64,000 bases of DNA from assembly GCF_023078495.1 (NCBI RefSeq), contig NZ_CP095742.1, positions 620,001-684,000 on the forward strand, given 5' to 3'. This DNA comes from Luteibacter aegosomatissinici. GTDB lineage: Bacteria > Pseudomonadota > Gammaproteobacteria > Xanthomonadales > Rhodanobacteraceae. Shown piece after piece: positions 1-64,000 of the stretch. The stretch's first letter is position 1; each line of letters starts with the position of its first letter. The notes below the pieces were generated by a model. It ran no database searches. It was not told the origin of the DNA and saw only the letters and a program-made list of their open reading frames with translations. The position numbers and the translations under genes were made by a program.

Positions 1-355
1 TCGCCGCATCGGCCAGGGTGTAAGGCAGCGTGGCCTCGATGTCCCCGTGGTAGATCTCGACGTCACCCAGGTACTCGTCGTGCTTCTTGATGCCATCGGG
101 CAGGGCCGGCTCGCCGAGCTTCACCGTGGCGGGATCAGCCGCCTTGATCTTGATCCGGCCACGGTACAGGTAGTAGTCCGGGGCGATGCGCCAGTGCAGC
201 TTCACCACACCCGGCTGGCTGGCATCGGTGGTGAGATGGAAGGCCTGGGTGACCGGCAGCAGGTTGTCATCATCCTGCGCCAGGGCGGGCAGGGCGAACA
301 GGCTGAGGCTGGCCAGGGCGGCCAGGCTCCGGATCAGGCGGGCGAACGACGGCAT
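1..355 (-). CDS. dsbD: DsbD thiol:disulfide interchange protein, N-terminal part (runs off window start)
   Basis: Reading the minus strand from the ATG at 355 gives a signal peptide (MPSFARLIRSLAAL... ending ALA-QDD) followed by LLPVTQAF and later APDYYLYRGRIKIKA, the pattern of the periplasmic alpha domain of DsbD. That domain receives electrons from the membrane domain and passes them to DsbC, DsbG and CcmG. About 118 residues are present; the membrane and thioredoxin domains lie outside the window. The gene diverges from groES. The neighbourhood (dsbD beside groESL) is familiar from Xanthomonas relatives. Product call is from motif recognition, no alignment was possible. Confidence 0.8.
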   Translation of the reverse strand, partial: MPSFARLIRSLAALASLSLFALPALAQDDDNLLPVTQAFHLTTDASQPGVVKLHWRIAPDYYLYRGRIKIKAADPATVKLGEPALPDGIKKHDEYLGDVEIYHGDIEATLPYTLADAA

Positions 356-485
356 GGTGTCTCCATGGATCGGATCGGTGCGGCGACGAACCGCAAGGGC
401 GTCGATGATTATGACCGGGTGAGTGCGGATTAGCTTGCAGCGGCGTTGCCGCAGGGCCGAACTGGCTTTTTTTGAACCCGGAGAC

Positions 486-513
486 CTTGAACCGTTTCGT
501 AGCGCCGCCATGT
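486..513 (+). promoter_or_regulatory. Sigma-32-type heat-shock promoter of groESL
   Basis: CTTGAAC (486-492), 13-nt spacer, CGCCATGT (506-513). The enterobacterial RpoH consensus is CTTGAA, 13-17 nt, CCCCATNT, so the -35 hexamer matches fully and the -10 box has one mismatch. It lies about 125 bp upstream of groES and 50 bp upstream of the CIRCE box, so the transcript would start before the operator. Assignment is by motif only. Confidence 0.65.
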
Positions 514-562
514 CTCGGCCATCCAAAGCTCTTCCGATTGAGGGCGTGCTTTGGCTAGAATT

Positions 563-589
563 CTGGCACTCACCCTGGCCAAGTGCTAA
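563..589 (+). promoter_or_regulatory. CIRCE operator (HrcA binding site) of groESL
   Basis: CTGGCACTC - 9 nt - AAGTGCTAA. The CIRCE consensus is TTAGCACTC-N9-GAGTGCTAA, so the arms carry two and one mismatches with the exact 9-nt spacing. HrcA repressor binds this element and is released on heat stress. A possible -10 element TAGAAT (556-561) directly precedes it. Together with the sigma-32-type promoter it suggests dual negative and positive heat-shock control. Confidence 0.85.
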
Positions 590-637
590 CGGGGTGGCCA
601 TTTTCTTATTCATATCAACCACCTGCTTGGAGTTACC

Positions 638-931
638 ATGAGCAAGCTGCGCCCGTTGCACGATCGCGTCATCGTCAAGCGTCTGGAAGAGGAGCGCGTC
701 TCCGCCGGCGGTATCGTCATTCCGGATAGCGCCACCGAAAAGCCCACCCGCGGCAAGGTCATCGCCGCCGGTAACGGCCGCATCCAGGAAGACGGCAAGG
801 TCCGTCCGATGTCGGTGAAGGAAGGTGACACCGTCCTGTTCGGCAAGTACGCCGGCCAGGAAATCAAGATCGACGGCGAAGAGCTGGTCTTCCTGAAGGA
901 AGACGACATCGTGGCGGTTATCGAAGGGTAA
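638..931 (+). CDS. groES: GroES co-chaperonin
   Basis: 97 residues, the usual Hsp10 length. It starts [19 protein letters not shown] and carries the mobile loop ([15 protein letters not shown]) and the C-terminal DDIVAVIEG, all hallmarks of GroES. Seven copies cap the GroEL barrel and close the folding chamber in the cytosol. The ATG is preceded by GGAG with suitable spacing. groEL follows 96 bp downstream in the same operon, and heat-shock promoter and CIRCE elements lie upstream. Confidence 0.98.
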
Positions 932-949
932 AGCGTGACGCGTCAGTAG

Positions 950-2671
<1,722 letters not shown>

Positions 2672-2697
2672 GTCCTGGTTTACCTGTTCGCTTTACG

Positions 2698-2729
2698 AAA
2701 AAAGCCCCGCGAAAGCGGGGCTTTTTTTG
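2698..2729 (+). terminator. Intrinsic terminator of groESL
   Basis: A GC-rich perfect stem (AAAAAAGCCCCGC / GCGGGGCTTTTTTT) with a GAAA tetraloop, followed by the T-run. A-run and T-run on both sides make it potentially bidirectional, so it may also stop the opposing gene that ends at 2772. Confidence 0.93.
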
Positions 2730-2771
2730 TTGACCGCAGGCATCCGCGGGAGCGCACCTGCGCGATCGGCC

Positions 2772-3773
2772 TCAGTAAGAAATCGTCGCCGATGTCGCCG
2801 TCGTGCTAAGCCCGTAATTGCACTGCGGGTCGATGCCGGACGTATCGCTCCCCTGCCACGGCGGGTTCGAAACCCGCGTATTGTTGCGGTCGTACACCTG
2901 GATATTGCGGAAGGTGATGGGTCCGCCGGGATACTCTCCGCAGGTCGATACGTTGTAGACCTCCAGGACCCCTCCGAAGACCCACGTGAGGTCGGCGTAC
3001 GGGTTCGTCGTCAGCGAGCTGGTCTGGCCGGTCGTCGTATTCCGCGAATCGATCTTCCAGGTCGAACACGCCTGCCCAGCGGCGCAGGTCGAATAGGTGT
3101 CGCCCACAACGACATCGCCTGCTTTCGCCGCAACAGGATCGCTGTGGAACGTCGTGCCATCGACGCAGCAATTCCAGCTGGCGAGTGTCCAGGCCTTGTC
3201 GCCGTACCCATTCCAGCCGAGCACCGGCTGAAGGATCGATTGCACGGTGGGAAGCTGTTCGAGGCCCGGGAAGAAATAGATCACCTGGTCGTCCTTCGTC
3301 GACGGCGCCGTTGGTACGGTCCAGGTCGCGACGATGCGACCAATGGGCTTTGAGCTCGAGTAATTCGCTGCCTGCACCCAACCGCTTTGCTCCGGCGGCG
3401 GTGTGGCCGTGAGGCTGCGCCGTCCATTCGGCTCAATGCGTTCGCCCTGCAGCGAGAAGTTTGCTTTGCCGCAGGCAGGCGCTTTCTCGCTCACGCCCGA
3501 GGCACGACGGATCAAGCCGCTGGCCTGCAATTCGTCCCCCTGGTGAATCGTTGCGACGCAATCGGGCGAGAAGTACCCGTTGGGCGTTACGACGTAATCA
3601 TCGGGCACGCCCGATGGCTTCGCTTGCGTGGACATGCTCCCGACTCGCGTGAGTTCGGGCGTGGGAGCGCTGGCGCGCTGGTCGGCAGCCTGCACGGCTG
3701 CGGCGAAGACGAGCATGGCAACGATGGCGCCGACACGTGCCGTGGCCTTGCCCAGTGAAGCGAATCTCTTCAT
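2772..3773 (-). CDS. Secreted protein resembling G1 (eqolisin) glutamic peptidases
   Basis: 333 residues with a clear signal peptide (MKRFASLGKATARVGAIVAM...AVQAA). From about residue 135 the order of short motifs is ATWTVPTAP, QVIYFFPGLEQ, SILQPVLGW, ASWNC, AKAGDVVVGD, CSTWKIDSRN, then WVFGGVLEVYNV. This order (W-x-VP, a Gln-containing strand, PGD-like turn, W-[VI]-x-E near the end) is what I recall of G1 peptidases, whose catalytic pair is a Gln and a Glu in a beta-sandwich. Candidate residues would be the Gln of DDQVIYFF and the Glu of GGVLE. Conserved cysteines suggest disulfides, fitting export. Start supported by AGGAG 8 nt upstream. The peptidase activity is a guess; a non-enzymatic lectin-like sandwich is equally possible. 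Confidence 0.5.
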   Translation of the reverse strand: MKRFASLGKATARVGAIVAMLVFAAAVQAADQRASAPTPELTRVGSMSTQAKPSGVPDDYVVTPNGYFSPDCVATIHQGDELQASGLIRRASGVSEKAPACGKANFSLQGERIEPNGRRSLTATPPPEQSGWVQAANYSSSKPIGRIVATWTVPTAPSTKDDQVIYFFPGLEQLPTVQSILQPVLGWNGYGDKAWTLASWNCCVDGTTFHSDPVAAKAGDVVVGDTYSTCAAGQACSTWKIDSRNTTTGQTSSLTTNPYADLTWVFGGVLEVYNVSTCGEYPGGPITFRNIQVYDRNNTRVSNPPWQGSDTSGIDPQCNYGLSTTATSATISY

Positions 3774-3944
3774 GCGTGTGACTCCTGCCTTGATGGGTAG
3801 AGTCCATGAAGTGCCAGCCGACCCCGGCCAGCACGCGCCCCCGTTCCGCCACCCGGTTAGCGAGTGGAAGAACGAAGGCTAGTGGCGTGTTCTCGCGAGA
3901 ACTGTGACGCGTGTGGCGTTAGCGGCGTTCCTGCCGCCTGTGCG

Positions 3945-5852
3945 CTACTGGCCTGCGCCCGCAGCGGCATCTTCTTCTGCGGAGCCTGCCTGGCGTGCAA
4001 CGAGCGCTGGATCGGGCGTCGTGAACTGCGCGACCAACGGATCAAGTTTCCGTTTGATCCTCAGCATCGCGACGTTGCCCATGGAGACGTCGGTGTACTT
4101 CAGCTGGCTATCCTCGGGGGCCGCGGGCGCATCCGGTGCATGCGTCAGTGCGGCCAGCTTCGGCGTCGCAACCAGCTGCGTGAGTGCGAAATACGCATCG
4201 TCGTGAATGCCCGCATCTTCCATTAGTCGGCCGGGAAGCATCCACGCGGCGAGATCGCCATTGCGCGGTGCGGGGCCGTCACCATGCGCATCGATCAGGA
4301 TATAAGGCACGGTTTGCGTGAGCATGTCGCTGCCGTTAGCGAAGCCTGCCTTCGCATACGTCTCGGTAAGGGCCGGCAGGTGGTCGCCGTAGAAGAGCAG
4401 CAACGTCGGGCGTTCACGATGCTTGAGCAGGTCAGCCAGGCGGCCCAGTTCCGCATCGGCGTGGCGCATATGATAGATGTAGTTGCGCAGCTGCAGCTTC
4501 GCATCATCGCTGATGCCCTCGGGCACGGGAATGGCATTGCGCTCGGCCGTATCGGCGATCGTCGACTTATCGTACGGGCCATGCGCTTCCATGCTGATCG
4601 CAAAGACAAAGCGCGGTGGGCCATCGTTCCTCAGTTGCGACATGATTTCGTCGGTCATGGCGCTGTCGGGCATGTATTCGCCGTTCTTCGTCGCGCCTGC
4701 CGGGAAATCCTTCTGCGATATGAAGCGATCAAAGCCAAGCGAACGGAATGCGGAGGTGCGGTTCCAGAAGCCGGGGTCGTTACCGTGCACGGCGATGGTT
4801 TCATAGCCGTGTGAGCGCAGCGCGCGCACCATGCCAGGCATGACGCTCGCATGCATCTGCAGATAAGGGAACTGCATGGTGGGGAAGTAGCGCAGGGACA
4901 AGCCCGTCAACACTTCGAATTCGGTGCGGATGGTGCCGCCACCGTAGGTCGGTACGTGCAGCTGGCCCGAGCTGGCGTGTTCGGCAAGCCGGTGCAGGTT
5001 CGGTGCGAGATCGGCATGCTCCAGCCCTTTGATAACCGAGGGATCGAAGAACGACTCACTCTGGATCACCACGATATCGGGCGTCTGGCGCGTATTCGTT
5101 GCGGCCCGCGCCATGTGTTGGCGCAGGCTCGCGTCGCTGGCGCTGATGAAACGGTTGGCCTCGGCCGGATCCGGCTTCGTCTGCTTGCCCGCGTTCTGCA
5201 GGCGGAACTGCATGAGTGTGGTGACCACGCCGTTGTAGCCGGCGTTGGCAGACGCAGACCAGGGCTGCATGCCCAGGCGGTCCTTGTCGTACATGTGCGA
5301 CCACGCGGGCATGCCCGCAAACAATGTCGCCATCAATGCAACCAGCGCCACGCCGCTGACAAGGCGGCGCCCATGCGTGCGGCGCGCGAACAGTGGCGGC
5401 TCGTAGCGGGCGAGCGCCACGATCAGGGCGATGGTGATGGCGATCGCGAGATAGGGGAGAGGGTTGGCGGGCAAGTAGCCGCCCAGCAAATGCAGGCCGC
5501 CGTTCTTGAGTTGGCCCACCATGCGGAAGTCAGCCGGCAAAAGGGGTGAGCCGAGGTTCTTCATCTTGATGGCGCTTACCGCCAGCACGATGCCCTGGGC
5601 CAGGAACGCGAGCGCGAATGACAGGACCGCCCGGCGGGTAAGCACGAGCAGCAGGGTGGCGCAGAGCAGGCCGGGAAACGCATTGGCGAACAGGTGCCAG
5701 GGTCGCTCCGCCCACTCGGACGTGGCCACGCCGGGGTTGCCATCAAGGAAGCCGGTATAAAGCACGAACGCCAGCGCCAGGCTCACCGGGAGGATGATCC
5801 GGCCCAGGGTCTCGCGCCAACCCGTTGAATTACCTTTCATAAAATCCCTCAT
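3945..5852 (-). CDS. LTA synthase / phosphoglycerol transferase family sulfatase (membrane)
   Basis: 635 residues. About five N-terminal membrane segments (residues 1-200) precede an alkaline-phosphatase-superfamily domain with IVVIQSESFFDPSVI, the nucleophile region TYGGGTIRTEFEVLTG (Thr in place of Cys/Ser of true sulfatases), HGNDPGFWNR, SMEAHGPYD and FYGDHLPAL for metal binding. This is the layout of LtaS and of OpgB/MdoB, which move phosphoglycerol onto lipoteichoic acid or onto periplasmic glucans. In a Gram-negative the glucan-modifying role is more likely. An Ala/Glu-rich tail ends the protein. Two starts are possible, 5852 and 5840; the second has GAGGG just upstream. Confidence 0.82.
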   Translation of the reverse strand: MRDFMKGNSTGWRETLGRIILPVSLALAFVLYTGFLDGNPGVATSEWAERPWHLFANAFPGLLCATLLLVLTRRAVLSFALAFLAQGIVLAVSAIKMKNLGSPLLPADFRMVGQLKNGGLHLLGGYLPANPLPYLAIAITIALIVALARYEPPLFARRTHGRRLVSGVALVALMATLFAGMPAWSHMYDKDRLGMQPWSASANAGYNGVVTTLMQFRLQNAGKQTKPDPAEANRFISASDASLRQHMARAATNTRQTPDIVVIQSESFFDPSVIKGLEHADLAPNLHRLAEHASSGQLHVPTYGGGTIRTEFEVLTGLSLRYFPTMQFPYLQMHASVMPGMVRALRSHGYETIAVHGNDPGFWNRTSAFRSLGFDRFISQKDFPAGATKNGEYMPDSAMTDEIMSQLRNDGPPRFVFAISMEAHGPYDKSTIADTAERNAIPVPEGISDDAKLQLRNYIYHMRHADAELGRLADLLKHRERPTLLLFYGDHLPALTETYAKAGFANGSDMLTQTVPYILIDAHGDGPAPRNGDLAAWMLPGRLMEDAGIHDDAYFALTQLVATPKLAALTHAPDAPAAPEDSQLKYTDVSMGNVAMLRIKRKLDPLVAQFTTPDPALVARQAGSAEEDAAAGAGQ

Positions 5853-6018
5853 GTCACGCCCCTGTCGCGAGGGGACACGAACTGTAACGAAGCGGACATG
5901 AACCGGTTGTCAGGGAAAACCCCTCTTTTGCATACGATTTTTCGTACGCTTCTGCCGGAATTGTCTGCAAAGGGCGTCGCAGCGCGCTTACGCCGGAGTC
6001 AGGCACAATGACTGCCCA

Positions 6019-8907
6019 ATGAATGATTCCAACGCCACCCCGCGCGAAAGCGCCGACCTCCGTGCCCTGATCGATCAGCGTTACGCGGATGTTATGGCCG
6101 CATGCCGAGCCGCCCGGATTCCTCTTCACGATGATGCCGGCGTGGCTGAGCGCGTGCGCCGCACCTTGCTGGCATCCGACTTCGCCTACGACGTCCTGCG
6201 TCGCCAGCCGGAGTTGCTCGCGCCGGCGGGTCTTGAGCGGTTGCGTGCGAACACCGATGCCTCGACGCGTGGGGCGACCCTTGAGCTGCCCGCGGACGAA
6301 GAGCGTTGCATGACGGTGCTGCGCCGCTTTCGCCATGCAGAGGCCGTTCGCCTCGTGTTCCGCGATGTCAACGGCCTCGATGACATCGACGAAACGCTGT
6401 CCTCCACCAGCGCCCTGTACGAAACGTTGCTGGCGGTGGCATTGCGCTGGTCGGAGAACGCCATGCACGCGCGCTACGGCATGCCTCGTGATGCGGCCGG
6501 GAAAGAGCAGCGCATGGTGGTGCTTGGCTTCGGCAAGCTCGGTGGCAACGAACTGAATTTCTCTTCCGATATCGACCTGGTACTGGCGTATTCCTCGGGC
6601 GGCGAGACCGATGGATCGCGGCCGCTCGATAACGGCGAATACTTCGTGCGCGAAGGACGCCAGCTGGTACGGTTGCTGGCGGAGCCGACGGTTGATGGCA
6701 TCTGCGCGCGCGTAGATTTGCGTCTGCGTCCCTTCGGCAATGCGGGCCGCCTCGCGCTGCCTTTCGCCGCCATGGAGCAGTACTACCAGCGCGAAGGCCG
6801 CGACTGGGAGCGCTACGCATGGATCAAGGCGCGTCCCGTCGCGGGTGACCGCACGGCAGGCCGTGAATTGCAGGATATGCTGCGCCCCTTCGTCTACCGC
6901 CGCTACCTGGATTACACGGCGTTCGCGGGCTTGCGCGAGATGAAGGCGCTGATCGATGCGGAGGTGGCGCGCAAGGACCTGGCGGGGAACCTCAAGCTTG
7001 GCCCGGGTGGCATCCGCGAGATCGAGTTCGTGGTGCAGCTCACGCAGATGATCCGCGGAGGGCGCGACCCCGCCCTGCGTGTGCGCGGCCTGTTGCCGGC
7101 CCTGCGCGCATGCGAATCACGTGGCTACATTCCCAAGGCGCGTGCGAAGCTGCTTCGCGATGCCTATGTTTTCCTTCGTCGACTGGAAAATCGCGTGCAG
7201 ATGCTGCGTGACGCGCAGACGCACGATATTCCCGACGATGCTTTATCGCGCGAGCGCCTCGCGCTCGGACTCGATTACGCCTCGTGGGATGCGCTGGCGG
7301 TTGATCTTGGCAGGCACCGTACGGCGGTATCCGCGGAGTTCGCCGCGGTGTTGGTTCCGCAGGCCGGGCAGACGGCAAGTGCGCCTGCAGCGGACGTCGA
7401 GCTGTGGCAGGCGGCACGCGACGAAACCCTTACCGCGGAAACCATGGCTGCCTCGGGCTTTGTGCCCGGGCATGAGGCCGCGGACGAGCTTGGCAAGCTG
7501 CCCCGCGCAGCGTCCGTGCGCTCCATGTCCGCCCGCTCGGGCGAGCGCCTCGAGCGGCTGATGCCGCAGCTCATTGCCGCGGCGCGCGCGAGCGCGTCAC
7601 CTGTTCCAAGCCTCTTGCGCATGGTCCGCCTGGTGCAGGCGGTCGCGCGCCGTTCGTCTTACCTTGCCTTGCTCGACGAGCAGCCGAGCGCGCGTCGACG
7701 CGTGGCCAGCGTGTTCGCCGAAAGTGCGTTTCTCGCCGAGCGCGTTATCGCGCAGCCACTGTTGCTCGATGACGTGCTTGACCCCCGCATTGACCAGTTG
7801 CCGTTGAAGCGTGCGGATATCGCGGCCGAGATCGTTCGTTCGCTAGGTACGCTCGATGAACGCGATGCCGAGCGCGAACTCGAGCGCATAAATGAATTTC
7901 GCTCCAGCATCGCGTTCCGGCTGGGCCTCGCGTTCAGCGATGGCCGTGCGGATGCGCCAGCGACAGCGCGCCGCCTTGCGGGGCTGGCTGAAGCGGTTAT
8001 CGGTGCCGTGCTTGCGCTTGCCGTACGCGAGATGACTGCGCAGCATGGTCGTATCCCAGGAAATGGGATCGGCTTCGCGGTGCTCGGCTACGGCAGCCTC
8101 GGTGGCGAAGAGCTTGGTTTCGCGTCGGATCTGGATCTTGTGTTCGTCTATGATGGCAAGCGTGCCAACGCCATGAGCGATGGTGCGCGGCCGGTGGACG
8201 GAACGCGGTGGTACCAGCGCCTGGCGCAACGCGTGATGCACTGGCTTGGTGCGCAAACGCACGCGGGCAGTCTTTACGATGTGGATACGCGCCTGCGCCC
8301 GGATGGTTCGAAGGGTTTGCTCGTGGCGAGCGTCGATGCCTTCGAGGCTTACCAGCGCGATCGTGCGTGGACCTGGGAACACCAGGCGCTGCAGCGCGCG
8401 CGTTTTGTCGCGGGTGATGCAGCAGTTGGCGCCATGCTCGAAGCCGTGCGCAGGGATATCCTCGCTACGGTTCGCGACAAGGCGCGCGTGCTCGCCGAAG
8501 TAGGTGCGATGCGTGCACGCTGGCGCGCGGAGCGTGATCGCTCCGATGCGGCCCACATCGACCTCAAGCAGGGCAGGGGAGCGCTCATCGATATCGAGTT
8601 CGTGCTGCAGGGCCTGGTGCTGGCGCATGCGGCCGAATACCCGGGCATTCTGGAGACCACGGCCAACAGCGTGCTCATCGACGAAATCCGTGCGGCGGGC
8701 CTGTTTACGCAGGCCCAGGCGGATACCCTGCATGTCGCCCATGCCGACCTTTTGCAGATGGGCCTTACCTGCACGCTGGACCTGCGTCCGCGCGTAGCGG
8801 CACGCACGGCACAGCTGGAAGCGCTGTGCGCTGCCGTGGAGCGGGTCATCGGCGAGCTGGGCTTCGATTTCGGTGCGGGCGCTGCCGTGGAAGCCAAGGC
8901 TGTCTGA
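6019..8907 (+). CDS. glnE: Bifunctional glutamine synthetase adenylyltransferase / adenylyl-removing enzyme
   Basis: 962 residues, close to the family length. Two nucleotidyltransferase domains are visible: GFGKLGGNELNFSSDIDLV at about residues 169-187 and GYGSLGGEELGFASDLDLV near 690. Each is followed by a helical bundle (GlnD-PII/UTase-like). The N-terminal domain removes AMP from glutamine synthetase and the C-terminal domain adds it, in response to PII and glutamine. It diverges from the LTA-synthase-type gene; a nucleoside hydrolase gene follows after 51 bp. No sign of disruption. Confidence 0.97.
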   Translation: MNDSNATPRESADLRALIDQRYADVMAACRAARIPLHDDAGVAERVRRTLLASDFAYDVLRRQPELLAPAGLERLRANTDASTRGATLELPADEERCMTVLRRFRHAEAVRLVFRDVNGLDDIDETLSSTSALYETLLAVALRWSENAMHARYGMPRDAAGKEQRMVVLGFGKLGGNELNFSSDIDLVLAYSSGGETDGSRPLDNGEYFVREGRQLVRLLAEPTVDGICARVDLRLRPFGNAGRLALPFAAMEQYYQREGRDWERYAWIKARPVAGDRTAGRELQDMLRPFVYRRYLDYTAFAGLREMKALIDAEVARKDLAGNLKLGPGGIREIEFVVQLTQMIRGGRDPALRVRGLLPALRACESRGYIPKARAKLLRDAYVFLRRLENRVQMLRDAQTHDIPDDALSRERLALGLDYASWDALAVDLGRHRTAVSAEFAAVLVPQAGQTASAPAADVELWQAARDETLTAETMAASGFVPGHEAADELGKLPRAASVRSMSARSGERLERLMPQLIAAARASASPVPSLLRMVRLVQAVARRSSYLALLDEQPSARRRVASVFAESAFLAERVIAQPLLLDDVLDPRIDQLPLKRADIAAEIVRSLGTLDERDAERELERINEFRSSIAFRLGLAFSDGRADAPATARRLAGLAEAVIGAVLALAVREMTAQHGRIPGNGIGFAVLGYGSLGGEELGFASDLDLVFVYDGKRANAMSDGARPVDGTRWYQRLAQRVMHWLGAQTHAGSLYDVDTRLRPDGSKGLLVASVDAFEAYQRDRAWTWEHQALQRARFVAGDAAVGAMLEAVRRDILATVRDKARVLAEVGAMRARWRAERDRSDAAHIDLKQGRGALIDIEFVLQGLVLAHAAEYPGILETTANSVLIDEIRAAGLFTQAQADTLHVAHADLLQMGLTCTLDLRPRVAARTAQLEALCAAVERVIGELGFDFGAGAAVEAKAV

Positions 8908-8958
8908 ACGCACGAAGCGGCGCTATGCTGTCCGGCCATCCATGGATGCAACCGCAAG

Positions 8959-9894
8959 ATGACACGACTGCCGCTGCTGATCGATACCGACCCGGGCGTG
9001 GATGACGCCCTCGCCATCCTCATGGCGCATGCGCATACCGACGTGGCCGCCCTGACGGTGGCCGCCGGCAATGTCGGCCTGAAGCACACGGTGCGCAATG
9101 CGCGCACGCTGGTGGATCTGGTCGGGGCGACGACCCCGGTATTCGCGGGGTGCCCGTCGCCCCTGGTGCGAGCCCCCGAAGAAGATGCCGCCTTTGTCCA
9201 TGGCGAAGATGGTTTCGGTGACGTGGGCTTCCCCGAGCCAAAGCACAAAGCCGAGGCCGAGCATGCCGCGCTGGCGCTCATCCGCCTCACGAACGAGCGT
9301 CCGGGCGAGTTGACCCTGGTGGCGCTCGGGCCCCTGACCAACCTCGCCCTGGCTGTTCGGCTGGATCCGTCGTTCCCGCAGCGCGTGAAGCGCCTGGTCA
9401 TCATGGGCGGGGCGGTCACGGGCCACGGCAACACCGGCAAGGTACCCGCCGAGTTCAACATCGGGTTCGATCCGGAAGCCGCGCACGTGGTGTTCGAGGC
9501 TTTCGAGATGTTTGACCTCGTCGACTGGGAGGCGACGGTTCGCCACGCGTTCCCTGATGACATCTATGAAGGCTGGGTGGCCAAGGGCGACAAGCGTGCC
9601 GCCTTCTTCCATGACGTGTTCGCCACGGCGCGCCGCTTCAATGCCGAGCACGAGCGCACGGGTTTCATCGTGGCCGATGCGCTGGCCATGGCCGTGGCAC
9701 TGGATCCGGGCATGATCACCCGCGCCGAGACCCGCCATGTGGCGGTTGAGCTCGATGGCCGGCTGACCCGCGGCGCCACCGTCGTCGACTGGCACAAGCG
9801 CCTGGGCGGCCGCCCGAACGCCCGCATCGTCCTCGACGTGGACCAGGCCCGGTTCGGCCAGCTGATCGCGAACGCCCTAGGCAACCCGGCCTGA
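8959..9894 (+). CDS. Inosine-uridine preferring nucleoside hydrolase
   Basis: 311 residues. The N-terminal LLIDTDPGVDDALAI is the calcium-binding DTDPGxDDA signature of the family, and LVIMGGAV, AEFNIGFDPEAA and the C-terminal VDWH fit the rest of the active site. The enzyme splits the N-glycosidic bond of ribonucleosides into base and ribose for purine and pyrimidine salvage. No signal peptide, so cytosolic. It follows glnE on the same strand after 51 bp and may be co-transcribed, although no functional link is obvious. Confidence 0.93.
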   Translation: MTRLPLLIDTDPGVDDALAILMAHAHTDVAALTVAAGNVGLKHTVRNARTLVDLVGATTPVFAGCPSPLVRAPEEDAAFVHGEDGFGDVGFPEPKHKAEAEHAALALIRLTNERPGELTLVALGPLTNLALAVRLDPSFPQRVKRLVIMGGAVTGHGNTGKVPAEFNIGFDPEAAHVVFEAFEMFDLVDWEATVRHAFPDDIYEGWVAKGDKRAAFFHDVFATARRFNAEHERTGFIVADALAMAVALDPGMITRAETRHVAVELDGRLTRGATVVDWHKRLGGRPNARIVLDVDQARFGQLIANALGNPA

Positions 9895-9922
9895 CCGGGG
9901 GGCGGTGCTGGCTGGGGGTTGG

Positions 9923-9951
9923 TTGCTAAGTGACCAGCCCCCGGCTACAAT
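9923..9951 (+). promoter_or_regulatory. Sigma-70-type promoter of rpmE2
   Basis: TTGCTA (9923-9928), exactly 17 nt, TACAAT (9946-9951), 38 bp upstream of the rpmE2 start codon. Both boxes resemble the consensus TTGACA/TATAAT. No Zur-type operator is visible around it. Confidence 0.55.
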
Positions 9952-9989
9952 GCCGCTCTTTTCACCCCGCCATTCAAGAAGTCACGATC

Positions 9990-10235
9990 ATGAAAGAGAA
10001 CATCCACCCGAAGTACCAGCCGGTCGTTTTCCAGGACCTGTCGTCGGATTTCGCGTTCCTGACGCGCTCGACCATGTCCTCGAAGGAAACCGTGAAGTGG
10101 GAAGACGGTAACGAATACCCGGTCATCAAGCTGGATATCACCAGCCACTCGCACCCGTTCTACACGGGTAAGCAGAAGACCCTCGACGTGGGCGGCCGCG
10201 TCGACAAGTTCCGCCAGCGCTACGGCAAGAAGTAA
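9990..10235 (+). CDS. rpmE2: Ribosomal protein L31 type B
   Basis: 81 residues starting [19 protein letters not shown]. It has the type-B pattern ([23 protein letters not shown]) and lacks the CxxC zinc ligands of type A L31, so it needs no zinc. It is part of the large ribosomal subunit. The start at 9990 is chosen because it gives the standard N-terminus; an upstream in-frame ATG at 9930 would add a non-conserved extension. A promoter lies just upstream and a strong terminator downstream, so it is probably monocistronic. Confidence 0.97.
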
Positions 10236-10288
10236 GCCGTAAGCGATCCGCGCGCCGCCTGCGGGGTGGCGTTTCGCGAGGATAGACG

Positions 10289-10326
10289 GACACGGGGCGA
10301 GCCCATGGCTTGCCCCGTGTCTTTTT
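10289..10326 (+). terminator. Intrinsic terminator after rpmE2
   Basis: Ten-base perfect stem GACACGGGGC / GCCCCGTGTC with further pairing (AAGCC/GGCTT-like) towards the loop, followed by five T residues. Confidence 0.9.
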
Positions 10327-10348
10327 GCGTGCGTGTCTTTCACTTTGG

Positions 10349-10383
10349 TCGAACGGTCGTTCGAGCAGGGGATGTGCGATAAT
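10349..10383 (+). promoter_or_regulatory. Palindromic operator-like site at the gltA promoter
   Basis: TCGAACG-GT-CGTTCGA at 10349-10364 is a perfect 7-bp inverted repeat with a 2-bp centre, the geometry of TetR-family operators. A good -10 box, GATAAT, follows at 10378-10383, so the palindrome covers the expected -35 position. The regulator is not identifiable from this window. Confidence 0.5.
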
Positions 10384-10505
10384 GGGGAACTTCGGTCGCC
10401 GCCGGCGGCCGGTACGGGGGCTTCCCCACGCCCTCGTTTCATCCACATCCCAAGCGCCGCCCTCCCCGGGTGGCGTGGTCCGAAAGAGTGATAGAGGAGC
10501 TCGCC

Positions 10506-11801
10506 GTGTCCGACGCCAAAACCGTCAAATTGGTCGATGAATCCAACAAGCCCGTAAGCGAACTGCCGGTCATCGGCGGCACGCTGGGTGCAGAGTGCGT
10601 TGACATCGGCACCCTGTACAAGGACACCGGTTACTTCACCTACGACCCGGGCTACGGCAGCACGGCCAGCACCAAGAGCGCCATCACCTACATCGACGGC
10701 GACAAGGGTGTCCTGCTGTACCGCGGCTACCCGATCGAGCAGCTGGCTGAGAAGTCCACCTTCCTCGAAACCTCGTACCTGCTGCTCAACGGCGAGCTGC
10801 CGTCCAAGCCGCAGTTCGAGAAGTTCTCGAACGACATCACGCACCACTCGATGATGCACGAGAACCTGAAGGACTTCCTGAAGGGCTTCCACCACAACGC
10901 GCACCCGATGGCCATGCTGGCTGCGTCGGTCGCGTCGCTGTCGGCGTTCTACCACGACAACCTGAATGTCGAGAACCCGGAAGACCGCAAGCTGGCCGCC
11001 ATCCGCCTCATCGCGAAGATGCCGACCATCGCTTCGGCGATCTACCGCCACTCGATCGGCTGGCCGAACCGCTACCCGCGCAACAACCTTGAGTACGTCA
11101 CCCGCTTCCTGCACACCATGTTCGAGGTGCCGAGCGAGACGTATCACGTGAACCCGGTCGTGGCCAAGGCGCTCGACCTGCTGTTCATCCTCCACGCCGA
11201 CCACGAGCAGAATGCCTCGACGTCGACGGTTCGCCTGGTGGGCTCCACCGGTGCCAACCCGTACGCGTCGGTCGCCGCCGGCATCACCGCGCTCTGGGGT
11301 CCGGCCCACGGCGGCGCGAACGAAGCCGTGCTGCTGCAGCTCGAAGAAATCGGCACGGCCGACAAGGTCGAGAACGCGGTCAAGCGTGCCAAGGACAAGA
11401 ACGATTCGTTCCGTCTCATGGGCTTCGGCCACCGCGTGTACAAGAACTTCGATCCGCGCGCCAAGATCATCCGCGAGGCGTGCCACAACGTGCTCAACGA
11501 GCTCGGCGTGAACGATCCGCTCCTCGAAGTCGCCATGAAGCTGGAAGAGGCTGCGCTGAAGGACGAGTACTTCGTCGAGCGCAAGCTGTACCCGAACGTC
11601 GACTTCTACTCGGGCATCATCTACAAGGCCCTGGGCATCCCGACCGAGATGTTCACCGTCATGTTCGCCATTGCGCGCACGTCCGGCTGGATCTCGCACT
11701 GGATCGAACAGCACGAAACCCCGGGGTCGCGCATCGGCCGCCCGCGCCAGATCTACACCGGTGCGGATGTTCGCGATTACGTTTCGAGCGACAAGCGCTA
11801 A
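10506..11801 (+). CDS. gltA: Citrate synthase (type II, hexameric)
   Basis: 431 residues from the GTG at 10506; the start is chosen because GAGGAG sits 7 nt upstream and it matches the E. coli GltA N-terminus. Conserved blocks are [12 protein letters not shown]-like, [36 protein letters not shown] and the active-site [14 protein letters not shown]. It condenses oxaloacetate and acetyl-CoA to citrate, the entry step of the TCA cycle. It has its own promoter region with a palindrome and a strong terminator, so it is transcribed alone. Confidence 0.98.
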
Positions 11802-11807
11802 AAGAAG

Positions 11808-11834
11808 AAAGCCCGCGAAAGCGGGCTTTTTTTT
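11808..11834 (+). terminator. Intrinsic terminator of gltA
   Basis: AAAGCCCGC - GAAA - GCGGGCTTT stem-loop followed by T-run, starting 6 bp after the gltA stop. Confidence 0.93.
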
Positions 11835-11866
11835 GGCTGCTCATTGAGACGCTGGTATTGAGTTCT

Positions 11867-11893
11867 GTGCAGGAGCGCGCTTGCGCTCCTACA
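11867..11893. repeat. REP-like short palindrome (GTAGGAGC family)
   Basis: AGGAGCGC - 4 nt - GCGCTCCT flanked by TGTGC and ACA. It belongs to the same GTAGGAGC family as the copies at 33148, 50555 and 52659. It lies between two convergent genes, the usual place for such elements in Pseudomonas and Xanthomonadales. Confidence 0.65.
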
Positions 11894-11900
11894 TTTCTCC

Positions 11901-12551
11901 TTAGCTGCTGAAGGCCGCGATATCTTCTTCGGCTAGCAGGTCCTGGATCATCGCGCGCGTTGCTCGGCGCATCGGTCGTTCATCGACGCGATCCAGCGGC
12001 GCCTGGCGCAATGCATCGAGTGGCAGGACGGTGATATCAAACGGGATGCCATCGGCACCGAACAGGAGCACGGGGTGCTCGCTCTGCTCGCTGTTCGACC
12101 AGCGCAAACGGCGGGTCTGCGTTTCAAGCGGGATGCCTTGTTCCTGCAGGAACAGGCCCGGTGCCTCCGGATCGTCGCTGTAAACATGCAGGCAGACCGC
12201 GGAGTGTTCGTCGGCAGTACCTTCCAGTACCGCGCCGACCAGTCGTGAATCAAAGCTGCGCAGGAAGCGCATGGCTTCCACGGCGGCCTCGCGTCGAGCG
12301 CGTAAGGCTTGCGGTTGCGTATCCCCGTGGAAGATGCGCTGGTGTTCGCGCAGCGCATCCTCGATTTCCTGGTTGCGGGGCAGGGCCTGTGTATCGACGA
12401 TGCCAAGCCGTTCGGCGGCTTTCAGTTTCGCGTGGTGGAAGTCACGAATGCCATGCTCGCTCATCAGGCGTGCCGCCTCCTGGGCTACCAGGACACGGTT
12501 ACGCTGCGTCTTGTCCTGGGCATGGATCCTGTGGTGTTCGCCTCGTGCCAT
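11901..12551 (-). CDS. Conserved protein of unknown function
   Basis: 216 residues, no signal peptide and no membrane segment. The N-terminal third is basic and helical (RVLVAQEAARLMSEHGIRDFHHAKLKAAERLG) and a middle part, FLRSFDSRLVGAVLEGTADEHSAVCLHVYSD, looks like an alpha/beta domain. The arrangement faintly recalls minimal nucleotidyltransferase folds, but the GS-x-D catalytic motif is absent, so I do not claim that function. It is convergent with gltA and reads in the same direction as mrcA, whose stop is 63 bp upstream of its start. Confidence 0.75.
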   Translation of the reverse strand: MARGEHHRIHAQDKTQRNRVLVAQEAARLMSEHGIRDFHHAKLKAAERLGIVDTQALPRNQEIEDALREHQRIFHGDTQPQALRARREAAVEAMRFLRSFDSRLVGAVLEGTADEHSAVCLHVYSDDPEAPGLFLQEQGIPLETQTRRLRWSNSEQSEHPVLLFGADGIPFDITVLPLDALRQAPLDRVDERPMRRATRAMIQDLLAEEDIAAFSS

Positions 12552-12614
12552 GACTCACCCCCATATAGTGATAAGCGTTGCCAATGGACTCACGGCTTTG
12601 TTCCGTGCCGCGCG

Positions 12615-15191
12615 TCAGAAGATGTCGTAGGCGTGGTCCTGCTGTTCCTCCTGCTGCTTCTGCTGTGCCTGTTCGCGGAGGCGGTCGACGTCCTCCACCT
12701 TCATGATTTCATTCATGCCGCCCGGCGAGGGCAAGCCTGAACCAGGGTCGATCTGTACGGTGGCGATACCCGGCGGCATGGCCAGCGTATGCGAGGGCTT
12801 GTCCTTCAGTACGGCGCCCATGTAATCCATCCAGATCGGCAGTGCCGCCTTGGCGCCGAATTCGCCCTTGCCCAGCGAGCTGAAGTCGTCGAAGCCCACC
12901 CATACGGCCGTCGATACATCGCCGTTGAAGCCGACGAACCACGCATCGCGGTGATCGTTCGTGGAACCGGTCTTGCCGGCGATATCGTCCCGGCCCAGCG
13001 CCTTTGCCGCCGAGCCGGTACCGCGCTTGACCACATCCTGCATCAGCGAGGTCACGAGGTAGTCGTTGCGTACGTCGATAACGTGGGGCGCGAGCTTCGG
13101 GGCTTGCGCCGCATTGTCATGTGCATCGGCGGGCAGCACGGCGTCGCCGGTTGCGGCGATTCCGGCGCTGGCCGAGGAAGCGGGCTTCGCCGGAATCAGC
13201 GCCGTGCTCGGTTGATTGGGCGGCCCGGGCGGGGTCGGGTTGAGCAGCCGTTCCTGGCAATCCGCGCAGGCGCGCTCGGGGTTGGCCACATACACCGGGT
13301 TGCCATCGCGATCGTCGATACGCGAGATGAAGTAGGGCGTGACGAGGTAACCGCCGTTGGCGAATACGGCATACCCGCGTGCCATGCTCATGGGCGACAC
13401 CGATGCGGTGCCGAGGGCAAGCGACAGGTTCTGCGGCAACGCATCCGGCGTAAAACCGAAGCGCGTCATGTAATCGCGAGCGTAGCGGACGCCAATCGCA
13501 TCGAGCAGGCGCACGGACACCAGGTTCTTGGACTGCACCAGCGCTTCGCGAAGGCGCATCGGGCCACTGAACTTGCCGTCGTCATTGGAAGGGGTCCAGA
13601 CGCCATCCGGGCGGCTCGGATCCGGGAAGGCGACAGGCGCGTCGTTCACGATCGATGCGGGCGTGAAACCCCGTTCGAAGGCGGATGAATACAGATAGGG
13701 CTTGAAGCTGGAGCCCGGCTGGCGCGCTGCCATGACGGCACGGTTGAACTTGGAACGGGCGAAGCTGAAGCCACCGACCAGTGCGCGTACGGCGCCATCT
13801 TCGGGATCGACGGAGACCAGCGCAGCCTGCACGGCCGGGATCTGGGTCAGGCGCCACGGCCCCTTGTTCGAATCGGGCTTGCCTTCCGTCGTGGTGGCCG
13901 CCGTATCGGAGGCCTTGGCATCTTCAGAAATATCGTCCTTCTCGCTGCGGATAAGGCGGACGACATCACCGCGCTTGAGGACGGCATCGACGCGCGTGGG
14001 TGCCGCGCCCGCGCGGCCCTCATTGACGTACGGCCGGGCCCAGGTAATGGACTCCAGGCTCAGCGTCGCCGATTCCTTCTCGTTGAGGTACACCGTGGCC
14101 TCCTTGGCACCGGTCGCCGTGACGATGGCTGGCATCATGCCCGCCACCGGCGTGTAGCTGGCGAGAACGCGATCGAAGTCCTCGGGACCGGCACCCGCTG
14201 GTAGCTCCTCATGGCCCTCGGGCCCACGATACCCATGACGGCGGTCGTACGCGGAAAGGCGCCCGCGCAGTGCATCGTTCGCCGCGGCCTGGCTCTCGCT
14301 CGGCACCGTGGTGTGCACCACGTAGCCCTCGGTCAGGGCGTCGTTGCCGAGTTTCTCCAGCGTCTGCTGGCGCACCATCTCAGCAAGATAGGGCGCATCC
14401 ACCTCGATCTGCTGTTCGTGCGGGAACGCGTCGTTCGGTTCCTTGATCGCCTCGTCGTATTCGGCCTGGGTGATGAAGCGGTTCGAAAGCATCTGGCCGA
14501 GAACCCAGTCGCGGCGGGCGATCATTCGCTTGGGGTTGTTCAGCGGGTTGACCACGGACGGGAGCTGGAACGTCGAGGCGATCGTGGCGCACTGCGCGAC
14601 GGTGAGCTGGTCCAGGGTCTTGCCGTAGTAATACGAAGCGGCGGCGGCGACGCCATAGGCGCGGTGCCCAAGGAACATCTTATTGAGGTAGAGCTCGAGG
14701 ATCTGGTCCTTGCTGAGCTCGTTCTCCATACGCAGCGCGATGAACATTTCTGTCAGTTTGCGCGAATACAGCTTCTCGGGGCTGAGGAAGAAGTTGCGCG
14801 CGACCTGCTGGGTAATGGTGGAGCCGCCGGGCCCCTTGTCCCCGCCCGAGACGATGACGTGGATACCCGCACGGGCGATGCCGTGCCAGTCGATGCCAGG
14901 ATGGCTATAGAAATCGCCATCCTCGGCCGATAAGACAGCATTCTTGAGGCGCGCCGGCACGTCGGCGATGCGCACGGGAATGCGTCGGGTCTCGCCGAAC
15001 GATGCGATCAGCTTCCCATCGGAGCTGAGGACGCGTAGGGGAACCTGCATGTGGTAATCGCGCAACACCGCCACGGAAGGCAGGCGGGGCGCCAGGAGCC
15101 AGTAGGCGACGCCAATGGCGCCCGCCACGAACAGGATGCCGGCCAGGGCCAGGTACAGCGCGTAACGCAGCAGACGCTTGAGGATTCGCAT
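12615..15191 (-). CDS. mrcA: Penicillin-binding protein 1A (bifunctional peptidoglycan synthase)
   Basis: 858 residues. A single N-terminal membrane anchor (residues 8-32) is followed by a GT51 glycosyltransferase with AEDGDFYSHPGID near 90 and GGSTITQQVARN, an OB-like insert, and a transpeptidase with SSFK near 493, SKN and KTGS near 741. It polymerises lipid II and cross-links the peptide stems. An acidic/Gln-rich C-terminal tail (REQAQQKQQEEQQD) ends it. It diverges from pilM with 235 bp between, the standard arrangement in many gammaproteobacteria. The insert between GT and TP domains has a proline-rich stretch (NPTPPGPPNQPS). Confidence 0.96.
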   Translation of the reverse strand: MRILKRLLRYALYLALAGILFVAGAIGVAYWLLAPRLPSVAVLRDYHMQVPLRVLSSDGKLIASFGETRRIPVRIADVPARLKNAVLSAEDGDFYSHPGIDWHGIARAGIHVIVSGGDKGPGGSTITQQVARNFFLSPEKLYSRKLTEMFIALRMENELSKDQILELYLNKMFLGHRAYGVAAAASYYYGKTLDQLTVAQCATIASTFQLPSVVNPLNNPKRMIARRDWVLGQMLSNRFITQAEYDEAIKEPNDAFPHEQQIEVDAPYLAEMVRQQTLEKLGNDALTEGYVVHTTVPSESQAAANDALRGRLSAYDRRHGYRGPEGHEELPAGAGPEDFDRVLASYTPVAGMMPAIVTATGAKEATVYLNEKESATLSLESITWARPYVNEGRAGAAPTRVDAVLKRGDVVRLIRSEKDDISEDAKASDTAATTTEGKPDSNKGPWRLTQIPAVQAALVSVDPEDGAVRALVGGFSFARSKFNRAVMAARQPGSSFKPYLYSSAFERGFTPASIVNDAPVAFPDPSRPDGVWTPSNDDGKFSGPMRLREALVQSKNLVSVRLLDAIGVRYARDYMTRFGFTPDALPQNLSLALGTASVSPMSMARGYAVFANGGYLVTPYFISRIDDRDGNPVYVANPERACADCQERLLNPTPPGPPNQPSTALIPAKPASSASAGIAATGDAVLPADAHDNAAQAPKLAPHVIDVRNDYLVTSLMQDVVKRGTGSAAKALGRDDIAGKTGSTNDHRDAWFVGFNGDVSTAVWVGFDDFSSLGKGEFGAKAALPIWMDYMGAVLKDKPSHTLAMPPGIATVQIDPGSGLPSPGGMNEIMKVEDVDRLREQAQQKQQEEQQDHAYDIF

Positions 15192-15339
15192 GAAGGGGAG
15201 GGGTCACCGCCATATAGGTCGTGGCGGAGTATAGAGCCTCGACACCCCCGGGAAGGGGTGGGCGAGGTTCGACCCGGTATGAAGGGGGGACGCTAACCCA
15301 TCGTCAGGATTTGTGAATTAGTGCCGATAAGGGCCCTGA

Positions 15340-16484
<1,145 letters not shown>

Positions 16485-16485
<1 letters not shown>

Positions 16486-17186
16486 TGGCACGGATCAACC
16501 TACTTCCCTGGCGCGCAGAGCGCCGCAAGCAGCGCGAGCGTGAGTTCTACATGCAGCTGGGTGTTGCCTTCGCGGCAGCCCTGGTGGTGCTGATCGGCTG
16601 GTCGTACTGGATGGGTGCGCGGATCGATAACCAGGGCGAGCGCAATACCTACCTGCAGGGCGAGATCAAGCAGCTGGATGATCGCATCGCGAAGATCAAG
16701 GACCTGGAAAAGGTCCGCGCCGGCCTGCTCCAGCGCAAGCAGATCATCGAGCAGCTGCAGGCGAACCGCTCGCAGATGGTCCACCTGTTCGATGAACTGG
16801 TGAAGACGATCCCGGCAAGCGCCCGCCTCGGTTCCATGAAGCAGTCGGGCGACTCCATGTCGCTGGATGGCGTGGCTCAATCCAACTCCAGCGTGGCCGA
16901 GTACATGCGCAACATCGAGGCATCGCCCTGGATGGGCCATGCCGACCTTCGCAAGACGGAAAATACCCACGACGATTCACGCATGCCGTACGCCTTCGGC
17001 CTCGACGTCAAGCTGAATACGCCCAGCGCCGATGCCCCCGCCTCATCCTCCACAGCGGCGATGCCAGCGGCCGCGGGCGCCGCGCCCGCCGTCGTGGCGC
17101 CCCCTGCTACCGCCGCAACGCCCGCTCCGGCTCCGCCTGCCGCAACGCCATCGACTGCAGCCGCTCCGGCAGGAGGCAAGCCATGA
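16485..17186 (+). CDS. pilN: Type IV pilus alignment protein PilN
   Basis: 233 residues. Begins MARINLLPWRAERRKQREREF, the INLLPWR motif that docks into PilM, then one membrane segment at about 24-42, a coiled coil and a ferredoxin-like periplasmic domain. The start overlaps the pilM stop (TGATG), which fixes it. The last 50 residues are almost only Ala, Pro, Ser and Thr, unusual for PilN and probably a disordered periplasmic tail. Confidence 0.96.
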
Positions 17187-17836
17187 GCTTCTTGGATGAC
17201 CTGCGCAACCTTGACCGCAATAACGTCGGCGGTTGGCCCAAGTCGATTAAGATCTTCTTCACGGGCCTGGTATTTGTCATCGTCATGGCCGTGGGCTGGT
17301 ATGTAGAGATTAGCTCCCAGCAAGACGAACTGGCCGGCGCTGAGTCGCAGGAGGAGTCGCTGAAGAGCGAGTTCTCCCAAAAGCAGGCGAAGTCCGCCAA
17401 TCTGGAGGCGCTCGAACAGCAGTTGGCAGAAATGCAGGACATGCTGCGCCAGTTGTTGCGCCAGCTGCCTAGTAAGACTGAGATGCCGGAGCTGCTGGTC
17501 GATATTTCACAGACAGCCCTGGCCGCAGGTCTGGAGTCCGACCTGTTCCAGCCAGGTCCGGAAACGCCGAAGGACTTCTACGCCGAGAAGCCAATCACGT
17601 TGCGCATGGTGGGTACTTACCACCAGTTCGGTACGTTCATCAGTGGCGTCGCCTCGCTGCCCCGCGTCGTGATCCTGACGCTTCACGATGTGTCGCTGAA
17701 GCCCAAGGACGAGGACAAGAAGGGGGGCGGATCCGGGCAGCTCGTGTTGCAGGGAACGGTGAAGACCTACCGGTACCTCGAAGATGACGAGGCCGCGGCC
17801 CAGCAGAGCAACGTCAAAGCAGGGGGTGCCCAGTGA
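17183..17836 (+). CDS. pilO: Type IV pilus alignment protein PilO
   Basis: 217 residues. Short cytosolic N-terminus, one membrane segment at about 24-42 (IKIFFTGLVFVIVMAVGWY), a coiled coil rich in Gln, Glu and Lys (45-90), then the globular periplasmic domain. It pairs with PilN in the inner-membrane platform. Start codon overlaps the pilN stop (ATGA), with AGGAGG 7 nt upstream. Confidence 0.96.
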   Translation: MSFLDDLRNLDRNNVGGWPKSIKIFFTGLVFVIVMAVGWYVEISSQQDELAGAESQEESLKSEFSQKQAKSANLEALEQQLAEMQDMLRQLLRQLPSKTEMPELLVDISQTALAAGLESDLFQPGPETPKDFYAEKPITLRMVGTYHQFGTFISGVASLPRVVILTLHDVSLKPKDEDKKGGGSGQLVLQGTVKTYRYLEDDEAAAQQSNVKAGGAQ

Positions 17837-18360
17837 CCAGCGTCCGTCACTCTCACCTCCGCCTTCTGGCGGTCGGCCTGGTCGTCGTGACCTTGGCAGG
17901 CTGCACGAAAGGCCAGTCGGACCTACGCGATTGGGTCGATGCAGAGAAGCACAAAAAGGGCGAGCCGATCCCGCCGCTGCCTGTGATCCGTACTTTCGAG
18001 ACCTTTGCGTACCAGGACCAGACTGCGCGCGATCCGTTCAGCCCGAGCACGGCCGAAATGGATAACTCCGCCAGCACCGGCCCCCGTCCGGATGAGAACC
18101 GTCCGAAGGAGCCACTGGAGATGTTCTCCCTGGATACCCTGAAGATGGTTGGCACGGTAGGTGCAGGTTCCAGCCTGGAAGCGCTCGTCAAGGATCCCGG
18201 CGGCGTGATCCATCGGATCCATCGCAATGAGTACATGGGGCAGTCGTACGGTCGCGTCACGGCCGTGGGGGAAGACCGCATCGATCTGGTCGAACTGGTG
18301 CCCAACGGCACCGGCGGCTGGATGGAGCGTCCGGCAAGCATCGCGGTCGGCGACAAATAA
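17833..18360 (+). CDS. pilP: Type IV pilus lipoprotein PilP
   Basis: 175 residues. Lipoprotein signal with lipobox LAGC at about 20-23, a linker, then the beta-sandwich domain containing RDPFSP and SLDTLKMVGTV, which binds PilN/PilO and the secretin PilQ. GTG start overlaps the pilO stop (GTGA). It links the inner-membrane complex to the outer-membrane pore. Confidence 0.95.
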   Translation: MTSVRHSHLRLLAVGLVVVTLAGCTKGQSDLRDWVDAEKHKKGEPIPPLPVIRTFETFAYQDQTARDPFSPSTAEMDNSASTGPRPDENRPKEPLEMFSLDTLKMVGTVGAGSSLEALVKDPGGVIHRIHRNEYMGQSYGRVTAVGEDRIDLVELVPNGTGGWMERPASIAVGDK

Positions 18361-18370
18361 GAACTCGGGG

Positions 18371-20608
18371 ATGAAGCACATGACGACCAATTCCAATCAT
18401 CTGCCGGGTAGCGCGCGTCACCGCACGCGGCGCTGGACCCTCGGCGTCGCGCTGGTCGCGGCGTTCGGGTTCGCCGGCAGCGCGGCGGCCGAGACGGCGC
18501 TGAAGAACGTCACGTACGATGCGCAGCCTGGCGGCCGCGTCGAGCTGACGCTCGCCTTCTCCGGTCATGCACCGGAACCGAAGGTCTTCACGACCTCGAA
18601 TCCGCCGCGCATCGCCATCGACCTGCCGGATACCACCAACGCGTTCTCCACGCGCCACCTGGACGTGGGCACCGGGTCGACGTCGGGGGTGTCCGTGGTG
18701 GCCGCCGGCGGCCGTACCCGCGTTACGGTCGAACTGTTCCGCGATTCGGCCTACAAGACCCGTGTGGATGGCAACAACCTGATCGTGACCGTGAATAACG
18801 GGCCGTCGGGTGCCACGACCACCACGGCCATCGTGTCCGATCCGACCAAGGCCCTGCCGTCCAGCGCAGGCACCCCGCTGTCGAATATCGATTTCCGCCG
18901 CGGACAGAACGGCGAAGGCCGTGTGGTGGTTACGCTTGGCAGCGAAGGCACCACGCCGGAAATGCGTCGCGAGAGCGATAAGGTGCTCGTCAGCTTCACC
19001 GGTGCGACGCTTCCGCCGAAGCTTGCCCAGCGCCTGGATGTGCTCGACTTCGCGACGCCGGTCCAGTCGATCCAGTCGTCGTCAGTGCCTGGTGGCACGC
19101 GCATGGAGATCCGCACGAAGGGTGAGACGGACGTCTCGGCCTACCAGAGCGGCACCGAGTACGTGATCGAAGTGGCGCCGAAGAAGGCCGCTCCGGTGAC
19201 CGGTAAGGCCGCGAAGGGTCAGGAACCGACCTATTCGGGTTCCCGCCTGACCTTCAATTTCCAGGATATCCCGGTCCGTTCCGCCCTGCAGCTCATCGCC
19301 GACGAAGCCAAGCTCAACCTGGTGGCGTCCGATAGCGTGGGTGGCAGCGTGACGCTCCGCCTGGTCAACACCCCATGGGACCAGGCGCTCGACGTGATCC
19401 TGCGTGCCAAGGGCCTCGACAAGCGCCGTAGTGGCAACGTCATCTGGATCGCGCCGCAGCAGGAACTGGCCACCTACGAACAGAGCCTGGCCGATGCACG
19501 CCAGAAGGCCGAGGACAACGCCGAGCTCGTCGCGGACTACATCCCGATCAGCTACGGCAAGGCGGAAGACATCGCCAAGCTGCTGACCTCGGGCAGCATG
19601 CAGAGCACGGGCGGCGGCACGACCGGCAACACGGCGCGCGGCTTCCTGTCGGCGCGCGGCAGCGTTTCGTTCGACGACCGTACCAACACCCTGCTGATCA
19701 ACGATACGCCGGAGAAGATTCGCGACCTGCGTGAACTCATCGGCACGCTGGACCGCCCGGTGCAGCAGGTGCTGATCGAGTCGCGTATTGTGGTCGCCAC
19801 CGACACATTCACCCGCGATCTCGGCGTTCGCTGGGGTGTCCAGGCCACACAGACCAACTCGAGCGGCCAGGTGATCGGTACCACGCCTGATCTCACGAGC
19901 GGTGATGCGCCGAACCAGGGCACAGCTGGGCTGGCGACCCAGGTATGGAATGCTAACCATGCTGCCGCAGGGACGCAGAGCACCATCACCTACCCGGGTG
20001 GCTACAACGTCAACCTGCCGGTCACGAACCCGGCCGGTAGCCTGGGTCTGGCGATCCTTGGCTCGAACTACCTGGTCGACCTGGAACTCTCGGCAGCGCA
20101 AACCGAGGGCCGCAGCGAAGTCATCTCGAGCCCGCGCGTTATTACGGCCAACCAGCAGGAGGCCGTGATCAAGCAGGGTACCGAGATTGGTTACGTTACC
20201 TACCAGGCTTCCAGCACGGGTGGTGGCGCATCGAATGCGACGGTGCAGTTCAAGGATGCCGTGCTCGAGCTGCGCGTCACCCCGACGATCACCGCTGACA
20301 GCCGCGTCTACCTGAAGATCAACGTGAAGAAGGATGCTCTCGCCGGCAACACGCCGTCGCCGGGCGGTGGCTTCGTCCCGTCGATCGACACCCGCGAGAT
20401 CAACACCTCGGTGCTGGTCGACAATGGGCAGACTGTGGTCCTGGGTGGCATCTACGAGATCACCAAGGCCAACACCACCAAAAAGGTGCCGGGTCTGGGC
20501 GATATCCCGGGTATCGGCGTCCTCTTCCGCAACACGTCCCGCCAGAACGACAAGGCCGAACTGCTCATCTTCGTTACGCCGCGTATCCTGAGTAACACGC
20601 TGCAGTAA
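18371..20608 (+). CDS. pilQ: Type IV pilus secretin PilQ
   Basis: 745 residues. Signal peptide ending SAAAE, two AMIN domains (about 45-125 and 170-255) that bind peptidoglycan, an STN domain (near 300), NolW-type domain and the C-terminal secretin with VEIS-like SRVVTANQ-type blocks and QTVVLGGIYE, PGLGDIPGIGVLFR. It forms the outer-membrane pore for the pilus. Last gene of the operon, terminator 23 bp after the stop. An alternative start at 18380 has GGGGA at better spacing; the difference is three residues. Confidence 0.96.
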   Translation: MKHMTTNSNHLPGSARHRTRRWTLGVALVAAFGFAGSAAAETALKNVTYDAQPGGRVELTLAFSGHAPEPKVFTTSNPPRIAIDLPDTTNAFSTRHLDVGTGSTSGVSVVAAGGRTRVTVELFRDSAYKTRVDGNNLIVTVNNGPSGATTTTAIVSDPTKALPSSAGTPLSNIDFRRGQNGEGRVVVTLGSEGTTPEMRRESDKVLVSFTGATLPPKLAQRLDVLDFATPVQSIQSSSVPGGTRMEIRTKGETDVSAYQSGTEYVIEVAPKKAAPVTGKAAKGQEPTYSGSRLTFNFQDIPVRSALQLIADEAKLNLVASDSVGGSVTLRLVNTPWDQALDVILRAKGLDKRRSGNVIWIAPQQELATYEQSLADARQKAEDNAELVADYIPISYGKAEDIAKLLTSGSMQSTGGGTTGNTARGFLSARGSVSFDDRTNTLLINDTPEKIRDLRELIGTLDRPVQQVLIESRIVVATDTFTRDLGVRWGVQATQTNSSGQVIGTTPDLTSGDAPNQGTAGLATQVWNANHAAAGTQSTITYPGGYNVNLPVTNPAGSLGLAILGSNYLVDLELSAAQTEGRSEVISSPRVITANQQEAVIKQGTEIGYVTYQASSTGGGASNATVQFKDAVLELRVTPTITADSRVYLKINVKKDALAGNTPSPGGGFVPSIDTREINTSVLVDNGQTVVLGGIYEITKANTTKKVPGLGDIPGIGVLFRNTSRQNDKAELLIFVTPRILSNTLQ

Positions 20609-20630
20609 CTCGCATTTCCGGCAGTACCCG

Positions 20631-20658
20631 AGGGCGGCCGCAAGGCCGCCCTTTTTTT
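20631..20658 (+). terminator. Intrinsic terminator of pilMNOPQ
   Basis: AGGGCGGCC - GCAA - GGCCGCCCT perfect stem with seven T residues after it. Confidence 0.93.
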
Positions 20659-20737
20659 ATCCCCCCCTTCCGGCCCTAAACTTTACGGCCCCGCTGTGGT
20701 CTCATCGGGCCTGTCGTCCGTTTTATGAGCCACCGCC

Positions 20738-21729
<992 letters not shown>

Positions 21730-21733
<4 letters not shown>

Positions 21734-22650
21734 GCGCCGTTCCCCACGTCGCGGATCCCCGCGTAAACGTCGCGCTGCCCGAACTCCTGGCACTTCGCTC
21801 GCGGGTCATGCGTGCCGCGCCTCCGCCGGTGGTCTCGCGCGCACCGCGCAGTGGCCAGCGCCCCGGGCGGCTGCACGGACGCGGCATGGATTACGCCGAA
21901 TCACGTGTCTACCAGGCGGGTGACGATGTGCGCCGCATGGATTGGCGCCTTACGGCGCGCAGCGGTGTCGCCCACACCAAGCTCTTCCAGGAAGAGCGCG
22001 AAGGTCGCCTGCTTGTGTTGCTGGATACGAACACCAGCATGCGCTTTGGTACGCGTGCACGCTTCAAGTCGGTGCAGGCTGCGCGCGCGGCGGCGACCGC
22101 GGCGTGGTACGCCATCCGCGGTGGCGATCGAGTGGGTGTGCTGGCATTCGGTGGCCAGCAACGCTTATTGCGCCCGCAAGGTGGCCCGCGCGGTGCGCTG
22201 GCGGTATGCGGTGCACTCGCGGCGTGGGATGCCATGCCGCCGGGTGCCGACGAGAGTCTGTCGGCCGCCTTGCAGCGCGCCGGGCGCCTCATGCATGGCG
22301 CGTCGAGGGTCCTGCTTGTGAGCGATGGCTTTGCCGTGGATCCGCCCGCCTACGGCCGCATGCTGAGCCTGGTCAACAAGGCCGAGGTCCGCATCCTCAC
22401 CGTGGCCGATCCGCTTGAGATGGCCGAGCCGCCGGCCGGCCGGTATCCGTTCGCACATGATGGCGTGCACTACGACATCGCACTGCATGGTGAGCGCCAG
22501 CGTGCTGACTTCGCCCGTGCGCTCGGTGAAGGGCGCGAACGCCTCACGGCACTCGCGAGCCAGCTTGGCCTGCTCAAGCGCACCATCGATACGACGGCAG
22601 ACCCGCTCAACGCCGTCATCGACTTGCTCGGCCCGCAGAGGGCGCGCTGA
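21730..22650 (+). CDS. DUF58 domain protein (VWA-like, MoxR partner)
   Basis: 306 residues from the GTG at 21730, which overlaps the moxR stop; this start is preferred because the frame upstream is moxR coding. The DUF58 signature GRGMDYAESRVYQAGDDVRRMDWRLTAR-type block is present (residues about 50-77), followed by LVLLDTNTSMRFGT, a VWA-like nucleotide/metal site with DTNTS. No signal peptide or obvious membrane segment. Likely client or adapter of the MoxR ATPase. Confidence 0.93.
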
Positions 22651-23147
22651 TGCCGCCACAGGGTCCCGAGCTTCGCGACATCCACGTACCGCACGTGCCC
22701 TGGTGGCCTCTTGCGCCGGGTTCGTGGGTACTCCTTGTGCTGGTGGTTGCGTTGCTCATGCTCGCCGCATGGGCCTGGCACCGCCGCGTGCGGCGACGCC
22801 GCTATATCAATCATGTGCTGGCGGAGTTGTATGCAGCGCGAGCCCGCCACGATGTCGACGGCGATAACGCTGCCTTCGCGGCAAGTGCGCATCAGCTGGT
22901 TCGCCGTGTCGCGCGCGCCCGCGATGCGCAAAGCGTCACGTTTGCTGCAGAGGCATGGCGGGCCGCGCTTGCCGCCATGGCGCCGAAGCGTGATGTCTCG
23001 CGGCTGGCCACGCTGGGCGATGTCATGTATCGCCCGCGTGCGCCGCTGGATATCGATGCCGTTACCGCGGATGTGGATGGATGGGTGCGCGATGTCCTTG
23101 CACGCGCCGGCAAGCCTGCCCGGGGGAGGTCGCATGCACCTTCCTGA
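22650..23147 (+). CDS. DUF4381 small membrane protein of the Bat operon
   Basis: 165 residues. One membrane segment at about 25-45 (GSWVLLVLVVALLMLAAWAW), then a basic stretch and a helical cytosolic domain. The N-terminus RDIHVPHVPWWPLAPGSW is the DUF4381 pattern, a family found almost only between DUF58 and VWA genes in MoxR operons. Start overlaps the previous stop by one base. Molecular role unknown. Confidence 0.9.
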   Translation: MPPQGPELRDIHVPHVPWWPLAPGSWVLLVLVVALLMLAAWAWHRRVRRRRYINHVLAELYAARARHDVDGDNAAFAASAHQLVRRVARARDAQSVTFAAEAWRAALAAMAPKRDVSRLATLGDVMYRPRAPLDIDAVTADVDGWVRDVLARAGKPARGRSHAPS

Positions 23148-24120
23148 GTTTGCATGGCCGTGGCTGTTCCTGGCGCTGCCATTGCCCTGGCTGCTACGCC
23201 GTGTTTTGCGTCCGGTACGCCCCGCGCAGGCGCTGAACCTGCCACAGCCCGGCATCACGTTGATGCCGGCATCGGCCAACCGCGCTTCATTCGCTGCATC
23301 AGCGGTCATGGTATTGGCCTGGATGTGCCTGGTCGTGGCGGCCGCACGCCCACAACACCTCGGGCCGCCCGAGCCGCAGAAACGCAGCGGTCGCGCCACC
23401 ATGCTCGCGGTGGATCTGTCGGGAAGCATGTCACTCGATGACATGCAGCTGGCTGGGCGGCAGGTCACGCGCTTCGCCGCCGTGGAGGCCATCGCGGGTG
23501 ACTTCATCGACCGGCGCGCCGGCGATGAGCTTGGCCTGGTGCTGTTTGGTTCGCAGGCTTACCTGGTGACGCCACTCACCTACGACCTGGATGCCGTGCG
23601 CGCCCAACTGCACGACGCCGTCGTAGGTTTGCCGGGGCGCGAAACCGCGATCGGCGACGCCATCGCTGTCGCCGTCAAACGCCTGGCCGATCTACCGCAG
23701 CAGGCTCGGGTACTCGTCCTGCTTACCGATGGCGTGAACAACGCAGGCTCGATCACGCCGCGTGAGGCGGCGCGTGCTGCGAAGGCCGCCGGTGTACGCG
23801 TTTATACGATCGGCATCGGCGCGACAGCCATGCGCGTGCCGGACTTCTTCGGATCGCGCATCGAGAACCCGTCGGCGGACCTCGACGTGGGCATGCTGAC
23901 CGATATTGCGAACCAGACGGGTGGCCGGTTTTTCAGGGCGACGGATACGGATGAGCTCGCGCAGGCGTATCGCCAGATCGACCAGCTCGAGCCCGTGCCG
24001 CAGCAGGGAGCTACCCTGCGACCGCGCGATGAGCTGTTCCGCTGGCCACTGCTTGTGAGCCTCGCCTTGCTTGTCGCAGCGTTGTTGCCACGCTGGTTGC
24101 CGGGCAGGGCGACGCCATGA
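23134..24120 (+). CDS. VWA-domain membrane protein (BatA-like)
   Basis: 328 residues. The start at 23134 is fixed by GGGGGAGG five bases upstream; it overlaps the DUF4381 end by 14 bases. Membrane segments near 5-20 and 48-65 (SAVMVLAWMCLVVAAA) and 300-320 frame a VWA domain with an intact MIDAS: DLSGSMS near 94, a conserved Thr, and TDGVNN near 198. Proteins of this type are metal-dependent adhesion-like domains in the inner membrane. Bat proteins are linked to stress survival in Bacteroides and Leptospira. Confidence 0.94.
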   Translation: MHLPEFAWPWLFLALPLPWLLRRVLRPVRPAQALNLPQPGITLMPASANRASFAASAVMVLAWMCLVVAAARPQHLGPPEPQKRSGRATMLAVDLSGSMSLDDMQLAGRQVTRFAAVEAIAGDFIDRRAGDELGLVLFGSQAYLVTPLTYDLDAVRAQLHDAVVGLPGRETAIGDAIAVAVKRLADLPQQARVLVLLTDGVNNAGSITPREAARAAKAAGVRVYTIGIGATAMRVPDFFGSRIENPSADLDVGMLTDIANQTGGRFFRATDTDELAQAYRQIDQLEPVPQQGATLRPRDELFRWPLLVSLALLVAALLPRWLPGRATP

Positions 24121-26006
24121 ATACGCTGTTCAACCACTTTCATTTCCTGCAGCCCAACTGGCTCTGGCTGTTGCTGTTCGTGCCGCTGCTGGCCTGGGCG
24201 ATGCTGCGCCGCTCGCCGGAAGTTCGCGTCCTGGCCCGCCTTGCCGACCCGTCATTGCTGCCCTACTTGCTCGATGGCGCGCCGCGATCGTCACGCATCC
24301 CAGCGTGGGCCGTGGCGTCGGCCGCGGTACTGGCAATCATCGCCCTGGCGGGGCCATCGTGGAGCAGGGCGTCGGAACAGCTCTTCAGTGAGCGGGCTGC
24401 ACAGGTTGTCGTGGTATCCATGTCGCCACGCATGCTGGCACGCGATGTGGTGCCCGATCGCCTGAGTCGTGCGCGCTACAAGGTGCGCGAGCTTTACAGC
24501 GCAAACAGCGACGGCATGAACGCGCTGGTGGCCTACACCGGTGAATCGTTCACTGTCGCGCCACTCACCACCGATGCGCACAGCGTCGACGATCTGCTCG
24601 CGGCGCTGGCGCCAGACACGATGCCGGTGGGCGGCGATGATCCCGGCAAAGCGATCGACCAGGCGGTGGACCTTATCCACCATGCCGACGTACGTGGCGG
24701 GTCCATCGTCGTCGTAACCGATCGCGCCGACGCGGCGGCCGTGGCGGCAGCGCGCCGCGCCCTGGCGGCCGGCGATCGTGTTTCCGTCCTTGGCATCGGC
24801 ACGCCGCGCGGTGGACCCATCACCACGGATGATGGCCAGTTCCTCAAGGATGAGCAGGGCCGCATCGTGATGGCACCGCGCGATGATGACTCGTTGCGCG
24901 CGCTCGCCACGGCGGGCGGTGGCGCCTATGCCGTCGCGTCGGATGACCGCGGCGACATACAGGCGATGGCGGCGGCCTTGCGCGATGCGAGTACCGCGAA
25001 AGCCACCGATGGCGCGACGGCCACGCAGTGGGAAGACCGTGGCCCGTGGTTCCTGCTGCCGCTGTTGCCTCTGGTGGCGTTGGGCTTTCGTCGCGGCTGG
25101 TTGCTGGTGCTTGCGCTGGCGCTGCTTCCTGCCGCGCCGTCGCACGCCGCGTCAGTGCGCGATGCCTTCCGCACGCGCGACCAGCAGGCCGCCGCTGCGC
25201 TCGCAGCCGGCGATGCAAAGAAAGCCCAGGGCGTGGCGGAAAGTGCGGCGATGCGTGGCGCCGCCGCGTACCGCGCGGGTGATTACGCCGCCGCGCAGGA
25301 TGCTTTGGCCCACGCGACCGATAGCGATGGCCAGTACAACCTGGGTAACGCACTTGCAAAGCAACAGCACTACGACGAGGCAATCGCAGCCTACGACCGG
25401 GCGTTGAAAGCGAACCCGGCCAATGCGGACGCTGCAGCGAACCGCAAGGCGGTCGAAGATTTCCTGAAGCAGCAGCAAAAAGACAAGAAAGACGACCAGG
25501 GCCCCAAGGGCAAGCAGGACGGCCAGCCCGACAAAAAGCCCGGCGACCAGGGCAAGGACCAGCAGGGCCAGCAAGGCCAACAGGATGATCCGTCGAAAGG
25601 TCAGCAGGGCGGCCAGTCCGCGGGCGGCCAGGATCAGAAGGAGCAACAGGGCGCGCCCGGCCAGGCCGGCGAAGGCGAAGGCAAGGACAAGGCGACCGAC
25701 GCCGGTAAGGCACAACCGCCGCAAGGTGATGCGAACAGCAAATCGGCCGACGAACGCGCCCAGGCGGCGCAGGCCCAGCAGGCGCTAAAGCAGAAGATGG
25801 ATGCGGCGCTCGCAGGCAAGGACAAGGGCGAGGGCAAGGACGAGCAGCATGACCTGGGCCAGTTGTCCGAGTCCGAATCGTCCTCGAAGCTCCCGCCCGA
25901 TGTGCGCAGGCAACTGCTGCGCGTGCCGGATGATCCGGGTGGCTTGCTGCGCCGGAAGTTCATGCTTGAATACCAGCGCCGCCATGGCGCGGAACCGGAG
26001 GAATGA
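24117..26006 (+). CDS. VWA-TPR fusion membrane protein (BatB/BatC-like)
   Basis: 629 residues. Two N-terminal membrane segments, a VWA domain whose MIDAS is degenerate (SMSPR near residue 100 where DxSxS is expected), two further hydrophobic segments near 308-340, then TPR-like repeats (QYNLGNALAKQQHYDEAIAAYDRALKANP, about 400-430). The rest (450-560) is low-complexity Lys, Gln, Gly and Asp. In other genomes BatB and BatC are separate; here they are fused. Overlaps the neighbours on both sides by 4 bases. Confidence 0.9.
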   Translation: MNTLFNHFHFLQPNWLWLLLFVPLLAWAMLRRSPEVRVLARLADPSLLPYLLDGAPRSSRIPAWAVASAAVLAIIALAGPSWSRASEQLFSERAAQVVVVSMSPRMLARDVVPDRLSRARYKVRELYSANSDGMNALVAYTGESFTVAPLTTDAHSVDDLLAALAPDTMPVGGDDPGKAIDQAVDLIHHADVRGGSIVVVTDRADAAAVAAARRALAAGDRVSVLGIGTPRGGPITTDDGQFLKDEQGRIVMAPRDDDSLRALATAGGGAYAVASDDRGDIQAMAAALRDASTAKATDGATATQWEDRGPWFLLPLLPLVALGFRRGWLLVLALALLPAAPSHAASVRDAFRTRDQQAAAALAAGDAKKAQGVAESAAMRGAAAYRAGDYAAAQDALAHATDSDGQYNLGNALAKQQHYDEAIAAYDRALKANPANADAAANRKAVEDFLKQQQKDKKDDQGPKGKQDGQPDKKPGDQGKDQQGQQGQQDDPSKGQQGGQSAGGQDQKEQQGAPGQAGEGEGKDKATDAGKAQPPQGDANSKSADERAQAAQAQQALKQKMDAALAGKDKGEGKDEQHDLGQLSESESSSKLPPDVRRQLLRVPDDPGGLLRRKFMLEYQRRHGAEPEE

Positions 26007-27688
26007 TGATGCGCCAGGCATGGCTGGCCCTCGCCCTGTCACTGGTGGTGGCGGTTGCGCATGCGCAGCCCGTGGCACCCGTGGCATCGCTCGATCGCAC
26101 CCGCGTTGGCGTCAGCGAAACGGTGACGCTCAATATCGAGGTGGCGGACGATAACCTGGGTAATCCCGATCTATCGCCGCTGGCGGCGGATTTCTTCGTA
26201 CTGGGTACATCCACGAATCACTCGTTGAGCATCGTCAACGGCAAGCGTGAAGCGCACACCATCCTGGGTATTGCGTTGCGCCCGAAGCACGAAGGCCAGG
26301 TGACCGTGCCGGCGTTGTCGATCGGCGGCCAGCTTACCCAGCCCTTGCCGCTTTCCGTCGAGGCCACCAGCCATTCGCCTGCCGATGCCGCCAACCGCCC
26401 GGTGGTGCTCGAAGGCAAGGTTGATCCTGCGACTGGCTACGTGGGGCAGCAGTTCGATTACACCCTTCGCCTTTACTTTGCGGTGAACCTGGCCGATGGC
26501 CAGTTGGGTGATCCCTCGGCGGAAGGCGCCGAGATTCGCCGCATCGGCTCCGATGCCAATTTCCAGACCGAACGCGGAGGCCGCCGTTTCAACGTGGTTG
26601 AGCGGCACTACGCCATCATTCCGCAGCACGCCGGTTCGTTGGAGATTAAGCCGCCCGGTTTCCAGGGTACGGCGGTCGACCCGACCGACGTGAATTCGTT
26701 CTTCGGTGCCGGTGAACCGGTGAACGCCGTGGCGCAGCCCGTTAGCGTCGAGGTGCAGAGCCGGCCAGCGAGCGCGCCCGATGGCGCGTGGCTGCCCGCG
26801 CGGTCGCTCACGCTGTCGCTGGATGGTTTTCCCGCCGATGGCAAAGCCCGTGTCGGCCAGCCCATGACCCTGGCGATGCGCCTGGATGCCACGGGCCTGC
26901 CGTTCGAGGCGCTGCCCGCGTTATCACTGCCGAAGCTTGACGGCGCGGACGTCTATCCCGATAAGGCCGTGACCGGCAGCAGTACCAACGGGCCGTGGAT
27001 CACCGGCCGCCGGCAGCAGGGCTTTGCCGTGGTGCCGACGCACGCTGGCAGGCTGCACATTCCAGAAACCACGTTGCACTGGTGGAATGTCACCACCGAC
27101 AAGCCCGAGACCGCTGTCGTGCCTGCCCGTGATATCGAGGTGGCGCCCGCTATCGGCGGTGCGCCCGTGACCTCGCCCGGCACACCTGCCATGCAGCCCC
27201 AGGCCAGCCCCGCGACGCCTGTCGCCACCGAACGTGCGGCAGTCACGGGTTTACCCTGGCCGGCGATCGCCGCAGGCATGGCCATTCTCTGGCTGCTGAC
27301 GGTGGCCATCTGGGTGGTGTCGGCGAAGCACAGGCGTCGTGTCCGTGCCGAAGCTCCCGTTGCCGCGCAGGCAGACCCCGTTCGCCCGCGTGCGGCACGT
27401 GAGGATTTTCTCAGGTCACTCGCGAGCGGGGACGTCATCACCATCGAGCGCGCGCTACTGAGCTGGGCGCGTTCCATCCGCCCCGAAGTCCGCATTCTGG
27501 GCGATCTCGCCAAGGCACTCCGCCCGGGTGAGCAGCGCGACGCTATTTCGGCCCTGCAGCGGGCTCGCTTCGGCGGCGGCGCGCTGGATACGTCCCGCTG
27601 GCGCGAGGTCTTCGACACCGGGTTCGACTGGGCGCCGCCCGCCGGGCCTGCGGATAACGGCGGGCTGCCGCCGCTGTACCCGCGCTAG
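26003..27688 (+). CDS. BatD-family oxygen tolerance protein
   Basis: 561 residues. Signal peptide ([22 protein letters not shown]), repeated beta-sandwich domains ([52 protein letters not shown]), a membrane segment near 418-440 ([23 protein letters not shown]) and a cytosolic C-terminal part. This is the BatD layout. Last gene of the operon; start overlaps the previous stop with GGAGG upstream. Its stop codon lies in a CTAG shared with the opposing gene. Confidence 0.92.
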
Positions 27689-28197
27689 CTACCCAGGGCA
27701 TCCCGGTAATGCCCAGCCATTGCCGGGCTGAATGCACAAAACACGAGCCGCGCGGGTACCCATGCGGCCTCGCGCACGCTATCCACCGCTATACGCGCCG
27801 CCAGGTTCGCGGGGTAGCCGTACACGCCGGCGCTGATCGCCGGGAAGGCGACGCTGGCCAGGCCCTGCTCGCGGGCCAGCGCCAGGCTTTGGCGGTAGCA
27901 AGCACCGAGCAACGCCGGTTCACCCCTTCCACCGCCATGCCACACGGGTCCGACGGTATGGATGACCCATGCCGCAGGCAGGCGGAAACCGGGGGTGATC
28001 CGTGCTTCCCCGGTGGGGCAGCGCACCCCGGCGCGCGTTTCCGGCAGGGCCCGGCACGCAGCCAGCAGGGCTGGGCCCGCTGCCCGGTGGATCGCCCCGT
28101 CCACGCCACCCCCACCCAGCAGGGACTCGTTGGCGGCGTTGACGATGGCGTCGACGGCCAGGGTGGTCAGGTCGGCCACGACGACTTCCGGGGTCAT
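27685..28197 (-). CDS. Macro-domain protein, O-acetyl-ADP-ribose deacetylase type (YmdB-like)
   Basis: 170 residues from ATG 28197 (GAGG 7 nt upstream); an in-frame start 30 bases further up is less likely. Macro-domain motifs: [27 protein letters not shown] near the N-terminus and [13 protein letters not shown] near 120, the ADP-ribose binding loops. Proteins of this subgroup hydrolyse O-acetyl-ADP-ribose and remove ADP-ribose from proteins. Convergent with batD, sharing four bases; divergent from the MarR gene with 32 bp between. Confidence 0.92.
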
Positions 28198-28229
28198 GCT
28201 GCATCCTCGCTTGTGACGGGTGGGCACAG

Positions 28230-28742
28230 ATGGATACGATGCGAGCCCAACCGCAAGAAAAGCCGACGACCACTCCCGCCATGGCCGACCAGCTCAAAGT
28301 CGAAGATATCTCGTTTGGTTACCTGCTCAACGATGTCACGCTGCTTTTCCGGAAGCACTTCGACCGGCGGGCGGTGACCTTCGGGCTGACCCGTGCACAG
28401 TGGCGGGCCCTGAAGTGGCTGCATCGCCGGCCCGGCATGCGCCAGAACGAGCTGGCCGAGCAACTGGACATGGAGCCCATCGCCGTGGGCCGCGTGATCG
28501 ACCGCCTCCAGGCGGCCGGGTTCGTGGAGCGCCGCCCCGACCCGAAGGATCGCCGGGCCTGGCGCCTGCACGATACCGAGCAGGCACGTAGTGTCATCGA
28601 TGACATGGAAGATATCTCCCGCGGCCTGCGCCGCGACGCCACCCAGGGCATTGCCTACGACGACCTGGAAAAGATGCTCGCCGTACTGGAGCGCATCAAG
28701 GAAAACCTCCAGGCGCTGGATGAGCCTGCCGGGGAAGACTGA
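28230..28742 (+). CDS. MarR-family transcriptional regulator
   Basis: 170 residues. Winged helix-turn-helix with [33 protein letters not shown] and the [14 protein letters not shown] wing. MarR proteins are dimeric repressors released by small aromatic ligands. It precedes an RND adaptor and pump in the same direction and probably represses them, a common arrangement. Alternative start at 28281 would remove a 17-residue non-conserved N-terminus. Confidence 0.92.
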
Positions 28743-28858
28743 GCGGGTGTCAACGCATCACGGGGACCTGCGTTTCCTACATGGATGTCCCGACTAAACC
28801 CATGTCCGCGCTATCCCCGGCGCGGCGACCGAACCCCACGGTTTCGGCCGGAGTAGCC

Positions 28859-29995
28859 ATGCAACGTTCCCCAGGGAAGAAACTCGTCCTCATCACCGGA
28901 TTGGTCGTGCTCGCTGCCATAGGCGTTGGCGTGTGGCGGCACGGCGCGGACGGGAAGGATGCACAAAAGCCCTCCAGGGCGGCCCCCGCGGCTGGCACCC
29001 CGGTCACCACCGCGGTCGCTACGCGCGGCGAAATCGATCTTTCGCTCAAGATCATTGGCCGTGCCGAAGCCTATTCCACGGTGAACATCCGCTCGCGCGT
29101 GAACGGGCAGCTGGAAACGCTGGCGTTCACGCCGGGTGCGCACGTCACCAGGGGCCAGCTGCTTGCCCAGGTCGATCCGCGCCCGCTGAGGGCCGCGCTC
29201 GATGAAGCGCAAGGCAAGGTGGCCAGCGACCAGGCCCAGCTCACCAAGGCCGAGGCGGATCTCGCGCGGTATCAGAACATGCTCGGCAAAGGTTTCGTCA
29301 GCCGCGCCGATTTCGATCTTTACAAGGCCAATCTCGGTGTAGCTCGCGCGGCGCTGGAGAGTGATCGGGCCGCGGCCCGTGCCGCGCAGGTGCAGCTCGA
29401 TTTCACGACGATCACGGCGCCGTTCGATGGCATTACCGGTGCGCCGCTTGCGTACCCCGGTGCGACCCTCACCGCGGACACCACCGACATCGTGGTCCTC
29501 AACGAAGTCGATCCGATCCGCGTGGCCTTCGCTATTCCGGAAGATAGCCTGTCGGCGGTGCGCGCCAGCCAGCGCCGGGGCGCGTTGCCGGTGGAAGCAA
29601 AGATTCCCGGCGATACGGGCGGCCCGCTGAAGGGCGAGCTGGAGTTCGTCGATAACGCGGTGGATGCCACCACCGGCACCATCGTATTGAAAGGGCGCTT
29701 CGCGAACGCGGATGGCCGCCTGACGGCTGGGCAGTTCGCCGAGGTCACGTTGCCTACGACACGCCTGACCGATGCCGTGAGTATTCCCGTCATCGCCCTG
29801 CAGAGTTCCACGTCGGGCACGTTCGTGTTCGTGGTCAAGCCCGACCAGACCGTGGAGCAGCGCAGCGTCACCACGGGTGCCAGCACGGCGACGCGCGTAG
29901 TCATCGACAAGGGCCTGGCCGAAGGCGAGCGCGTGGTGACCGAGGGCCAGATGCTCCTGGTGGATGGCGCGCGCGTCCGCATCGACAAGGGCTGA
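28859..29995 (+). CDS. RND efflux periplasmic adaptor (membrane fusion protein)
   Basis: 378 residues from ATG 28859 (GGAG 6 nt upstream). N-terminal membrane anchor (KKLVLITGLVVLAAIGVGVW), lipoyl/barrel-sandwich halves (VRSRVNGQLETLAFTPGAHVTRGQLLAQVDPR and TITAPFDGITGAPLAYPGATL), alpha-hairpin, and membrane-proximal domain. It bridges the inner-membrane pump to an outer-membrane channel. The next gene, 12 bp away, is the pump. No outer-membrane factor gene is present here. Confidence 0.95.
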   Translation: MQRSPGKKLVLITGLVVLAAIGVGVWRHGADGKDAQKPSRAAPAAGTPVTTAVATRGEIDLSLKIIGRAEAYSTVNIRSRVNGQLETLAFTPGAHVTRGQLLAQVDPRPLRAALDEAQGKVASDQAQLTKAEADLARYQNMLGKGFVSRADFDLYKANLGVARAALESDRAAARAAQVQLDFTTITAPFDGITGAPLAYPGATLTADTTDIVVLNEVDPIRVAFAIPEDSLSAVRASQRRGALPVEAKIPGDTGGPLKGELEFVDNAVDATTGTIVLKGRFANADGRLTAGQFAEVTLPTTRLTDAVSIPVIALQSSTSGTFVFVVKPDQTVEQRSVTTGASTATRVVIDKGLAEGERVVTEGQMLLVDGARVRIDKG

Positions 29996-30007
29996 GGAGG
30001 CCGCGGC

Positions 30008-33000
30008 GTGAACCTGCCTGAACTGTGTATCCGCCGCCCGGTGATGACCACGCTGCTGATGGCGGCGCTGGTGATCTTCGGCATCGCGGCGTACCCCAAG
30101 CTCCCGGTCAACGAGCTGCCCAACGTCGATTTCCCCACGATCAACATCAGCGCAAGCCTGCCTGGCGCCTCACCGGAGACCATGGCGTCATCGGTAGCGA
30201 CACCGCTGGAAGCGCAGTTGTCGACCATCGCCGGTATCGATTCGCTCACGTCATCCAGTTCACTGGGTTCGACGACCATCACCGTGACGTTCGCGCTGGA
30301 TCGCAGCATCGATGGCGCCGCGCAGGATGTGCAGGCGGCCATCTCGGCGGCACAGCGCCAGCTGCCGCAGGACATGCCGACGCCGCCGACCTACCGCAAG
30401 GTCAACCCGGCCGACGCGCCCATCCTGTTCCTCACCATGCAATCGTCCACGCTGCCGCTATCCACGGTGGATGACTACGCAGAGACGGAGCTGGCCCAGC
30501 GCCTCTCCATGGTGGAGGGCGTCGCGCAGGTCAACGTGTACGGCTCGCAGAAGTACGCCGTGCGCATCGCGGTGAATCCCGATCGTCTCGCGGCCACGGG
30601 CATCGGCGTGGACCAGATGGCCAGCGCGATCGCCGCGGCAAACGTCAACAAGGCGACAGGTTCGCTCAATGGCAGCCGTCAGCTGCTGTCCATCCGATCG
30701 GACGGGCAGTTGATGCGCGCCGCTGACTACAACCAGGTAGTACTCGCCTACCGCAACGGCGCGCCGGTTCGCCTCTCGGATATCGCCACGCCGCGCGATA
30801 GCGTGCAGGATGACCAGAAGGCGAGCTGGTTCAACGGCAAGCGCGCCATTACCCTCGCGATTCAGCGCCAGCCGGGCGCGAACACCGTGGAAACCGTCGA
30901 TCGCATCCTCGCACTGCTGCCTGGGTTCGAAGCGACCTTGCCGCCGTCGGTCAAGCTCAACGTCATGTACGACCGCTCGGTATCGATCCGCGATTCCGTG
31001 CACGACGTGCAGTTCACCCTGGTGCTCGCGGGCATCCTGGTGGTGCTGGTGATCTATCTGTTCCTCGGCAATGCATCGGCCACGCTGATTCCCGCGGTGG
31101 CCTTGCCCATCTCCGTGCTCGGTACGTTCGGTGCGATGTTCGCGTTGGGATACAGCCTGGATAACCTCTCGTTGCTGGCGCTCACGCTGGCGGTCGGCTT
31201 CGTCGTGGACGATGCGATCGTGATGCTGGAGAACATCATGCGCCACATCGAAATGGGCGAGAAGCCGTTCGATGCGGCCGTGAAGGGCGCCAACGAGATC
31301 GGCTTCACCATCTTCTCGATGACCTTATCGCTCGTCGCCGTGTTCATCCCGGTCATGTTCATGGGTGGCATCGTCGGCCGGCTGTTCCATGAATTCGCGG
31401 TGGTGATCAGCGTATCGATCCTGATTTCCGGCTTCGTATCAATCACGCTCACCCCCATGCTGTGCAGTCGTTTCGTCAAGGCACACGACCACGACAAGCG
31501 CAGCCGCATCGTCGTGTGGTTCGATGCGGGGTTCAGTGCAGTGACATCCGGCTACACCAGCACGCTGGCGTGGTGCATGCGCCATCCGCGTGTCGTGCTA
31601 CTCGTGTTCGCGCTTAGCCTGGGCGCCACAGGCGTACTGTTCGCCGTCACGCCCAAGGATTTCATCCCGGCCGGCGATAGCGGCCAGCTGCGTGTCACCA
31701 CGGAAGGCCCGACCGATATCTCGTTCGCCGCCATGTCCGCGCGCCAACAGGCGCTGGCGGAAATCGCCGGCAAGGATCCGAATATCGGCGGCTATATGTC
31801 CAGCGTCGGCGCGGGTGGTGCACGCGCCACGATCAACTCGGGTTCCATCCTGCTGACCTTGCGCCCGGCAGCCGAGCGCGGCCATACCACGCCTGACGAG
31901 ATCATCCAGGAGCTCCGGCATAAGTTCGCCCAGGTGCCGGGCATCCGCACCTATATCCAGAATCCGCCGGCTATCCAGGTCGGCGGGCGCCAATCCAAGG
32001 CGCAGTACCAGTACACGGTGCAATCGACCGACCTGCAGGCGCTTTACGCTTGGTCGGGCAAGCTGGTTACCGCATTCCAGAAGCTGCCCGGGTTTCAGGA
32101 TGTCACCACCGACCTGGACCTCAACAGCCCATCCATGGTGGTCGAGGTCAATCGCGACAAGCTCGCGCCCATGGGCCTCACCATGGACCAGGTGCAGACC
32201 GCGCTCGGTACGGCTTTTGGCGAGAACCAGATTTCAACCATTTACGGTTCGGCCACGCAGTACTGGGTGATCCTGCAGGTGGACCGCGGCATGCAGGATG
32301 ATCCCGCGGTGCTGTCCAAGCTTTACGTCACCGGGGACTCCGGCAAGCTCATTCCGTTGAATACCGTGGCGCGGTTCGAGCGCAAGCCGCAGGTATTGAC
32401 GGTGAACCACCAGGGCCAGCTGCCCGCCGTCACCGTGTCGTTCAACCTGGCGCCCGGCGTGTCGCTCAGCGATGCCGTGGCGAGCATCGACCGCGCGACG
32501 ACCGAACTGAAACTGCCCGCAACACTGAGCGGCAGCGTGCAGGGCACGGCGCAGGCGTTTCAGGATTCGATCAAGGGCATGGGCCTGCTGTTGCTGCTGG
32601 CCGTGTTCGTGATCTACCTCGTGCTTGGCATCCTGTACGAGAGCTTCATCCACCCGCTCACCATTCTTTCCGGCCTGCCGGCCGCGGCAGTCGGTGCACT
32701 CCTTACGCTGGTGATTTTCAACGCATCGCTGGATCTGTTTGCGTTCGTGGGCATCGTGATGCTGGTGGGCATCGTGAAGAAGAACGCGATCATGATGATC
32801 GACTTCGCGCTGGAGCGTCAGCGAGACGAAGGCATGGCGCCCTTCGATGCGATCTTCGAGGCGTGCCGCGTGCGTTTCCGCCCCATCATGATGACGACGA
32901 TGGCGGCGTTCGCCGGCACGCTGCCCATTGCGCTGGGCATTGGCGCTGGCGCCGAGACGCGCCGCCCGCTGGGCCTGGCCGTCGTCGGTGGCCTGGTGGT

Positions 33001-33109
33001 GTCGCAGATCCTGACGCTTTACCTCACGCCGGTGATCTACCTGTACATGAATCGCCTGCAGGATCGCGTGGCACCGAAGCAGATCGGCGAGCCCGTGACC
33101 GGGCACTGA
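30008..33109 (+). CDS. RND multidrug efflux transporter (HAE1 type permease)
   Basis: 1033 residues. Twelve membrane segments in two halves with large periplasmic loops after TM1 and TM7; opening MNLPELCIRRPVMTTLLM. Proton-relay residues appear in the TM4 block (LALTLAVGFVVDDAIVMLENI) and the repeat half has FVGIVMLVGIVKKNAIMMIDFA. It is a proton-driven trimeric exporter. GTG start at 30008 with AGGAGG upstream. Third gene of the MarR-adaptor-pump operon. Substrate unknown; the MdtB/MuxB subgroup seems closest by eye. Confidence 0.96.
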   Translation: MNLPELCIRRPVMTTLLMAALVIFGIAAYPKLPVNELPNVDFPTINISASLPGASPETMASSVATPLEAQLSTIAGIDSLTSSSSLGSTTITVTFALDRSIDGAAQDVQAAISAAQRQLPQDMPTPPTYRKVNPADAPILFLTMQSSTLPLSTVDDYAETELAQRLSMVEGVAQVNVYGSQKYAVRIAVNPDRLAATGIGVDQMASAIAAANVNKATGSLNGSRQLLSIRSDGQLMRAADYNQVVLAYRNGAPVRLSDIATPRDSVQDDQKASWFNGKRAITLAIQRQPGANTVETVDRILALLPGFEATLPPSVKLNVMYDRSVSIRDSVHDVQFTLVLAGILVVLVIYLFLGNASATLIPAVALPISVLGTFGAMFALGYSLDNLSLLALTLAVGFVVDDAIVMLENIMRHIEMGEKPFDAAVKGANEIGFTIFSMTLSLVAVFIPVMFMGGIVGRLFHEFAVVISVSILISGFVSITLTPMLCSRFVKAHDHDKRSRIVVWFDAGFSAVTSGYTSTLAWCMRHPRVVLLVFALSLGATGVLFAVTPKDFIPAGDSGQLRVTTEGPTDISFAAMSARQQALAEIAGKDPNIGGYMSSVGAGGARATINSGSILLTLRPAAERGHTTPDEIIQELRHKFAQVPGIRTYIQNPPAIQVGGRQSKAQYQYTVQSTDLQALYAWSGKLVTAFQKLPGFQDVTTDLDLNSPSMVVEVNRDKLAPMGLTMDQVQTALGTAFGENQISTIYGSATQYWVILQVDRGMQDDPAVLSKLYVTGDSGKLIPLNTVARFERKPQVLTVNHQGQLPAVTVSFNLAPGVSLSDAVASIDRATTELKLPATLSGSVQGTAQAFQDSIKGMGLLLLLAVFVIYLVLGILYESFIHPLTILSGLPAAAVGALLTLVIFNASLDLFAFVGIVMLVGIVKKNAIMMIDFALERQRDEGMAPFDAIFEACRVRFRPIMMTTMAAFAGTLPIALGIGAGAETRRPLGLAVVGGLVVSQILTLYLTPVIYLYMNRLQDRVAPKQIGEPVTGH

Positions 33110-33147
33110 CACGCACTACGGGCGTGGCGTTTCCGCTTCGTTGGCTT

Positions 33148-33171
33148 ATCGCGCGCGAGCGCGCTCCTACA
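33148..33171 (-). repeat. REP-like palindromic element
   Basis: On the minus strand it reads TGTAGGAGCGCGCTCGCGCG, the GTAGGAGC-type REP sequence known from Pseudomonas and Xanthomonadales. It sits between the converging pump and M28 peptidase genes. Confidence 0.7.
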
Positions 33172-33239
33172 GGGGCTGGTGCATGCGCGAGGCGGGGCGC
33201 GTTCCCGAAGGGTTCGCGCCCCGCCCGCGAGGTACTACA

Positions 33240-34682
33240 TCAATCGTGCGCGCCGTCTTTGGCGAACGCGCCCGGTGCGGAGCCGAAGTTGCCATCGGCC
33301 ATCGCCGCCATGTAGGCGAAGGTGGCGTACACCGCCACGTTCTGTGCGAGCGCCTTCGGGTCGATCTTGTCGAGCGTATCGTTGGCGTTGTGGTGGTAAT
33401 CGAAGTAATCGGTGCCGTCCTGCGTGAGCGACAGCGCGGCCATGCCCTTCGCATGCATCTGCGAGAGGTCGGAACCGCCGCCACCTGGCTTCTGCGCATC
33501 GTAAGCCACGCCGATCGGCTCGATCACCTTGGCGATCTGTTCGATGGCGCCGCGCGCTTCGGGCTTCACCGATGCAGACATGCGCCAGATGCGGCCCGCG
33601 CCGAAATCCGATTCCGTGCCCAGCTGGAACTTCGCGACGTCCTTCGCATGCGCCTCGGCGTAGGCGCGGCCGCCCCACAGGCCCATTTCCTCGTTCGCGA
33701 ACGCGATGACGCGGATGGTGCGGTCCGGGCGCTGCGGCATGTCCTTGATCAGCTTCGCCGCGGCGGCTGCGATCGCCACGCCGGCACCGTCATCGATGGC
33801 GCCGGTGCCGAGGTCCCACGAATCCAGGTGGCCGCCGATCGCAACCACCTCGTTGGGCTTCGTGCGGCCGGTCACTTCGGCAATGACGTTCGCGCCTTCA
33901 TAGGTGCCCTTGAAACCGACATCGAGGTCGAGCTTCAGGGTGACCGGCTTGCCTTCCTTCAGGATGCGCTCGAGCTGGTCCGCATCCGGCAGCGACAGCG
34001 CGGCGGCAGGGATCGCATCCTTCGGATCGGTGAAGCCGGTGACGCCGGTATGCGGCGTGCGGCTGTGCGGGTCGGTGCCGGCCGAGCGCAACAGGTACGC
34101 AGCGGCGCCCATCTTTGCGGCCAGCACGGGGCCGCGCGTGCGCGTGGCGGAACCCATGCCGTAGTCGTGGCCATCCTTCTGCTGGGTCATGTGCGTGCTG
34201 ACGTACACGATCTTGCCCTTTACCGTCGCGGGATCAGCAGCCTTAAACGCCTCGAGCGTATCGAACGCCACGACCTCGGCGGTGAGGCCACCGGCCGGCG
34301 TGCCTGCGGAATACCCGAGCGCGGTGAGCGCAAGCGGCTGGGGGAAGGGTGCCACGATGGCCGCGTGCTCGCTGTGGCGTTCCCACAGCGGGTAGCTCAC
34401 CTTCTCGGTGTATACCTTGTCGAAGCCCATGGCCTTGAACTTCGCCACGGTCCATTCGACGCCGCGCTTGTCGGCTTCGCTACCCGCAAGGCGGGGACCC
34501 ACTTCCGTGGTCAGTCCGGACACGAACTCGTAACCGGTGTTATCCGCCATCGCCTTGTCGCGCAGTTCGGTCGCGGCGGCCACGGCCTTGGCCGGGATGG
34601 TGGTGGCCTTGTCGGCCGCGTGGGCGGAGCAGGCAAGCGCAATGCACGCGGCGAGCGCGTGGAAACGGAAGGCTGAACGCAT
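33240..34682 (-). CDS. M28-family zinc aminopeptidase / carboxypeptidase Q-like, secreted
   Basis: 480 residues with a signal peptide (MRSAFRFHALAACIALACSAHA). A PA-type insert (about 120-260, VSTHMTQQKDGHDY) is followed by the di-zinc M28 catalytic domain: GGHLDSWDLG, DDGAG, NEEMGLWGG, TESDFG and YHHNANDTLDK supply the His, Asp, Glu-Glu, Asp and His ligands. All five are present, so it should be active, in the periplasm. Downstream of a two-component operon on the same strand but 70 bp away. Confidence 0.95.
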   Translation of the reverse strand: MRSAFRFHALAACIALACSAHAADKATTIPAKAVAAATELRDKAMADNTGYEFVSGLTTEVGPRLAGSEADKRGVEWTVAKFKAMGFDKVYTEKVSYPLWERHSEHAAIVAPFPQPLALTALGYSAGTPAGGLTAEVVAFDTLEAFKAADPATVKGKIVYVSTHMTQQKDGHDYGMGSATRTRGPVLAAKMGAAAYLLRSAGTDPHSRTPHTGVTGFTDPKDAIPAAALSLPDADQLERILKEGKPVTLKLDLDVGFKGTYEGANVIAEVTGRTKPNEVVAIGGHLDSWDLGTGAIDDGAGVAIAAAAAKLIKDMPQRPDRTIRVIAFANEEMGLWGGRAYAEAHAKDVAKFQLGTESDFGAGRIWRMSASVKPEARGAIEQIAKVIEPIGVAYDAQKPGGGGSDLSQMHAKGMAALSLTQDGTDYFDYHHNANDTLDKIDPKALAQNVAVYATFAYMAAMADGNFGSAPGAFAKDGAHD

Positions 34683-34751
34683 TGGGGAACCCCTGGGGAC
34701 GGAAACCCCGATTATGGACCCCTCAGCGGGGGCGGGCGCCTAGGTAGGAAG

Positions 34752-36161
34752 TCATGTATGCCGCTGCGCGGGCAGGATGACTGAAGCGCGCAGGCCGCCC
34801 TCGCGGCGGTTCCGCACATCCACGCTGCCGCCGTGCTCGGAGACGATGGCGCGCACGCTGGCCAGGCCCAGGCCGATACCACCGGTATCCCGGTTGCGCG
34901 AGGCCTCCAGGCGGAAGAAGGGCTCGAAGACCTGGCGCTGCATGCTCTCGGGAATACCCGGGCCGTCGTCATCCACTTCCAGCACGCAGGCCTCACCCTG
35001 GAAACGCAGGCGCATGCGCACCCGTTCGCCGTACTTCAGGCCGTTGTCGACCAGGTTATCCACCACGCGGCGCAGCGCGACCGGGTCGCCATTGACGGTC
35101 ACGGCCTGGCCCGCCTGCACGGAGACATCGTGGCCCACGTCGACAAGATCATCCGCCACGCTCTCCACGAGCAGGCGGAAATCCAGCGGTTGCCGGTTCG
35201 GCCCCGATGCACGGTCACGGATGAAATCCAGTGCGGCGGAGATCATCGTCTTCATTTCCTGGATATCGGCATCCACCTTCTCGCCCAGCGGCGCGGGGAG
35301 GCCATCCAGGCGGAACGACAACCGGGTGAGCGGCGTGCGCAGATCGTGGGCGATGGCGCCGATCATCTGGGTGCGCTCATGCACCATGCGGTTGATGCGC
35401 GCCTGCATGGCGTTGAACGCATCCACGGCCATGCGCATCTCCGTGGGGCCTTCGCGGGGCACGGGCGCCGCGTTGGTATCGCTGCCAAGGCGATGGGCTG
35501 CCTCGGCGAAACGGCGGATGGGGGCGGAAAGGGCGCGCGCAAAAAGGCCGGCCAGCGGCAACATCACCAGGACACCCAGGCCCAGCATCCATAACAAGCG
35601 GGCCGGCACGGTATCGGCAAAGGCCGGCTGTGGCACGGATACGACACGCCACGAACCGTCATTGAGCTTGAGGCCCACGACCGAGCCGGGCCCGGCGACG
35701 GTTCGCATGGGCATCACCATGGGGCCCAGGCCATCGAGCGAGATGAAGACGCGCAGGTGGTCGCGATCGGTGTTCAGGGCGCCGGCCAGGCGCTCCGCAA
35801 GATGCGAGGACACGTTGCTGTCGTAATCACCGGGGGCCTTGGGCGCATCGGCCTGGGTACCTACATCGAGGTCGGAACCATGGGGTGGGCCGAACCCTCC
35901 GGGCATGCCGGCGTCGCCCGGAGGGCGGCCCGCATCGAACGCATGCCCGCCATCGAACGGCCGGCCGCCATCGAAGGGATGGCCAAACGCTTCCAGCTCC
36001 GGCCGCAGGGCGGTCACGATGTCGAAGAAGCCGGCCGAAGGAATGGGCTTGGGTGGCTTGAGCGTGAATACGAGGAAGCCGACGGCTTCGGCCACCAGCA
36101 GCGCGCAGACGATCATCAGGAAGCTGCGCGCGAAGATCGACAGGCGGGGAATGTGGATCAT
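34752..36161 (-). CDS. Sensor histidine kinase (EnvZ-like, HAMP-containing)
   Basis: 469 residues. TM1 at about 12-32, a periplasmic loop, TM2 near 185-205, HAMP, then the phosphoacceptor helix IGAIAHDLRTPLTRLSF (His near 275) and HATPase with NLVDNGLKYG, DDDGPGIP and GGIGLGLAS. The periplasmic loop has a short tandem repeat (FDGGRP, FDGGHA, FDAGRP at about 62-79). Its start overlaps the response regulator gene by 4 bases, so the two are co-translated. Confidence 0.94.
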   Translation of the reverse strand: MIHIPRLSIFARSFLMIVCALLVAEAVGFLVFTLKPPKPIPSAGFFDIVTALRPELEAFGHPFDGGRPFDGGHAFDAGRPPGDAGMPGGFGPPHGSDLDVGTQADAPKAPGDYDSNVSSHLAERLAGALNTDRDHLRVFISLDGLGPMVMPMRTVAGPGSVVGLKLNDGSWRVVSVPQPAFADTVPARLLWMLGLGVLVMLPLAGLFARALSAPIRRFAEAAHRLGSDTNAAPVPREGPTEMRMAVDAFNAMQARINRMVHERTQMIGAIAHDLRTPLTRLSFRLDGLPAPLGEKVDADIQEMKTMISAALDFIRDRASGPNRQPLDFRLLVESVADDLVDVGHDVSVQAGQAVTVNGDPVALRRVVDNLVDNGLKYGERVRMRLRFQGEACVLEVDDDGPGIPESMQRQVFEPFFRLEASRNRDTGGIGLGLASVRAIVSEHGGSVDVRNRREGGLRASVILPAQRHT

Positions 36162-36877
36162 GGCCGCGCCACCTTCGGTACCAGCATGTAGCCCTCGTTG
36201 CGTACCGTGCGGATCATTTCCATGGACGCTCGGTCGTTCAACTTGCGGCGCAGGCGGCTGATCTGGGTATCGATGGCACGGTCGTACACTTCGGTGCGGC
36301 CCCCATGGACCAGATCCAGCAACTGGTCCCGGCTGAGGATGCGCTGGGGATGGTCGACAAACGCGCGCAACAACGCGAACTCCCCGTCGGAAAGGTTGAT
36401 GAAGATGCCGGTGGGGTCGCGCAGGTCGCGCCGGGTCATGTCAAAGCGCCAGCCAGCAAACAGGTAGGGGCGCCCATCGTCCGCAACAGCGGCATCGGTG
36501 GAGCTCATGCGGCGCAGGATGGCCCGGACCCGGGCCAGCAGCTCGCGCGGGTTGCACGGCTTGGCGAGGTAATCATCCGCACCCACCTCAAGCCCGATGA
36601 TCCGGTCGGTATCCCCGCCCAGCGCGCTCAGGATGATGATCGGCGGCCCCTTCTCGGCGGCAAGGCGCCGGGCCGCCGACAGGCCATCTTCGCCCGGCAT
36701 CATCACATCCAGCACCACGAGGTCCGGTTGCTCGCGCGCGATCGCAAGGTCCATCTGCGCAACATTTTCCGCGGCCTGCACGCGGTAGCCATGGCCGCTC
36801 AGGAAGCCGGCAATCAGGTTGCGGAGTTCGGGGTCATCATCGACCACCAGGATGAGGGCGTTGGTATCCATGGCCAT
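36158..36877 (-). CDS. OmpR-family response regulator
   Basis: 239 residues from ATG 36877 (36871 also possible). Receiver domain with LVVDDDPEL, phosphoacceptor in VVLDVMMPGEDG, and YLAKPCNP (Lys of the switch). The C-terminal winged helix contains LSDGEFALLRAFVDHPQRILSRDQLL and RRKLNDRASMEMIRTVRNEGYML. It binds tandem direct repeats, and a ladder of GAC(A) half-sites lies just upstream. Divergent from the small secreted protein at 37021. Confidence 0.94.
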   Translation of the reverse strand: MAMDTNALILVVDDDPELRNLIAGFLSGHGYRVQAAENVAQMDLAIAREQPDLVVLDVMMPGEDGLSAARRLAAEKGPPIIILSALGGDTDRIIGLEVGADDYLAKPCNPRELLARVRAILRRMSSTDAAVADDGRPYLFAGWRFDMTRRDLRDPTGIFINLSDGEFALLRAFVDHPQRILSRDQLLDLVHGGRTEVYDRAIDTQISRLRRKLNDRASMEMIRTVRNEGYMLVPKVARP

Positions 36878-36913
36878 GGTGCGTTTGATAGCAGAAACCG
36901 GGCCACGGCGCGT

Positions 36914-36970
36914 GACCGGGCTGGCACGGGGCTGACACAAAGCGGACACACGCCGACAACGGCGGGTGAC
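36914..36970. promoter_or_regulatory. Helically phased GAC(A) repeats upstream of the two-component operon
   Basis: GACC at 36914, GCAC at 36924, GACA at 36934, 36945 and 36955, GACG at 36968. Spacings are 10, 10, 11, 10 and 13, close to the DNA helical turn, as expected for an OmpR-type dimer row. It lies between the divergent regulator gene (start 36877) and the gene at 37021. Motif seen directly; factor assignment is inferred. Confidence 0.45.
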
Positions 36971-37020
36971 GAGCGGCCGGTAGCCTGTCACGCATCCGTC
37001 GTTACGCAGGTTTCTGCCCG

Positions 37021-37341
37021 ATGTTCGTTTTTCCCCGCTGGTCCACCACGCTCTTCGCGTTCGCCATGACGGCCGCCGCGGCCGCCTACGCCCAAGACCG
37101 TGACCCTCCGCGCCCCCCGCCGCACGATCCGAAGTTTGAAGCGGCCATGGACGATTGCTGGGTGGAATACGGCGGGGAACCTGATGACCCGGTACCACCG
37201 GACATGATGGCGGAGTGCATGGCCTCGAAGGGCTTTCCGCCGCCGCACCACATGGGGCCGCCGCCCCCGCCCCCGCGCCCGCCGTATGGGGCACCCCTGG
37301 GCGATGACGACGACGGCGGCGATCCGTTCGCCGGCCCCTGA
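37021..37341 (+). CDS. Small proline-rich secreted protein of unknown function
   Basis: 106 residues with a signal peptide (MFVFPRWSTTLFAFAMTAAAAAYA). The mature part has two cysteines (DDCWVEYGGEP and AECMASKGF), a central DDPVPPDMMA, and Pro-rich blocks (HHMGPPPPPPRPPYG) ending acidic (DDDDGGDPFAGP). Histidines and acidic residues could bind metal. It diverges from the response regulator and shares the phased GACA region, so it may be a target or ligand of that system. AraC gene begins 17 bp downstream. Confidence 0.7.
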   Translation: MFVFPRWSTTLFAFAMTAAAAAYAQDRDPPRPPPHDPKFEAAMDDCWVEYGGEPDDPVPPDMMAECMASKGFPPPHHMGPPPPPPRPPYGAPLGDDDDGGDPFAGP

Positions 37342-37358
37342 GATCAAGGAAACACGTC

Positions 37359-38369
37359 ATGCCGTATTCGCAAACCGCCTTGCGCTCGCCGCAACCCCTG
37401 GCCGCCCCGCGTGAGCACCTCGTGGCCGCCCAGGCCTTCTGGGACGAATTCGGCCAGGGATCGGCCCGCCAGCCCGGCCAGACCGTGCTGCTGGACGGCT
37501 ACGCCGGCAACCGCCTGCGCTTCGCCACGTTCAGCCACAAACCCCATGTGTTCAGCAGCGACCACCTGCCCCGCGAACACCGCCACGCGGCGTTGCTCGT
37601 GCTGCAACTGGAAGGCGAAAGCCGCGTGGAGCAACATGGCCGGCGCAGCACGATCGCCCCGGGCGATTTCTGCCTCATCGATCTATCCCGGCCGTTTCGG
37701 GTGGATACCGGCCGCTCGCTGATCCAGGCGGCCTACCTTCCGCTCTCCGTGCTGCGCGACGCCGTGCCACGGATCGAGCAGATCGCTGCGATCAACCTGC
37801 ATGGCCACGTCGCGGCAGCCACCTTCCTGCGCAGCCTGTACCGCGAGCTATTCGACCACGCCGAGGACATGACCGAAGCCGTGGCGGACCGGCTGGTGGA
37901 AGCGATCCCGCACATGCTGGCGGCCGCGACCGTATCGGTGGGCGATGTCGCGCCACCGCCATCGCAGCTGCGACAGCACCACAAGGAGCAGGTGCGCAGG
38001 TATGTACGTGAACACCTCGCCGATCCCGGCCTGTGCGCCGAAATGATCGGCAAGGGCGTGGGGCTATCCACCAGTTATCTGTTCGAGCTGTTCGCCGACG
38101 AGGACATGACGCTCATGCGCTGGGTACGCGCCGAGCGCCTCGCCCGGTGCCGGCGAGAACTTGCGGACGCTTCATTGCGGTATCGCAGCATCGCGCATAT
38201 TGCGCAGGCGTGGGGCTTTGGCGACATGACGCACTTCGGCCGCAGCTTCCGCGAAGCCTACGGCGTATCGCCGCGCGCGTGGCGCCAGTCTTCGCGTATG
38301 GACGTCCAAACCGCCAAGGAAATGCCGAGCGATGGCGGAGTTTCGCTGCACGTGGCTACAGGGATTTAA
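37359..38369 (+). CDS. AraC/XylS-family transcriptional regulator
   Basis: 336 residues. N-terminal cupin-like sensing domain of the AraC-binding-2 type (VLQLEGESRVEQHGRRSTIAPGDFCLIDLSRPF) and a C-terminal double helix-turn-helix (SLRYRSIAHIAQAWGFGDMTHFGRSFREAYGVSPRAWR). It follows the small secreted gene closely and precedes the TonB receptor by 135 bp, whose expression it may control. AAGGAAA lies upstream of the ATG. Confidence 0.93.
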   Translation: MPYSQTALRSPQPLAAPREHLVAAQAFWDEFGQGSARQPGQTVLLDGYAGNRLRFATFSHKPHVFSSDHLPREHRHAALLVLQLEGESRVEQHGRRSTIAPGDFCLIDLSRPFRVDTGRSLIQAAYLPLSVLRDAVPRIEQIAAINLHGHVAAATFLRSLYRELFDHAEDMTEAVADRLVEAIPHMLAAATVSVGDVAPPPSQLRQHHKEQVRRYVREHLADPGLCAEMIGKGVGLSTSYLFELFADEDMTLMRWVRAERLARCRRELADASLRYRSIAHIAQAWGFGDMTHFGRSFREAYGVSPRAWRQSSRMDVQTAKEMPSDGGVSLHVATGI

Positions 38370-38504
38370 CACTACATTGCTAGTGCGGTCACTGCGCAGA
38401 TAACGCAGAGCCCGCAGCCTTACCCCGGTGCAGTGGGGATGGCGCACGCCAGGCGTTGCGCCGGTGGTATGGCCATCTAATTCATCTTTGGGGAGAGTCC
38501 CGTA

Positions 38505-41500
38505 GTGTCAAAGCATCCATCACCCAAGGTCCGGCTCAGCCGGATCAGTCTGGCGCTCGCCCTGGCTCTGGGAGCCGGCGCCACCTTTGCCCAGTCCACC
38601 ACCGGTAGCATCTTCGGCCAGGCGCCGGCTGCCGAAGGTGAAACGGTCGTGGCGCGCAGCGCCAACGGCGTATCCCGTGAAGTGACGGTCGGTGCCGACG
38701 GCCGTTACACCATCGGTTCGCTGCCGCTGGGCAGCTACACGGTCAGCCTCATGCAGGGTGGCAAGGCCGTCGATTCCCGCAATGACGTGAGCCTGCGTGT
38801 CGGTTCCGGTACGGAAGTGTCGTTTGCCGCCGGTGCGAGCGCAGAGTCGGCAACGAGCCTGGGTTCGGTGACGGTTTCAGCGAACACCTTGCCGCCGGTC
38901 GACGTATCCAGCGTCGATTCCCGCACCGTCATCACCTCCGAGCAGCTCGCCAAGCTCCCGCTTGCACGTAGCGCCGAGGCCATCGCATTGCTCGCGCCGG
39001 GCGTCGTCCCGGGTTATAGCGGCTTCACCGGCACCACCAACGTCGGGCAGACCCTTGTGTCGATCGGTGGTTCGTCGGTCACGGAAAACGCCTACTACCT
39101 CAACGGCGTCAACACCACTGATCCGCTGAGCGGATTTGGTGGCATCTCGCTGCCGTACGGCGCGATTGACCAGCAGGAAATCCTGGGCGGTGGCTACGGC
39201 GCCGCATATGGCCGCTCCGACGGTGGCGTTATCAGCCAGAGCGGCAAGCGCGGTACCAATGAATGGCACTTCGGTGCACAGGTACTGTGGGAGCCGGCCT
39301 TCGCGCGTGGCACCAGCCCCAACTCCTACTACCTGACCGGCTCGAAGGAAGGCCAGATCTATCGCCGGTATTCGCAGAACAACTCCTGGTCGGCAACGGA
39401 AAGCGCCTACGTGGGCGGCCCGCTGATCAAGGACAAGTTGTTCTTCTTTGCGGCCGTTGAACAGCAAAAGCAGTCGGCGAACTCCGTGCAGCCGGTAACC
39501 ACGGGCCTCAATGACAAGTACGAGTACCACAACCCGAAGTTCTACGGGAAGATCGACTGGAACATCAACGACAACAACATTCTTGAACTGACCGCCGCAG
39601 GCGCCAAGACTCAGTACAAGGGCAACTACTACGACTACGATTACGACACCGGCCAGACCGGTGCGTTGAATAGCCGCGATACGTCGATCAAGAACGACGC
39701 GCGTGTCTATATCGCCAAGTACACCAGCTACATTACGGATGACATCACGCTGACTGCTCTGTATGGCAAGCAGAAGATGACGTACTTCAGCGAGACCCCG
39801 GGTTACGATTCATCGCTTACGTACATCCTCCATCCTGAGCTCGAGAACCCGGCGCTCACCGGCGGCGGTACCATCAACAACGGTCAGTCGGCACTGACGA
39901 TCGACAACCCCGATCACCGTGCGACGACGCGAAACCTTCGCCTCGACCTGTCCTGGAAGATTGGTGACCACACGATCACCGGCGGTATCGATAACCTCGA
40001 TTCGCATGACGTTGATGACGGCACGAACGCAGTGGCCTGGCAGTACGGTTACGGCGATGCGGGCACCGCGATCAGCGATGCGCCGTACGTGGCCGCGCCG
40101 AACAGTGGTGCAGGCGGCGAGACGGGCTACTACGTCAGCAAGTACATCTACACGACATCGGCTTCTGTGCGCGTGAAGCAGCGTGCGCAGTACCTGGAAG
40201 ACAGCTGGCAGGTGGATGACCGCTGGCTCGTGAAGATCGGCCTCCGCAATGACCAGTTCACCAACTACAACCCCAGTGGCGATGCGTACCTTCGCCTGAC
40301 CAAGCCGCAGTGGGCACCGCGCCTGGGCGCCGCCTGGGACGTGAATGGCGATTCGTCGCTGAAGGTGTATGCCAACGCGGGCCGTTACTACCTCGCCATG
40401 CCGGCATCGGTGGCCCTGCGCGCTGCGGCAGGCTCGCTCTACACGAACGAGTACTACACCTACACCGGTATTGATGCGAATGGTTACCCGACCGGCCTGA
40501 CCCAACTGGCGTCGTCGACGGGCGGCGCTGTGTCGGCTAACAACGAGTACGGCCAGTCGCCGGATGCGAAGACGGTGGCGTCCAGCAACATCAAGTCCGA
40601 ATACCAGGACGAGTTCCAGCTTGGCTTCGATCACCAGATCAACACCGACTGGGTGTGGGGCATGAAGGGCCAGGTGCGTCGCCTGCGTAACATCCTGGAT
40701 GACATCTGCGATACCGATACGATCGCCGCCAAGGCTGCATCGCTCGGTTACGACGTGGATGCAGCCAACATGAATGGTTGCTACCTTTCGAACCCGGGCC
40801 GAACGAACACCTACCGCATCTCCAATGGCGCTGGTGGTTACTACAGCGTGGATGTATCGGCGGCCGACTTCGGCATGCCGAAGGCCAAGCGCAACTACTA
40901 CTCGCTGGAGACCTACCTCGAGCATCCGTTCGATGGTACCTGGACCGGCAAGATCGATTACCTGTACTCGAAGAGCTACGGCAACACCGAAGGCCAGGTT
41001 CGTTCGGATATCGGCCAGACCGACGTCTCGGCGACGGTGGACTGGGACTACGGCAAGCTCATGGAGTATTCCAACGGCCTGCTGTCGAACGATCGCAAGC
41101 ACCAGTTCAAGGCGTACGGTTCGTGGCAGGTGGCGAAGGAGTGGATGCTCTCGGGCAACATCCTGATCATGTCGGGTACGCCGAAGACCTGCCTAGGTTA
41201 CTACGGTGCGGATGAGACCAATCCGGTTGGCTACGGCAGCTACTACCACTACTGCGGTGGTGAGGCGTCGCCTCCGGGTTCGGCGGGCCGCCAGCCGTGG
41301 CAGCACATCATCTCGCTGTCGGCCGAGTACCGCCCGGTGTGGGCTGACCAGAAACTTGCGTTCAATGTGATGGTCTACAACGTGTTGAATGAGTCGAAGG
41401 CAACGGCGTCGTATGCGCTGTATGGCACGACGGCGGCTCCGAACACGAACTATGGCCGCGTCACGTACTACAGCACGCCGCGTTACGTTCGCTTCGGAAT

Positions 41501-41516
41501 CACGTACGACTTCTAA
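38505..41516 (+). CDS. Oar-like TonB-dependent outer-membrane receptor
   Basis: 1003 residues from GTG 38505 (GGGGAGAG upstream). Signal peptide ending TFAQ, a carboxypeptidase-regulatory-like beta domain (35-100), the plug (VISEQL-like block, TNVGQTLVSIGGSSVTENAYYLNGVNT) and a large barrel ending in an aromatic residue (YVRFGITYDF). Oar-type receptors are common in Xanthomonadales and Myxococcota. The ligand is unknown. A terminator follows after about 80 bp. Confidence 0.94.
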   Translation: MSKHPSPKVRLSRISLALALALGAGATFAQSTTGSIFGQAPAAEGETVVARSANGVSREVTVGADGRYTIGSLPLGSYTVSLMQGGKAVDSRNDVSLRVGSGTEVSFAAGASAESATSLGSVTVSANTLPPVDVSSVDSRTVITSEQLAKLPLARSAEAIALLAPGVVPGYSGFTGTTNVGQTLVSIGGSSVTENAYYLNGVNTTDPLSGFGGISLPYGAIDQQEILGGGYGAAYGRSDGGVISQSGKRGTNEWHFGAQVLWEPAFARGTSPNSYYLTGSKEGQIYRRYSQNNSWSATESAYVGGPLIKDKLFFFAAVEQQKQSANSVQPVTTGLNDKYEYHNPKFYGKIDWNINDNNILELTAAGAKTQYKGNYYDYDYDTGQTGALNSRDTSIKNDARVYIAKYTSYITDDITLTALYGKQKMTYFSETPGYDSSLTYILHPELENPALTGGGTINNGQSALTIDNPDHRATTRNLRLDLSWKIGDHTITGGIDNLDSHDVDDGTNAVAWQYGYGDAGTAISDAPYVAAPNSGAGGETGYYVSKYIYTTSASVRVKQRAQYLEDSWQVDDRWLVKIGLRNDQFTNYNPSGDAYLRLTKPQWAPRLGAAWDVNGDSSLKVYANAGRYYLAMPASVALRAAAGSLYTNEYYTYTGIDANGYPTGLTQLASSTGGAVSANNEYGQSPDAKTVASSNIKSEYQDEFQLGFDHQINTDWVWGMKGQVRRLRNILDDICDTDTIAAKAASLGYDVDAANMNGCYLSNPGRTNTYRISNGAGGYYSVDVSAADFGMPKAKRNYYSLETYLEHPFDGTWTGKIDYLYSKSYGNTEGQVRSDIGQTDVSATVDWDYGKLMEYSNGLLSNDRKHQFKAYGSWQVAKEWMLSGNILIMSGTPKTCLGYYGADETNPVGYGSYYHYCGGEASPPGSAGRQPWQHIISLSAEYRPVWADQKLAFNVMVYNVLNESKATASYALYGTTAAPNTNYGRVTYYSTPRYVRFGITYDF

Positions 41517-41599
41517 GAAGCACCTGCTTCAAACCCTATACCAACAATAAGGCGCCCGAGCCGTGAGGCTCATCTCCCGGGCGCCAATCTCCCCAGATA

Positions 41600-41637
41600 G
41601 GCCGCCGTGCTCTTCCCGACCGGCGGCCATTTTTTTT
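41600..41637 (+). terminator. Intrinsic terminator after the TonB receptor
   Basis: GGCCGCCG - 13 nt - CGGCGGCC stem, then A and eight T residues. A second GC-rich hairpin without a T-run (GGCGCCCG / CGGGCGCC) lies just before it at about 41550-41584. Confidence 0.88.
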
Positions 41638-41740
41638 GCGATGTGGGCTCGCCTTCGGCCTCGCGCTAGTTAATCGGTTCATTCGCGGTAGCGAATGAAC
41701 CACGCAGCGAGCGGGCACAACGCCCGCTCGCATGGTCACC

Positions 41741-42148
41741 TTACGGAATATTCTTCTGCTGCTTCAGCAGATCGCGGATTTCCTGCAGAACCACCACATC
41801 CGGCGGCGTCGCAGCCGGGGCGTCCTCGTGGCGGGTCAGCTTGTTGATCGCCTTCACCACCACGAAAATCGCGAACGCGATGATGATGAACTGGATCAGC
41901 ACGTTGATGAACACGCCGTACTGGATGGCGACTTCGGCCGTCTTCGTCGCCGCATCCGCCGGCTTCAGCACCCACTTCCATTCGGAAAAATCGATGCCAC
42001 CAATCAACATGCCGATGGGCGGCATGATGATGTTATCAACCAGAGACGTCACGATCTTGCCGAACGCCGCGCCGATCACCACACCGACCGCCAGGTCGAC
42101 CACGTTGCCGCGCAGGGCGAATTTCTTGAACTCTGCGATCATGCCCAT
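41741..42148 (-). CDS. mscL: Large-conductance mechanosensitive channel
   Basis: 135 residues. [33 protein letters not shown] is the MscL N-terminus and TM1, followed by [19 protein letters not shown]2 ([22 protein letters not shown]) and C-terminal bundle [10 protein letters not shown] pentameric pore that opens on hypo-osmotic shock. The ATG at 42148 is chosen because GAGGAG lies 8 nt upstream; a GTG at 42157 is in frame. Confidence 0.97.
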
Positions 42149-42218
42149 CGAATGCACTCCTCGTTGCGTCGCGTCGAACTATCAAACCTAGCGATCCCCA
42201 TGTAAGGATCGCGCGAAT

Positions 42219-42905
42219 TCACACCACCTTGCCTTCGAACGACGCGATACCCTCCAGCGTCGCCTTGAACGTGTCGCCACGTTGCAGCGCCGATACACCC
42301 GCCGGTGTGCCGGTGAAAACGAGATCCCCCGCCTTCAGCTCGAACAGGGTGGATAGTGCCGCGAGGATCTCGCCAACGTCGAGCACCATCTCGCCCAGCG
42401 TCGCGTGCTGGCGCACCTGGCCATTTACCTCGAGGGTGATCTGCGTGCTGGCCGACGGCGTCGCTTCGCTGGCCGGGACCAGGGCAGATACCGGCGCGGA
42501 GTGGTCGAAGCCCTTGGCGACATCCCACGGGGCGCCCTTTGCCTTGGCCTGCGCCTGCAGGTCGCGGCGGGTCAGGTCCAGGCCAACGCCGTAGCCCCAG
42601 ATCAGCGCCTGGGCCTGTTCGGGCGAAAGATTCGAGCCACCAGCCCCTAGTGCCACGACCATTTCCACCTCGTGGTGCAGGTCGTTCGTGGCGGAGGGGT
42701 AGGGCACGTCCGCACCATCGGTCACGACCGCGTCGGCCGGCTTGGTGAAGAACATGGGGTTCGCCTTGTCGACGCTGGCGCCCATTTCCTTGGCATGATC
42801 GGCATAGTTGCGGCCGATGCAGAAGATGCGGCGGACGGGGAAACGGCCGGACTGGCCGGCGACGGGGAGGCTCGGCTGGGCCGGCATGGGGATGACGGTA
42901 TTCAT
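42219..42905 (-). CDS. Fumarylacetoacetate hydrolase (FAH)-family protein
   Basis: 228 residues. FCIGRNYADHAKEMG, the metal-binding LHHEVEMVVALG, YGVGLDLTRRDLQAQAKAKG, and LVFTGTPAGVSAL are the FAH core. The size fits fumarylpyruvate hydrolase or oxaloacetate decarboxylase members (YcgM-like), which cleave C-C bonds in 2,4-dioxo acids. No aromatic-degradation genes are nearby, so the substrate is open. A perfect palindrome lies 17 bp upstream. Confidence 0.9.
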   Translation of the reverse strand: MNTVIPMPAQPSLPVAGQSGRFPVRRIFCIGRNYADHAKEMGASVDKANPMFFTKPADAVVTDGADVPYPSATNDLHHEVEMVVALGAGGSNLSPEQAQALIWGYGVGLDLTRRDLQAQAKAKGAPWDVAKGFDHSAPVSALVPASEATPSASTQITLEVNGQVRQHATLGEMVLDVGEILAALSTLFELKAGDLVFTGTPAGVSALQRGDTFKATLEGIASFEGKVV

Positions 42906-42921
42906 GGGCTAAGCCTAGCAG

Positions 42922-42935
42922 GTGACACCTGTCAC
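42922..42935. promoter_or_regulatory. Perfect palindrome GTGACA-CC-TGTCAC between divergent operons
   Basis: Six-base arms with a 2-bp centre, in the 117-bp gap between the FAH gene and the ABC export operon. It has the shape of a dimeric repressor operator. No regulator gene is adjacent, and which operon it controls is not evident. Confidence 0.45.
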
Positions 42936-43022
42936 GGCAGATGACTGATGGCCCCGAATAGCGCACGGTCCGCGAGATTCGCATGATCTTGGTCGACACC
43001 GCCCAGGGGGACGTGAGGGGAC

Positions 43023-44270
43023 ATGAACTCGAACACCGAGCTGCTGAAGCAGCTGAAGATCGATAAATCGCACAAGGAAGCGCCTGGTGGCGGACCGCCC
43101 TGGGGACGTATCGCGGTGATCGCGGGCGTGCTCGTGCTGTTGGCCGCCATCGGTGCCGGGGCATGGGCCTTCCTGGGCCGGCGCCCGGTCGATGTGCAGA
43201 CCGCCACGGCGGTGGCACCTGCGTCCGCCAGTGAAGCAGGTGCGGTGCTGCAGGCCACGGGCTACGTCACCGCCCGCCGGCAGGCCACGGTCTCCGCGCA
43301 GATCACCGGCACGCTGACCGAGGTACTGATCGAAGAAGGCGACCGTGTCGCCAAGGGGCAGGTCCTTGCGCGGCTTGAAGACAACGCGCTGCGGGCCAGC
43401 CTGCAATCGGCGCAGGCACAAGCGGCGGCGGCCCACGCCAGCGTCGAACAGAACGAAGCCCAGCTCGACCAGGCCCTGCGCGATGCCACGCGCCAGGAGG
43501 CCCTGGTGGGGCGCGGGCTTGTGTCAAAGCAGCTGGCGGAGCAGAGCCGTACCCAGGCCAATACCTACCGTGCGCAGCTGAACACCTCGCGGCGCCAGGC
43601 GCAGGCGGCGGATTCGCAGGTCGGTGTCGCCCAGGTCAACCTCGACTACACCGTCGTACGTGCGCCCTTCGATGGCGTGATCACGGACAAGGCGGCGCAG
43701 GTCGGCGAAATCGTGTCACCCCTCTCGGCCGGTGGCGGCTTCACCCGTACCGGCGTCGGCACCATCGTCGACATGGATTCGCTTGAGATCGACGTGGACG
43801 TCAACGAGGCCTACATCGGTCGTGTCCAGCCGAACATGGCCGCGGAGGCGGTGCTCGATGCCTACCCCGACTGGCGAATCCCGGCCCATGTGATTGCGAT
43901 CGTCCCCGCAGCCGACCGCGGCAAGGCCACGGTGAAGGTGCGTGTTGCCATCGAACAGAAGGATGGCCGCATCGTGCCCGACATGGGCGTCCGCGTGTCG
44001 TTCCTGGAACAGCGCGCTGCTGCACGGGCCGAGGTGCCCAAAGGCGCGATGGTGCCGGCCAGCGCCATCGTGCAGCGCGACGGCCATGACGTGGCGTTTG
44101 TCGTGAGCGATGAGAAAGCGCACCGCCGTGAGGTTACCGCCGCCAAGGCCGCCAATAACGATGTACGGCTTGTCACCGCCGGCGTCAGCGCCGGGGAAAC
44201 CGTCATAACTACGCCACCCGACACCGTCATGGATGGCACCGCCGTCCGTGTCACCCAGCCCACCCCCTGA
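43023..44270 (+). CDS. MacA-like periplasmic adaptor of an ABC export system
   Basis: 415 residues. Short cytosolic N-terminus, membrane segment at about 30-52, barrel-sandwich halves (QATVSAQITGTLTEVLIEEGDRVAKGQVLARL and VRAPFDGVITDKAAQVGEIV), alpha-hairpin 100-165, and a barrel domain. It heads an operon with an ATPase and two FtsX-type permeases, and would form the periplasmic bridge of a tripartite exporter. No TolC-type gene is in the cluster. Confidence 0.93.
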   Translation: MNSNTELLKQLKIDKSHKEAPGGGPPWGRIAVIAGVLVLLAAIGAGAWAFLGRRPVDVQTATAVAPASASEAGAVLQATGYVTARRQATVSAQITGTLTEVLIEEGDRVAKGQVLARLEDNALRASLQSAQAQAAAAHASVEQNEAQLDQALRDATRQEALVGRGLVSKQLAEQSRTQANTYRAQLNTSRRQAQAADSQVGVAQVNLDYTVVRAPFDGVITDKAAQVGEIVSPLSAGGGFTRTGVGTIVDMDSLEIDVDVNEAYIGRVQPNMAAEAVLDAYPDWRIPAHVIAIVPAADRGKATVKVRVAIEQKDGRIVPDMGVRVSFLEQRAAARAEVPKGAMVPASAIVQRDGHDVAFVVSDEKAHRREVTAAKAANNDVRLVTAGVSAGETVITTPPDTVMDGTAVRVTQPTP

Positions 44271-44292
44271 CCGCCCTACGGAGATACATAGC

Positions 44293-44979
<687 letters not shown>

Positions 44980-44991
44980 GGGGGCGGCGCG

Positions 44992-46158
44992 ATGAAATAC
45001 TTTCATCTCATATGGGCAGCGCTGTTCCGGCGTAAGGCGCGTACGTTCTTCACCCTCATCTCCATCCTGGCGGCATTCCTGCTGTTCGGCATGCTCGATG
45101 CGACGCGCAAGGCCTTTGATTCGGGCGACAGCGTGATTGGCGTGGATCGACTGATCACGACCTCGCGCTATTCGATCATCACCTCGCTGCCGGTGAGCCT
45201 TGAAACGCAGATGAAGGCGATTCCGGGCGTGAAGGATGTGGGCTATTCCAACTGGTTCGGTGGCATCTACCAGGACCCGAAGAACTTCGTGCTGAGCTTT
45301 GCCGTCAGCGATAACTACTTCGATATCTACCACGAGATCCAGCTTTCGCCGGAGCAGCGCAAGGCCTACGAGACGACGCGCACCGGGGCCATCGTCGGTG
45401 AGGCGCTGGCCAAGCGCTTCGGCTGGAAGGTGGGTGACAAGATCCCGCTGCAGTCCACGATCTTCCCGCAGCGCAACGGCGACAAGACCTGGCCGTTCGA
45501 TATCGTCGGCATTTACACGGCCGCACCCGGTGCCGCCAACGGTACGGATCAGCAGTTCTTCTTCCACCACAAGTATTTCGAGGATGCCAATGCGTTCCAG
45601 AGCATCGGCACGACTGTGGGCTGGTATGCGTTGCGGCTGAATTCCGCCAACGATGCGGACCGCGTGGCGAAGGCGGTGGACGCGCTCTCGGCGAACTCGG
45701 ATCACGAGACCAAGACGCAGACCGAGCAGGCGTTCAACGCCTCCTTCGCCAAGCAGATCGGCGATATCGGCCTCATCGTGAGCGCGATCATGGGCGCGGT
45801 GTTCTTCACCCTCATCTTGCTCACGGGGAACACCATGGCGCAGGCGGTGCGTGAGCGCACCAGCGAGCTGGCGGTACTGAAGACCATTGGCTTCTCCAGC
45901 CACAGCGTGCTGTACATGGTGCTGGCCGAGAGCGTGTTGTTGCTGGTGATCGGCGGCGTGCTAGGCCTGCTCCTTGCTGGTGCCTTCGTCCCCATCGTGG
46001 CCAAGGGCAGCGGTGGCATGTTGAACCTGCCACCCGTGGGCTCGCAGACCTGGATCCTTGGACTGGTGCTCATGCTTGTGATCGGCGCCATCGTGGGTGC
46101 GTTGCCTGCGATCCGTGCCATGCGCCTCAACATTGTCGATGCGCTCGCCGGGCGCTGA
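44992..46158 (+). CDS. FtsX/MacB-type ABC permease 1
   Basis: 388 residues. TM1 at about 18-38, a large periplasmic MacB_PCD-type domain, and three C-terminal segments with the FtsX signature (ERTSELAVLKTIGFSSHSVLYMVLAESVLLL). The ATPase is encoded separately, unlike fused MacB. Begins 12 bp after the ATPase gene. Confidence 0.93.
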   Translation: MKYFHLIWAALFRRKARTFFTLISILAAFLLFGMLDATRKAFDSGDSVIGVDRLITTSRYSIITSLPVSLETQMKAIPGVKDVGYSNWFGGIYQDPKNFVLSFAVSDNYFDIYHEIQLSPEQRKAYETTRTGAIVGEALAKRFGWKVGDKIPLQSTIFPQRNGDKTWPFDIVGIYTAAPGAANGTDQQFFFHHKYFEDANAFQSIGTTVGWYALRLNSANDADRVAKAVDALSANSDHETKTQTEQAFNASFAKQIGDIGLIVSAIMGAVFFTLILLTGNTMAQAVRERTSELAVLKTIGFSSHSVLYMVLAESVLLLVIGGVLGLLLAGAFVPIVAKGSGGMLNLPPVGSQTWILGLVLMLVIGAIVGALPAIRAMRLNIVDALAGR

Positions 46159-46167
46159 GGAATAGCC

Positions 46168-47490
46168 ATGAAGACTTTCAAAAAATTCCTCGGTGGCCTC
46201 CTGCTGCTCGCGATCATCGTGCTGTTCCTCGTGGTGTGGACCGCGATGCCGTGGCAGGGTGTGGTGGTGCTGGCCGTGTTGCTTGCCGTGTGGATGGCAA
46301 CGACGCGCCGTGGCCGACAGACCTGGCAGGTGACCCGTGTCGGCCTTTCCACGGTGACGCAGCGGCTGGGCTCATCGTCGGTCGTGGTGGTTGGTATCGC
46401 CGGCGTCGTGGGTGTGCTCGTGGCCATGCTCGCCATGAGCGAAGGCTTCGCCGAAACCTTGCGTGCGTCCGGTAACGACCACACGGCTATCGTGTTGCGT
46501 GGCGGCTCTCAGGCCGAACTGAACTCCGTGCTTGATCGCGATAGCGCGAACGTGGTGATGCAGGCACCGGGTGTGAAGAAGGGTCCTGAAGGGCGGCCGA
46601 TCGCATCCGGCGAGCTGGTTGTCGTCGCGAACCTGCCGCGCAAGGGCGACCCCAACAGCGATTCCAACGTGCCCATCCGTGGCGTGAGCGATGATGTGTG
46701 GGCATTACGCGATAACGTGAAAATCATTGCGGGTCGGAAATTCACGCCGGGCCTGCGTGAGTTGATCGTCGGCAAGGGCGCCGAGGGGCAGTTCGCTGGC
46801 CTGGAGGTCGGCAAATCGATCCGGCTGGCCGGGCAGGCCTGGACCGTCGTGGGCGAGTTCGAATCCCACGATGCGCTGGAGTCGGAGCTGTGGGGCGATA
46901 CGAAGAGCGTCGCATCGGCCTACCGCCGCGGCAGTAGCGTCGCATCGGTCACCGTACTGCTCGATTCACCGCAGGCGTTCGACCAGTTCAAGGCCAGCCT
47001 CGCGGCCGATCCGCGGCTGAAAGTGGATGTCAGCACCACGCAGGCCTACTTCAGCAAGCAGTCCGAGGCATTGACCAAGACGTTGCGCATCGTGGGCATC
47101 ACGGTGGGCATCATCATGGCGATCGGTGCGGTATTCGGCGCGTTGAACACCATGTTTGCCGCGATCCAGGCGCGTGCCCGGGAAATCGCCACGCTGCGTG
47201 CCATCGGCTTTCGTGGTGTGCCCGTGGTGGTATCGGTCCTGCTGGAGACCATGCTGCTGGCCTTGCTGGGCGGTGTGATTGGTGCGGGGCTGGTGTGGAT
47301 CATCTTCCATCACTACACCGCATCCACACTCGGCGCGAACTTCAGCCAGGTGGTATTCCAGCTCCAGGTGGGGCCAGCGTTGTTGTGGACCGGGCTGAAA
47401 TGGGCGCTGGCCATCGGTTTCATTGGCGGCCTGTTCCCGGCCCTTCGCGCGGCGCGTGTCCCGGTCACGACCGCATTGCGCGAGCTGTAA
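46168..47490 (+). CDS. FtsX/MacB-type ABC permease 2
   Basis: 440 residues. Unlike permease 1 it has an extra N-terminal pair of hydrophobic segments (about 10-45) before the canonical first segment (VVVVGIAGVVGVLVAMLAM), a periplasmic domain, and C-terminal segments containing ARAREIATLRAIGFRGVPVVVSVLLETMLLALLGG. Two different permeases imply a heterodimeric pore. Ends five bases before the convergent small lipoprotein gene. Confidence 0.93.
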   Translation: MKTFKKFLGGLLLLAIIVLFLVVWTAMPWQGVVVLAVLLAVWMATTRRGRQTWQVTRVGLSTVTQRLGSSSVVVVGIAGVVGVLVAMLAMSEGFAETLRASGNDHTAIVLRGGSQAELNSVLDRDSANVVMQAPGVKKGPEGRPIASGELVVVANLPRKGDPNSDSNVPIRGVSDDVWALRDNVKIIAGRKFTPGLRELIVGKGAEGQFAGLEVGKSIRLAGQAWTVVGEFESHDALESELWGDTKSVASAYRRGSSVASVTVLLDSPQAFDQFKASLAADPRLKVDVSTTQAYFSKQSEALTKTLRIVGITVGIIMAIGAVFGALNTMFAAIQARAREIATLRAIGFRGVPVVVSVLLETMLLALLGGVIGAGLVWIIFHHYTASTLGANFSQVVFQLQVGPALLWTGLKWALAIGFIGGLFPALRAARVPVTTALREL

Positions 47491-47495
47491 TCCGC

Positions 47496-47762
47496 TCAGG
47501 GTGGTGCCGGCGATGCTTCGCTGGCACCACTGGCGCGGGGTTCCTTGCAGCGGTGCGCCTGCAACAGCCAGCGGCCGCCGCGGTCGACGCACGCGTCGTA
47601 GTCGGCGAAGTCGGTGACGGGTGCTGAGAAGACGGCATCGTCATCGCGGAACGGCTGGCACGAGGCCAGCGCCGCGATGGCGATGCACAGCAGCGTTGCC
47701 AGGCGTGCGCCGCAAAGGCGCAGGCGTTGCGAGCGGTGGCGGAGGCAGGCTCGGCCATCCAT
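47496..47762 (-). CDS. Small putative lipoprotein
   Basis: 88 residues. Basic N-terminus, hydrophobic stretch and lipobox-like LASC at about 32-35, then a short mature part with YDACVDRGGRWLLQAHRCKEP. The Cys-x3-GG-x-W-x6-Cys pattern is common in tiny envelope lipoproteins. Convergent with permease 2 (5 bp gap). Function unknown; the frame is open and the features are coherent, but the size makes it uncertain. Confidence 0.55.
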   Translation of the reverse strand: MDGRACLRHRSQRLRLCGARLATLLCIAIAALASCQPFRDDDAVFSAPVTDFADYDACVDRGGRWLLQAHRCKEPRASGASEASPAPP

Positions 47763-47882
47763 GGGGCTCTCCAGCGAGGCGGCAGGAAAGCCTAGGGCGC
47801 CGGTATGGCCCGCGAAAATCGAACAATTCTGAAAAAGCGTGAAGGCCCTCCCAAAGTGCGACGTGCGTCACACTTGTCCGGG

Positions 47883-48788
47883 TCAAGCCTTCCGTTGGCG
47901 CATCATGGTGATGATGCCCACGCCCACCAGGATGATGGCCATGCCTGCCAGATCGAACGGGCCGACGTGCTCACCGGCAAGCGCCACCCCGAACAGCACG
48001 GCCACCGGCGGATTCACGTACGCGTAGCTGGTAGCCAGGGCGGGGCGCACGGTCTTCAGTACGAACAGGTAGGCGCTGAAGGCGATGAGCGAGCCGAACA
48101 CCACCAGGTAGAGCAGGGCCGCCGTGGCCGACGCCTGCGGATGGGCCGGCAGTCGCTCGCCATGCAGCAGGGCGATAAGGCCCAGGGCGACGCTGGCGCA
48201 GAGCATCTGTGCGGCCACGTTCATGGGGCCCTTCGGCATGTCCTGGCGCTTGGACCATACCGAGCCGAACGCCCACGACGAGGCCGCCACGATCAGCGCG
48301 ATCGCACCGAGGGGCGAACCGGAAAGTCCCGCACCCAGGTTCAGCACGATGACGCCGATAAAACCAAGCACGAGGCCGGCCGTTTCCGCGCGCGAGGGCC
48401 ATTCACCGTAGAGCCCGCCAAACACGGCAGCGAACAAGGGCATGCTCGCCACGGCCACCGCAGCGATGCCGGAACTCACCGATTGTTCGGCGTAGCACAC
48501 CAGGCCATTGCCGCCGGCCAGCAGCAGCGTGCCGACGATGGCGGCGTTACGCCACTGGCGGCCCGTTGGCAGCGCGGCACCGCGCAGGCGCAATACGGCG
48601 AACAACAGCACGCCGGCAATGGCGAAGCGCAACGCCGCCAGCAGGAACGGCGGATAGCTCACCAGCGCATAGCGAATGCCCAGGTAGGTCGAACCCCAGA
48701 TGACGTACAGCGCGAACAGCGACAGCGGTACAAGCCAGCGCGACTCGGTCGTGGTGGCGGGGGTGGCGGGGCAGGCAGCGTCGGACAT
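47883..48788 (-). CDS. yedA: EamA/DMT-family exporter, YedA-like
   Basis: 301 residues from ATG 48788. Ten membrane segments in two EamA halves: LYVIWGSTYLGIRYAL at the start, VCYAEQSVSSGIAAVAVASMPLF, SSWAFGSVWSKR, and TVRPALATSYAYVNPPVAVLFGVAL. These blocks match E. coli YedA closely by memory. Likely exports small metabolites; substrate not known. It is followed by a divergent gap of about 100 bp to the Ada-like gene, read in the same direction. Confidence 0.9.
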   Translation of the reverse strand: MSDAACPATPATTTESRWLVPLSLFALYVIWGSTYLGIRYALVSYPPFLLAALRFAIAGVLLFAVLRLRGAALPTGRQWRNAAIVGTLLLAGGNGLVCYAEQSVSSGIAAVAVASMPLFAAVFGGLYGEWPSRAETAGLVLGFIGVIVLNLGAGLSGSPLGAIALIVAASSWAFGSVWSKRQDMPKGPMNVAAQMLCASVALGLIALLHGERLPAHPQASATAALLYLVVFGSLIAFSAYLFVLKTVRPALATSYAYVNPPVAVLFGVALAGEHVGPFDLAGMAIILVGVGIITMMRQRKA

Positions 48789-48885
48789 GGCAGGGCGAAC
48801 CAGGGCAAGGCGCGCCACGAACGCGTGGCGCCAAACCGAAACGATATCGCCCGTGTGTCGCGGGCGGTAGCGAAACCTATGCGGG

Positions 48886-49761
48886 TCAGCCTTTAGCGGC
48901 GCTCATGGCATGTTCGGTGGCCAGCAGTTGCCGCTTGATCTCCATGCCCCAGCGCCAGCCGCCCAGGCTGCCATCCTCGCGGATGATGCGGTGGCACGGC
49001 ACCAGCAACGCGAGCTTGTTGCTGCCGCATGCACGGCCGATGGCGCGTGCGGCCTTCGGCACGCCCAGCTTTGCAGCCAGCTCGCCATAGCTCAGCGTTT
49101 CGCCCAGCGGAATGCGGGTGAGGGCATCCCACACCCGCCATTGGAACGCCGTGGCCGCGACATCCAGCGGCGGCATCGCGGGCGCCGCGCTATCGCTCCA
49201 ACCCAGGTCGTGGGTCACGCGCGCGATCACGGCGTCCAGCCACTCTTCGCGCCCGGCATCGACCCGTTCGCGTTCGGCGAGCGGGAACTCGGCCGCCAGC
49301 CGGTCTTCAAGCTCGGCGTCGTCGGCGCCTAGCGTGACGGCACAGATGCCGCGTGCCGTGGTGGCGACCAGGAGCTGACCCAGCGGCGTGTTTGTGGTGG
49401 TGTAGCGGATGGACGCGCCCGCGCCGCCGGCGCGGTAGCTGGCCGGGGTCATGCCCAGGCGACGGTCGCTCTCTTCGTAAACGCGGCTGCCGGAACCGAA
49501 GCCTGCGTCGTACACGGCATCGGTTACCGCCGCACCGCCGCGCAGTGCTTCGCGCAGCTGGCCAAAACGGCGCGAGCGCGCGTATTCCGCCGGGCTTACG
49601 CCGTAGCGACGGCGGAATACCCGCTGCAGGTGGGTGGGGCTAAGGCCCGCGATCGTGGCCAGGCTGGCCAGGTCGGCCGGGGTGTCGTCTTGCTCAAGGG
49701 CAAGGCGCACGCGTTCCAGGGCGTCATCGGTGTGGGGCATGGCGAGGGCGGGACGGTTCAT
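48886..49761 (-). CDS. Ada-like protein: AraC helix-turn-helix plus O6-methylguanine-DNA methyltransferase
   Basis: 291 residues from ATG 49761 (AAGGAGG 5 nt upstream). N-terminal AraC-type HTH (LASLATIAGLSPTHLQRVFRRRYGVSPAEYARSRR) fused to the AGT domain with the acceptor Cys in VPCHRIIREDGSLGG. The N-terminal zinc/methylphosphotriester domain of E. coli Ada is missing. It repairs O6-methylguanine irreversibly. Without the sensor Cys it probably cannot act as the methylation-activated switch of the ada response. Confidence 0.93.
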   Translation of the reverse strand: MNRPALAMPHTDDALERVRLALEQDDTPADLASLATIAGLSPTHLQRVFRRRYGVSPAEYARSRRFGQLREALRGGAAVTDAVYDAGFGSGSRVYEESDRRLGMTPASYRAGGAGASIRYTTTNTPLGQLLVATTARGICAVTLGADDAELEDRLAAEFPLAERERVDAGREEWLDAVIARVTHDLGWSDSAAPAMPPLDVAATAFQWRVWDALTRIPLGETLSYGELAAKLGVPKAARAIGRACGSNKLALLVPCHRIIREDGSLGGWRWGMEIKRQLLATEHAMSAAKG

Positions 49762-49833
49762 GGTGGCCTCCTTCATGGGAAGCCAGCGTAAGGTGGCCGC
49801 TCGGGCCCGGCTATCCGGACCTTGCGCCGCCGC

Positions 49834-50124
49834 TTAATGGTGGACCGGGCGGCCCTGCTGGATGACCACGAACTCGCCTTCGAGGACCTCGGGGTCCTTC
49901 GGGCGGGCGGCAGCCGGCTGCGGGGCGGCGGTGCCGTTCGCGCGTGCGGCCGCCAGCTTCCACTGGCGCACGGCCAGGAACACCAGGCCGCCGGCCACGA
50001 GCACGCCGATCACGACCACACCGAAGACGAGCAGCACACCGAGCACGGCCAGGCCCGCCATCAGGGACAGGGCGCGGACCAGCGGGTTACGCGAGCGGCG
50101 GATGGGCGGGAAGACGAAGCGCAT
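49834..50124 (-). CDS. Small membrane protein of unknown function
   Basis: 96 residues. Basic N-terminus (RFVFPPIRRSRN), one or two long hydrophobic segments (18-53: LSLMAGLAVLGVLLVFGVVVIGVLVAGGLVFLAV), then an Ala/Pro linker and EGEFVVIQQGRP. No domain is recognised. Upstream of and same strand as the Ada-like gene, 73 bp away, divergent from the Rieske gene. Confidence 0.7.
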   Translation of the reverse strand: MRFVFPPIRRSRNPLVRALSLMAGLAVLGVLLVFGVVVIGVLVAGGLVFLAVRQWKLAAARANGTAAPQPAAARPKDPEVLEGEFVVIQQGRPVHH

Positions 50125-50204
50125 GGGTTAAAATTCCGTGTGGCACAATGACATACGTGTGAGCCTCTTTACCTTGGGGCATCCGACCCTCATAGACAAG
50201 TGCC

Positions 50205-50546
50205 ATGACGACCAGCACCGATACCGCCCCTCTCTGCCAGCTCGATGACATTCCCGATGGCAATGCCATCGAAGTGGAGGCCATGGTCGCCGGCGAGCTC
50301 GAATCCCTGCTGGTCTACCGCGATGGCGGCCAGGTGAGCGCCTTCTACAACGTGTGCCCCCATGCGGGCCGCCGACTGGATTACGCCCCGGGGCGGTTCC
50401 TGGTGCGCAATGGCCTGATCATCTGCGCCGCCCATGGGGCTACCTTCACGGCCGGGGATGGGAACTGCCAGACGGGGCCGTGCAAGGGTGATCGGCTGCG
50501 TGCCGTGGCCGTTTCGGTCACCAACGGCACCGTCCACCTGGCCTGA
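50205..50546 (+). CDS. Rieske [2Fe-2S] ferredoxin-like protein
   Basis: 113 residues, the size of a stand-alone Rieske protein. CPHAGRRLD and CAAHGATF supply the two Cys and two His ligands, with about 17 residues between the motifs. No signal peptide, so cytosolic. Such proteins carry electrons for oxygenases or serve unknown redox roles. It is alone on its strand, with a REP doublet directly after the stop. Confidence 0.88.
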   Translation: MTTSTDTAPLCQLDDIPDGNAIEVEAMVAGELESLLVYRDGGQVSAFYNVCPHAGRRLDYAPGRFLVRNGLIICAAHGATFTAGDGNCQTGPCKGDRLRAVAVSVTNGTVHLA

Positions 50547-50554
50547 GATTTTTC

Positions 50555-50651
50555 TGTAGGAGCCCACCCTGTGGGCGACAACCATCGCCTCATGGGTCCA
50601 GGCCCTGGCGATGCTTCGCGAAAAGATGTCGCCCACAGGGTGGGCTCCTAC
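50555..50651. repeat. REP doublet (inverted pair, 25-bp arms)
   Basis: GTAGGAGCCCACCCTGTGGG followed by CGACA at 50556-50580, and its exact inverse at 50627-50651. The two arms can pair over 25 bp. It lies between the convergent Rieske and SLC13 genes, 19 bp after the SLC13 stop. Confidence 0.85.
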
Positions 50652-50669
50652 GGGGCAGTGCCGCGTGCC

Positions 50670-52511
50670 TCAGCGGTACATCAGGTTGATGGCCACCAGG
50701 GTCACCACTAGCATGAGGATCGTCAGCGGGATACCCACGCGGAGGAAATCCGTGGCGCGGTAGCCGCCGGGGCCGGCCACCATCATCAGCGCCGGGTGGC
50801 CCGACGAAAGCAGGAACGTGTTCGAGGACGATACCGCCACGATCAGCGCATAGGCCGAGGGGTTGCCGCCCGTGGTAACCGCCACGCTGATCGCGATCGG
50901 CACCATCATCACCGTGGCGCCCACGTTCGACATGACTTGCGAGAAAAGCAGGGTGAGCACGGCGATGGAGAGCTGCAGGGTCCACTGCGGCGCGTGGCCC
51001 AGCACCGCCAGTACTTCCTGCGCGATCCAGCTGGCCGTACCCGTGGAATCCATCGACCAGCCCAGCGGAATCAGGCAGGCGGTGACGAAGATGGTCTTCC
51101 AGTTGATGGCCTTGTAGGCCTCGTCCATGTTCAGCACGCCGGTGAGCAGCATGCCCACCGCGCCGGTCATCATCGCCACCGACAGGTCCAGGTGGGTGAA
51201 CAGGGCCAGGCACTTGGCCAGCACGAAGAAGCCGACGGCCTGCCAGATCTTGCCGGGGCGCTGCTCTTCCTTGGGAATATCGGTGACCACGACGATATCG
51301 CGGTCTTCCTCGGCCAGCATGAGGTCGCGCCACTTGCTGTGCAGCACCAGCGTGTCGCCCGCACGCAGGGTCACCGCGCGCACGTCCTCGCGGAACACTT
51401 CATCGCCACGGTTCACCGCCAGCACCGAGATGCCGAAGCGCTTGCGCAGACGTAGCTCGCCCACGCTTTGCTTGATGAAGCGCGAGCTCGGCGGGATCAC
51501 GGCCTCGGAAATACCGGCCCGCGTGGTGTTGAACTGCTCGCCCAGCTGGCGCATGCGCATCGAGACGCGGCAGAGCTGGTTGTTGGCGAACGCGTTGATC
51601 GCATCCTTGGGGGCCAGCACGCCGAGCACGGTACCCACCCAGATCATCTGGTCCGAAGGCGGTGCCACGCGGCTTTCGTTGCCGTTCTTGATCGCGAGGA
51701 TAAGCGGGGCGCCATGGAGCTGCTCGACCTCGCCGATGCTCATGCCTACCAGCGGGCTCTCGGCGGTGACGGTGAGCTCGGCGATCTCGCCCGCGATGCC
51801 ATAGGTATCGGCGAAGTAGCTCTCGGTACGGCCCGGGGTCACCTTCAGGCGCTCATCTTCCCGTTCCGGCAGCAGCTTCTTCGAGAACAGCCAGAAGAAG
51901 CCGATGCCGAGCAGGGCCAGGATCAGGCCCACTGGGGTCACGCTGAACAGCCCGAACTTCGGGATGGTGTGTGCGCCGGGGGGCAGGTTGCTGTTGGCGC
52001 TGGCGATCAGGTCGTTGAGGACGATCAGCGGCGAGTTCGCGATCAGCGTGGTGTTGGTAGCCGTCAGGATGCAGAAGGCCATGGGCAGCAGCAGCCGCGA
52101 CATGGGCACGCCCGTGCGGGCGGAGAGGCGCGAGGTCACCGGGATCATCAGGGCCGCGAGGGCCTGGCTGGGGATCACCGCGCTGAACAGGCTGGTGACG
52201 CTGTTCACCACCACGCCCAGGCGCGATTCCATGCCACGCGCCATGCGCATGACGAAGGAGGCGGTGAGGTTCAGCACGCCGGCGCGGTCCAGGCCGGCGC
52301 CCATGATCATGATGGCGATGATCGCGATAACGGCGTTACCGGCGAAGCCGTTGAATACCTGTTCGCCGGGGATCAGGCCCGTGAGGCCGATGGTGACCAC
52401 CACCAGCAACGCCACCATATCCGCCCGGATCCACTCCAGCACGAGCATGAGCATGGTGAAGCCCACCAGGCCCAGCACGAGGATCATTTCAGGCGTGAGT
52501 GTGAGTGCCAC
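50670..52511 (-). CDS. SLC13/DASS-family permease with two RCK_C (TrkA-C) domains
   Basis: 613 residues from the GTG at 52511 (LTLTPEMILVLGLVGF follows). Membrane segments 5-195 and 405-610 surround two TrkA-C domains (about 215-390, with VTAESPLVGMSIGEVEQLHGAPLI and KQSVGELRLRKRFGISVLAVNRGDEV). Family members carry dicarboxylates, sulfate or other anions with sodium. Substrate cannot be read. Lying behind a REP doublet on each side of its transcription unit. GTG start has only a weak ribosome binding site. Confidence 0.88.
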   Translation of the reverse strand: MALTLTPEMILVLGLVGFTMLMLVLEWIRADMVALLVVVTIGLTGLIPGEQVFNGFAGNAVIAIIAIMIMGAGLDRAGVLNLTASFVMRMARGMESRLGVVVNSVTSLFSAVIPSQALAALMIPVTSRLSARTGVPMSRLLLPMAFCILTATNTTLIANSPLIVLNDLIASANSNLPPGAHTIPKFGLFSVTPVGLILALLGIGFFWLFSKKLLPEREDERLKVTPGRTESYFADTYGIAGEIAELTVTAESPLVGMSIGEVEQLHGAPLILAIKNGNESRVAPPSDQMIWVGTVLGVLAPKDAINAFANNQLCRVSMRMRQLGEQFNTTRAGISEAVIPPSSRFIKQSVGELRLRKRFGISVLAVNRGDEVFREDVRAVTLRAGDTLVLHSKWRDLMLAEEDRDIVVVTDIPKEEQRPGKIWQAVGFFVLAKCLALFTHLDLSVAMMTGAVGMLLTGVLNMDEAYKAINWKTIFVTACLIPLGWSMDSTGTASWIAQEVLAVLGHAPQWTLQLSIAVLTLLFSQVMSNVGATVMMVPIAISVAVTTGGNPSAYALIVAVSSSNTFLLSSGHPALMMVAGPGGYRATDFLRVGIPLTILMLVVTLVAINLMYR

Positions 52512-52658
52512 TAGCCGGCAGTCCCGTTCCGGTCGATGGGGGCATGCGGTGGCATCGTTGCGCCAGGCTGCTGTCGATGGCGGATGAGTATACGCGGTAG
52601 GGGTGGCTAGAGGCTGAAGCAAACCAGTTTTTCTGCCCAGCGCACGAACCCCGCCAAC

Positions 52659-52752
52659 GTAGGAGCCCACCCTGTGGGCGACATCTTTCGCGATAGCGCC
52701 ACAGGCCTGTAGCGCCTTCGCGAACAGCGTCGCCCACAGGGTGGGCTCCTAC
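52659..52752. repeat. REP doublet (inverted pair, 24-bp arms)
   Basis: The same arm as at 50556 (from GTAGGAGCCCACC to GGGCGACA) at 52659-52683 with the inverted arm at 52729-52752. It lies 15 bp after the poxB stop and upstream of the SLC13 start. Confidence 0.85.
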
Positions 52753-52766
52753 CAGAAGCGGCGCGG

Positions 52767-54500
52767 TTAGCGGCTCAGGTTGGAAACGGCCAGGTCCACG
52801 ATGGTGTCCCCGCGCCCGCTCATCACCGCCTTCAGCGCATACAGGCTGAAACCCTTCACCTGCTCGGCGCTGATCTTGGGTGGCATGGAAAGCTCCAGGC
52901 GGTTGCTCACCACATCGAGCAGGGCCGGGCCTTCGTGCGAGAGCACTTCGGCAATGGCCGCGGGCAGGTCCGAGGCCCGGGTCACCCGGCGGCCGTGGAT
53001 GCCCATGGCGTTGGCCATCGCCGCGAAATCCGGGTTACGCAGCTCGACCCCGGTTTCGACCAGGCCGGCTGCCTTCATCTCCAGCTCCACGAAGCCCAGC
53101 GTGCCGTTGTTGAGCACGATGATCTTCACGGGCAGCTTCTCCTGGGCTAGCGTGATGAAGTCGCCCATCATCATGGTGAAGCCACCATCGCCCGAGAGCG
53201 AGACCACCTGCCTGTCGGGGAAGGCAGCCTGGATACCGATGGCCTGCGGCATCGCATTGGCCATGGAGCCGTGCACGAAGGAGCCGACCAGCCGGCGCTT
53301 GCCATTCATCTTGAGGTAGCGGGCCGCCCAGATCGTGGGCGTGCCCACATCCACGGTGAACACCGCATCGTCCTCGGCCAGCTCGCTCACCAGGTGGGTG
53401 ACCTGCTGCGGATGGATCAGGTCATGGCCTTCGCGGATCGCGGCCAGTTCATCCAGGTCCTCGCGGGTGCGGGCGTAATGGGCCAGGCAACGATCGAGAT
53501 GCCCGCGCACGCGCTTGGGCTCGATGCGCGGGAGCAGGGCACGCAGGGTTTCGCCCACATCACCCACCACGCCGAGGTCCAGGCGGCAGCGGCGGCCGAG
53601 GTTGGCCGGGCGGATGTCCACCTGCGCGATCTTCGCGTCTTCGGGGTAGAACTGACGGTAGGGGAAGTCGGTGCCCAGTATCAGTAGCGTGTCGCAATCC
53701 TCCATCGCGTGGTAGCCGGAGCTGAAACCGATCAGGCCGGTCATGCCCACGTCGAACGGGTTGTCGTACTCCACGTACTCCTTGCCGCCGAGCGCATGCA
53801 CGATCGGCGACTTGAGCGCATCGGCGAGCGCGATCAGTTCGGCGTGCGCACCGGCAGTACCGCGGCCGCACAGCAACGTGACACGCTTGCCGGCGTTGAG
53901 CAGCGCCGCGAGTGCATCGAGTTCGCGCTCTGCGGGGATGACCTTGGGCGCGGGCGGCAGCAGCCCGGCGACCGGTGTCACCTTCTTCACCACAGCCTTC
54001 TTCATGGCCACGTCGCCCGGGATGACGACCACGGCCACGCCACGCTGGCCCACGGCCGCGCGAATGGCGGAATCGAGCACGTGTGGCATCTGCGCCGGAT
54101 CCGAGACCATCTCGCAGTACACGCTGCACTCGCGGAACAGCTCGGTGGGGTGGGTTTCCTGGAAATAACCGCTGCCGATCTCGGCACTGGGAATATGCGC
54201 GGCGATCGCCAGCACCGGCGTGCGCGTGCGGTGGCAATCGAACAGGCCGTTGATGAGGTGCAGGTTGCCGGGGCCGCAACTGCCCGCGCAGACGGCGAGC
54301 TCACCAGTGAGCTGGGCTTCGCCACCGGCGGCGAACGCGGCGGCTTCTTCATGGCGAACGTGCACCCAATCGATGTGCTGGCGCTCGCGGAGGGCTTCGG
54401 TGATGGCGTTGAGGCTATCGCCGACCACGCCGTAGATGCGGCGTACGCCGGCCTGTTCGAGGGTTTCTGCGAACAGGTCGGCCAGGGTGGAAATGGACAT
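52767..54500 (-). CDS. poxB: Pyruvate dehydrogenase (quinone) / pyruvate oxidase-like ThDP enzyme
   Basis: 577 residues from ATG 54500 (GGAG 6 nt upstream). ThDP enzyme: PYR domain with [14 protein letters not shown] and [20 protein letters not shown], the central FAD-binding domain, and PP domain with [21 protein letters not shown] and [13 protein letters not shown]. The length and the C-terminal tail ([22 protein letters not shown]) resemble E. coli PoxB, a membrane-associated enzyme that makes acetate, CO2 and reduced quinone. Related oxidases or acetolactate synthases cannot be fully excluded. Confidence 0.9.
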
Positions 54501-54559
54501 GCGGGGCTCCGTGGGGGACACGAAGCCCGATGATGCCGATTTCTGGATCTACGGCTTGT

Positions 54560-55276
54560 CTAACCGTGCCATTCGTAGAGGAAATCCCAGACGCCATGGC
54601 CAAGACGGATGCCGCGGCGCTCGAAATGGGTCTCGATGCGCCATTCGGGACGCTCGGCCGTGGCGCCCGGGCCCACGCGGTTACGCCAACCGGGTGCGGC
54701 TTCCATCACCTCGCGCATGTGCTCGGCGTAGGCTTCCCAATCGGTGGCCAGGTGCAGCAGGCCACCGGGTGCCATGCGCGAGGCAAGCAGCGCCACGAAG
54801 GCCGGCTGCACGATGCGGCGCTTGTTGTGCTTCTTCTTGTGCCACGGGTCCGGGAACCAGATGCGCACTTCGGAGAGGCTGCCGGGAGGAATCTCGTTTT
54901 CCAGTACTTCGACGGCATCGTGCTTGTACAGGCGCACGTTGCTCGCATCGCGTGCGGCCAGCGCGTTCATCAGGCGGCCCACGCCGGGGCCGTGTACTTC
55001 GACGCCAATGTAGTCGCGTGCGAGGTCGTGCTCGGAGGCCCAGGCCAGCGCCTCGCCGTTGCCGAAGCCGATCTCGAGCACGCGTGGTGCTTCGCGGCCA
55101 AACGTGGCGGGCAGGTCGCGGGCCTCGGCTTTGTAATCAAGGCCAAAGCGCGCCCAGTGGTCATCGAACGCGCGCTGCTGCGCCGGGGTCATGCGGCCTT
55201 CGCGCAGTACGAAGCTGCGGATGCGGCGGTGGAACGGGGCGTCGTCGCCCGTGGTGTTGTCGTTGTCGTGGGCCAT
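54560..55276 (-). CDS. trmB: tRNA (guanine-N7)-methyltransferase TrmB
   Basis: 238 residues from ATG 55276. S-adenosylmethionine site [13 protein letters not shown], and the TrmB signature [19 protein letters not shown]. It makes m7G46 in the variable loop of tRNAs. It starts 5 bp after thiG in the same operon, thiS-thiG-trmB, an arrangement seen in other gammaproteobacteria. Confidence 0.97.
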
Positions 55277-55281
55277 GCTGC

Positions 55282-56082
55282 TTAACCGACCAGTCCTTCC
55301 ACCGGGCTCGATGCCGAGGCGAAACGCTTGCGCGGAATACGGCCGGCGCGGAACGCCGCACGGCCTGCTTCCACGGCCAGCTTCATCGCGTGCGCCATCA
55401 GCACAGGATCTTTTGCACCGGCGATAGCGGTGTTCATCAGCACGCCGTCGCAACCCAGTTCCATCGCGATGGAGGCATCTGAGGCGGTACCGACGCCCGC
55501 ATCGACGATGACCGGGACCTTGGCGTTCTCGACGATCTCGAGCAGGTTGTAGCGGTTCTGGATGCCCAGGCCCGAGCCGATCGGTGCGGCCAGCGGCATG
55601 ATCGCGGCGCAACCGATCTCTTCCAGGCGGCGGGCCAGGATCGGGTCATCGGAGGTGTAGACCATGACATCGAAGCCATCGGCCACGAGTTTTTCGGCGG
55701 CGACCAGGGTCTGCACCACATCGGGGTAGAGCGTGCGCTGGTCGCCCAGCACTTCGAGCTTCACCAGGTTGTGCCCATCCAGCAGCTCGCGGGCCAGGCG
55801 GCAGGTGCGCACGGCCTCGTCGGCGGTATAGCAGCCGGCAGTGTTGGGCAGCAGGGTGAAGCGATCCGGCGGCAAGGCCTCCAGCAGGTTCGGCTGGCTG
55901 GCATCCTGGCCGATGTTCACGCGGCGGATGGCCAGGGTGACGATCTGCGCGCCGGCGGCGTCAGTGGCGCGGCGGGTCTCGTCAAAATCCTTGTACTTGC
56001 CGGTACCGGTGAGCAGGCGCGAGTGGAAGGTGCGGCCTGCGACGATCAGCGGGTCGTCGCCAGCGGGGGAGAAGTGGTTCAT
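55282..56082 (-). CDS. thiG: Thiazole synthase ThiG
   Basis: 266 residues. [13 protein letters not shown] at the N-terminus, [20 protein letters not shown] (Schiff-base Lys region), [15 protein letters not shown] and [30 protein letters not shown]. It builds the thiazole ring from 1-deoxy-D-xylulose 5-phosphate, ThiS-thiocarboxylate and dehydroglycine. Upstream neighbour thiS is 27 bp away. No TPP riboswitch is seen. Confidence 0.97.
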
Positions 56083-56109
56083 GCGGGGTCTTCCGTCGAA
56101 GGGCGCGGC

Positions 56110-56310
56110 TTAGCCGCCGCCGATGGCATGGACGATTTCCACCTTGTCGCCCTCGGCGAGCAGGTGGGTGGCGTGCGCGCTGCGCGGCACGATCTCGAGG
56201 TTCACCTCGACGGCCACGCGTTTACCCGCGTAGCCCGCCGCGTCGAGCAGGGACGATATCGAGGTGCCAGGCGCGCAATCGCGCGCATCGCCATTAAGGG
56301 TGATGTGCAT
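56110..56310 (-). CDS. thiS: Sulfur carrier protein ThiS
   Basis: 66 residues, ubiquitin-like fold, starting MHITLNGDARDCAPG and ending AIGGG. The terminal Gly-Gly is adenylated and converted to the thiocarboxylate that feeds ThiG. Together with thiG it forms the thiazole branch of thiamine synthesis. Only 26 bp separate it from the following gene upstream. Confidence 0.94.
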   Translation of the reverse strand: MHITLNGDARDCAPGTSISSLLDAAGYAGKRVAVEVNLEIVPRSAHATHLLAEGDKVEIVHAIGGG

Positions 56311-56336
56311 CCGCCCATTGTAGCCGCAGGGGCTGG

Positions 56337-57092
56337 CTAGTACCCACGCCCCCGGCCGGGCTGGGGCGTGCTGGCGCCGCGCGGGATCTGTGGCGGCGGA
56401 CCGGAGCCGGGCTGCTGGTAGAGCGGGACGCTGCTCTGGCCGCTGCCGGGGGAGTAGGGGCGCGGCGGGGGCTCCATGACCACAGGTCGGACGCCGTTGT
56501 TGCCGTGGCCGTAGCCGTTGTTCCCGTACCCGTTGCCGCCGTAACCATTGTTCCAGCCGCCCCGGCCCTGGTCGCGGCCGTTGTTGTCGCGCACGGGGGC
56601 GACGTTGAAGCGGGTGTTGTCACGGTTGGGGTTGGAGGTGCCGCCCACGACCACCGTATTGCCGGGGTTGGGGCGGCCGTTGCCGCCATCGTGGTCGTGG
56701 CCATGGCCGTTGTCGTGGCCGTTACCGGGACGGCCACCGCCGGGGTAGCCGCCATGGCCGGGATAGCCGCCGCCCGGGTAGTTCCCCGCGCCGGGATAGC
56801 CACCGTAGTAGCCGCCACCGCCGTAATAGCCGCCGTCGACGTAGGCGCCGCCCACCTGGGAGCTTGAGGAATCGTAGTTGCCGGTCGTGACCTGGCCGCC
56901 GACATAGAGCTTCGCCGGGGTGGGCAACGTACCGGTGCTGACCGTTTCACGGCGCTCAGGCGCGCTGGGGCCTGCGATATAGCTCACGCCTGGCTTCGGC
57001 ATGTTGGCCGTGGAAACCGTCCGCGACTGCGCCAGCGCCGATCCGGCCCCGAGCGTAAGCACAACGGCGATGGATAACGTGGAAAGGCGCAT
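56337..57092 (-). CDS. Glycine-rich secreted protein of unknown function
   Basis: 251 residues with a signal peptide (MRLSTLSIAVVLTLGAGSALA). Mature N-terminal part repeats a theme twice: QSRTVSTANMPKPGVSYIAG and RRETVSTGTLPTPAKLYVGG. Then follow long Gly/Tyr/Asn/His repeats (GGYYGGGGYYGG, GHGGYPGGGRPGNGHDNG) and a Pro-rich end. Probably exported and structural or surface associated. No domain recognised; the low-complexity part prevents comparison. Confidence 0.7.
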   Translation of the reverse strand: MRLSTLSIAVVLTLGAGSALAQSRTVSTANMPKPGVSYIAGPSAPERRETVSTGTLPTPAKLYVGGQVTTGNYDSSSSQVGGAYVDGGYYGGGGYYGGYPGAGNYPGGGYPGHGGYPGGGRPGNGHDNGHGHDHDGGNGRPNPGNTVVVGGTSNPNRDNTRFNVAPVRDNNGRDQGRGGWNNGYGGNGYGNNGYGHGNNGVRPVVMEPPPRPYSPGSGQSSVPLYQQPGSGPPPQIPRGASTPQPGRGRGY

Positions 57093-57228
57093 GGCGGCGG
57101 TCCTCGTAAGAATTCCCCGGCACGATTATGCGCCCGGGCCGTGCGCCCGGCGTGAGGCGATTCTGGCCCGTTCAGTCGGCCGCCACCTTTCCCCTGGGCT
57201 GCATGTCGTATTAACATCGCGGCTCGAT

Positions 57229-57302
57229 GCGGGTGTAGCTCAATGGTAGAGCTGTAGCTTCCCAAGCTACTGACGAGGGTTCGATTCCCTTCACCCGCTC
57301 CA
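57229..57302 (+). tRNA. tRNA-Gly (anticodon CCC)
   Basis: Cloverleaf of 74 nt including encoded CCA. Acceptor stem GCGGGTG / CACCCGC with discriminator U then CCA; D-arm AGCTCAATGGTAGAGCT; anticodon stem GTAGC/GCTAC with loop TTCCCAA, anticodon CCC; T-arm with GGTTCGATTCC. It reads GGG codons. It marks the left edge of the accessory-looking region. Confidence 0.95.
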
Positions 57303-57680
57303 TTTTGGGAGGCCGTTGTCTCTCATCCTGGTTATGAGGCTCCCTAGCCGATGGGAGGAGCCGCCCACCAATGTACGTTGGTCTAGCAATCGCTAGGTAA
57401 GAGGACTCGGACCCGATTTATCTGGTTCAAAAAATGGCCCTCAAGGGCTTTCTTCTTTTCCTCGATCGACATCACAGCTGAACTCTCAGCGCCGTGCTGT
57501 GACCGTGGCTAGGGCGACTTATGTGCCAAAACCGTCGTCCGCCGCAACGGCGGGTGAACGGAAGTGGCTGGTGGCAGCGGTCCTGAGTGTTGGGGGCAAT
57601 GGCGCTTCAGCCGCACGCCACTCATCACTCGGTCTTTCGCTCCCGAGGCAACGGAGGCAGCAGACACATGACATGGGTCA
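57303..57680. other. Intergenic stretch after tRNA-Gly, no supported gene
   Basis: Only short or compositionally unlikely frames are present. There is no repeat of the tRNA 3' end that would mark an attachment site. Open frames here do not look like proteins. Confidence 0.6.
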
Positions 57681-57951
57681 TCAAGCGGACTCCCCGAGCA
57701 TCAGGCGTTCCACGCGCTGTGCTTCGGTAGCCAACAGGGCACGAAGCCCATCGATGTCGAGGCGCTCCCCTCTATCAGGATGATCCCAGTGCCGCTCACG
57801 TCCAACGGTTACGAGCAAGCCCCCCCGCCTTGCGCTCATCCAGCCGTAAATACTTCTTGACCAACTGCTTGTTGATGGTGTCCCGCAAGTCGCGACCAAG
57901 ACGGTTGACGTCAGTCGGGCGCTGGCCTGCGCCGGGTCGCCGTTTTCGCTT
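57681..57951 (-). pseudogene. Frameshifted C-terminal remnant of an unknown protein
   Basis: The minus strand shows two parts of one protein in adjacent frames. The upstream part reads DVNRLGRDLRDTINKQLVKK then YLRLDERKAGG, and after the run of seven C at 57820-57826 (G7 on the coding strand) the sense continues in another frame as LLVTVGRERHWDHPDRGE to RLDIDGLRALLATEAQRVER-LMLGESA and stops at 57681. Removing one G joins them. The upstream part meets a stop near 57952. Family not recognised. It could also be a sequencing homopolymer error. Confidence 0.55.
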
Positions 57952-58070
57952 TCAGTTGTCCGAATCCGTGTGGCGATTGAGACACCCGACTAGGGACCAT
58001 TCGCCTAAAGTGCAACAGCACCACACATGGCATGGCTTTCCGTACGGGGTCCTGTGCAGTCAGGTGAAGT

Positions 58071-58688
58071 ATGAGGGCGGATCGGATGCCAAGGGGTTAC
58101 CCGTTGTGTCTTCTAAAAGTGGTGTTTGTCGCCGCAAGCGCCCTCTCATTCGTGGGATGCGCCACGAACCTGGGTCCGATCACACCGGGCAATTTGCGCG
58201 TCATTGCTGGATCGGAGATTCCTCTGGCCGACCGCGCCGACATGCATAGCCGCAAAGACAATGAGGCGTGGATGCTGCTGACGTTCTCCAGCGACGACAA
58301 CTATTTGGATGTTGCGGCAGGCAAGCAGATGCACGTCTCCGTGAACGAGTCACTGTGCACCGACGGGCACCTAGTTCGAGACATTATGTCGTCATCCCTC
58401 CTTGCAGGGCCGCCTCCCCCGTCGCTGGTCAGTGACGTCTCGGCGGCGACTGTGAGGCCAAGACGCCACGTTTATTACACCTACTTCGCCATGGCCGCCC
58501 CCAAACGCGCGGCTGTGGGTGCTGATCCCGGGCCGGCGGAAGGGTATGACCTTCACAGCGAGACCCGTGACCTATGCATTCAAGTCCGTGGTGGCAACAT
58601 GATCGGCATGACGGTCGAGTCTGGCATTGCCGTGTTCGCAAACGCTTCGGTACGAGGTGTGGTGGTGTCGAATCATTCGTCGCCGTGA
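58071..58688 (+). CDS. Putative lipoprotein of unknown function
   Basis: 205 residues. Basic start, hydrophobic segment and lipobox SFVGC at about 27-31 (GCATNLGPITPG follows). The mature domain contains GSEIPLADRADMHSRKDNEAW, SVNESLC and GYDLHSETRDLCIQVRGGNMIGMTV; three further Cys might form a disulfide. Start at 58071 with AGGTGA upstream; 58086 is a possible alternative. No known family. Lower GC than the core genes. Confidence 0.65.
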   Translation: MRADRMPRGYPLCLLKVVFVAASALSFVGCATNLGPITPGNLRVIAGSEIPLADRADMHSRKDNEAWMLLTFSSDDNYLDVAAGKQMHVSVNESLCTDGHLVRDIMSSSLLAGPPPPSLVSDVSAATVRPRRHVYYTYFAMAAPKRAAVGADPGPAEGYDLHSETRDLCIQVRGGNMIGMTVESGIAVFANASVRGVVVSNHSSP

Positions 58689-59019
58689 GGCACGATGGTT
58701 GGCGCGCTGAGCGTTTGGCTTCGAGCGGCGACTGGCTGTTACCCGGTTTGCCCAGCCAGCACCTCGCTGGACATGACGCAGGCCGCGGAGCGGGTCCGGG
58801 GATGCCCACTGTCGTTCGATCGCAAGAGTCGCCTTCAGAGCCGGCTGCCTTAGGGTCGATCGCCTTTGGAAGTAACAGGCATGGTGCTTTGAGGTTCCCC
58901 TCTAATGCGTTCGTGTTTGGCGATATGGGTTGTCTAGTCGCTATGCATTGGTGTTTGGACACCTTGTGAAATTGACTGTACCTCGACCCGTGACTAGCCA
59001 GCGCTCCCAAGGATGCAAC
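58689..59019. other. Intergenic stretch, no supported gene
   Basis: Long antisense frame over this stretch (58429-59010) is Pro/Cys/Ser-rich with no convincing features. No promoter or repeat was identified with confidence. Confidence 0.5.
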
Positions 59020-59745
59020 GTGGCAAAGCAGAAAAAGCTCCTAGTTAACTACGCCGATGGCGCTCTTGATGCGCTTCGTGCGCAGTATCAAATGACCAAG
59101 GTGATTTCGCATAGCGTCACCGCTGGGGCCGCGCGTGAGGCGGTACTTCGTGATTTTCTGGTCGCTCACTTACCGAATATGTCTACCGCAATGAGTGGCG
59201 TTATTTTCGATGCTAACGATCGCTTCTCCAAGCAACAAGACATCGTATTTGTACTTAAGTCGTTTCCACGTCTCCCGTTTGTCAGTGGCAGTGATCTGAT
59301 CTACGTAGAGGGCGTTATCGCGACCATCGAAGTGAAGACGGTCATCACAGCGGCCGACTGGAGAAGAACGATTGGCCCAAACATAGCCTCGGTACGGGCC
59401 TTGACGCCAAGTAGTAAGGATTCGGCGGTCATGGGAGATCTCGGCTTTAGCTGGGATGAAAGTCAGATCTTTAGTGCTGTCGTGACGTATGGTGGATCAT
59501 CGCTTCAGAGCATCCAGGGTGCGATCCTGATGCGTCCGGAGGTGGAGTGGCCTGACGTTTATTTAGACCTCGGTCAGGGTATGTTGGTGCGCAGGACCAG
59601 CGGCCTGATTCCAGGCGAGGACGGCGCTGCATTCGTAACATTGGCGGATCCGGCGGTGGCCTTTGCGCATTTCCTCATCTTTCTTACACGCATCACGAGC
59701 CGTTTGACGCTGCGAGACGTTGAGTGGGGAGACTATCTCTATTGA
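59020..59745 (+). CDS. DUF6602-family protein with PD-(D/E)xK-like nuclease motif
   Basis: 241 residues from the GTG at 59020 (AAGGA 7 nt upstream); an ORF extension upstream adds non-conserved residues. GAAREAVLRDFLVAHLP, then GVIFDANDRFSKQQDIVFV and YVEGVIATIEVKT are the DUF6602 pattern as I know it. Asp74 and Glu104-x-Lys106 (numbering from the GTG) form a PD-(D/E)xK-type spacing. The family is often seen in restriction and defence contexts; its activity is not established here. Visibly lower GC than the surrounding core genome. A small ORF starts at its stop. Confidence 0.75.
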   Translation: MAKQKKLLVNYADGALDALRAQYQMTKVISHSVTAGAAREAVLRDFLVAHLPNMSTAMSGVIFDANDRFSKQQDIVFVLKSFPRLPFVSGSDLIYVEGVIATIEVKTVITAADWRRTIGPNIASVRALTPSSKDSAVMGDLGFSWDESQIFSAVVTYGGSSLQSIQGAILMRPEVEWPDVYLDLGQGMLVRRTSGLIPGEDGAAFVTLADPAVAFAHFLIFLTRITSRLTLRDVEWGDYLY

Positions 59746-59954
59746 CGTTGCGCGGTCGCAAGCCGAAGTCGTCGCTTAGAACACCCTTGGATCAAGAGTT
59801 CGGCATCGATTACGACCGATGGAAAGCTTCAAGGCTAGGCTCACGGCTACTCAGCGCGAGGTTGGGGGCGCGGCGCAATGAAGTGGATCGGCATGCGTCA
59901 CACTACGTGAATTCGTATCGAACAATGATTCGTAGTGTCATCTCAGAAGCGTGA
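59742..59954 (+). CDS. Small basic protein, possibly coupled to the DUF6602 gene
   Basis: 70 residues from a TTG that overlaps the stop of the previous gene (TTGA); an ATG at 59724 is in frame too. Sequence includes LDQEFGIDYDRWKASRLGSR and RHASHYVNSYRTMIRSVISE, basic and helical. Overlap with the stop suggests translational coupling. No family recognised and no further evidence, so it may be spurious. Confidence 0.35.
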   Translation: MTLRGRKPKSSLRTPLDQEFGIDYDRWKASRLGSRLLSARLGARRNEVDRHASHYVNSYRTMIRSVISEA

Positions 59955-60280
59955 TGCCCGCAGGCGTTGGTTACCGGGCTGCCACCATAAGTCGGAGCGA
60001 GATTGTAGGTATCACATTGATGCTATTGACGAAAAGTGCTTAGCGACGTGCGAGTTGAAGCTCTGAGCAATGGATCGACATGATTAAACGTCGATTGCCG
60101 GTTGCAACCGTCCCATGGCATCCGATACAAAGGGGTGTCACGGGCTGCCACACGACCTCATTAGAGGAGTGCAAAGGGCGGCCCTTTTCCTTCTGACGGA
60201 TCGTCTCGCCATGGCTCTTCCGTAGTTCAACTTTAGGCGATCGCGTCGCCGTGGATCTCTTCTTACGAGAGCGCCTTCTT
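59955..60280. other. Intergenic stretch, no supported gene
   Basis: No open frame with credible features. A short AAAGG/CCTTT inverted element occurs near 60165-60190 before a T-containing stretch, which may be a weak terminator. Confidence 0.5.
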
Positions 60281-60478
60281 ATGACTTCAACGATGGCCGA
60301 GAGGCGCGCTTACTACGCCAGGGTTCGTGGCGCCAACTACATGAGAAGCCTTCAGTTAGAGGGCTTCGTGCCATCGATAAGTCCTGTCATCGATGCCGTA
60401 GACAATATGGATGCGCGGAGGCCTTCGTCGCCGTATCCCGATCGAATCACCGACCTGATCGAAAATAGCTCCGACTGA
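60281..60478 (+). CDS. YhfG-like small protein (Fic antitoxin family)
   Basis: 65 residues from ATG 60281 (60251 GTG would add ten). The N-terminal block AERRAYYARVRGANYMRSLQ then LEGF matches the YhfG/DUF2559 theme (basic residues, N-Y/F, S-x2-LEGF). YhfG-type proteins are antitoxins encoded directly before fic genes in E. coli. Here no fic follows; the nearest Fic gene lies 850 bp away on the other strand and carries its own inhibitory motif. The C-terminal half has no match in mind. Confidence 0.6.
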   Translation: MTSTMAERRAYYARVRGANYMRSLQLEGFVPSISPVIDAVDNMDARRPSSPYPDRITDLIENSSD

Positions 60479-60534
60479 GCGTCAAGGCTACGCGGGCCTG
60501 CTCTGTGCTGCTTGCCCGCGTGCGTACATTCCGT

Positions 60535-60822
60535 TCAGGGCGTTGCAGACGAGGTGGTGCGGCCACGTAACGCATGCAATTGCGCATGCGCTTCGCTAAC
60601 GAGATGCAACGCTGCCTGCGTCATCGCGGAAATGGCATCCAGTGATAGCGACATCTGCCTGCAATCGACGCTATCCGCTTCGTGTACGAGGTCGGACAGG
60701 GTGGCGGTGACGCCACGTGAGTATTGAAGCCATTCGGTGGCTTCGTTTAGAAGCTCGTGCGGCGAGGGTTCATTGTCTTCCGATTCTGTAGATCGGTTGG
60801 AGGTCATCATGAACTCGTTCAT
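60535..60822 (-). CDS. Small helical protein of unknown function
   Basis: 95 residues from ATG 60822 (AAGGA 7 nt upstream). Acidic/polar N-terminus followed by ELLNEATEWLQYSRGVTATLSDLVHEADSV and LDAISAMTQAALHLVSEAHAQL, two amphipathic helices. This looks like the small DUF3077/DUF6124 proteins of Pseudomonas and relatives, by eye only. Coding potential is supported by the ribosome binding site and absence of low-complexity sequence. Confidence 0.6.
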   Translation of the reverse strand: MNEFMMTSNRSTESEDNEPSPHELLNEATEWLQYSRGVTATLSDLVHEADSVDCRQMSLSLDAISAMTQAALHLVSEAHAQLHALRGRTTSSATP

Positions 60823-61181
60823 GCTCATTTCCTTTTCGGAGCCAACCGCGCTCTAACGTGGCACGACAGTCAACACGACCTGCCGTGCCACGGACCATAG
60901 GATCGCGGGTTCACCGGCTGCCCTATCCAGGCGCCGGGCGGCTTGATTGATGAAGTGGTTTGCAGCGACATCCGCCCGTGAGGCTTGCCAGGCGTTATGC
61001 CTGCCTCATTCGATCAAGAATTGCCTCAAAACGGCGGTCGCAGCGGTTCTTCAACCGCGCCTGCGGATTATGCAGACGGCCCGTTAACCGGTGAGGTGTC
61101 GCCGGGGGGATCCGGCGGGCGGACGAGTACCGTATGATCAGGGACAGCCACTATCGACTCCACTTCAGTTGGTTGTGGTTA
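60823..61181. other. Intergenic stretch, no supported gene
   Basis: Nothing convincing is encoded. It leads into the row of hairpins at 61182. Confidence 0.5.
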
Positions 61182-61276
61182 GCAGGCCAGGCGGTGCGCT
61201 AACACCTCTGGCCTGCGACTCTCACCGCCGTGGCGGTGGTTGCTCGCGTAGCGCTAAGGGCGGAGGCGCGAGCAAC
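61182..61276. other. Three consecutive strong hairpins, possible structured RNA or DNA element
   Basis: (1) 61182-61216, GCAGGCCAG/CTGGCCTGC with inner GGTG/CACC; (2) 61223-61238, CACCGCC-GT-GGCGGTG; (3) 61239-61276, GTTGCTCGCG/CGCGAGCAAC. They sit almost back to back, 53 bp beyond the stop of the Fic gene (61329). No T-run follows on either strand, so ordinary termination is not obvious. Confidence 0.5.
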
Positions 61277-61328
61277 GAGATGACCGTAGCAAATCGCGAT
61301 CACCTTGTCTGTAGGGCTGCGGCGCGTC

Positions 61329-62477
61329 TTACTCTCGCAGCAAGTCGACGTAACGCTTGTACTCGAACCGCTGTGCGCGTGGCTTGCCCGTGGTTTCGCG
61401 GAGGACATCGATGCTACGTAGCACTTCGATCGCCTTTGATGCTGTCGGGTGGGATACGTCGAGCGCCTGCACCGCGCGATCTACCGTGAGTTTGGGCATC
61501 GTAGGAAGTAACTCAAAAAGACGTAACGTCACCAGAGTGCCGGTGCCATTCGCCAGGAGGCGTTTGCGGTCTTCCGCGATCAGTGCGGCGATGGCGACGA
61601 TGTTCCTTTGGGCATCTTCGGCCGCCGCCTCGACACCTTCGAGAAAGAAGGACACCCATCCTTCCCAGTCGCCGTCGCGCCGAACGGCAGTAAGGCGATC
61701 GTAGTAGGTGCGCTGATTCGCCTTCAGATAGCCGGACACGTAAAGCAGCGGCTCCGGTAGAAGCTTCCACTCTTCGAGCAGCATGGCGATCAGCAATCGG
61801 CCGATGCGGCCATTGCCATCCAGGAACGGATGGATGGTCTCGAACTGCGCGTGCACGAGCGCTGTTCGGACCAAGGGCGGGAGCGTGGGGGATGGCGCAT
61901 GGATGTACCGCTCCAGGTCGCTGAGTGCGCCGGGAACCTCGTTAGCCGGTGGCGGTACGAAGCTCGCGTTCCCCGGGCGTGTGCCGCCGATCCAGTTCTG
62001 ACTGGTCCTGATGGCACCTGGTTGCTTCGTTGCGCCGCGAACACCGGACATCAGCACGCGGTGGGCCTCTGTGAGCAGGCGAAGCGACAAGGACAGGCCC
62101 TTCGGATCGGCGAGCTGAGCGCGTGCGGATCTAACGGCTCGAATGTAGTTGGCAACCTCCTCGGCGTGTTCGGCGCTGGGTACTTTGATGCCCGCCTCCA
62201 CATCAAGGATATCGGTAAGAGTTACCTGGATACCTTCGAGTTGAGAGGTCAGAAGTGCCTCCTTTCGGATGGCGCTGTAGGTGATCCATTCGCTGGATGC
62301 CGCGAAGCCACTCAAGGCCGAGAGGCGAGCCAGGGCCAGCTCGGCGCAGCGATTCCGTTCGACGTAGGCATTCGCATCGAGCACTGGATCCTCCGGAGGG
62401 AGCGCTAGCGGTACGAATGCTCGGACGTTCTCGTCGCCTGCTGTGGTCGTCACGTAGGTTCCGGTCGCGCGAGCCAT
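61329..62477 (-). CDS. Fic-family AMPylation protein with C-terminal winged helix
   Basis: 382 residues (GGAGGA upstream of ATG 62477). Active-site motif HPFLDGNGRIGR near 214-225 (HPFx[D/E]GNGRxxR, complete). Inhibitory motif TSQLEG near 78-83 fits (S/T)xxxE(G/N), which in class II Fic proteins lies N-terminal and blocks AMP transfer. The C-terminal part (TVDRAVQALDVSHPTASKAIEVLRSIDVL) is a winged-helix DNA-binding domain. Such proteins transfer AMP to target hydroxyl groups and may autoregulate. Repeated palindromic elements lie directly upstream. Confidence 0.95.
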   Translation of the reverse strand: MARATGTYVTTTAGDENVRAFVPLALPPEDPVLDANAYVERNRCAELALARLSALSGFAASSEWITYSAIRKEALLTSQLEGIQVTLTDILDVEAGIKVPSAEHAEEVANYIRAVRSARAQLADPKGLSLSLRLLTEAHRVLMSGVRGATKQPGAIRTSQNWIGGTRPGNASFVPPPANEVPGALSDLERYIHAPSPTLPPLVRTALVHAQFETIHPFLDGNGRIGRLLIAMLLEEWKLLPEPLLYVSGYLKANQRTYYDRLTAVRRDGDWEGWVSFFLEGVEAAAEDAQRNIVAIAALIAEDRKRLLANGTGTLVTLRLFELLPTMPKLTVDRAVQALDVSHPTASKAIEVLRSIDVLRETTGKPRAQRFEYKRYVDLLRE

Positions 62478-62502
62478 GGGTGATTCCTCCGGAATGGTCG
62501 GC

Positions 62503-62558
62503 TCTTATGAAAGAGCTCTTACATTAAGGCCGGTCTTATGAAAGAGATCTTACATAAG
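62503..62558 (-). promoter_or_regulatory. Two direct copies of an operator-like element upstream of fic
   Basis: TCTTATGAAAGAGCTCTTAC continuing to TTAAG at 62503-62528 and TCTTATGAAAGAGATCTTAC continuing to ATAAG at 62534-62558, offset by 31 bp (about three helical turns). Each contains an inner inverted repeat. They lie 26-81 bp upstream of the fic start. The winged-helix tail of Fic makes autoregulation likely. Confidence 0.6.
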
Positions 62559-62665
62559 GACGTTCGGATGAACGCGTCAGGTTGTAACCCTCTGATTTCT
62601 CGCACCACGCAGCCGGTTGAGCTGTAACCATCGCGCGCCCCTTGCAGCGGATGGATGGGCGAAAC

Positions 62666-62695
62666 TTGCTCTTGGCTGCGTAGGAGGTGCATAAT
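62666..62695 (+). promoter_or_regulatory. Promoter-like sequence for the Xre-RES pair
   Basis: TTGCTC at 62666-62671, 18-nt spacer, CATAAT at 62690-62695. A direct repeat GTGCAT-5-GTGCAT (62688-62704) overlaps its -10 region and may be an operator for the antitoxin. The position supports translation from ATG 62722. Confidence 0.45.
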
Positions 62696-62721
62696 AAGTG
62701 CATGAACGATGCGAGGTCGCC

Positions 62722-63093
62722 ATGGTCGCCGTGTTCCAACCGCCGTTGATCGAGCGTTTCCGCGAGTCGGATACTCCGTACCTTTCGCCTGCCAAGGTGG
62801 GGGAGTTTTTTGGGTTCCGGGTGCAGGAGCTGGCTGAGCGGGCCCATGTCCACCGAAATACGCCTACGTCGCGCCCGCAGGCTCCTCAACTCCAGAAATA
62901 TCTGCAGGACATGGTTCGCGTTCTGGCGGCGGCAGCCGAGATGACTGGTGACATTGACCGCGCGGCATTTCTTGTCCGTAACGAGCCACTTCGCGCGTTC
63001 GGCTACAAGACGGCCGACATGCTGATCCAGGACGGCAGGACCGACGACGTTATTGGATATCTTGAATCGATGGCAGGTGGTGCTGCTGGATGA
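62722..63093 (+). CDS. Xre/MbcA/ParS-type antitoxin (RES-Xre pair)
   Basis: 123 residues from ATG 62722 (GAGG five bases upstream). A short DNA-binding region (YLSPAKVGEFFGFRVQELAERAHVHRNTP) is followed by the MbcA/ParS toxin-binding domain, with LVRNEPLRAFGYKTADMLIQDGRTDDVIGYLESM. The upstream GTG at 62698 is possible, but the promoter sits there. The stop overlaps the RES start (ATGA), as usual for antitoxin-toxin pairs. Confidence 0.9.
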   Translation: MVAVFQPPLIERFRESDTPYLSPAKVGEFFGFRVQELAERAHVHRNTPTSRPQAPQLQKYLQDMVRVLAAAAEMTGDIDRAAFLVRNEPLRAFGYKTADMLIQDGRTDDVIGYLESMAGGAAG

Positions 63094-63611
63094 TCATTGC
63101 AAACGTCGGAGCAGGATCGCTCCTTGCGTGCTATCGCGTCATAGCTCCGCGCTACGCGACCACGCCACGTTCAGGGATGGGGGCCGCCCGGAAGGGTGGG
63201 CGCTTCAATCGGCCAGGTCAGGAAGCGCTTTATCTCGCTCTCGATGAAGCCACTGCTCTGGCGGAATACAAGCAGGACAATCCCTGGCTGCCTCCGGGCA
63301 CGATTTGTACGTTCTTCCTGAACAATATGAATCTCGCCGATCTGAGCGCGGGCTATGAAGCAGCGCATTGGCCACCTCTTTGGGCGGACTTTGCTATCGA
63401 TTGGCGAAGCGAGTGGTTCGGCAGTCATGTTGAGCCGCCCACTTGGTACATGTCTGATGACGTTGTCGCGGCCGGTCTGGACGGCATCATCTTCCCATCT
63501 CAAGCGCATCCGGGAGGACGGAACCTCGTCGTCTACCGAAGTTCTGAGCGCCCGGCATCTGACTTACAGGTTTACGACCCCGCGGGTGTCCTACAAACGA
63601 TAACCCTCTAG
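63090..63611 (+). CDS. RES-domain toxin (NAD+ depleting)
   Basis: 173 residues. RES motifs: CYRVIAP with Arg16, GGRFN 36-40, ALYLALDEATALAEY with candidate catalytic Glu53/Glu59, and GIIFPS near the end. RES toxins degrade NAD+ in the cell and are held inactive by the preceding Xre/ParS protein. Overlaps it by four bases. Appears intact. Confidence 0.92.
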   Translation: MIIANVGAGSLLACYRVIAPRYATTPRSGMGAARKGGRFNRPGQEALYLALDEATALAEYKQDNPWLPPGTICTFFLNNMNLADLSAGYEAAHWPPLWADFAIDWRSEWFGSHVEPPTWYMSDDVVAAGLDGIIFPSQAHPGGRNLVVYRSSERPASDLQVYDPAGVLQTITL

Positions 63612-63789
63612 TCCGATGATCTGGTCGCGTTGTGAATCGGGCCGATGACGAACGACCAAAAGGTCTCGGATGTGCGGCAAGCCCTCGTGGGAATGAGTGT
63701 TGGCTTTGTTGCCGGTCCTAGGCCTTCCAGCACTGTCTCCCCTGGCGCGATCTAAGTAATTTCTCACCCGGGTAAACAGGGAGTACACC
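63612..63789. other. Intergenic stretch after the RES gene
   Basis: 178 bp with no credible gene. The GC content returns towards that of the core genome before the yccF-type gene. Confidence 0.6.
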
Positions 63790-64000
63790 ATGAGAATGCT
63801 TTTCAACCTGCTGTGGTTTGTCTTGGGTGGCTTTGTGATGGGTGTGGGCTGGTGGCTTGCCGGCCTGCTGTGCATGATCACGATCGTGGGTATCCCCTGG
63901 GCACGCGCCTGCTTCGTGATTGGCCAGTTCGCCTTCTTCCCGTTTGGTAAGGAAGCGATCAACCGGGCGGAGTACTCCGGTCGCCACGACATCGGGACCA
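63790..64000 (+). CDS. yccF: YccF-domain inner membrane protein, N-terminal part
   Basis: Starts at ATG 63790 and runs off the end of the window (70 residues seen). MRMLFNLLWFVLGGFVMGVGWWLAG, ITIVGIPWARACF and FPFGKEAINR are the YccF pattern, a two-repeat membrane domain of unknown function. It probably represents resumed core chromosome. Confidence 0.88.
   Translation, partial: MRMLFNLLWFVLGGFVMGVGWWLAGLLCMITIVGIPWARACFVIGQFAFFPFGKEAINRAEYSGRHDIGT

Follow-up and report, generated by a model that had tools for sequence, protein, structure and literature searches.

What activates a DNase of the NucC fold when no second messenger is supplied to it? The question is raised by a gene of Luteibacter aegosomatissinici whose predicted product keeps the catalytic site of such an enzyme, has no adjacent cyclase and has largely lost the signal pocket. 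NucC is a bacterial DNA-cutting enzyme that kills phage-infected cells; it is activated by cAAA, passes from trimer to hexamer, and in this state is a double-strand DNase. It has been described as the cyclic-trinucleotide-activated effector of CBASS and of type III CRISPR systems (PMC10419184, PMC8682760). The gene considered here encodes a member of the DUF6602 family, of which we found no mention in the literature searched.

The window, that is, the whole stretch of 64,000 nucleotides that was analysed, comprises bases 620001–684000 of a complete, single-contig genome of 4.99 Mb (about 5.0 Mb). The initial annotation of this DNA described a DUF6602 protein with nuclease-like residues and a small open reading frame starting within its stop codon, and suggested that the pair could be an undescribed nuclease-partner or toxin-antitoxin module. 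The first half of this proposal, a nuclease fold, stands; the pair does not, as there is no conserved second gene and the codons of the small frame resemble those of shadow ORFs. The features discussed below are located in Table 1.

Table 1. Features of the nuclease locus, in coordinates of the window
Feature	Position	Strand	Remarks
Gene for stand-alone NucC-fold/DUF6602 nuclease (predicted), 241 aa, GTG start	59020–59745	+	Stop codon 59743–59745; Pfam, PADLOC and PDB sequence matches, AlphaFold2, Foldseek, VIA-align
D74 codon (leading acidic residue of the PD-(D/E)xK triad)	59239–59241	+	Conserved in 46/46
E104-V105-K106 codons (ExK motif in the triad)	59329–59337	+	E in 45/46, K in 46/46
70-codon frame, TTG start	59742–59954	+	4-nt overlap with the nuclease stop codon (TTGA); unlikely to be a gene, an orphan at most
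tRNA-Gly (ccc)	57229–57302	+	Conserved backbone ends and variable hotspot begins here
Strain-specific hotspot segment with the nuclease	57304–60587		About 1.7 kb of unrelated DNA instead in congener G110; GC 52–62%

Fold and catalytic residues of the nuclease

The nuclease frame is intact and of full length, its codon usage is coding-like, and an AAGGA sequence resembling a ribosome-binding site lies 6 nt 5' of its GTG; promoter and terminator scans returned matches at chance level only. The Pfam model DUF6602 (PF20247) covers residues 26–128 (E 2.1e-16; 60.1 bits against a curated cut-off of 27), which places the protein in that family. This match, together with a re-reading of the sequence, confirmed the facts given in the initial annotation, namely the DUF6602 domain, D74, E104-x-K106, and a TTG frame within the stop codon. 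The PD-(D/E)xK residues are not a product of chance: D74 and K106 are invariant among 46 aligned DUF6602/NucC proteins, as are G36, E40 and E97, and E104 is absent from a single one. The NCBIfam model of the SocB toxin also matched over the catalytic region (residues 68–119), too weakly to be retained (E 0.063; 12.3 bits against a cut-off of 210).

Sequence comparison leads from DUF6602 to NucC. The PADLOC models that matched the protein were PD_DExK (CRISPR-associated; 5e-21), the NucC "Effector" model (1.8e-14) and NucC (1.3e-10), and the PADLOC NucC models match all 46 family proteins of our alignment. When all PDB sequences were searched with the protein, five NucC sequences were the sole matches (best E 2.6e-5), with the triad aligned. 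D74, E104 and K106 correspond to D73, E104 and K106 of NucC, and the two proteins are alike in length (about 241 aa), at an overall identity of about 16–20%.

An AlphaFold2 model of the nuclease, computed from the 46 family sequences, has a mean pLDDT of 89.6 and a pTM of 0.88, its input alignment containing five NucC-clade rows that may bias it toward NucC. Foldseek returned 14 significant matches to this model, every one of them a NucC chain, with E values down to 4e-15. NucC effectors of CBASS and type III CRISPR systems are known from E. coli MS115-1, P. aeruginosa ATCC27853, V. metoecus and Serratia (PDB 6p7o/6p7p, 6q1h, 6uxf/6uxg and 7zgv/7zgw). In VIA-align the model gave Z scores of 20–23 against NucC across 206–219 residues. 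The best partner, 6p7p_B, aligned over 219 residues (Z 23.0; rmsd 3.0), so that the whole chain, and not a part of it, is predicted to adopt the fold of NucC. Model confidence is lowest at residues of about 131–150, where a loop of NucC is missing.

The next fold after NucC was that of the restriction enzyme NgoMIV (Z 10.0), and the type II PD-(D/E)xK enzymes NgoMIV, SgrAI and Bse634I together (Z 8–10) share the nuclease core with our model. The resemblance to NucC and to restriction enzymes alike, along with the D...ExK triad aligned with that of NucC, assigns the protein to the PD-(D/E)xK superfamily. It also brings up the possibility of a solitary restriction-like endonuclease that reads a site or a modification on foreign DNA while the host is protected by a methylase encoded elsewhere. 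We regard this as quite unlikely: the match falls far below that to NucC (Z 10 versus 23), and no methylase occurs among the described genes adjoining the nuclease or among the 25 commonest families listed beside its relatives.

On the strength of sequence and model, the protein belongs, as a divergent and stand-alone member, to the NucC-fold branch of the PD-(D/E)xK nucleases. Structure prediction thus bears out the claim of a nuclease fold. The kind of nuclease is one already described, fold and triad being those of NucC.

The overlapping 70-codon frame

In a two-gene nuclease-partner or toxin-antitoxin module, the basic 70-residue product (pI 11.1) of the small frame would regulate the nuclease. 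The TTGA overlap of start and stop codons fits such coupling, as does a GGGGAG motif 5' of the TTG. A single-sequence AlphaFold2 prediction gave one long helix (pTM 0.41), which is confident as a helix and a weak argument, because long charged helices are easily predicted. Conservation and coding potential both point the other way. A search 3' of 54 DUF6602 homologs, which do without the frame, returned no relative of it (best E 1.9), and the 233 genomes of the bacterial family yielded noise-level matches only, the weak ones recorded (L013–L026) lying in unrelated or stop-broken frames. Searches of Pfam, NCBIfam, PADLOC and PHROGs gave nothing significant for the product.

With codon models built from core or island genes, the frame scored no better than its own +1 frame, whereas all seven other regional genes that were tested scored best in their own frame. 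With the core model 43% of shadow ORFs scored at least as well, and with the island model 24%, 70 codons being a short stretch on which to exclude coding. An open run of this length has a chance of about 4% per frame from base composition, and it begins here with TTG. We also considered that the frame might be a displaced C-terminus of the nuclease; this was rejected, as the match between the nuclease model and NucC already runs to the final residues of the model.

The frame is therefore probably not a gene, and at best a strain-specific orphan gene. It plays no demonstrable part in the function of the nuclease, and a module of two genes is very unlikely. The suggestion of a partner or antitoxin fails on the neighbourhood survey, in which the small ORF was absent beside 54 of 54 homologs, and on codon usage, which carried no signal; a false toxin-antitoxin lead is thereby removed.

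Signal pocket, cyclases and relatives

Residues R53, Y81 and T226 of E. coli NucC are those that we take to form the cAAA pocket. In the 46-sequence alignment the first two are replaced in the window protein, by M54 and F82 respectively, and T226 is ambiguously aligned with T230. The loop LHRTS...HAGGTY..KP (variants HA(G/K)G..KP), which the NucC rows have in common with small variations, is absent. In NucC, the HRTS...HAGGTY loop closes over cAAA. The window protein has accordingly lost both R53 and Y81 of the pocket as well as its lid.

We searched the complete genome with profiles of two cyclase models, the CD-NTase domain SMODS (PF18144) and the Cas10 palm. SMODS had no match, and the Cas10 palm had a single one, below the curated cut-off; the protein in question is a GGDEF protein with an FGGEEF motif, that is, a diguanylate cyclase. 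Judged by these two models, the window gene is not encoded with a CD-NTase or Cas10 as NucC is. The expected arrangement was recovered in a control on 36 genomes, where SMODS lay within about 2 kb of the NucC-clade gene in six of six carriers. Among genomes with stand-alone DUF6602, 3 of 30 contained SMODS anywhere. From their coordinates, one of the three appears to lie beyond the end of the DUF6602 contig and another cannot share the short contig; the third would lie some 16 kb away, provided that it is on the DUF6602 contig in the first place.

In phylogenetic trees the NucC clade (L004, L006, L008, L011 and L027, and in the first tree also L009) has support of 98–100 without the window protein, which stands outside it on a long, isolated branch. 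The approximately unbiased (AU) test does not reject a sisterhood of the two (p-AU 0.253), and for that reason a cyclic-nucleotide trigger is possible. The protein might then be an orphaned NucC, still responsive to cAAA, that has lost its CBASS operon and receives the cyclic trinucleotide from elsewhere, such as another cyclase family, a co-resident plasmid or a phage-borne system. Fold and length agree with this, and a threonine can be aligned with T226. We nevertheless hold it to be unlikely in view of the changes at R53 and Y81, the missing loop, the 100/100 support for a NucC clade without the window protein, and a complete 5.0-Mb genome devoid of SMODS and of any Cas10 above cut-off.

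Stand-alone relatives of the nuclease (L003, L049–L083) were found in Bacteroidota, Planctomycetota, Verrucomicrobiota, Chloroflexota, Cyanobacteriota, Campylobacterota and Pseudomonadota. They exceed the Pfam cut-off, share the triad together with G36, E40 and E97, and have no adjacent cyclase that we could see; overall identity to the window protein is just 22–28%, and the latter forms a long branch of its own. DUF6602 is present in 10 of the 233 family genomes (protein search, E ≤ 0.001), six of these ten belonging to the NucC clade or near it, and in 15 of 369 genomes of the class (profile search). The neighbours of the stand-alone relatives are varied, including reverse transcriptase/Drt9, TIR and metabolic genes as well as DUF6602 in tandem. 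Because they are so heterogeneous, a role in defence is inferred from context. Tandem DUF6602 genes, of 269 and 266 aa, occur in Pseudomonas lactucae (L068:676–2344) and P. pisciculturae (L072:10007–11676).

The nuclease is present in a single copy in its own genome, and 1 of 22 congeners has a relative, at 34% identity. Exact-word scanning detected no close relative among the genomes of 84,980 species, nor did a single-protein scan of viral contigs. The long isolated branch and the lack of close relatives make relaxed constraint possible. Along with the scarcity of copies, the length of the branch would suit a decaying or inactive NucC-like remnant retained by chance in a hotspot. Such a remnant is improbable, however, given a full-length frame with coding-like codons, a confident model, and the retention of the catalytic residues and of the invariant G36, E40 and E97.

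We favour, with a probability of roughly 0.6, a cyclase-free DNase of the NucC fold that would be held as an autoinhibited oligomer, respond to a trigger other than CBASS cAAA, and stop the spread of phages or plasmids. By analogy with NucC, the protein would assemble as an oligomer and be kept inactive until triggered. Since the nuclease has no dedicated cyclase, this trigger is most likely not cAAA made by CBASS; candidates are a phage product, a particular nucleic-acid state and some other small molecule. Once triggered, the enzyme would, like NucC, cut double-stranded DNA with Mg2+, and phage or plasmid spread would be halted, possibly through killing of the cell (abortive-type defence). 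Autoinhibition would explain the absence of a methylase or antitoxin partner. More tentatively, and at clearly less than even odds, the stand-alone DUF6602 proteins as a whole may constitute a widespread, cyclase-free arm of the NucC fold whose members sense another trigger directly and act as single-gene abortive defence.

A variable hotspot beside tRNA-Gly

Synteny with congeners stops at tRNA-Gly(ccc) and restarts near 63720 at the YccF gene (yccF). GC content drops in this interval from about 66% to 52–62% (window, 64%). The interval from the tRNA to yccF is about 2.6 kb in congener G110, with genes for an HTH protein and an alpha/beta hydrolase, and about 10.5 kb in congener G103, with AbiEi/AbiEii, a PIN-domain gene and others. 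In the window, the cargo of the hotspot includes, besides the nuclease, genes for a YhfG-like protein, a Fic protein and an Xre/RES pair. The hotspot stretch that was searched contained no duplicate of the tRNA 3' end, which leaves integrase-style integration unsupported. The nuclease is thus cargo of a variable, tRNA-adjacent hotspot that also holds toxin-antitoxin-type genes, a setting in keeping with the initial annotation's description of its family as common in defence loci.

Several of the neighbouring elements merit description. The YhfG-like frame (60251–60478, plus strand; 75 aa) matches PF10832, of the FicA-type antitoxin family, at 26.0 bits against a cut-off of 22.6; no fic gene lies directly 3' of it, and the Fic protein, with a Fic_N domain, is encoded on the opposite strand at 61332–62477. 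An Xre/MbcA/ParS-like antitoxin and a RES-domain toxin, their genes overlapping by four bases, occupy 62698–63611 (plus strand). AbiEi/AbiEii genes are located at L092:9052–10789 in a congener's tRNA-Gly hotspot. At about 60588–61333 the window contains a dispersed repeat of about 0.45–0.75 kb, with a 97-aa minus-strand frame (60535–60828), lacking a Pfam match, at its left end; some ten further copies of the repeat are present in the same genome at 71–82% identity, and many in congeners.
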